Part shown: positions 1 to 33,295 of the stretch, one piece after another
Position numbering within the stretch: position 1 is the stretch's first letter
Layout: the number at the start of each line of letters is the position of its first letter
DNA from: Candidatus Terryibacteriota bacterium
GTDB taxonomy: Bacteria > Patescibacteriota > Minisyncoccia > UBA9983
Length of the DNA stretch: 33,295 nucleotides
Reading direction: 5' to 3'
NCBI GenBank assembly: GCA_016208535.1
Contig: JACQXW010000018.1
Location: forward strand, 1 to 33,295
Translations under genes and position numbers: made by a program
The notes under the pieces: generated by a model
Databases searched by the model: none
Told to the model about the DNA's origin: nothing
Seen by the model: the letters and a program-made list of their open reading frames with translations, nothing else

Positions 1-423
1 ATCCGCTCGCCCATTTGGCGCGGAGGCGGAATTACTCATGGCCCGACAAAGGAAAAAATTTATTCCAAAAAAATAAACAAAAAAATGGGCAAGAAAGCTT
101 TTTATACCGCTCTTTCCCAAAAATTGCGCGACCATGAGATTTTATTTTTGGATAAAATAATTCTGACCCAGTCAAAAACAAAAGAGGCAAACGTGATTTT
201 AAATAATGTTTCAAAAATAAAGGGATTTGAAAAATTAGCGGGAAAAAGAAAAAACCGCGCCATTCTCGCCTTGCCGAAAAAGGACAGCGACATCGAGCGC
301 GGCTTCCGCAACATCCCGGGCATGCAGATTTCCCGATTCAGCGACCTCAACGCCCTCAATCTGGCGAACTACAAATATCTCATCATCACCGAGCCAAAAG
401 AGGCGCTGGCGGCTTGGGAGTAA
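1..423 (+). CDS. rplD: 50S ribosomal protein L4, C-terminal part (5' truncated by window edge)
   Basis: Frame 1 is open from base 1: IRSPIWRGGGITHGPTKEKIYSKKINKKMGKKAFYTALSQKL...; L4-like C-terminal sequence upstream of L23/L2/S19. Confidence 0.9.
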   Translation: MRSPIWRGGGITHGPTKEKIYSKKINKKMGKKAFYTALSQKLRDHEILFLDKIILTQSKTKEANVILNNVSKIKGFEKLAGKRKNRAILALPKKDSDIERGFRNIPGMQISRFSDLNALNLANYKYLIITEPKEALAAWE

Positions 424-450
424 AAAATTTCGCTCTAAATGTATTCTATA

Positions 451-476
451 AAAAAACGATATTTTGGTCGTTTTTT
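451..476. terminator. Putative bidirectional terminator between rplD and the convergent minus-strand gene
   Basis: AAAAAACGA-tattttgg-TCGTTTTTT: 9-bp inverted repeat with A-tract/T-tract on both sides, between convergent stop codons. Confidence 0.55.
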
Positions 477-1197
477 AAGAATCTACTTGCGAGTTACGAG
501 AAAAACGAAATTTGTCCCAGAAATTACCTTTAAGTTTTTTGATTTGCTCAATATCTCTCACATCGATAGCGCTTAATACATTTGATTCTTTAATTTTTGG
601 CGAAGAAAAATATAAGAGTCCTTGCTCAGCGTCAATATGGCTAAAGTATACTTCTTCTGGACCGAAATTTTTCAAATCTATTTTTATTTTATCGTTTCGA
701 TCTATACTCTGTCTTTCAAATTCATCGGATAATTCACTAATTTTTTCTCCCAGTTCTTTTTTAAATCCGGATACGAAATTTTCATAGCTATCAAAATTCA
801 ATTTTTCAATTAACTCTTGACTATATGCCCGGCTAGGCTCTCTTTCCGGTTCTAGTTCAATAATATGACTTTTAGAATATAATTCATTAAGAAGTCTATT
901 ATTCCAATTGCTTTGTCTGATTAATTCATTGATTTCTTGTTCCGTCTTTCCTGTCCATTCAACAACATCATAGCCATATTTTTCTCGCCCCAATTTTAAC
1001 CCCTCTTCGTTTAATCGCGTAATTTCTTCACCTATTTTTATATCTTTATTCTTTAGTTCTTGTATTTTTTCCTCCCACTTTTCAATAGAATCAAACTTTT
1101 TGTCTTCTTTTTTATCTTCCATAGATTGTTCTTCGTTTTCTTTAATCTTTTCGCTGGTGGAATTTTTTTCATCATGTAGTATTGGAAGTTTTTCCAT
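475..1197 (-). CDS. Hypothetical protein, charged/coiled-coil N-terminus, 240 aa
   Basis: Long ORF on the minus strand with Lys/Glu-rich composition; no family recognised. Confidence 0.7.
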   Translation of the reverse strand: MEKLPILHDEKNSTSEKIKENEEQSMEDKKEDKKFDSIEKWEEKIQELKNKDIKIGEEITRLNEEGLKLGREKYGYDVVEWTGKTEQEINELIRQSNWNNRLLNELYSKSHIIELEPEREPSRAYSQELIEKLNFDSYENFVSGFKKELGEKISELSDEFERQSIDRNDKIKIDLKNFGPEEVYFSHIDAEQGLLYFSSPKIKESNVLSAIDVRDIEQIKKLKGNFWDKFRFSRNSQVDS

Positions 1198-1249
1198 AAT
1201 TTTATTGATTTAATTAGTTTATAATACCGACACCTTAATTGTATTTTAC

Positions 1250-1263
1250 TCTCTCTCTCTCTC
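1250..1263. repeat. (CT)n dinucleotide microsatellite
   Basis: ctctctctctctct run between divergently oriented genes. Confidence 0.8.
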
Positions 1264-1282
1264 GTCAAGCCCCGCGGAATAG

Positions 1283-1312
1283 TTGACTTTAATTAGGTTG
1301 GTTTGGTATTAT
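1283..1312 (+). promoter_or_regulatory. Predicted sigma70-type promoter for the TA pair
   Basis: TTGACT (1283-1288), 18-nt spacer, TATTAT (1307-1312); ATG at 1320 lies about 7-8 nt downstream of the -10. Confidence 0.55.
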
Positions 1313-1319
1313 AGTTTGT

Positions 1320-1550
1320 ATGAGTACTTCAACTATTGTTATACCAAAAAAGGAATATCAGGAGCTTATTGAAAAGAAGTCCCGATATGAATACCTCCGC
1401 CAAATAATTGAGGGCGATATTTTTAGTTCCCCGCCAAGCAACAGCGCCAAAGAAATTATTGGTGTTTTTAGGGCGACTAAAAAATACAGCAAAAAATTTC
1501 TGGAAAGTTTAGAAAAGGGAATGAGGCGATCGTCTTATTTTAGATTATGA
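1320..1550 (+). CDS. Putative antitoxin of a type II TA pair
   Basis: Small ORF (VIPKKEYQELIEKK...) immediately upstream of and overlapping a RelE/ParE-like ORF by 4 nt. Confidence 0.6.
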   Translation: MSTSTIVIPKKEYQELIEKKSRYEYLRQIIEGDIFSSPPSNSAKEIIGVFRATKKYSKKFLESLEKGMRRSSYFRL

Positions 1551-1795
1551 AAATAATTCCCCTTCATCCTGACATCAGAAAATACTTAAAACAAAGGAAT
1601 CTGGAGAAAAAATTTGATAAACAAAAGCAGATTTTTGAACAAAATCCTTTTTATCCAAGTTTGGAAACTGAACTACTTGAACCCAAAAGAATGAAATTTT
1701 GGAGTTTTAGGGTTGATAGAAAATATCGCGCAATTTTTATTTTTAGAGAGAAAGACGAGATTGAAATCATTGATGTCAATAATCACTACCAATAA
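1547..1795 (+). CDS. RelE/ParE-superfamily toxin-like protein
   Basis: 82 aa with RelE-like pattern: ...RMKFWSFRVDRKYRAIFIFREKDEIEIIDVNNHYQ. Confidence 0.7.
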   Translation: MKIIPLHPDIRKYLKQRNLEKKFDKQKQIFEQNPFYPSLETELLEPKRMKFWSFRVDRKYRAIFIFREKDEIEIIDVNNHYQ

Positions 1796-1797
1796 AA

Positions 1798-2880
1798 ATG
1801 ACTCTTAAAAAATTATTTTTTGTTTTTCTTATCGTGGGGTTTTTGTTGACCCCGGTTTTTAGTTTTAGCCAAGAAAAATCAACTCTCATTCTCTTTCACG
1901 GCGAGGAGTGCCCGCATTGCATAGTGGAGAGGCAATTTTTAGCTGAGTTAAAAAAAGAAATGCCGGATTTAGAGATTATTGAATATGAGGTCTGGCACAA
2001 CGAGGAAAACAGGAAACTTTTTTTGGAAACAGCGGAAAAATTGGGAATAAAACAACTCGCTGTGCCGCTAACCATTATCGGAGACAAATATCTTCTTGGC
2101 TTTGACACTCCGGAAAACTCTGGCGAGCAAATCAAACATATGATTAAAAACCTGGAGATTAAGTCTCCAAGTGAATTTTCTCATCCGTTTTTTTTGGCTG
2201 TTACTTTGGGCGCGGTGGATGGTTTTAACCCTTGCTCAATGTGGGCTTTGTTGGTTCTTATAACTTTGGCCATTGCCACGCGTTCGCGCAAAAAAGTGTG
2301 GCTTGTTGGAAGCGTGTTTATAATCACTTCTTATATTTCCTATTTTCTCTTTATGTCTGCCTGGCTCAATACTTTTATTTTTCTGGAGTATATAAAAATA
2401 ATAAGAATTATTGTCGGCTTGGTTGCCGTTGCTGCCGGATTTCTTTCCATCAGGGAATTTTACACTTTTAAGCCGAATGTCTGCGAGGTGAGCGCGCCAG
2501 AACAGCAGAAGAAAATTTCCAATAGAATAAAAGAAGTTTTAAATTCAAAAACTGCGCTGTTTCTGGTTTTAGGAGTGGCGGGAATCGCCTTTTCCGTCAA
2601 TCTCATTGAATTGCTTTGTTCGCTCGGCCTGCCGGTGATTTTCACCAAAACCTTAACTTTGTACAATCTGGCAAAATGGAAATATTATGCCTATATCGGC
2701 CTTTATGATTTTTTCTACATGCTGGATGATATTATTGTTTTGGCCTTGGCAGGATTTTCACTGAAATTTTTCCAATTAAACGGCAAATATTCCCGCTGGT
2801 CGCGCCTTATCGCCGGCATCCTGATGCTGGCTCTCGGCGCCATCTTTCTCATAAAACCGGAACTCCTGATGTTTAAGTAA
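1798..2880 (+). CDS. Secreted thioredoxin/glutaredoxin-like domain (CPHC) fused to CcdA/DsbD-like membrane domain
   Basis: Signal peptide, then LILFHGEECPHCIVERQFL, then multiple TM helices containing FNPCSMWALLVLITLA. Confidence 0.7.
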   Translation: MTLKKLFFVFLIVGFLLTPVFSFSQEKSTLILFHGEECPHCIVERQFLAELKKEMPDLEIIEYEVWHNEENRKLFLETAEKLGIKQLAVPLTIIGDKYLLGFDTPENSGEQIKHMIKNLEIKSPSEFSHPFFLAVTLGAVDGFNPCSMWALLVLITLAIATRSRKKVWLVGSVFIITSYISYFLFMSAWLNTFIFLEYIKIIRIIVGLVAVAAGFLSIREFYTFKPNVCEVSAPEQQKKISNRIKEVLNSKTALFLVLGVAGIAFSVNLIELLCSLGLPVIFTKTLTLYNLAKWKYYAYIGLYDFFYMLDDIIVLALAGFSLKFFQLNGKYSRWSRLIAGILMLALGAIFLIKPELLMFK

Positions 2881-2881
2881 T

Positions 2882-2910
2882 TTGACTTATTTTTAGGCGT
2901 TTGTTATCCT
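2882..2910 (+). promoter_or_regulatory. Predicted promoter re-starting the ribosomal operon at rplW
   Basis: TTGACT (2882-2887), 17-nt spacer, extended -10 TGtTATCCT (TATCCT 2905-2910); rplW ATG at 2918. Confidence 0.55.
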
Positions 2911-2917
2911 GTTTACT

Positions 2918-3322
2918 ATGGCGCTATTCGATATTTTTAAAAAAAGGAAAGAAAAAGAAAGATTTGACAAAAAAGAGAAATTGAAGGTAGATATTCCAGA
3001 GGAAACAAAAGAAGAAAAAACTGGGGCCTTGAAAAAGGCCTCTGCCTTTGCTGGCTCAAAGATAATAATTAAGCCGCATATTGCCGAGAAATCGACCATG
3101 CTCAACGAAAAGGGAGTTTATGTTTTTAAGGTCAAGCCAGATGCAAATAAAGTAATGGTCAGGCAGGAGATTAAAAAAATGTACGGCAAGGCGCCGGTCA
3201 AAATAAATATTGTCAATCTTCCTTCAAAGAAAGTTTTTATCCGAGGCAAACACGGCGTAAAATCGGGATTTAAAAAAGCCGTGGTTTATTTTAAAAAAGG
3301 AGAGAAAATAGAAATAACATAA
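2918..3322 (+). CDS. rplW: 50S ribosomal protein L23 with charged N-terminal extension
   Basis: IIIKPHIAEKSTMLNEKGVYVFKVKPDANKVMVRQEIKKMYG; upstream of L2. Confidence 0.92.
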   Translation: MALFDIFKKRKEKERFDKKEKLKVDIPEETKEEKTGALKKASAFAGSKIIIKPHIAEKSTMLNEKGVYVFKVKPDANKVMVRQEIKKMYGKAPVKINIVNLPSKKVFIRGKHGVKSGFKKAVVYFKKGEKIEIT

Positions 3323-3323
3323 T

Positions 3324-4154
3324 ATGAAGAAGTATTCGCCCACAACTCCATCACAAAGACAGATGACCGGAATTTCTTTCCGGAAGATTTTGACTGTCAG
3401 AGAGCCGGAAAAAAGTTTGACCAGAGGATTTAAGCGGGCAAGAGGAAGAAATGCCTTTGGCAGAATCACCACCCGGCATAAAGGAGGCGGAGCCAAGAGG
3501 TTGTATCGGGAGATAGATTTTAAATGCGACAAAAAAGATATTCCGGCAATCATCAAAACCATTGAATATGACCCCAACAGGTCTGGTTTTATTTCTTTGG
3601 TTAATTATACTGACGGAGAAAAAAGATATGTTCTTTTGCCAAGCGGACTAAAAGTTGGCGACAAAATCATTGCCTCTCAAAATGCAGACCTCAGTCCCGG
3701 CAATCGTTTGATGTTAAAAAATATTCCTGTGGGAACTTTCATATATAATATAGAATTAAAGCCGGGAGCAGGGGCAAAATTAGCGCGCTCAGCAGGAACT
3801 TACGCGGAATTAAACGCCCATGACAAAGATTTTGTTTTAATTAAACTTCCTTCAGGAGAGATTAGAAAAGTTCATGATAATTGCTGGGCCAGTATTGGAC
3901 AGGTGTCCAATGAAGAGCATAAACTGAGAATTATTGGCAAGGCAGGAAGATCGCGCTGGCTGGGCATCAGGCCAACAGTTCGAGGTTCAGCCATGAATCC
4001 GTGCGACCACCCGTTTGGCGGCGGTGAAGGAAGGCAGAGTGCGGGGATGAAAAGGCCTAAAAATCTTTGGGGCAAGGGCATAAGGGGCGTTAAAACCAGA
4101 AAACGCAAAAAGTATTCGAATGTATTTATGATTAGCAGAAGAAAGAAAAAATAA
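3324..4154 (+). CDS. rplB: 50S ribosomal protein L2
   Basis: Characteristic C-terminus [18 protein letters not shown]; synteny. Confidence 0.97.
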
Positions 4155-4155
4155 C

Positions 4156-4461
4156 ATGACACGAAGCGCAAAGAAAGGACCGTATGTGGATCCTAAATTA
4201 TTGAAGAAAATCAGCCGTCTCAAAGCAGAAGATGATGCGGTGATTAAGACCTGGTCGCGCGATTCCATGATTTCGCCGGAAATGATAGGTTATACTTTTG
4301 GCGTGCACAACGGGAAAGATTTTATTCCTGTAAAAATTACCGAGGAAATGGTCGGTCATCGGCTGGGAGAGTTCAGCCTCACCCGCAAATTTACAAGGCA
4401 CGGAGGCAAGATGCAAAAGGAAATTGAGGCAAAAAGCAAGGAGGCGGAGGTAAAAAAGTAA
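4156..4461 (+). CDS. rpsS: 30S ribosomal protein S19
   Basis: [19 protein letters not shown]...[19 protein letters not shown]. Confidence 0.97.
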
Positions 4462-4462
4462 T

Positions 4463-4804
4463 ATGACAGAGATTACGGCAAAATTGAATTATTACAGAAC
4501 GGCATCCAGAAAGGTTCGGCTGGTTGCGGATTTGATTCGCGGTAAAAAAATAGAGACAGCCATGAATCAGTTGAGATTTTCTTCAAAAAAAACAGCGCCT
4601 GTTTTAATAAAACTTTTAAAATCTGCCGTAAGTAACGCAAAAAATAATTTCAAGATTAAAGATCCTGAAAATTTGTATGTCAAAAAAATAACAGTTGATG
4701 AGGGACCGGTCTTAAAAAGACATATCCCTCGCGCGCGCGGGATGGCCAGCCCGATAAAAAAGAGAACAAGTCACATTACAATTGTTCTTGACAAAAAATT
4801 ATGA
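4463..4804 (+). CDS. rplV: 50S ribosomal protein L22
   Basis: [20 protein letters not shown]...[24 protein letters not shown]. Confidence 0.96.
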
Positions 4805-5460
4805 GTAAGACTGTTCATCCATATGCATTTAGATTGGGGATTTTGCGCAACTGGAAGTCGCGCTGGTTTAATCTCCGCAATTACAGAAAATTTTTAAAAG
4901 CAGATGTTTTACTGAGAGAGTATTTAATAAAGAAATTGCGGGGAATGTATGTTGGAAATATTGATATTGAGAGAGGGCCATCTCTTCTGCATATCATTGT
5001 CAAGACTTCCAGACCCGGCCTATTGATAGGAAGAAAGGGAGAGGGTTCAGATAAATTAAAAAAGGATATTTTAAATACTCTTCAAAAAATCGGAACTGAT
5101 ATTCCGCGCGAGATTAAACTGACGATTGAAGAATTGCAGGCTCCGGAAACTCAAGCCGCAATCCTGGCCCAGATGGCGGCTGAAAGTCTCGAAAAAAGAA
5201 TGCCCTTTAAAAGAGTGATGAAGCAGATTATTGAAAAGGCCATGACCAATAAAGCGGTTAAGGGAGTGAAGATTAATTTGTCCGGCAGATTGGGAGGGGC
5301 GGAGATGGGTAGGAGAGAATGGCTTAAAAAAGGCGCCATTCCCCTGCAAACTTTAAGGGCTGATATTGATTTTGCCCGAGAAAGAGCCCATCTTCCTTAT
5401 GGCGACATCGGTATAAAGGTCTGGGTTTATAAAGGCGAACGCTTTGATAAAAGTACTTAA
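4801..5460 (+). CDS. rpsC: 30S ribosomal protein S3
   Basis: [23 protein letters not shown]...[21 protein letters not shown]. Confidence 0.96.
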
Positions 5461-5466
5461 TATTTT

Positions 5467-5883
5467 ATGTTGTTTCCCAAAAAGGTAAAATTTAGAAAGT
5501 GGCAGCGAACAAGGGAAAACCCTAAAAAGACAAAGAAGGCCACTAGAGGAACCAAGTTAAGTTTTGGTTCCTTTGGATTGATTTCCGAAAATTCAGGAGA
5601 AATTAAGACCAATCAGATTGAGGCAGCCAGAAAAGCAATGTCTCATTTTGTTCAAAAGAGCGGAAAGATATGGATTAGGATTTTTGCCAATAGGTCCATT
5701 ACCGCCAAACCGCCTGAAGTGGGAATGGGTAAGGGCAAGGGCGATCCTGTGGGATTTGTGGCCAGAGTGAGGCCGGGAAAAATCATCTTTGAGATTGATG
5801 GTTTAGATGAGAAGAAAAGTCAGGAGGCCTTGAGGAAGGCCGGGTCGAAATTGCCTGTCAAGACTAAGATAATTAGTAGATAG
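5467..5883 (+). CDS. rplP: 50S ribosomal protein L16
   Basis: RGTKLSFGSFGL...PPEVGMGKGKGDPVGFVARVRPGKIIFE. Confidence 0.96.
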   Translation: MLFPKKVKFRKWQRTRENPKKTKKATRGTKLSFGSFGLISENSGEIKTNQIEAARKAMSHFVQKSGKIWIRIFANRSITAKPPEVGMGKGKGDPVGFVARVRPGKIIFEIDGLDEKKSQEALRKAGSKLPVKTKIISR

Positions 5884-5908
5884 TGGTCAGTAGTCAGTAT
5901 TAAGTATT

Positions 5909-6139
5909 ATGGCAAAGAAATTAAAAGGCATGGTGGTTTCCGATGTGATGGATAAGACCATTGTTGTTCTTGTTGATCGTTATGTCAGGCATCCGAAATA
6001 TAAAAAATACATAAAGAAGAGAAAAAAGTACAAGGCTCATGATGAAAAAAATGAGTATAAAAAAGGAGACAGAGTTATTATTCAGGAGTGCCGGCCGATA
6101 TCGAAAGATAAACACTTTAAAGTAATTGAAAAAATATGA
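5909..6139 (+). CDS. rpsQ: 30S ribosomal protein S17
   Basis: [42 protein letters not shown]; synteny. Confidence 0.95.
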
Positions 6140-6507
6140 TTCAACCCCGGACAATATTAAATGTGGCTGACAATACCGGCGCCAAACTCGTTCAGGTTAT
6201 TAAAGTTTTAGGCGGAAGCAAAAGGCGCTACGCTCAAATTGGAGATATTGTGACGGTTTCTGTAAAATCAGCCGAACCAAGAAAGATGGTGAAAAAGAAA
6301 GATGTTTTGCGCGGCCTGATTGTGCGTCAGAAATTTCCCCTGAGAAGAAAGGACGGTTCTTACATTCGCTTTGATGAGAATGCCCTTGTCATTATTGATA
6401 AGGCAAAAAAAGAGTCAATCGGCGGAAGGATTTTCGGTCCCATTCCCAGGGAGATTCAGGAAAAAGGCTATGCAAAAATTATTTCATTAGCGCCAGAAGT
6501 GGTATAG
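6136..6507 (+). CDS. rplN: 50S ribosomal protein L14
   Basis: [39 protein letters not shown]. Confidence 0.97.
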
Positions 6508-6517
6508 ACTACGAAAT

Positions 6518-6823
6518 ATGAAAATAAAAAAAAATGATACAGTAAAAATAATTTCAGGCAAGGACCGCGGCAAGACAGGTAAGGTTACTCATGCTTTTCC
6601 CAAAGAAAATAAAATTGTGGTTGAGGGAGTGAATATCCATAAAAAACATACCCGGCCCAAGAAGCAGGGGCAAAAGGGCCAGGTTATCCAAATGCCAATG
6701 CCCATCCATATTTCCAACGCCATGATAATCTGTTCTAATTGCAGCAAACCTGTGCGCATCGCCAGCAAAAAAGCGGGTGCCAAAAAAATCCGAGTTTGCA
6801 AAAAATGCAACGGAGAGATTTAA
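6518..6823 (+). CDS. rplX: 50S ribosomal protein L24
   Basis: KIKKNDTVKIISGKDRGKTGKVTHAFPKENKIVVEGVNIHKKHTRP. Confidence 0.95.
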   Translation: MKIKKNDTVKIISGKDRGKTGKVTHAFPKENKIVVEGVNIHKKHTRPKKQGQKGQVIQMPMPIHISNAMIICSNCSKPVRIASKKAGAKKIRVCKKCNGEI

Positions 6824-6827
6824 AACC

Positions 6828-7364
6828 ATGATTAAAGAGAATTACAATAAAATAGCGGTGCCGGAGATGAGGAAGAAATTTGGTTATAAAAATGACCTGG
6901 CTGTTCCGAAGATTATAAAGGTTGTGGTTTCCACTGGACTAGGTTCAAAAAAAGACGATAAAGAGAAGATGGCGAATATTGAAAAATCATTCAGCCTCAT
7001 CACTGGGCAAAAGGCAAAAATCAATAAGGCGAAAAAATCAATCGCCTCTTTCAAACTGCGCCAAGGCATGCCCATCGGATATTCTGTCACTCTGCGTGGC
7101 CGGCAGATGTATGATTTTTTGGACAAACTTGTCAATGTGGCAATACCGCGAGTGAGAGATTTTAGGGGATTGAGCCCTGATTTAATAGATGAGACAGGAA
7201 ATCTGAGCGTTGGTTTTAAGGAGCATATTGTTTTTCCTGAGGCAACAGGCGATGATATAAGATCTGTCTTTGGTTTGGGAGCGACTGTGGTGACCAGCGC
7301 CAAGACTAAAGAGAAGACCTTGGAATTATTAAAGTTAATGGGATTTCCCTTTTCCAAAAAATAA
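6828..7364 (+). CDS. rplE: 50S ribosomal protein L5
   Basis: Preferred start ATG at 6828 (MIKENYNKIAVPEMRKKFG) rather than ORF-track 6777, which overlaps rplX; L5 motifs throughout. Confidence 0.94.
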   Translation: MIKENYNKIAVPEMRKKFGYKNDLAVPKIIKVVVSTGLGSKKDDKEKMANIEKSFSLITGQKAKINKAKKSIASFKLRQGMPIGYSVTLRGRQMYDFLDKLVNVAIPRVRDFRGLSPDLIDETGNLSVGFKEHIVFPEATGDDIRSVFGLGATVVTSAKTKEKTLELLKLMGFPFSKK

Positions 7365-7385
7365 AATAGAATAAAAAAATCAATC

Positions 7386-7571
7386 ATGGCAAAAAAATCA
7401 GTCATTGCAAGGGCGTTAAAGAAACCGAAATACAAATCGCGAGTGGTGCGAAGGTGTTTTCGTTGCGGTCGCAAACGAGGGTATATGAGAGATTTTGATT
7501 TATGCAGAATCTGTTTCAGAGAACTTGCGCTCGAGGGGATAATTCCCGGTATTAAAAAATCAAGCTGGTAA
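7386..7571 (+). CDS. rpsN: 30S ribosomal protein S14, zinc-binding type
   Basis: 61 aa with two CxxC pairs: [25 protein letters not shown]. Confidence 0.95.
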
Positions 7572-7578
7572 AAATTTT

Positions 7579-7968
7579 ATGGACCCAATTGCGAATATGC
7601 TGACAAAAATAAAGAATGCTCAGGCTGTTAAAAAGGAAACAGTCAGTGTTCCTTATTCAAAATTAAAAATGGAAATTGCGGAAATTTTAGCCCGAGAGAA
7701 ATTTATAAAGAAAGCCGAGAAAAAAGGCAAAAAAAATAAAAAAGTTATAGACGTTGTTTTGGCTTATAACAAGGAAACGAATCCGGCCATCAGCCATATT
7801 GTCAGGGTGTCAAGGCCGTCACAGCGGATTTACTCACCCTTTAAAAAATTAAAACCAGCGAGGCAAGGTTTTGGTCTTCGGATTCTTTCAACCTCCAAGG
7901 GAGTTTTAACAGACAAAGAGGCGAGGAAACAAAAGGTCGGCGGAGAAATGCTCTGCGAGGTGTGGTAA
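7579..7968 (+). CDS. rpsH: 30S ribosomal protein S8
   Basis: MDPIANMLTKIKNAQAVKK...GFGLRILSTSKGVLTDKEARKQKVGGEMLCEVW. Confidence 0.96.
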   Translation: MDPIANMLTKIKNAQAVKKETVSVPYSKLKMEIAEILAREKFIKKAEKKGKKNKKVIDVVLAYNKETNPAISHIVRVSRPSQRIYSPFKKLKPARQGFGLRILSTSKGVLTDKEARKQKVGGEMLCEVW

Positions 7969-7999
7969 TTAGATATTAGATATTAGAAATTAGAAATTT

Positions 8000-8542
8000 A
8001 TGTCAAGATTAGGAAAAAAGCCAATCATTATTCCTGAGAATGTAAAAGTCACAGAGGAGAATGGGGTTTTAATTATCAAGGGTCCATTGGGAGAGATAAG
8101 CAGAAATTTTAAAAAGGACATTAATATTGAAATAAAAGAGGGGTCAATTGTTTTAGTTCCTCAAAAAAATATCAAAGAAAATTTTGCTCTCTGGGGAACT
8201 TATGCTTCTCATATCAAGAATATGATAGAAGGAGTTACAAAGGGTTTTGAAAAAAAACTTATAATTGAGGGTGTGGGTTTTAGGGCACAGCTAGAGGAGT
8301 CAAATCTTGTATTAAACCTTGGATTGTCCCATCCCGTTAAAGTAGAGATACCAAAGGATCTTAAAGTGAAAACCGAAAAGAATGTTATCGTTGTTTTCGG
8401 CGCGGATAAAGAAAAGGTTGGTCAGTTTTCCAGCCAGATAAGAGCGCTGAAAAAACCGGAGCCGTATAAGGGCAAGGGCATCAGATACGAAGGCGAGATT
8501 ATCAGGAGAAAGGCCGGGAAAAAGGCAGCGGCAGCGACATAA
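8000..8542 (+). CDS. rplF: 50S ribosomal protein L6
   Basis: [17 protein letters not shown]...[25 protein letters not shown]. Confidence 0.96.
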
Positions 8543-8549
8543 AATTAAA

Positions 8550-8888
8550 ATGGAAAAATCAAAAATTAAAATACGGCACAAAAGAGTAAGGGCCAGAATT
8601 ATTGGCATAAGCGAAAGGCCGCGGCTTTCTGTTTTTCGTTCCAATAAACACATTTTCCTCCAATTAATTGATGATAAAAAAGGAGGGACTCTGATTTCAG
8701 CAAGCGATCTCAAAATCAAGAAAAAGGGTACAAAGACGGAGATGGCAAAAATGGTTGGCAAGGAACTGGCAAAATTGGCAAAGGAGAAAAAAATAAAAAG
8801 TGTTGTTTTTGACCGCGGAGGATACAAATACCATGGAAGAGTTAAGGCAGCGGCAGAGGGAGCGCGAGAAGGAGGACTGATATTTTAA
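8550..8888 (+). CDS. rplR: 50S ribosomal protein L18
   Basis: [20 protein letters not shown]...[28 protein letters not shown]. Confidence 0.95.
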
Positions 8889-8922
8889 TTTTCAATTTTC
8901 AATTACCAATTTTCAAAAAATT

Positions 8923-9378
8923 ATGAATTATAAAAGTAATCAAAAAGGCGAATTTGAGCAGAAGATGATAGATATCAGGCGAGTGGCCCGGGTGGTTGCA
9001 GGCGGCCGCCGGTTCAGTTTTCGGGTTGCTGTTGTGGCCGGCAACAAGAAGGGGAGTGTGGGCATTGGTGTTGGAAAGGCAGGCGACACTGCCACAGCCA
9101 TTGAAAAGGCATTTCGTTATGCAAAGAAAAATGCGGTTAAAATAAATTTAACCAAAGACCTTTCCATACCCCATGAAATTGAGGCAAAATTCGCCAGCAG
9201 CCGGATTATTCTTAAGCCGGCTTTCAAGGGACAGGGATTGATTGCCGGCAGTTCAGTGAGGACTGTGGTTGAATTGGCAGGCATTAAGAATGTGATTGCA
9301 AAAGTTCTTTCTCGCAGCAAAAATAAAATTAATATTGCTCGAGCCGCAATCAAAGCCCTTCAAGAATTTAAAATTTAA
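8923..9378 (+). CDS. rpsE: 30S ribosomal protein S5
   Basis: RVARVVAGGRRFSFRVAVVAGNKKGSVGIGVGKAGD...GQGLIAGSSVRTVVELAGIKNVIAK. Confidence 0.96.
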   Translation: MNYKSNQKGEFEQKMIDIRRVARVVAGGRRFSFRVAVVAGNKKGSVGIGVGKAGDTATAIEKAFRYAKKNAVKINLTKDLSIPHEIEAKFASSRIILKPAFKGQGLIAGSSVRTVVELAGIKNVIAKVLSRSKNKINIARAAIKALQEFKI

Positions 9379-9382
9379 AATT

Positions 9383-9820
9383 ATGGTTCAATTGCATCAA
9401 ATCAAACCAAAAATAAAAAGAAAAACAAAAAAAATTATTGGCCGAGGCGGGAAGCGCGGCACTTATTCCGGCAGGGGAATTAAGGGCCAGAAGGCAAGGG
9501 CCGGAAGAAAGATGAGGCCGGAACTGAGAGACATTATCAAAAAACTTCCCAAAAAGAGAGGATACCGTTTCCCGGCCATAAGAGAAAAATCGACAATTGT
9601 TAATCTGGGAGTTATTGAGAAAAAATTTAAAGAGAATGAACAAATTACTCCTCAGACTCTTTTGGCAAAAGGATTTATTAAAAAAATCGGCGGGAAAATG
9701 CCAAAAGTTAAATTATTGGCTGGCGGCGAGATTTCAAAAAAACTTCTTGCGGCTGAGTGCCAAATTTCCAAACGGGCAAAAGAGAAAATAGAAAAAGCAG
9801 GCGGAAAATATGTGGAATAA
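9383..9820 (+). CDS. rplO: 50S ribosomal protein L15
   Basis: Start ATG at 9383 (MVQLHQIKPKIKRKTKKIIGRGGKRGTYSGRGIKGQKARAG); directly follows S5 with no L30 ORF. Confidence 0.93.
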   Translation: MVQLHQIKPKIKRKTKKIIGRGGKRGTYSGRGIKGQKARAGRKMRPELRDIIKKLPKKRGYRFPAIREKSTIVNLGVIEKKFKENEQITPQTLLAKGFIKKIGGKMPKVKLLAGGEISKKLLAAECQISKRAKEKIEKAGGKYVE

Positions 9821-11069
9821 AATAAAAATAATTTTTAGAGACCCTGATTTGCGCAAAAAAATTTTTTTTGTGTTTTTTATCCTTGTTTTATTTAGGATTG
9901 GCGCAAGCATTCCCATCCCTGGCATAGACCAGGCCAGACTGGCTTCATTTTTGGCCGGGAATCAGTTTTTCGGGCTCTTGAATATTTTTTCCGGCGGCGG
10001 CCTTTCCAATCTTTCCATTGTAATGTTGGGAGTGGCCCCTTACATCACTGCCACCATCATCATGCAGCTTTTGACCATGATTTTTCCAAGACTAAAGGAG
10101 ATATACCACGAGGAGGGAGAGGCCGGCAGGCAGAGGTTCAATCAATATTCCAGGCTTTTGACAATTCCATTGGCCTTTCTTCAGGGTTTCGGCCTTTTGG
10201 CCTTGCTGGAGCGCGAGCAGGTTTTGGTGAACCTTGGTTTTTTTGACAGACTCACAAACATTGTCATTGTGCTTGCCGGCTCCGTGCTTTTGATGTGGCT
10301 GGGAGAATTAATTTCGGAAAAAGGAATCGGCAATGGCATCTCTCTTTTGATTTTCGCCGGCATCGTGGCCTCCATCCCTGGCACCGCCCAGCAGATTCTC
10401 TTTGGTTTTGATGTTTCTCAAATTCCTCTTTATTTTGCGTTCCTGGCAGCGGCTGTTTTGATTATCGCCGGCGTGATTATGATCACTGAGGCTGAACGGC
10501 CCATCCCCGTTTCTTACGCCAAGCAGGTAAGAGGAATGAGGATGTATGGCGGCATGTCCACTCATCTGCCCCTGAGGGTTAATCAGGCAGGAGTGATTCC
10601 CATCATCTTCGCCATTTCCATTCTTTTATTTCCCCAAATGATTGCCAATCTTCTGGCAAATATACAAAACAGCGCGGCGCAATCTCTGGCAAAATTTCTT
10701 TCTATTTTTGCCACCAACCTTTGGATCCACGGCTCCCTTTATTTTATTCTGGTTTTTCTTTTCACTTATTTTTACACTGCTGTTACCTTTGATCCCGGCG
10801 CCATTTCCACCAATCTCCAAAAATCAGGCGCCTTTGTGCCGGGCATCAGGCCGGGCAGGCCCACTGCTGATTACATTGGGAAAATTTTAAACAGAATAAC
10901 TTTGGTGGGAGCGGTTTTTCTTGGTTTGATTGCTGTTCTGCCTTTGGGGATGCGGGCTGTCACCGGCGTGCAGGCCCTGGCGCTCGGCGGCACCGCCCTT
11001 TTGATCGTTGTCTCTGTGGTTTTGGAAACTATCAAACAAATTGAATCCCAAATCGTCATGCGGGAATAA
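9810..11069 (+). CDS. secY: Preprotein translocase subunit SecY
   Basis: DPDLRKKIFFVFFILVLFRIGASIPIPGID...; ten-TM SecY pattern, ends IESQIVMRE. Confidence 0.97.
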   Translation: MWNKIKIIFRDPDLRKKIFFVFFILVLFRIGASIPIPGIDQARLASFLAGNQFFGLLNIFSGGGLSNLSIVMLGVAPYITATIIMQLLTMIFPRLKEIYHEEGEAGRQRFNQYSRLLTIPLAFLQGFGLLALLEREQVLVNLGFFDRLTNIVIVLAGSVLLMWLGELISEKGIGNGISLLIFAGIVASIPGTAQQILFGFDVSQIPLYFAFLAAAVLIIAGVIMITEAERPIPVSYAKQVRGMRMYGGMSTHLPLRVNQAGVIPIIFAISILLFPQMIANLLANIQNSAAQSLAKFLSIFATNLWIHGSLYFILVFLFTYFYTAVTFDPGAISTNLQKSGAFVPGIRPGRPTADYIGKILNRITLVGAVFLGLIAVLPLGMRAVTGVQALALGGTALLIVVSVVLETIKQIESQIVMRE

Positions 11070-11092
11070 GCGGCAAGGGAACGCAGATAAAA

Positions 11093-11701
11093 ATGCTGGC
11101 GGAAAAATTAGGTTTTTTTCATTCTATTTCCAGTCAGCTCGGAAGAGATTATATCAAAAGCCATTTTGACCAGGAAACTTTGCGGCAAAAAGAAAATTAT
11201 GAAAAAGGTCTTCTTTTTGATTCTGATTGGATGTTTAGGATAGTGCAACAAAAGACTAAGGAAATTTTTGAGCAGAGTCAAGAGCAGGGCGGCATCATTT
11301 ATGACGGTTCGCCCCGCACTCTCTACGAGGCAAAAGAACTTTGTAATTTTTTAACAGGATTGATTGGCAGAGAAAATATAAAAATAATTTATATTGACAT
11401 TGATGAAAATGAATTAAGAAGAAGAATAGAAAGAAGATTGATATGTAATAATTCTCCAGAGCATGTGTTTATAAAGTCCGGCAATTTAAAGCCTGGCTCG
11501 CCATGCCCCGAGAGTGATGGAATTTTAATAGAACGCGATCTGGATAAAAAAGAAATTTTTGACGTGCGGATGGAAAAATATAAAAAGGAAACCATACCAG
11601 CCCTGGAATTTTTAAAAAGGAAACACAAAGTTATAACCATCAACGGCAATCAGCCTATAGAGGCGGTGCGTAACGATATTACAAGAGCCCTGGATTTATG
11701 A
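11093..11701 (+). CDS. adk: Adenylate kinase-like, apparently 5' truncated (P-loop GKGTQ encoded upstream of first ATG without a canonical start)
   Basis: Frame is open from 11045 and reads IPNRHAGISGKGTQIKMLAEKLGFFH; remainder adenylate kinase-like (YDGSPRTLYEAKEL, RRRIERRLICNN). Possible pseudogene. Confidence 0.7.
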   Translation: MLAEKLGFFHSISSQLGRDYIKSHFDQETLRQKENYEKGLLFDSDWMFRIVQQKTKEIFEQSQEQGGIIYDGSPRTLYEAKELCNFLTGLIGRENIKIIYIDIDENELRRRIERRLICNNSPEHVFIKSGNLKPGSPCPESDGILIERDLDKKEIFDVRMEKYKKETIPALEFLKRKHKVITINGNQPIEAVRNDITRALDL

Positions 11702-12468
11702 TTACCATTAAGACTCCGGAGGAAATTAAAATATTGCGCGAGGGAGGCAAAATTCTCGCCTCTATTTTATATCAAGTTGCAAAGAAGGTCAGACCGGGCA
11801 TTGCCACCATTGAGTTGGATAAAATGGCAGAGAAACTAATTAAAGAGGCGGGCGGAGAACCCTCGTTTAAAAATTATAAAACCAGAGAGGACAAAATTCC
11901 GTTTCCCGCCTCATTGTGCGTTTCCATAAACGACGAAGTTGTGCATGGCATTCCCAGTGAGGAGATGATTTTAAAAGAGGGCGATGTTGCCAGTCTGGAT
12001 TTGGGAATGAAATATAAAAATTTTTATACAGACATGGCGATTACTGTTCCGGTTGGCGAAGCGAGCCCGCAGGTAAAAAAAATGATTGAGGTAACAAAAA
12101 AATCTTTGGAAAAGGGGATAGGAGAAATCAAAGAAGGAAAGCAAATCGGCGATATCGGCCACGCCATTCAAACTTATGTTGAGAAAAACGGCTTTAATGC
12201 GGTGCGCAATCTGGTTGGCCATGGAGTGGGGTATAAAGCCCATGAGGAACCGGAGATTCCGAATTTCGGCAGAAAGAGAACAGGAGAGGTTTTAAAAAGA
12301 GGGATGGTTTTGGCATTAGAGCCAATGATTATTGTCGGCTTGCCTGAATTAATTTTAGCCAATGACAACTGGACATGGAAAACAAAAGATGGTTCTCTGG
12401 CCGCCCATTTTGAGCACACTGTTGTTGTCACCAAAACCGGCGCCAAAATACTAACCTCTTTGACCTAA
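11698..12468 (+). CDS. map: Methionine aminopeptidase type I
   Basis: ITIKTPEEIKILREGGKILA...VVHGIPSE...GHGVGYKAHEEPEIPNFG...EHTVVVT. Confidence 0.96.
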   Translation: MITIKTPEEIKILREGGKILASILYQVAKKVRPGIATIELDKMAEKLIKEAGGEPSFKNYKTREDKIPFPASLCVSINDEVVHGIPSEEMILKEGDVASLDLGMKYKNFYTDMAITVPVGEASPQVKKMIEVTKKSLEKGIGEIKEGKQIGDIGHAIQTYVEKNGFNAVRNLVGHGVGYKAHEEPEIPNFGRKRTGEVLKRGMVLALEPMIIVGLPELILANDNWTWKTKDGSLAAHFEHTVVVTKTGAKILTSLT

Positions 12469-12520
12469 ATTTAGTTTTGGGCAATAATTGATTTTTATGG
12501 TAATATATAATAAGTAATAA

Positions 12521-12558
12521 AATAACACTTTTTATGCTATCGCCTGTAAATTGTTATT
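12521..12558 (+). repeat. 38-bp direct repeat, copy 1 (left of PaaX/Cas2-like gene)
   Basis: AATAACACTTTTTATGCTATCGCCTgtaaaTTGTTATT; 33/38 identical to 13180-13217; internal inverted symmetry AATAACA/TGTTATT. Confidence 0.92.
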
Positions 12559-12579
12559 GAAATACTAATAGTTATAGTT

Positions 12580-13161
12580 ATGGATACCAAAACGTTAAAA
12601 AATAGAATTTCTGATATAAAATCATCTACAATTACAAAGTGCATACTCGCGACCATTGGTTTTGCCGGGTTGGTAACAATTATCGTCATTGCGCCGAATT
12701 CTTTGCAAATGCTGGAGTTGTTTGGCCTTGGAAGAAAGCGCTACAAACCAAACAGCGTTTACGCAACATTTAAACGCCTGCAAAAACAAAGATTTGTGGA
12801 TATTTTGGAAAAAGGCGATAAAACAATTATAAAAATTACAGAAGCAGGTAAGAAAAAACTTTTGGAATATAGTTTTGATGATATGAAAATTAAAAAGCCG
12901 AATAAATGGGATGGAAAATGGCGGATTGTGGGATTTGATATTCCGGAAAAATACAAAAAGATGAGAGAGGCGCTGAGGCATAAATTAAACGAACTTGGTT
13001 TTGTAAAATTACAAAAAAGTCTTTTTGTCCATCCTTATGAATGCAGAGATGAAGTAGAGTTCATAGGAGAATTTTTCCAGATCCATAAATTTATTACCTT
13101 TATTGAGGCAGATTCAATAAGTAATGATAATTACTTAAAATATAAATTCAATTTATATTAA
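12580..13161 (+). CDS. PaaX-like regulator / Cas2-like fold protein
   Basis: Winged-helix-like N-terminal part (NSVYATFKRLQKQRFVDILEKGDKTIIKITEAGKKKLLEYS) followed by KWRIVGFDIPEKYKKMREALRHKLNELGFVKLQKSLFVHPYEC, typical of the PaaX middle/Cas2-like domain. Confidence 0.75.
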   Translation: MDTKTLKNRISDIKSSTITKCILATIGFAGLVTIIVIAPNSLQMLELFGLGRKRYKPNSVYATFKRLQKQRFVDILEKGDKTIIKITEAGKKKLLEYSFDDMKIKKPNKWDGKWRIVGFDIPEKYKKMREALRHKLNELGFVKLQKSLFVHPYECRDEVEFIGEFFQIHKFITFIEADSISNDNYLKYKFNLY

Positions 13162-13179
13162 TATTTTAATAATAATAAT

Positions 13180-13217
13180 AATAACACTTTTTATGCTATC
13201 GCCTATTTTTTGTTATT
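13180..13217 (+). repeat. 38-bp direct repeat, copy 2 (right of PaaX/Cas2-like gene)
   Basis: AATAACACTTTTTATGCTATCGCCTattttTTGTTATT. Confidence 0.92.
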
Positions 13218-13280
13218 TTTCAAAAAATTTTTAAAAATTAATGATTTTTTAATAATTTACTGATATACTGCTTAATAGCT

Positions 13281-13667
13281 ATGCGATTGATGGGAATTGA
13301 TTATGGGGAAAAGAGGATTGGGGTCGCGCTTTCGGATGAGGGCAGGGAGTTTGCTTTTGCGCATAGTGTGGTTGAAAATAACAAGAATACAATCAAAAAA
13401 ATTAAAAAAATATGCGGGGAAAACAAAGTTTTTAAAATTGTTTTAGGAGAGTCGTTTGATTACAGGGGCCAACCTAATCCCATTATGAAAAAAATCGAGC
13501 CGTTTAAGAAATTATTGGAAAAAGAAACCAGCCTGCCGGTGGTTTATCAATCAGAAACTTTGACCACACAAGAGGCGGAGCGGGAGCAAGGGAAGATTGA
13601 AAAAATTGACGCCTCAGCCGCAGCCCTCATTCTCAGAAGTTATATAGAACGGCAAAAAATGGTATGA
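13281..13667 (+). CDS. ruvX: Putative Holliday junction resolvase YqgF/RuvX
   Basis: MRLMGIDYGEKRIGVALSDEGREFAFAHSVV; DASAAALILRSYIE C-terminal motif. Confidence 0.9.
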   Translation: MRLMGIDYGEKRIGVALSDEGREFAFAHSVVENNKNTIKKIKKICGENKVFKIVLGESFDYRGQPNPIMKKIEPFKKLLEKETSLPVVYQSETLTTQEAEREQGKIEKIDASAAALILRSYIERQKMV

Positions 13668-13685
13668 TACAATCAAACATAACAA

Positions 13686-14219
13686 ATGTTGTCAAAATTC
13701 AAATTTAAGAAAATTATTTACCCCCTGATTTCCGGCATTGTCGCCATTCTCATTGTCATTATCTTTATCTATTCAGTCAGGTTTTTGGCCAAGGCAATTG
13801 ATATGGTTTTTACCACAGACACTGAATCTTTGGAGTCGCATCTAATTAGATTGGATATGGAAAATTTTTACCGGGTGGCGGAAAAATTGGGGATTAGTTT
13901 GAGTAGTCAGTCGTTAGTTGTGGGTAGTCAGTTATCATTGGATAAAACTGCGGTTAAAATTAAGGTTATAAACAGCACTAAAACCAGCGGACTGGCCAAA
14001 GAACTTAAAACAATTTTAGAGGCAGGCGGTTTTTTAATTAATGAAATAGACACCATCTCTCCTGTCTTGGCAACCACAACGATAAGAATCAAAGAATCTA
14101 AAAAAGATTATACCTCGCTTGTCAAAGAGACAATTTCTCAAAAATATACGGAAATAGAGGAAGGGGTATTAAAAGAGGACAATATTTACGATATCATTAT
14201 AATAATAGGGTCGAAATGA
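13686..14219 (+). CDS. Membrane-anchored protein with LytR C-terminal-like domain
   Basis: N-terminal TM; VKIKVINSTKTSGLAKELKTILEAGGFLINEID resembles LytR_C domains. Confidence 0.65.
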   Translation: MLSKFKFKKIIYPLISGIVAILIVIIFIYSVRFLAKAIDMVFTTDTESLESHLIRLDMENFYRVAEKLGISLSSQSLVVGSQLSLDKTAVKIKVINSTKTSGLAKELKTILEAGGFLINEIDTISPVLATTTIRIKESKKDYTSLVKETISQKYTEIEEGVLKEDNIYDIIIIIGSK

Positions 14220-14264
14220 TTATTAACTTATAACTTACAACTTACAACTAACAACTAATTATTT

Positions 14265-14759
14265 ATGGAAGAGATTAAGGGAAAATATATTTGGGGTTTG
14301 TTGAGATTGGGAATGGGTTGGATTTTTTTCTGGGCTTTTATTGATAAAGTGTTTGGGCTTGGTTTTGCCACGCCGGCAGGCAAGGGATGGGTTGACGGTA
14401 TTTCGCCGACGTTCGGCTTTTTAAAATTCGCCGTCAAAGGCCCATTCGCAGAATTTTATCAAGGTTTGGCAGGCAATCCGACCGTGGATTGGCTGTTTAT
14501 GATGGGCTGTTTGTTAATCGGTCTCTCCTTTATTCTTGGCATTGGAATGAGGATTGCCGCCTATTCCGGAGTGCTGATGTATATTTTGATGTACACTGCC
14601 GGTTTTATGCCGCCGGTTCACAATCCTTTTCTTGATGAACATATTATGTTTCCCATTTTGATGCTGGGATTAATGAAGATAGGGGCGGGCCAATGGCTTG
14701 GTTTTGGCAAATGGTGGCAGAACACGGCATTGGTGCAAAAGTTTCCAATATTAAAATAA
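14265..14759 (+). CDS. DoxX-like integral membrane protein
   Basis: RLGMGWIFFWAFIDKVFGLGF...; four TM segments, DoxX/thiosulfate:quinone oxidoreductase-like. Confidence 0.7.
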   Translation: MEEIKGKYIWGLLRLGMGWIFFWAFIDKVFGLGFATPAGKGWVDGISPTFGFLKFAVKGPFAEFYQGLAGNPTVDWLFMMGCLLIGLSFILGIGMRIAAYSGVLMYILMYTAGFMPPVHNPFLDEHIMFPILMLGLMKIGAGQWLGFGKWWQNTALVQKFPILK

Positions 14760-14763
14760 AAAA

Positions 14764-16077
14764 ATGAGGATTTTGCTTGCCTATTATTCCCGAACTAACA
14801 GCACCCGGGCCTTGGCCTTGGCTATTCAGGGTGAATTGGAAAAAAGAGGGCATAGCATTGATATTGAGGAAATTAAGGCAAAAAACGAGCATAATTTTTG
14901 GTATTGGTTTTTTTTGAGATTTTTTAAGGGAGAATGCGAGATTCAGGAGCCAAAGATAAAGGATGTTTCCAAATATGACGCCATTCTCATCGGCTCGCCC
15001 AATTGGACCCGGCTCTCTTTGCCAATGGCAAGATATTTAAAAGAGGCCGCGGGCCTGGAATTTAAAAATACTTTTCTTTTTTCCACCACCGCTCTTTGGC
15101 CCTGGTTTGAGTGGTATATTTTTTCCGCCTATCTTTTGGACGTCACCTTTAATAAGATTGTTTCCAAGAAAAAGGGCAGGGCCATGGAGAGCATAATGGT
15201 TTCCAGTATATTTAAGAAAAAATGGGGAACAAATTCTCTTTATGGCAAAAATAAAATTCAAGAGTTGGGCGACAATATTGAGCATCCGCCTGTTTCCTTT
15301 AAGGAGTTTTCCATTAAACAAAATGAGATTGAAAAGAGCCGCTTTTTGATAACTTTTTTTCTCTGTCTTCTTTTTTTCTCCGCCATCATTCAGTTTGTTT
15401 TTAAAATCATAATTTTTCCCGAGCAAAAATTTTTTATTTTCTGGCTGGTTAATTTTTTTACCTTAAGCACTCTGGTTTTCATTCTCCAGAAAAAATGGAG
15501 GGTGTATCTCATTAAATATATTTCCGCCTTCTTTTTGATTTTGAGTTTGACCCTGCCTCATTTGATTTTTCACCGCCTAATGGAAAAGACTGTGATTTTT
15601 TCCGAGATTAGCTTTTCTTATATCCTTGCCTTGGTTTTTATCAGTTTTTGGAGGGAATACAAAATTGTCCTTCTGGCAGGAGCCTTCTCTCTTCTTGGTT
15701 ATTATCTCTTATTTTTAAGTTTTCTGAACGGAGATTCTTACGCCTTCACTCCCTTTTTTGATGTCTCTGTCATTGTCTTGATAACCGCCATCATCAGTTT
15801 TATCATCAGGCATGCCAATAAATATTATCTCAACCTTTTGGAAAATATGGATGACTTGGAGAGAAAGAGCAGGGAGTTGGAGAAAACCGCCGGCAATCTA
15901 AAAATGGAAAAGGCGCTGCTGGAAGATTTGAAAGAAAACCTGGAGGAGATGGTGAAGAAAAGAACAGAGGAGTTGCAGAAAAAGGTGGATGAACTGGAGC
16001 GCTTTCACAATCTCACCGTGGGCCGGGAATTGAAGATGATGGAATTAAAAAAGGAGATTGAAAAATTAAAAAAATAG
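14764..16077 (+). CDS. Flavodoxin-like domain fused to multi-TM sensor region and coiled coil
   Basis: MRILLAYYSRTNSTRALALAIQGELEKRGHS (flavodoxin N-terminus), about 7 TM helices, C-terminal coiled coil ...RTEELQKKVDELERFHNLTVGRELKMMELKKEIEKLKK. Confidence 0.7.
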   Translation: MRILLAYYSRTNSTRALALAIQGELEKRGHSIDIEEIKAKNEHNFWYWFFLRFFKGECEIQEPKIKDVSKYDAILIGSPNWTRLSLPMARYLKEAAGLEFKNTFLFSTTALWPWFEWYIFSAYLLDVTFNKIVSKKKGRAMESIMVSSIFKKKWGTNSLYGKNKIQELGDNIEHPPVSFKEFSIKQNEIEKSRFLITFFLCLLFFSAIIQFVFKIIIFPEQKFFIFWLVNFFTLSTLVFILQKKWRVYLIKYISAFFLILSLTLPHLIFHRLMEKTVIFSEISFSYILALVFISFWREYKIVLLAGAFSLLGYYLLFLSFLNGDSYAFTPFFDVSVIVLITAIISFIIRHANKYYLNLLENMDDLERKSRELEKTAGNLKMEKALLEDLKENLEEMVKKRTEELQKKVDELERFHNLTVGRELKMMELKKEIEKLKK

Positions 16078-16085
16078 CAAATAAT

Positions 16086-16478
16086 ATGGATAATTTTTTG
16101 GAAAACGAACAAAAATACCGCGAGATAATAGGTGATATCATAGAAAACACCTCTCTTTGCATCAAGGTTTTTGATGAAAAAATGAATCTTATTTTTATCA
16201 ACAAGGGAGGCCGGGAGGAGCATTTTATCAAGGACGACGAGGATATACGCAAATGGAACTGGCTGAAAACGGTTAAGGAGCAATACCAGATGGAAGTCGT
16301 GGAAAAATTCCAGAGGGCGTTTTTAAGGGGCGAGAGCAGTGTGGCGGAATTTGAGCATACGCCAGAGGGTTCTAGCCATAAATGGTGTCTTGGTTTGCTC
16401 TCTCCGATTAAGGACAAAGAGGGCAAGGTCAAATCGGTTTTGTTTTTATCCATAGATATCAGTAATTCACCCCGTTAG
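16086..16478 (+). CDS. PAS-domain protein; stop codon lies inside a mobile element TIR
   Basis: PAS-like sequence nearly parallel to PAS domains of the downstream kinase (LCIKVFDEKMNLIFINKGGREEHFIKDDEDIRKW...); ends TCA CCC CGT TAG. Confidence 0.75.
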   Translation: MDNFLENEQKYREIIGDIIENTSLCIKVFDEKMNLIFINKGGREEHFIKDDEDIRKWNWLKTVKEQYQMEVVEKFQRAFLRGESSVAEFEHTPEGSSHKWCLGLLSPIKDKEGKVKSVLFLSIDISNSPR

Positions 16479-16750
16479 AGATTAAAGACTTATGATTTAT
16501 GTATATGTAATAAAAAGTCGAAAGACTAATAGATGGTATACTGGTAGCACAAATGATTTACGGAAACGCTTTAATCAGCACAATGAAGGCAAATCAACTT
16601 GGACAAAAAATCAGACTCCTTGGGATTTAATATATTACGAAGCTTGTTTAAACGAGCAAGATGCAAGGTCGAGAGAAAAATATTTAAAATCAGGTATGGG
16701 TAAACGTTATCTTAAAAATCGTTTAAAGCGTTTCCTGTCTCTAACGGGGT
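16469..16750 (+). mobile_element. GIY-YIG TIR element, copy 1 (282 bp)
   Basis: Perfect 12-bp terminal inverted repeats ACCCCGTTAGAG (16469-16480) / CTCTAACGGGGT (16739-16750) around a GIY-YIG ORF. Confidence 0.75.
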
Positions 16751-16752
16751 AA
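16492..16752 (+). CDS. GIY-YIG domain nuclease, 86 aa
   Basis: YVYVIKSRKTNRWYTGSTNDLRKRFNQHN...YYEACLNEQDARSREKYLKSG; C-terminal SLTG encoded by the right TIR. Confidence 0.9.
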   Translation: MIYVYVIKSRKTNRWYTGSTNDLRKRFNQHNEGKSTWTKNQTPWDLIYYEACLNEQDARSREKYLKSGMGKRYLKNRLKRFLSLTG

Positions 16753-19242
16753 ATGATCAGCTATATTAAAAATTTCATAAAAAACAACACCACCGGGATT
16801 CCTTTTGTTTTTAATTTTATTGCCGGAGCGGCAGTGTTATTTTTTTTCCTGTTTTTTGAATATATCAGGCATCTTGAGCATCTTCATTTTGAGAAAATAA
16901 TCTATGTTCTTGGGCTTTCGGCTGTCTGGTTTGTCGCCAGCGATGTCTTCAAAAAGAGGAGGAGATTTTCCCAATCCGTTCATTTTATTATTGACAGCGT
17001 ATTTTATCTTCTCACTTTCGGTTTTGTCGTCTATTACACCGGCGGCATGCACGGAGATTTTTCTCCCATTTTCTTTTTGGCTGCCATTAGCGCCGCCATT
17101 TTCGGCACCACTTTCCAGACACTTGTTTTTTTAATCATTCTCACCATTGAAAGTTATTTTGTTTGCATTTTGGCAACAGATAATTTGACCGCCTATCATC
17201 TTGGCGTCACCACTCTTTACGCGGTTTTTTATTTCATCATCGCCGGCCTGATAAGATATTTTTATATCAATGTAAAAAAGAGCAGGGAAGAATATGTGGA
17301 TTTGATTGAAAGCACTCCCTTATGCGTCAAGGTTTTTGACAGTCAAGGCAATCTGACTTTCCTGAACAAGGGCGGCCGAGAGGAGCATTTTATCAAGGAC
17401 AATGTTGATATCAGCAAATGGGATTGGCTGGAAACTGTAAAGGAAGAATATCGCCAGACCGCAAAAAAGGCCTTTGAAAAAGCCCTGCAGGGCGAAAGCG
17501 TTTTTGTGCAATTTGAACATACACCCGAGGGCTCAAGCCACAAATGGTGTTCGGGTATTATCTCGCCGATCAAGGACAAAGATGGAAAGGTCAAATCAAT
17601 TTTATTCTATTCAGCAGACATCACGGCCTTAAAAGAGACAGAAATGGAGATAAAGAAAAATGAGCAGATATTGCGCGTCACCCTTGATTCTACTCCTTTG
17701 TTCATCAAGTTCTTTGATAAAAACGGCAATCTGGTTTTTATGAACAAGGGCGCCAGAGAGGAGCATTTTTTGGAGGACAAAAGCGAAGAGGAAATTAAAA
17801 AATGGTCCTATTTTAATTCTGTTAAAAAAGAATATCGCCCGGCTGTGGAAAGGGCAATGAGCATGGCCTTAAAGGGAGAGATTGGCCATCTGGAAGTAGA
17901 GCATGTTCCTGGCGCGTCCAGAAACAAATGGTGTTTCAGCAGTTTTCTGCCGATTAAAAATGACAAGGGAGAAACTGAATATATGTTGCTTGTTTCTAGA
18001 AACATTGATGAGGAAAAGAAAATTGAAGAGGAGCGGAAGAAAAATCTGGAAAAGGCAGAGGAAACAAAAATCGCCCTTTTCAACATCTTGGAAGATGTCA
18101 AGGAATCAGAACTGAATTTAAAAGAGGAGCGGGACCGGTCGCAGGCGATCATCTCTTCAATGGGCGAAGGCCTTTTTGTGGTGGATAAAGATTTTAAGAT
18201 TGTTTTAATAAATTCTGCGGCTGAAAAAATTTTTGAGATGCCAAGGGAAGAAAGTATTGGCCAGGATTTAAGAAAGATTTGGTCGGTTTATAAGGCTGAG
18301 GAAAAAATTCCCGACGAAAAAAGGCCCATAATCCAGACTTTAAAAACCGGCAAAACAATCTTTGTTGGCGTTGAAGACAATTTTTATTACCACAAAATCA
18401 TCCTGCCTGGGAAAAAATTTCCCGTAAGTTTGATAACAGCGCCCTTGAAAGGAGACGGCATCACTGGCGTGGTGGTTGTTTTCAAGGACATTACCAAGGA
18501 AAAGGAATTAGATGAGGCAAAATCCAGTTTTATTTCCATTGCCTCGCACCAGTTGCGCACGCCTTTGACCTCTATCCGCTGGTATGCGGAAATGCTTGAT
18601 TCTGAAGATGTCGGCCCCTTAAATAAGGAGCAGAAAGATTTTATCGGCCGGGTTTATGACGGCGCCCTAAGATTGAACGAGGTCATCAATCTGCTTTTGG
18701 TTTTGGCAAGAATTGAAAGCGGCAAGGCGGAGATGGAGCCGAAAAAGACAGATATTGTTTCTTTTACCAAAGATATTTTGAAGGAATTGGAGCCCTTGAT
18801 AAAGCAGAAAAACACTCAGATTCGGCTGATTTTACCCGAGCCGCAGCTGTTGGAAATAAATTATGACGGCTCCATGCTCAGGCAGATTGTCACCAATTTA
18901 CTTTCCAATTCCATTCGCTATACTGATGATAAGGGCAGGATAGAGATAGAGATAAAGAAGACGCCGGGAAGCGTTGTTTATTCAGTTAAAGACGACGGCA
19001 TTGGTATTCCTCTTGGCAAGAGAGAGAAGATTTTCACCAAGTTTTTCCGGGCCGAGAATGCCGTGGCCAAGGTGCCGGATGGTTCGGGTCTGGGGCTTTC
19101 TCTGGTTAAGGCCTTGGTGGAGATGAATAAGGGAAGCGTGTGGTTTGAATCGCCTGCCATTTGGATTGATGAGGCGGGAAAAACCGAGAAAAAAGGGACA
19201 GCCTTTCATTTTACAATACCAATATCAGTAATTAGTAATTAG
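16753..19242 (+). CDS. Membrane-bound multi-PAS sensor histidine kinase
   Basis: N-terminal TM region, three PAS-like repeats, H-box SSFISIASHQLRTPLTSIRWYAEML, N-box LLSNSIRYT, G boxes DDGIGIP / GSGLGLSLVKALV. Confidence 0.93.
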   Translation: MISYIKNFIKNNTTGIPFVFNFIAGAAVLFFFLFFEYIRHLEHLHFEKIIYVLGLSAVWFVASDVFKKRRRFSQSVHFIIDSVFYLLTFGFVVYYTGGMHGDFSPIFFLAAISAAIFGTTFQTLVFLIILTIESYFVCILATDNLTAYHLGVTTLYAVFYFIIAGLIRYFYINVKKSREEYVDLIESTPLCVKVFDSQGNLTFLNKGGREEHFIKDNVDISKWDWLETVKEEYRQTAKKAFEKALQGESVFVQFEHTPEGSSHKWCSGIISPIKDKDGKVKSILFYSADITALKETEMEIKKNEQILRVTLDSTPLFIKFFDKNGNLVFMNKGAREEHFLEDKSEEEIKKWSYFNSVKKEYRPAVERAMSMALKGEIGHLEVEHVPGASRNKWCFSSFLPIKNDKGETEYMLLVSRNIDEEKKIEEERKKNLEKAEETKIALFNILEDVKESELNLKEERDRSQAIISSMGEGLFVVDKDFKIVLINSAAEKIFEMPREESIGQDLRKIWSVYKAEEKIPDEKRPIIQTLKTGKTIFVGVEDNFYYHKIILPGKKFPVSLITAPLKGDGITGVVVVFKDITKEKELDEAKSSFISIASHQLRTPLTSIRWYAEMLDSEDVGPLNKEQKDFIGRVYDGALRLNEVINLLLVLARIESGKAEMEPKKTDIVSFTKDILKELEPLIKQKNTQIRLILPEPQLLEINYDGSMLRQIVTNLLSNSIRYTDDKGRIEIEIKKTPGSVVYSVKDDGIGIPLGKREKIFTKFFRAENAVAKVPDGSGLGLSLVKALVEMNKGSVWFESPAIWIDEAGKTEKKGTAFHFTIPISVISN

Positions 19243-19263
19243 TAATTAGTAATCAAAATTATT

Positions 19264-19629
19264 ATGAAGAAGAATGTTTTACTCATTGAAGATGACCGGG
19301 CCTTGAATGAAGCCATTAAAATGAAACTGGAAAAGGCGGGGTATGGCGTTGTTTCCGCTTTAACCGCAGAAGAGGCAATACCAGTTTTAGAGAACCAGCC
19401 GATTGATTTTGTCTGGCTGGATATTCTTTTGCCCGGCATGAATGGTTTGGAATTTTTAAGAGTGATTCGGCAAAAGCCGCTGCTCAAGGATAAAAAAGTG
19501 GCTGTGGTTTCGGTTTCCGGCAGTTATGGGACAAAAGAAGAGGCAAGAAAATGGGGAATAGTTGATTATATTGTCAAAAGCGAGTATAAATTAAACGACA
19601 TTGTTGATAGAATAATTTCCCAAATTTAA
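19264..19629 (+). CDS. Stand-alone response regulator receiver
   Basis: MKKNVLLIEDDRALNEAIKMKLEKAGYGVVSA...FVWLDILLPGMNGLEFLR; no output domain. Confidence 0.92.
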   Translation: MKKNVLLIEDDRALNEAIKMKLEKAGYGVVSALTAEEAIPVLENQPIDFVWLDILLPGMNGLEFLRVIRQKPLLKDKKVAVVSVSGSYGTKEEARKWGIVDYIVKSEYKLNDIVDRIISQI

Positions 19630-19910
19630 TCCCGTTAGAGACCCCAACCTTATGTTTTACGCATATGTGATAAGAAGCAAGAAAGACGGGAAATGGTATA
19701 CTGGAAGCACAAATAATCTACGGAAACGCTTTAATCAGCACAATAAAGGCAAATCAACATGGACAAAAGGAAGAGGTCCATTTGAAATTATTTATTATGA
19801 GGCATGTTTAAATGAAGAAGACACAAGGTCGAGAGAAAAATATTTAAAATCAGGCATGGGTAAGCGCTATATCAAAAACAGATTAAAGCGTTTCCTGTCT
19901 CTAACGGGAT
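19629..19910 (+). mobile_element. GIY-YIG TIR element, copy 2 (282 bp)
   Basis: Perfect 12-bp TIRs ATCCCGTTAGAG (19629-19640) / CTCTAACGGGAT (19899-19910); same length as copy 1. Confidence 0.75.
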
Positions 19911-19912
19911 AA
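19652..19912 (+). CDS. GIY-YIG domain nuclease, 86 aa
   Basis: YAYVIRSKKDGKWYTGSTNNLRKRFNQHN...YYEACLNEEDTRSREKYLKSG. Confidence 0.9.
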   Translation: MFYAYVIRSKKDGKWYTGSTNNLRKRFNQHNKGKSTWTKGRGPFEIIYYEACLNEEDTRSREKYLKSGMGKRYIKNRLKRFLSLTG

Positions 19913-19913
19913 A

Positions 19914-20294
19914 ATGGCAAACAAACAGCATAAAAAAATTTTAATAATTGAGGACGATTTGCCGACCATTGAGGCAATTGCCTTTAAATTGAACCGAAGA
20001 GGAATTTTGGCGAGCACCGCCCTGAATGGCGAGGAGGCGATTGAGAGATTGCATCGGGAAAAATACGATTTGGTGTTGGTGGATTTGCTTTTGCCCAAAA
20101 AAAGCGGTTTTGACGTGATTAAGGAAATTCGGGCCAATGGCCAGTCAAAAAAATCCAAAATAATCGTCATCTCTAATTTAGGGCAGGAGGAAAACGTGAA
20201 AAAGGCAATGGCCTTGGGCGCTGATGATTACATTCTCAAGACAGACATTAATATCAATGATTTAATTGAGAGAATCGTGAGGGAGTTAGGATAA
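19914..20294 (+). CDS. Stand-alone response regulator receiver
   Basis: KKILIIEDDLPTIEAIAFKLNRRG...LVLVDLLLPKKSGFDVIKEIR. Confidence 0.92.
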   Translation: MANKQHKKILIIEDDLPTIEAIAFKLNRRGILASTALNGEEAIERLHREKYDLVLVDLLLPKKSGFDVIKEIRANGQSKKSKIIVISNLGQEENVKKAMALGADDYILKTDININDLIERIVRELG

Positions 20295-20299
20295 TTATT

Positions 20300-20668
20300 A
20301 TGGCAAAAAAAGTTTTAATCATTGAGGACGACGAGCAGGTGGCAAGGGTTTATGGTATTAAATTAAAGCAGGAAAACATTGAAATAATCAAGGCGACAGA
20401 CGGAGAAGAGGGTCTGGAAAAAATGGTTTCTGAAAAGCCGTCTTTGGTTCTGCTTGATTTAATGCTTCCCAAGAAAGACGGCTTCTGGGTGCTGGAGGAA
20501 ATGGCGAAAGAGCCCGCGTCTAAAAAAATTCCTGTTGTTATTTTATCCAATCTCGGCCAGGAACAGGACAAGGAGCGCGCCCTAAAGCTCGGCGCCAAAG
20601 AATATCTAGTCAAAGCAGATGTTTCCATTAAAGAAGTTGTGGAAAAAATCAAAAAATATCTTGAATAA
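20300..20668 (+). CDS. Stand-alone response regulator receiver
   Basis: KKVLIIEDDEQVARVYGIKLKQEN...LVLLDLMLPKKDGFWVLEEM. Confidence 0.92.
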   Translation: MAKKVLIIEDDEQVARVYGIKLKQENIEIIKATDGEEGLEKMVSEKPSLVLLDLMLPKKDGFWVLEEMAKEPASKKIPVVILSNLGQEQDKERALKLGAKEYLVKADVSIKEVVEKIKKYLE

Positions 20669-20695
20669 TTAGAATATAGAATATAAAATATAAGA

Positions 20696-21379
20696 ATGAG
20701 AAATAAAAAATTAAAAAGGGGATTCACTTTACTGGAGCTTTTGATTGTCATCGGCATCATTGCCATTTTGGCTGTCATTCTGGTGATAGTTTTGAATCCT
20801 GCGGAAACCCTGAGAAAGGCGCGCGACAGCCAGAGAATGTCTGATTTAAGCACTTTAAAAACAGCCCTGGGAATTTACATCACCAGCACCAGCACTCCTT
20901 ATCTGGCTGGAACAGACAACACTGCCTGTAAAACCGGCAGTGCGGGCGGAAGCTATTCTTCAGGAGACAAAATATATTATAGCTTGGTAAGCACCAGCGC
21001 CATCACTGATATGTCTATAGACGGAGGCGCAGGCGGGGTGCCGCTGGCCAGCCAAGTCGGTTCCGTAAATTTAACGCTGACGGACGGCACAGGCTGGCTG
21101 CCGGTGAATTTCGATGTTTTGACGAGCGGTTCGCCGATTTCTAATCTGCCCATTGACCCGATGAACACAATAGCTGATTTAAATGCTGTTGCCAGCACCG
21201 ACTTGGTTTATCGCTACGCCTGCAACGCCACCAATTTGACCTTTGAAATTAACGCCCAACTGGAAAGCGACGCCTACACCCTTACTGACGACAGGCGCAA
21301 AAAAGACGGCGGCAATAATAGTAATTTTTACGAAGTTGGCACCAATCTGAAAATTTTGGGCACTGGCGCTGATTTCTAA
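20696..21379 (+). CDS. Type IV pilin-like / pseudopilin
   Basis: Prepilin motif KRGFTLLELLIVIGIIAILAVILVIVLNPAETLRKARD. Confidence 0.9.
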   Translation: MRNKKLKRGFTLLELLIVIGIIAILAVILVIVLNPAETLRKARDSQRMSDLSTLKTALGIYITSTSTPYLAGTDNTACKTGSAGGSYSSGDKIYYSLVSTSAITDMSIDGGAGGVPLASQVGSVNLTLTDGTGWLPVNFDVLTSGSPISNLPIDPMNTIADLNAVASTDLVYRYACNATNLTFEINAQLESDAYTLTDDRRKKDGGNNSNFYEVGTNLKILGTGADF

Positions 21380-21384
21380 TTTTA

Positions 21385-21870
21385 ATGAGATTTTGGATTA
21401 TCTTTTTAATCTGCTTTCGTTTTTTTTATGCCGGGATTTTGACATGGCTGCAATATTATGTTTGGTCGCATAATGAATTTTCCAGACTGCTCCTGCCTCC
21501 CCATCAGCCGATAAAATATTTTCTTCAGTATTCCTGGACGCATTTTTGGTTTAATGCGGTTTTATCTGTGGGAGCCGCTTTTTTATTCTGGCTTTTATTA
21601 AGGATGCTCAAAAAATATCAGGAGAGTTTTTTTGAGCAAGGGGAGCCGGAAATCGGTTTTCTGTGCAGTTTGATTGTTGGCTGGCCGAATTTTATCATTT
21701 TTGCGCCTTTGGCTTTTATTTTAATGATTCTAATTTCTCTTTTTCAGACAATATTCTTGAAAAAATTTCATACCGCTTTCAGCATCTCTTTTCTTTTGGC
21801 CGCCTTAGCAGTTTTGTTTTTTGGCAGCAGGCTGGTGGATATTTTGGGATTGGGAGTGTTGAGAATTTAA
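21385..21870 (+). CDS. Hypothetical integral membrane protein in pilus cluster
   Basis: Multiple TM segments; lies between pseudopilin and PilB genes. Confidence 0.65.
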   Translation: MRFWIIFLICFRFFYAGILTWLQYYVWSHNEFSRLLLPPHQPIKYFLQYSWTHFWFNAVLSVGAAFLFWLLLRMLKKYQESFFEQGEPEIGFLCSLIVGWPNFIIFAPLAFILMILISLFQTIFLKKFHTAFSISFLLAALAVLFFGSRLVDILGLGVLRI

Positions 21871-22000
21871 GGTATAATAGTATTAAGTACAAAATAATCG
21901 TTAATTTTCAATTTACAATGTTCAATTTTCAATAAATTTTCAATGTTTAAATTTTCAAACAGTTTGAAAATTGAAAATTGATAATTGAAAATTTTATTTT

Positions 22001-23752
22001 ATGCATATTACTGAGGAAAAACTTAAGGATGTTTTGGAAAAATCAGGATTGGTGGAGGAAAAAATTTTTCAGGCCGCCAAGGAGGAGTCTTTGAGAACGA
22101 GCCAGTCCATCCCCAATATTTTAATCGGCCAGGGTATTATTTCTGAAGATTATCTGGCTGAGCTTTTAGAGCCGCATTTTGGCGTTAAGATTATTGACCT
22201 TAAAAAAATTACCATTCCTTCGGAAATTCTGGAACTAATTCCTGAATCCTATGCTAAGGCAAAGGGAGTTATTCTTTTTGAAATGCGTGAAGGACCGTCC
22301 TTCGCTAAATTAGCGAAGGACGGTCCTTTGTTAAATCTTGCCAAGGTGGCCATGCTTGACCCTTTGGATTATGACACCATTGAATTTCTGCGAGCGAAAT
22401 TAAACGTTTGGGTGGAACCATATCTTACCACCTCGCAGAATTTAAAATACGGCCTAAAGCAGTATAAAAAGAAAATCGGAGCTGAATTCAATAAAATCAT
22501 CAGCGAGAGTATTGAGAAATCTTTGTCCATTGTGGGTGAGCCTGACCTTGCCAAGATGGCTGAGTCTGTGCCCATTGTCACTATTTTGGACAGCATTATG
22601 GAGCATGCTGTTTCCTTAGGCAGCTCTGACATTCATTTTGAGCCCATGGCCAAAGAGGTGTTGGTTCGTTTCAGGATTGACGGCATTATGCACGAGATTT
22701 TGAGTTTGCCCAAGATGATTGCTCCGATTTTGGTGGCCAGGGTGAAGGTTTTGGCCAATCTTTTGATAGACGAGCACCGGATGCCTCAGGACGGCAGATT
22801 TAAGTTTGAGATTGAGGATGCCAGCGTGGATATCCGGGTGAATGTGATGCCTGTTTTTCACGGCGAAAAAGTGGAGATGAGAATTTTAAAAAGTTCGGCC
22901 AGGCCCTTGACCTTGGAGGAACTGGGGCTTAATCAAAAGGCAATTGACATTGTTTATGATGAAATTAAAAAGACTCACGGAATGATTTTGGTTACCGGTC
23001 CCACTGGCCATGGCAAGACCACCACGCTTTACGCCATTCTCCATATTTTAAATACCCCAAAGGTGAACATTACCACCATTGAGGATCCCATTGAATATGA
23101 GATTTCGCGCATTAATCAGACGCAAGTAAATTCCAAGGCAGGCATTACCTTTGCCAATGGTCTGAGAAGTTTGCTTCGCCAGAATCCTGACATCATTATG
23201 GTGGGTGAGATTCGCGATAATGAAACCGTGGAGATTGCGGTGCATTCTGCCCTCACCGGCCATCTGGTTCTTTCCTCCTTGCACACCAATGACGCACCCT
23301 CGGCCCTGCCCCGGCTTTTGGATATGGGCGCTCCCTCATTTTTGCTCGCCTCCACTATTAATATGGTTATTGCCCAGCGTTTGGTCAGAAGAATCTGTTC
23401 CTCATGCATTGAATCTTATTCAATGAGCCCGGAGATAAAAAGATTGATAATGGCTCAGCTGGCTTTGAATCCGGAAATAAAAATCAATGAAAAAAATCTG
23501 CCAAAAAGATTGTTTAGGGGCAAGGGATGCAAGGTTTGCGGCAATTCCGGGTTCAGGGGCCAGGTCGGAGTTTTTGAGGCCCTCAAAGTGAGCGACGCCA
23601 TCAGGGAACTTTTGTTGAAGCAGGCGCCGGTCGGAGAGATTAAGAAACAGGCCGTCAAAGAGGGAATGCAGACAATGTTTGAAGACGGCCTGCAAAAGGT
23701 CGAGAGGGGAATCACCACCATTGAAGAAGTGCTTCGCGTGATTAGAGAATAA
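22001..23752 (+). CDS. pilB: Type IV pilus/type II secretion assembly ATPase
   Basis: T2SSE N-domain, Walker A GPTGHGKTTTLYAIL, MVGEIRDNETVEIAVHSALTGHLVLSSLHTNDA; Cys-pair region CSSC...CKVCGNSGFRG. Confidence 0.93.
   Translation: MHITEEKLKDVLEKSGLVEEKIFQAAKEESLRTSQSIPNILIGQGIISEDYLAELLEPHFGVKIIDLKKITIPSEILELIPESYAKAKGVILFEMREGPSFAKLAKDGPLLNLAKVAMLDPLDYDTIEFLRAKLNVWVEPYLTTSQNLKYGLKQYKKKIGAEFNKIISESIEKSLSIVGEPDLAKMAESVPIVTILDSIMEHAVSLGSSDIHFEPMAKEVLVRFRIDGIMHEILSLPKMIAPILVARVKVLANLLIDEHRMPQDGRFKFEIEDASVDIRVNVMPVFHGEKVEMRILKSSARPLTLEELGLNQKAIDIVYDEIKKTHGMILVTGPTGHGKTTTLYAILHILNTPKVNITTIEDPIEYEISRINQTQVNSKAGITFANGLRSLLRQNPDIIMVGEIRDNETVEIAVHSALTGHLVLSSLHTNDAPSALPRLLDMGAPSFLLASTINMVIAQRLVRRICSSCIESYSMSPEIKRLIMAQLALNPEIKINEKNLPKRLFRGKGCKVCGNSGFRGQVGVFEALKVSDAIRELLLKQAPVGEIKKQAVKEGMQTMFEDGLQKVERGITTIEEVLRVIRE
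22290..22328. repeat. 39-bp near-perfect palindrome inserted in frame in pilB (family B)
   Basis: AAGGACCGTCCTTCGCTAA-A-TTAGCGAAGGACGGTCCTT: 19-bp perfect arms around one base. Confidence 0.9.
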
Positions 23753-23756
23753 ATCT

Positions 23757-24974
23757 ATGGCCACTTTTATTTACGAGGCAGCGAATAAAGAGGGATTTAT
23801 TGAAAAGGGCAAGTTTGAGGCTGGGAGCAAATCAGACGTTGTCCAATATCTTGAGCGGAAAAATCTCATTCCCATTCTCATTGAGGCCGAGGGAGAGGCG
23901 GGGAGGCTCAAGGGCCTCCGGCTTTCCCTTTTTGAAACCATCAGGCCGACTGACCGCATCCTTCTGGTGCGCAATCTTTCAGCCACCATCAGGGCCGGTC
24001 TGAATATTCTTGAATCTCTGGATATTTTGATTGCCGACGCGACTAAAAACATAATGAAGAAAATTTTAGGCCAGGCAAAATTCAATCTTCAAAAAGGCCA
24101 GCCCCTGTCCGCCACCTTTGTCCAGTTCAAGAAATATTTCCCTCCTGTTTTTGTCGGCTTGATTAAGGCAGGCGAGGCCTCGGGCCGGCTTGATGAGAGT
24201 CTTGATGAATTAAGCCGCTATCTCATTAAAGAATATAACTTGAAGAAAAAGATAAAATCAGCCCTGGCCTATCCGGTGATTCTTTTGATCGGGAGTATTG
24301 GCGTCATTGCCATGCTTTTGCTTTTTGTTTTGCCCAGATTGGCAAAATCATTCCAGATGAGCAAAGTGGAATTGCCTTTCATAACCAAGATTCTCATCAG
24401 CATCAGCAAAATTTTTACCTTCAGCCCGCTTTTGGATCTGGCGGCAGTTGTTGGTTTGATTTGGTTTTTTCTTTATTTCCGCAAAACCTCTTTGGGTAGG
24501 AGATTTTTTTTAAAAGCGCTCTTGAGGATTCCCGTGGCCCGCGACCTTGTCAAAAAAGTGGCTCTGGTGAGGTTTAGCAGGACTTTCGGAGGATTGCTGG
24601 CCAGCGGCATCACCGTCATTGAGGCGCTTGATATTTCGGCTGAGGCTGTGAGCAACGAAACTTACAAAAAAATAATTCTGGATTCAAGAGAGCAGGTCAA
24701 GGCCGGCATTCCTCTTTCCAGAATTTTTAAAAATTATCCCGATTTTTTCCCCCATCTTTTGCTCAACATGATGAACGTGGGCGAGAGGACCGGCACCTTG
24801 GAGCACATTCTGAAAACTTTTTCCGATTTTTACGAGGAAGAGGTGGATAATATCTTGAAAGATCTGACCACTTTTCTTGAACCGATTCTGCTTTTATTTA
24901 TGGGTCTGGTTATTGGCACCATTGCCCTTTCCATCCTCTTGCCGATTTACAACTTGGTGGGGAAATTTGTTTGA
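23757..24974 (+). CDS. pilC: Type IV pilus/type II secretion inner membrane protein
   Basis: GspF/PilC pattern: RNLSATIRAGLNILESLDIL...LIKAGEASGRLDESLDELSRYL...MMNVGERTGTLEHIL. Confidence 0.92.
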   Translation: MATFIYEAANKEGFIEKGKFEAGSKSDVVQYLERKNLIPILIEAEGEAGRLKGLRLSLFETIRPTDRILLVRNLSATIRAGLNILESLDILIADATKNIMKKILGQAKFNLQKGQPLSATFVQFKKYFPPVFVGLIKAGEASGRLDESLDELSRYLIKEYNLKKKIKSALAYPVILLIGSIGVIAMLLLFVLPRLAKSFQMSKVELPFITKILISISKIFTFSPLLDLAAVVGLIWFFLYFRKTSLGRRFFLKALLRIPVARDLVKKVALVRFSRTFGGLLASGITVIEALDISAEAVSNETYKKIILDSREQVKAGIPLSRIFKNYPDFFPHLLLNMMNVGERTGTLEHILKTFSDFYEEEVDNILKDLTTFLEPILLLFMGLVIGTIALSILLPIYNLVGKFV

Positions 24975-24976
24975 AT

Positions 24977-25429
24977 ATGAGAGGATTCAGTCTTTTGGAA
25001 ATTATCATTGTCGTCGGCATTCTTGGTGTCTTAGCCGGCATTGGCTCAGGATTTTATTTTAATTACGCAAAGGAAAGGGAGTTGGAGATAAGCGCCAAAA
25101 ATATCATCTTTGATTTAAAACAGGCGCAGACCAAGGCCATGTCTGGCGAAGAGAGCCGCAAATGGGGCGCGCATTTTGTAAATGACAACGAAGATTATTA
25201 TGAGATTTTTTCCACACCAACGGATTATAATGATGTTTCCAAAACCATAGAGACAACATTATATTTATCAGGTACTATTTTTTTTACTGCTCCGCCAACC
25301 AGCGCCTCTTCAACAATTGTTTTTGATAAAATCAGGGGCACAACAGCAGGAACTTCAACTATTACCATTTCCTCGATAATGGACAGAACAAAAACCATAA
25401 CCGTAACCGCAGGAGGAAATATATATTAG
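24977..25429 (+). CDS. Pseudopilin with prepilin N-terminal motif
   Basis: MRGFSLLEIIIVVGILGVLAGIGSGFYF; the ORF track uses TTG at 24971, ATG at 24977 preferred. Confidence 0.85.
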   Translation: MRGFSLLEIIIVVGILGVLAGIGSGFYFNYAKERELEISAKNIIFDLKQAQTKAMSGEESRKWGAHFVNDNEDYYEIFSTPTDYNDVSKTIETTLYLSGTIFFTAPPTSASSTIVFDKIRGTTAGTSTITISSIMDRTKTITVTAGGNIY

Positions 25430-25432
25430 GAA

Positions 25433-26440
25433 CTATTTTACTGCCTCTTTGATTTTTTTCACTATCTCGTTGGTGATTTTTGGATTTTCTTTGAGAAATT
25501 GGCGGGCGGAATCATAGCCGCGGCCAAGGCTTGTTGATTCGTATGAATACGAGGCGCCGGATTTTTTGATGATGCCGTATTTTTCTCCGAGATTCAAGAT
25601 ATCGCCTTCTTTGGAAATTCCCTCATTATACAAGATATCAAATTCCGCTGTTCTAAATGGCGCAGCCACTTTATTTTTAACCACCTTTGCCTTGACCCTG
25701 TTGCCAATGACCTCCTCGCCTTTTTTAATCTGGGCCGCGCGCCTCACATCAATGCGCACTGATGCATAAAATTTCAAGGCCTTGCCTCCAGGGGTGGTTT
25801 CCGGATTGCCGAACATGATGCCGATTTGCATTCTTATCTGGTTGATAAAAATAACCACTGTTTTTGATTTTGCCACAATGGCTGTGAGTTTGCGCAGGGC
25901 CTGGGACATCAATCTTGCCTGGAGCCCGATGTGGCTGGCGCCCATTTCGCCTTCAATCTCAGCCTTTGGAGTGAGGGCCGCCACTGAATCAACAACAACA
26001 ACGTCAATTCCTCCTGAGCGTATCAAACTCTCGGTAATTTCCAAGGCCTGCTCGCCAGTGTCTGGCTGGGAGATGAGCAGATCGTTTATTTTCACTCCTA
26101 GTTTTTTTGCGTAATCAGGGTCAAGGGCGTGTTCAGCGTCCACAAATGCGCAGACCCCTCCCTTTTTTTGAGCTTCGGCAATGACGTGCAGGGCCAGAGT
26201 GGTTTTTCCCGATGATTCCGGGCCAAAAATCTCAATCACCCGTCCTCGGGGTACGCCTCCCACACCCAGGGCAAGATCCAAGGCAAGGGAGCCGGTGGGG
26301 ATTGTGTCAACATTAACTTTGGGCGCCTCGCCCAGTTTCATTATTGAGCCCTCGCCGTATTTGGTTTTAATTTCCTGAAGGGCGTTTTCCACGCCAGTAT
26401 GAGTTTTCTTTTCTTCTTTTGGTTTTGGTTTTTTAAACAT
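25433..26440 (-). CDS. recA: Recombinase RecA
   Basis: [78 protein letters not shown]. Confidence 0.98.
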
Positions 26441-26469
26441 ATATTAATTTAATATTTCTATTTAAATAA

Positions 26470-26691
26470 TTAACGTAATTTTAAAAATTCTTCAGGTCCC
26501 AATCCTGCCTGTTTGACAATACTTATCAAAAGACCGCGTTTCATATCTTTTTTATGAATCGGAATAGGAATAATTTTTCTTGATTCTTTGTTTACCAAAA
26601 TTAGATGACTGCCAGTTTTTCTTGTCTCTGTAAACCCGATCTTTTTCAAAATTCTTACAACCTCTCGGGGTTTTAATGTCGGCAATCTCAT
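26470..26691 (-). CDS. hicA: HicA-like mRNA interferase toxin
   Basis: MRLPTLKPREVVRILKKIGFTETRKTGSHLILVNKESRKIIPIPIHKKDMKRGLLISIVKQAGL; start trimmed to the internal Met. Confidence 0.85.
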   Translation of the reverse strand: MRLPTLKPREVVRILKKIGFTETRKTGSHLILVNKESRKIIPIPIHKKDMKRGLLISIVKQAGLGPEEFLKLR

Positions 26692-26698
26692 AAATATT

Positions 26699-26956
26699 TT
26701 AACAAGAAATAATTGCGGGAATTCTGGAAATGATTGTTTTTTCTGATTCAAATGGGATTTCCTGTTTCAAATCTTTAAGTGCTTTCAAATATCCTTTGAT
26801 GGCGTCACGTGCCATTTCTCGCGCTTCCTCAAAAGTTTCTCCTTGTGTGGCGCAACCCGGAAGCGCCGGAATGTAAACAACATAACCACCCTCTTTTGCC
26901 GGCTCAAAAACCGCAGTAAAATTATGCACTTCTTGTTTTATATTTTTCTTTACCAT
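26699..26956 (-). CDS. hicB: HicB-like antitoxin
   Basis: FTAVFEPAKEGGYVVYIPALPGCATQGETFEEAREMARDAIKGYL; adjacent to HicA. Confidence 0.85.
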   Translation of the reverse strand: MVKKNIKQEVHNFTAVFEPAKEGGYVVYIPALPGCATQGETFEEAREMARDAIKGYLKALKDLKQEIPFESEKTIISRIPAIISC

Positions 26957-27014
26957 ATGTCTTAATTCTAAATTAACTCATTTCAATTATCAAGTTTTTC
27001 TTTAATGATATCAC

Positions 27015-27605
27015 TTATTTTTTTAATCGTCGATAAACTTTGTACTTATCCCGAATTACATTCCCGTTTTTATCAAAAACAAAAAGCATTCTAAGCTCAT
27101 CAAGCCCTAAATTATGTTTACGTTTATATGTTGCATATTCATCTAAAGACAACTCTCCTACAAATTCTGCATTTCCTTCTTTAATATCTCGATCAAAATT
27201 TTCCGCCTTCTTGGATTCAACCGCCTGAAATGTTCCTCTGTAATATTCATCTGACTTCTTGGCGATCTCGTCAATTTTTTCCTTACTATTTTTAATAGCT
27301 TCCATGTCCATTCGATACACTTTATATCTTAAAATAGTTCTGCCGTCCGCTTCAAAAATCGGTGAGGTTGTTAATGGAATTGGGTGTTGTTCAACAAACG
27401 CATCGAGTTCTTCGCCTGTCATTATTCCAATAGGTTCTACTGCCCCAACTTTTTCATATTCATCCAGTATTTTGTTTGTTTTTTCTTCTAGATATCTGTT
27501 TTGTAATATCTCATCTTCTAGATACCTTTCATGTGCAATTTCTTCAGGAGAGGGTTGATGAGTAGTTGTATCTTCTGGGGATGATAATGGTTTTGCAAAA
27601 GACAT
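27015..27605 (-). CDS. Hypothetical protein with possible internal duplication
   Basis: 196-aa ORF; EELDAFVEQHPIP...ADGRTILRYKVYR and LDEYATYKRKHNLG...KNGNVIRDKYKVYR look like two related halves. Confidence 0.65.
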   Translation of the reverse strand: MSFAKPLSSPEDTTTHQPSPEEIAHERYLEDEILQNRYLEEKTNKILDEYEKVGAVEPIGIMTGEELDAFVEQHPIPLTTSPIFEADGRTILRYKVYRMDMEAIKNSKEKIDEIAKKSDEYYRGTFQAVESKKAENFDRDIKEGNAEFVGELSLDEYATYKRKHNLGLDELRMLFVFDKNGNVIRDKYKVYRRLKK

Positions 27606-27686
27606 ATTTTTATTAAATTTAATAAATTAACATCTTTAGAAAGCCGACCAACTTTCTTTATATATTATGATAAAAAAATTTTCTTT

Positions 27687-28025
27687 TTATTTTAACACCA
27701 CCTCTCTTTTTAATCTTATTTCCCTGTTAAATTTATCTTTTGCCGACACTTCTATTATATTGTATCCCCTTGCCAGGAGCAAATTTTCTTTGAATACTCC
27801 GTTTCTGTCGGTAAAAATCTGCCGGCCGTTGAGATAGAGAAGGCTGACATTTTTTGCCGCACCCTTGATTTCCAAATATGAATTTGAAACTGTCTGGCCA
27901 TTAACAGGGCTTTCAATGATGATTTTCGGCCCCCCTAAAAAATCTTTTGATTTATAGAGGCCGTAAGCCGCAAATCCAACCACAAGAATAATAATGAATC
28001 CAACTTTAAAAACTGATCTTGTCAT
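27687..28025 (-). CDS. Membrane-anchored protein with Ig-like/glucodextranase-like domain
   Basis: N-terminal TM then IIIESPVNGQTVSNSYLEIKGAAKNVSLLYLNGRQIFTDRNGVFKENLLLARGYNIIEVSAKDKFNRE. Confidence 0.65.
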   Translation of the reverse strand: MTRSVFKVGFIIILVVGFAAYGLYKSKDFLGGPKIIIESPVNGQTVSNSYLEIKGAAKNVSLLYLNGRQIFTDRNGVFKENLLLARGYNIIEVSAKDKFNREIRLKREVVLK

Positions 28026-30129
28026 CGTCTTCTTTATTATTATCATCAACAATATTTTTTATCAGCACCTCGCGCGGTTTGGCGCCTTCGCCCGGTCCCA
28101 CCACGCCGCGCTCCTCCAAAATATCCAACAGCCGCGCCGCCCGCGCGTAGCCAATGCTGAATCGCCTTTGAAAATACGAGGCCGAGGCCTTGCCGGTTTT
28201 AATGACCAGTTCCCGCGCCTCCTCATAAAGTTCGTCTTCTCTTTCGTTTTCTTCCTCAAAATTAACCCCGTTAGAAGTCCGATCTGCTAAAGGTAGATCG
28301 GCATCTGCCAAAGGCAGATTACTTCTAACGGGGTATTGTTCAGCCAGATGTTTAACCACTTTTTTAATTTCTTTTTCCGAGATATGAGGGCCCTGGAGCC
28401 TTCGCGGCTTTGCCGTGTCTCCCGCCAAATAAAGCATATCTCCGTTTCCCAAAAGTTTTTCCGCTCCAGCCATATCCAGGATGGTGCGGGAATCAACCTG
28501 GGAGGCGACCTGGAGAGCGACTCTGTTGGTGATGTTTGCCTTGATCAGGCCGGTGATAACTTCAACCGAAGGCCGCTGGGTGGAAACCATAAGATGGATA
28601 CCCACTGCCCGGGACATTTGCGCCAGGCGGACGATTGAGGCCTCCATTTCCCGGGGATAGGTTGCCATAAGGTCAGCCAGTTCATCAATGATAATTATTA
28701 GATAGGGCATTGAATTAAAGTCGCCATGTTTTTCGTGATAGGCGGCAATATCTCGCACTCCGGCCTTGAGCAGTTCTTCATATCTTCTTTCCATTTCCCT
28801 GCAGGCCCATTTTAAGGTGAGAATGGATTTTTTGGCGTCAGTGATAACCGGAGCGAGAAGATGCGGGATTTTATTGTAAACCGTGAGTTCCACACGCTTG
28901 GGGTCAATGAGAATGAAGCGCAGGGATTCCGGCGAATTATGATAAAGAAGACTGATGATGAAGGAATGGATGAGGATTGATTTGCCTGTGCCTGTGGCTC
29001 CGGCAATCAAAAGATGGGGCATTTTTGCCAAATTGGCAAAGACCGCCTTTCCGGTGACATCCTTGCCCATGGCAATCAAAAGATGTTTGCTTGATTTTTG
29101 AAAAGCTTCCTCTGAGAGAAGGCTGGCAAGCCCGATGAGGGTTTTAGTGGTGTTTGGTATTTCAATCCCCACCAGGGATTTTCCCGGAATGGGGGCCTCG
29201 ATTCTCAGAGGATAGGCGGCCAAGGCCAAGGAGAGATCGTTTTGCAAGGCAATAATGCGGGAAAGTTTTATGCCCTCAGCCGGCTTCAGGGTGTATTGGG
29301 TTACAGAGGGGCCGATATTGATTTCACTCATTTCCACCTCAATGCCGAAATTCTGAAGGGTTCTTTTGATGACATTGGCGTTTGCCTTAATGTCTCCGCT
29401 TGATGGTTTTCCTTTGTCGCTCTCCAGCAAATCCAGAGGTGGGGGAGTGAAGTCTTGCCTCGCCGCTGAGCCCGCCTCAACAACGGACTTGGGAGCGATT
29501 ATTTCTTTTATTTTTGCTGACAAAGGTATGACGCTTTTTGCCTTTGCCTCTGTTGTTTCTATCGGTGTTTCTACAGGTTCTTCTTTAATTTCTTTTTGTT
29601 TCTCTTTTTGTCCCTCTTCTTTTTCCTTCTTTTTTATTTTAATTGAGATCGGCATGTCAAACATTATCAAAAAGGAGATTACAAACAAGGCGGCCAAAAT
29701 TATCAAACTTACCCAAAAATCAAAAAGTTTCAGCAGGGGCCAGGAGACAAGGTATCCTAAATAACCGCATGTTTTTTCTCCAAAAATAATATCTGTTGCT
29801 CCCAAACTGCTGATTAAAAATAATGCGCTTCCTATCAAGGTATGGCTGAGCAGTTTTGGCCTAAAGGATGAGATTAGGGAAACAGTGGCGATAAAAAAAA
29901 CAACGGGCACCAGAAAAAATCCCGCGCCAAAAAGTTTTTCCAAAATTTTATAGGCCGAGTTGCCAATGACTCCGGCCTTGCCAAAGGCAGCTAAGGAAAA
30001 AAATAAACCAAGGACAAAGGAGATGATGGCAAAAATAGAACGCCTGGTTTGTTCTTGTAGCGCCTGATGCCATTTTTCAGCAGGTTCTTTTTTTGGGCGA
30101 TTAGCAGTTTTATTTTTTTTTTGAACCAT
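28006..30129 (-). CDS. ftsK: DNA translocase FtsK/SpoIIIE
   Basis: Four TM segments, HLLIAGATGTGKSILIHSFIISLLYHNSPESLRFILIDPKRVELTVYNKIPHLL, C-terminal gamma winged helix ASASYFQRRFSIGYARAARLLDILEERGVVGPGEGAKPREVL. Confidence 0.96.
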   Translation of the reverse strand: MVQKKNKTANRPKKEPAEKWHQALQEQTRRSIFAIISFVLGLFFSLAAFGKAGVIGNSAYKILEKLFGAGFFLVPVVFFIATVSLISSFRPKLLSHTLIGSALFLISSLGATDIIFGEKTCGYLGYLVSWPLLKLFDFWVSLIILAALFVISFLIMFDMPISIKIKKKEKEEGQKEKQKEIKEEPVETPIETTEAKAKSVIPLSAKIKEIIAPKSVVEAGSAARQDFTPPPLDLLESDKGKPSSGDIKANANVIKRTLQNFGIEVEMSEINIGPSVTQYTLKPAEGIKLSRIIALQNDLSLALAAYPLRIEAPIPGKSLVGIEIPNTTKTLIGLASLLSEEAFQKSSKHLLIAMGKDVTGKAVFANLAKMPHLLIAGATGTGKSILIHSFIISLLYHNSPESLRFILIDPKRVELTVYNKIPHLLAPVITDAKKSILTLKWACREMERRYEELLKAGVRDIAAYHEKHGDFNSMPYLIIIIDELADLMATYPREMEASIVRLAQMSRAVGIHLMVSTQRPSVEVITGLIKANITNRVALQVASQVDSRTILDMAGAEKLLGNGDMLYLAGDTAKPRRLQGPHISEKEIKKVVKHLAEQYPVRSNLPLADADLPLADRTSNGVNFEEENEREDELYEEARELVIKTGKASASYFQRRFSIGYARAARLLDILEERGVVGPGEGAKPREVLIKNIVDDNNKEDDDKISF
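28265..28334. repeat. 70-bp palindromic element inserted in frame in ftsK (family A, shares TIR with GIY-YIG elements)
   Basis: ACCCCGTTAGAAGT (28265-28278) / ACTTCTAACGGGGT (28321-28334), 14-bp perfect arms; two internal hairpins with AAA loops. Confidence 0.9.
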
Positions 30130-30254
30130 TATGGATAATTATACAATGAAAAATGCAAATATCAAAATGCAAAATGACAGATTAAAATTTAAAAATGTAA
30201 TTTAATTTTAACATTTTGAATTGTCATTTTGATTTTTACATTTTGATTTTTGAT

Positions 30255-30282
30255 TTGACTTAATTTTAATGTCCATTAAAAT
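30255..30282 (+). promoter_or_regulatory. Predicted promoter of the 30289 ORF
   Basis: TTGACT (30255-30260), 16-nt spacer, TAAAAT (30277-30282); ATG at 30289. Confidence 0.45.
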
Positions 30283-30295
30283 ATTGTAATGGACA
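30270..30295. promoter_or_regulatory. Putative operator: inverted repeat around the -10/start codon
   Basis: TGTCCATT (30270-30277) / AATGGACA (30288-30295). Confidence 0.5.
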
Positions 30296-30984
30296 CTTAC
30301 GGACACCTAATGGACAAGGCCCAGAAATTGACTGGCGCTCTTTATCGGGTGACTGATCTTTTATCTGATAAAGAACCGCTTAAATGGATATTAAGAGAAA
30401 GAGCTGTAAATATTTATAATAATCTTTTAATTGTAAACCCCGTTAGAAGCAGGCAATCTTTGATTGCCGACGGATTTCAAAGAAATCCTGCTTCTAACGG
30501 GGTAAAAAATAATGACGCTATTCTTAATATTATATTTAACGATTTATCCTGTCTTACAAAGAACCTGGAATTAGTTGCCATTGGCACCTATATTTCCAAT
30601 CTAAATTTTGAAATCCTTAAAAAAGAATACATTAATTTAAAATCCCTTATAAATGGAGAAAATCTATCGGACATTTCTATCGGACATCTTATCGGACAAT
30701 CGAAATCGAATGGACACTCAAAAGTTCCAAGGACTACCCTTGGAGAGCATCCATATCCAAGGGTAGTCCTTGGAAACTTAGGAAACTTAGACAGGAAGCA
30801 AAAAATTGTTGAATTTTTGACAAACAATGGGCCTAAAACTATTAGCGAAATTATGCCTAATTTTAATGGGATTGGCGAAAAAAGCCTTCAAAGAGACTTG
30901 TCTGATTTAGTCCATTCTAGTAAGATAAAAGCAGAGGGAGAAAAACGCTGGCGAAGATATAGTTTGGAGTTATCCACAACCTGA
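30289..30984 (+). CDS. Putative winged-helix DNA-binding regulator carrying two in-frame palindrome insertions
   Basis: C-terminal wHTH-like RKQKIVEFLTNNGPKTISEIMPNFNGIGEKSLQRDLSDLVHSSKIKAEGEKRWRRYSL. Confidence 0.65.
   Translation: MDTYGHLMDKAQKLTGALYRVTDLLSDKEPLKWILRERAVNIYNNLLIVNPVRSRQSLIADGFQRNPASNGVKNNDAILNIIFNDLSCLTKNLELVAIGTYISNLNFEILKKEYINLKSLINGENLSDISIGHLIGQSKSNGHSKVPRTTLGEHPYPRVVLGNLGNLDRKQKIVEFLTNNGPKTISEIMPNFNGIGEKSLQRDLSDLVHSSKIKAEGEKRWRRYSLELSTT
30437..30503. repeat. 67-bp palindromic element inserted in frame (family A)
   Basis: ACCCCGTTAGAAGCAGG (30437-30453) / CCTGCTTCTAACGGGGT (30487-30503); internal hairpins GGCAATC-TTT-GATTGCC and GGATTTC-AAA-GAAATCC. Confidence 0.9.
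30725..30775. repeat. 51-bp palindromic element inserted in frame (family B)
   Basis: TTCCAAGGACTACCCTTGGA (30725-30744) / TCCAAGGGTAGTCCTTGGAA (30756-30775), 20-bp perfect arms, 11-nt loop. Confidence 0.9.
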
Positions 30985-31089
30985 TTTTACAGATTGCTTG
31001 CAAGGCTTTATAATCTAATTTATAGATGCAGATTAATTGATGTATTGATATTGAATTCTCGAACCTTGAAAAAGGAATATTTATTTTTG

Positions 31090-31118
31090 TTGAAAATTGA
31101 AAATTGATAGAGTATTAT
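31090..31118 (+). promoter_or_regulatory. Predicted promoter of the surface protein gene
   Basis: TTGAAA (31090-31095), 17-nt spacer, TATTAT (31113-31118). Confidence 0.45.
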
Positions 31119-31129
31119 TAGTTAGTTAG

Positions 31130-31177
31130 TTGCGCGAGAATTTGGCTTAGTCGAAGCCAAAATTAAAAACCGCGCAA
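31130..31177 (+). promoter_or_regulatory. Structured 5' leader: nested stem-loop
   Basis: TTGCGCG (31130-31136)/CGCGCAA (31171-31177) enclosing TTTGGCTT-AGTCG-AAGCCAAA (31141-31161). Confidence 0.5.
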
Positions 31178-31201
31178 GAAAATTATTAGAAGATAAAATT
31201 T

Positions 31202-33295
31202 ATGAGTAAAATCACAAAAATTGTCGTAAGTCTGTCAATGGGCGTTATGATACTGGCAGGAGTGGCAGTAATGCCGGCTCAGGCAGCAAGCTTAACGCAG
31301 GCCCAGGTTGACGCGATCATTTCATTGCTTCAATCATTTGGCGCAGACGCAGCGACAGTAAGCAGCGTTCAATCCGCTCTTACAGGAACGCCGACAACCC
31401 CCACAACCCCGACAACACCAGCAGGTTATACTTTTGCTGTTGATTTGAAAGTGGGCAGTACAGGAACTGATGTTTCAAACCTTCAAACAGTTTTGAAAAC
31501 AGATTCCGCGATCTACCCAGAGGGTTTGGTGACCGGAACTTTCGGCGCCTTGACCAAGGCGGCTGTTATCAGATTTCAGAACAAATATGCTTCTGAAATT
31601 TTGGCCCCGCTTGGCATGACAACCGGAACAGGTTATGTTGGCGCAGCTACAAGAGTAAAATTAAACGCTCTGTACGGCGGCGCAGTTGTAACACCAACCA
31701 CCCCGACAACACCGACAACGCCAACAGCAGGCACTGGTTTGACCATTGCTTCAGCCACCCAGCCCGCGGCAACGATTGCAGTTGAGAGCGCGGCAAGATT
31801 GCCTTTTACAAAGGTAACCTTTACAGCAGGAAATGACGGCGATGTCACCATCACCGGAGTAAATATTGAGAGAACCGGTTTGGCAAGCGACGCCGTGTTC
31901 AGCGGAATCGCTCTTTTAGATGAGAACAATCAGCAACTCGGCCTTGCCAAGACTCTTAATTCAGACCACAAGGCAACAATTGGCGATTCATTCACTGTCA
32001 AGGCTGGCCAGTCAAGAACAATGACCATTGCCGGCAATATGATAGCAGTTATGGATAGTTACGCCGGTCAAGTTGCCTACATTTCAGTCACTGGCGTGAA
32101 TACCACAGCCACAGTAACAGGCGCCCTGCCAATCACAGGAGCGGGCCATACCATTAATGCCACTTTGGCAATCGGCAGCGTTACCAACAACCGAGGTCCG
32201 CTTGACCCGAATGGAGCACAGACAAAGAATATCGGCGCAACTGGCTATACTTTTTCATCTGTAAAATTCACAGCTGGTTCTGCTGAAAAAATCAGAATCA
32301 AATCAGCCAGATGGAATCAGTCAGGTTCAGCCGCCACAGCAGACTTGGCAAATGTCAAGTCATATGTTGACGCTACTGCGTACGATGCAGTTGTTTCCTC
32401 TGACGGAAAGTACTACACCTCAACCTTTGGCGACGGCATTATTGTTGACAAAGGAGCCAGCGCCGAGATCTACATCAAGGGCGATGTTGCAGGCGGTTCT
32501 GGAAGGACAATTGCCTTTGATTTGTACAAGACCACTGATGTTTATATCACCGGCGAAACTTATGGTTATGGCATTACCCCTCCTACATCAGGAACCGGCT
32601 TTGCCGCAACCAACCCGTGGTATGACGCTTCAGTTGTAACAGTTTCTAACGGAACCCTTGCGGTTTCAGTTTCCACAGCTGTTCCGGCTCAGAACATTGC
32701 CATTAACCTGTCAAACCAGCCATTGGGCGCGTTTGATGTTGAGGTTAAGGGCGAGCCGATTTCAGTTGCCAGCATGGTCTTCCGTTTGAGCGCCTGGGCA
32801 GGCACAGGGTCTGCCAGCACTCAAGACATCACCAGTATTAGTTTGGTTGACAATGAAACTGGCGCCATATTGGCAGGTCCTAAAGACATTGACGCCTCAG
32901 CCCCCACAGTCAGCTTTACTGACACAGTCACCTTCCCGGTTGGCAAAAAGGTTTATGCCTTAAAAGGCAAACTGGGAACAGACTATGCCAGCAATCAGAC
33001 AATTGCGGCTTCAACCACGCCGTCAACAGATTGGACAAGCATGACTGGCCAGACAACAGGCAATTCAATCACTGCCTCGCCTGCGTCAGCCATTACTGCT
33101 AACACAATGACTGTCAAGGCCGCCAGTTTAGCAATTACGCTTTCTGGCACGCCAGCCAGTCAGACAGTGGTTGCCGGCACCCAGAACTTTACCTTAGCTA
33201 ATATCCAGTTGGATGGAACAGGCTCGGGTGAAGATGTGAAAATCAACACATTGCCTTTGTACTACAGCCACAACGGCATCACCAATCTTACCGGC
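31202..33295 (+). CDS. Secreted peptidoglycan-binding-domain / S-layer-like surface protein, 3' truncated by window edge
   Basis: Manual translation open to the window end (698 codons): signal peptide MSKITKIVVSLSMGVMILAGVAVMPAQAA, PG-binding-like DLKVGSTGTDVSNLQTVLKTD...GTFGALTKAAVIRFQNKY, TPTTPTTP linkers, long Thr/Ser/Ala-rich beta-type region. Missing from the ORF track because it runs off the end. Confidence 0.85.
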   Translation, partial: MSKITKIVVSLSMGVMILAGVAVMPAQAASLTQAQVDAIISLLQSFGADAATVSSVQSALTGTPTTPTTPTTPAGYTFAVDLKVGSTGTDVSNLQTVLKTDSAIYPEGLVTGTFGALTKAAVIRFQNKYASEILAPLGMTTGTGYVGAATRVKLNALYGGAVVTPTTPTTPTTPTAGTGLTIASATQPAATIAVESAARLPFTKVTFTAGNDGDVTITGVNIERTGLASDAVFSGIALLDENNQQLGLAKTLNSDHKATIGDSFTVKAGQSRTMTIAGNMIAVMDSYAGQVAYISVTGVNTTATVTGALPITGAGHTINATLAIGSVTNNRGPLDPNGAQTKNIGATGYTFSSVKFTAGSAEKIRIKSARWNQSGSAATADLANVKSYVDATAYDAVVSSDGKYYTSTFGDGIIVDKGASAEIYIKGDVAGGSGRTIAFDLYKTTDVYITGETYGYGITPPTSGTGFAATNPWYDASVVTVSNGTLAVSVSTAVPAQNIAINLSNQPLGAFDVEVKGEPISVASMVFRLSAWAGTGSASTQDITSISLVDNETGAILAGPKDIDASAPTVSFTDTVTFPVGKKVYALKGKLGTDYASNQTIAASTTPSTDWTSMTGQTTGNSITASPASAITANTMTVKAASLAITLSGTPASQTVVAGTQNFTLANIQLDGTGSGEDVKINTLPLYYSHNGITNLTG

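Follow-up and report, generated by a model that had tools for sequence, protein, structure and literature searches.

The window, by which we mean the whole 33,295-nucleotide stretch of DNA that was analysed, contains a 282-bp unit that is one copy of a family and no singleton; the family is widespread and was previously unnamed. Our reading, which we hold with high though not complete confidence, is that the family consists of an autonomous insertion element of about 280 bp encoding a GIY-YIG nuclease, together with non-autonomous double-hairpin partners that are moved in trans. Comparisons at the sequence level establish that units bounded by terminal inverted repeats (TIRs) occupy many loci, that a TNNA target is duplicated, that the corresponding sites can be found empty, and that copies with a broken nuclease have moved; they also establish that TIRs and protein diverge together and that short elements co-occur with their cognate nuclease. 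That the nuclease drives the movement is an inference and not a demonstration, and there are no activity data for any member. A preliminary description of this DNA had proposed a tiny mobile unit with no gene other than that of a GIY-YIG nuclease. The TIRs, the many loci, the 4-bp duplication, and the empty sites bear that proposal out. It did not anticipate the duplication, the targeting of start codons, the short partners, or the codivergence of ends and protein.

A nuclease gene enclosed by terminal inverted repeats

Unit 1 (positions 16469-16750) has the inverted repeats and the 86-aa GIY-YIG open reading frame (ORF) where they had been placed, with the ORF bracketed by ACCCCGTTAGAG (16469-16480) and CTCTAACGGGGT (16739-16750) (Table 1). 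The repeats had been described as perfect 12-bp TIRs. The inverted ends are real, but the outermost A/T is not TIR sequence and belongs to the 4-bp target duplication discussed below. Similarly, the last codons of the ORF (SLTG) do lie within the right TIR as claimed, but the stop codon is not split such that only its T is in the TIR; the entire TAA (16750-16752) is in the flanking TAAA. With TTCA on the left and TAAA on the right, unit 1 has no exact duplication. The absence of a transposase from the unit holds as well: the ORF fills the unit, PF01541 is the only domain detected in it, and it matches no known transposase or recombinase.

Table 1. Features of units 1 and 2 and of two short elements in the window
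Feature	Positions	Strand	Remarks
Flanking tetranucleotide TTCA, left of unit 1	16466..16469	.	Place expected for target duplication; degenerate
Left TIR core CCCCGTTAGAG, unit 1	16470..16480	+	
GIY-YIG nuclease ORF, 86 aa, unit 1	16492..16752	+	PF01541 E=5e-18
Right TIR core CTCTAACGGGG, unit 1	16739..16749	-	
Flanking tetranucleotide TAAA, right of unit 1	16750..16753	.	Contains stop codon
Left TIR core TCCCGTTAGAG, unit 2	19630..19640	+	
GIY-YIG ORF, 86 aa, unit 2 (19629-19910)	19652..19912	+	79% identity to unit 1
Right TIR core CTCTAACGGGA, unit 2	19899..19909	-	
70-bp short element, 14-bp stem with two hairpins	28265..28334	.	Unit-type TIR; fold z -10.2
67-bp short double-hairpin element	30437..30503	.	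Exact duplication TAAA/TAAA; fold z -9.7

The encoded protein scores 65.6 bits against the Pfam GIY-YIG domain, for which the cut-off is 22.6. Residues Tyr5, Tyr16, Arg26, His30, and Glu62 are invariant among 29 homologues, and we take them to be the equivalents of the catalytic residues of I-TevI. An AlphaFold model reaches a pLDDT of 93.5, and the nearest solved structures are the UPF0213 protein 1zg2, Slx1, and I-TevI (1mk0, E=0.002). Domain score, the Tyr, Tyr, Arg, His, and Glu residues, and fold together place the protein in the GIY-YIG superfamily. Slx1 cleaves branched DNA, and we infer by analogy that the branched shape of the short elements could be recognizable by an Slx1-like nuclease.

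Copies and short elements in the same genome

The TIR 12-mer is strongly overrepresented. With up to two mismatches it occurs nine times in the window versus 0.96 expected (0/100 shuffles), and with up to one mismatch it occurs 34 times in the 518-kb genome assembly, which is 97% complete, versus twice for the reversed control. These 34 matches pair up into units and short elements. Two 282-bp units are intact, and both are in the window; two 316-bp units lie elsewhere; the short palindromic elements number about 14, span 31-121 bp, and have ends like those of the units. Unit 2 has degenerate flanks, TTAA/TAAA. Because the ends are shared, we regard the short elements as the non-autonomous partners of the unit.

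The short elements are predicted to fold into a stem with two hairpins, with z scores of -9 to -12 for copies of 67-70 bp. Short, non-coding, and dispersed, with paired arms and a shared TIR, they have the defining features of miniature inverted-repeat elements (MITEs) and of double-hairpin elements. A search of Rfam for known RNA elements returned no match, and that identity was rejected. The 28265-28334 element lies in frame in ftsK (minus strand), within the linker that joins the motor domain to the gamma domain, and the 30437-30503 element lies in frame within an ORF of unknown function. We dropped ftsK as an empty-site case, as the linker is variable among relatives and only the absence of the element could be demonstrated. 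Two further strong palindromes in the window, at 30725-30775 (20-bp arms, TTCCAAGGACTACCCTTGGA) and 22290-22328 (19-bp arms, AAGGACCGTCCTTCGCTAA), have unrelated ends.

The two 316-bp units, C3 and C28, are 91% identical to each other, and in both a single 33-bp hairpin is nested at the identical place inside the nuclease ORF. Their surroundings differ, and each copy is flanked by an exact duplication of its own, CTCA in one case and TTCA in the other. A copy with a broken nuclease has therefore moved, which suggests that the enzyme was supplied in trans.

Target-site duplication and empty sites

Many insertions together define a TIR core of YCCCGTTAGAG and a 4-bp target duplication with the consensus TNNA. 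The duplication is exact in 51 of 93 units (mean 19.7 and maximum 29 upon permutation) and in 41 of 71 short elements (mean 6.0, maximum 14). Reconstructed targets have a T before and an A after the 2-bp direct repeat that was seen initially. An outer A/T that is part of the TIR, combined with a 2-bp duplication, was considered and rejected, since the outer bases vary together on both sides. An outer base other than A/T is identical to its counterpart on the opposite side; the duplication is therefore 4 bp long and the outer A/T is not TIR. Unusual targets, namely CTCA, TGAG, CTGG, TAAG, CTTA, and CAAA, are likewise duplicated exactly. None of the 16 B-type units has an exact 4-bp duplication. 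Asymmetric TTCA/TAAA flanks recur in place of an exact duplication in about ten A- and B-type units, unit 1 among them, and are unexplained. One genome, G018 (L052-L086), has about 40 copies (41 counted) of a ACCCCGTTAGAT palindrome inside a larger palindrome with GAGC/AAGG flanks. The inner ends have no duplication, and these nested palindromes, perhaps a compound element, were excluded from the duplication counts (all 41 copies).

Empty sites at orthologous loci, which the preliminary description had named as a check on mobility, were found twice at the secD-secF junction and once at another locus. Genome G204 has a unit between secD and secF, at the start of secF, and in G289, G293, and G146 secD is followed by secF without a unit. 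A unit of a different type occupies the same place at the secF start in G163, with the duplication TGAA, and G273, of the same genus as G163, has this site empty (TAAATATG...). G129 and G289 lack the insertion at the third site, L112. Insertion can also be read from a protein: rnpA, encoding the RNase P protein, has a 67-bp element in frame, and once its core and one duplication (69 bp) are removed, the protein is a standard one again and its score against Pfam rises from 47.8 to 53.7 bits.

Insertion at start codons

Most units in gene orientation are inserted in ATGAA. The stop codon of the nuclease is inside the right duplication in 77 of 92 units, and the right junction forms a start codon in 66 of the 92. 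In 59 of these 66, the rebuilt start opens an ORF that is 60 aa or longer, versus 2/132 control frames. Of 42 units that keep the host ATG on the left, 26 have it in frame with the nuclease (p=1.4e-4), giving MNPVRD..., and units without an internal ATG are in frame with the host ATG in eight of nine cases. We propose that the element would borrow the start codon of the host gene (MNPVRD..-GIY-YIG) and stop at the TGA inside the duplication, and that its right end would rebuild the ATG of the host gene. Because the start would be borrowed and the ATG restored, insertion into ATGAA may be tolerated, or selected. At one locus (L202, G069:C1:182400-184100), an F-type unit directly adjoins an A-type short element and the two share an ATGAA site; a rebuilt start codon can thus be reused as a target.

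Distribution and end types

A search of GTDB species genomes found 519 relatives of the protein. TIRs are present at 78 of the 80 loci of the best 80 relatives, mostly 276-284 bp apart, which is the dispersed-TIR pattern of an insertion sequence or DNA transposon. Confinement of all homologues to one conserved locus without flanking repeats would have refuted a mobile unit; they occur at many unrelated loci instead. TIR-bearing relatives are found in many candidate-phyla lineages, and also in metagenome-assembled genomes labelled Omnitrophota, Planctomycetota, Desulfobacteraceae, Schekmanbacteria, WOR-3, and others; mis-binned contigs could explain some of these occurrences outside the candidate phyla. 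Within the class, relatives of >75% identity occur in other families, and identity to other genera of the unit's own family is at most about 54%, a pattern that would fit horizontal spread. No relatives were found in IMG/VR viral contigs or in phage and plasmid collections, and a phage or plasmid origin was rejected on that basis.

Units may cluster, as at L204 (G273:C27:6900-12600), where three lie in open frames of 268, 633, and 261 aa. Distant GIY-YIG genes without these TIRs adjoin tRNA genes at L033 (G000:C4:32668), L034 (G000:C8:2030), L252, L256, and L280. At L033 and L034, the GIY-YIG gene follows a partial tRNA copy that comprises the 5' part and precedes an intact tRNA-Leu or tRNA-Ser, an arrangement that looks as if insertion had occurred at the tRNA anticodon region.

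The family has at least five end types, and the ends diverge in step with the protein. Ends of other types belong to more distant homologues: B-type ends read ACCCTGTTAAATAA, D-type ends (CCCCGTAGTGAA) often have the duplication TATG, E-type ends (CCCRGTAAGACAAA or CCCGGTAGGACAAATT) are exemplified by L029 in the window's own genome, and F-type ends read TCCCGAACGAGAC. On the protein tree the TIR types require 16 changes versus 58 when shuffled, and 17 versus 58 without the C-terminal columns. Linkage by itself would produce part of this codivergence. More telling is the co-occurrence of short elements with the cognate nuclease type (A with A, p=7e-6; B with B, p=2e-7), compared with 0.78 and 0.23 for the cross-type pairings. 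A-type short elements are in genomes without an intact cognate unit in 37 of 55 cases, with units sought by exact pattern.

Discussion

How might such a small enzyme move DNA? In the mechanism that we infer, the nuclease would, in the manner of Slx1, recognize the TIRs, probably in the form of paired stems or branched DNA, and would cut at the base of the element and at TNNA with a 4-nt stagger; host repair would then join the ends and fill in the gaps. GIY-YIG enzymes hydrolyse DNA. To our knowledge none joins DNA strands or carries out transposition, and a host enzyme or some other enzyme must therefore also act.

That same gap in GIY-YIG chemistry leaves room for the GIY-YIG gene to be a passenger, with an unseen DDE or HUH transposase acting in trans on units and short elements that are all its MITEs. 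The short elements are classical MITEs in form, the genome is incomplete, and no genome-wide search for conventional transposases stands behind the rejection of this idea. We nevertheless think it improbable, though not negligible: none of the paired loci holds a longer TIR-bounded element with a different gene, the GIY-YIG gene is all that units in dozens of lineages encode, and TIR type tracks GIY-YIG type both in co-occurrence and on the tree. A homing endonuclease gene, which would cut the uninserted allele and be copied by homologous repair in the manner of free-standing GIY-YIG homing genes, is a much weaker candidate still. I-TevI is in the same nuclease superfamily and two different units have used the secF start, but copies are found at many unrelated sites that share nothing beyond TNNA, and spread is also seen for short non-coding elements with unit-type ends. 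Homing yields neither target duplications nor dispersed short copies, and it relies on a single recognition site of its own, without duplication, which is not what is seen here. These duplications and short copies refute homing as the main mode; at individual loci, secF for example, it may contribute to spread. Finally, the inverted repeats can pair and adjoin genes, as they would if they were simply regulatory hairpins or terminators flanking a nuclease gene that is resident in the host. We give this explanation almost no credence, because empty sites and target duplications of dispersed copies refute it, and the in-frame insertions in rnpA and ftsK and the patchy spread across phyla also speak against it.

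An autonomous nuclease unit with dependent short partners is thus our preferred reading, and we lean, with more reserve, toward a broader one: that these are a new class of transposon, TIR elements of about 280 bp that encode no mobility enzyme other than a GIY-YIG nuclease of <90 residues. In this view the nuclease would recognize and cut folded or branched ends, mobilize cognate double-hairpins in trans, and be built for start-codon insertion, and it would have diversified into types with their own ends across candidate phyla. Transposons are classed by their enzymes as DDE, HUH, tyrosine, serine, or reverse transcriptase. If the nuclease drives movement, this would be a kind of transposon not seen before; an element whose only enzyme is a hydrolytic GIY-YIG nuclease would extend this list by a class and would rank among the smallest autonomous elements. 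We found no published description of a GIY-YIG TIR element in the open-access literature, preprints and subscription papers being outside the scope of the search. Such a class would account for many small GIY-YIG genes of candidate-phyla genomes and for many of the palindromes scattered through them, would give double-hairpin-like elements the partner enzyme that their movement has lacked, and would be a neat case of a parasite repairing the start codon of its host gene. With at least five end types, each having its own predicted enzyme, the question is testable.

Several known systems share some of these features. The closest solved relatives by sequence and fold are UPF0213 (1zg2, 1ywl) and Slx1, and we know of no UPF0213 or Slx1 gene enclosed in inverted repeats. 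Rickettsia palindromic elements are short palindromes in frame in protein genes, as the short elements are here, and no cognate nuclease gene is known to us for them. I-TevI homing endonucleases and the GIY-YIG-encoding rRNA insertions of candidate phyla radiation (CPR) bacteria share the catalytic domain and, for the latter, the bacterial group, but they are in introns or rRNA insertions, and no TIRs, duplications, or partners are described there (PMC11270868). Double-hairpin elements and GC clusters of fungal mitochondria likewise form short palindromic clusters, with direct repeats where they are inserted, and an endonuclease encoded elsewhere was proposed to help them move (PMC4478555). 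In the fungal case the enzyme is unidentified and the copies contain no gene (PMC4478555), whereas in this family the short elements co-occur with a nuclease unit that shares their ends. Pairs of insertion sequences and MITEs resemble the family in having a short autonomous unit, TIRs, a target duplication, and non-autonomous derivatives with the same ends (PMC10969869). The family differs in having no DDE, HUH, tyrosine, or serine recombinase, only an 86-aa GIY-YIG gene in a unit of about 280 bp. REPIN/RAYT systems are similar in that small palindromic non-autonomous elements have ends matching the repeats that flank a single nuclease-like gene, with several cognate types and long coevolution (PMC3116915). 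RAYT is a Y1 HUH transposase, apparently unable to move itself and present in one copy per genome (PMC3116915). The family encodes no such transposase, and its GIY-YIG gene, unlike RAYT, is enclosed in a TIR-bounded unit of its own, is mobile, and generates a 4-bp duplication.
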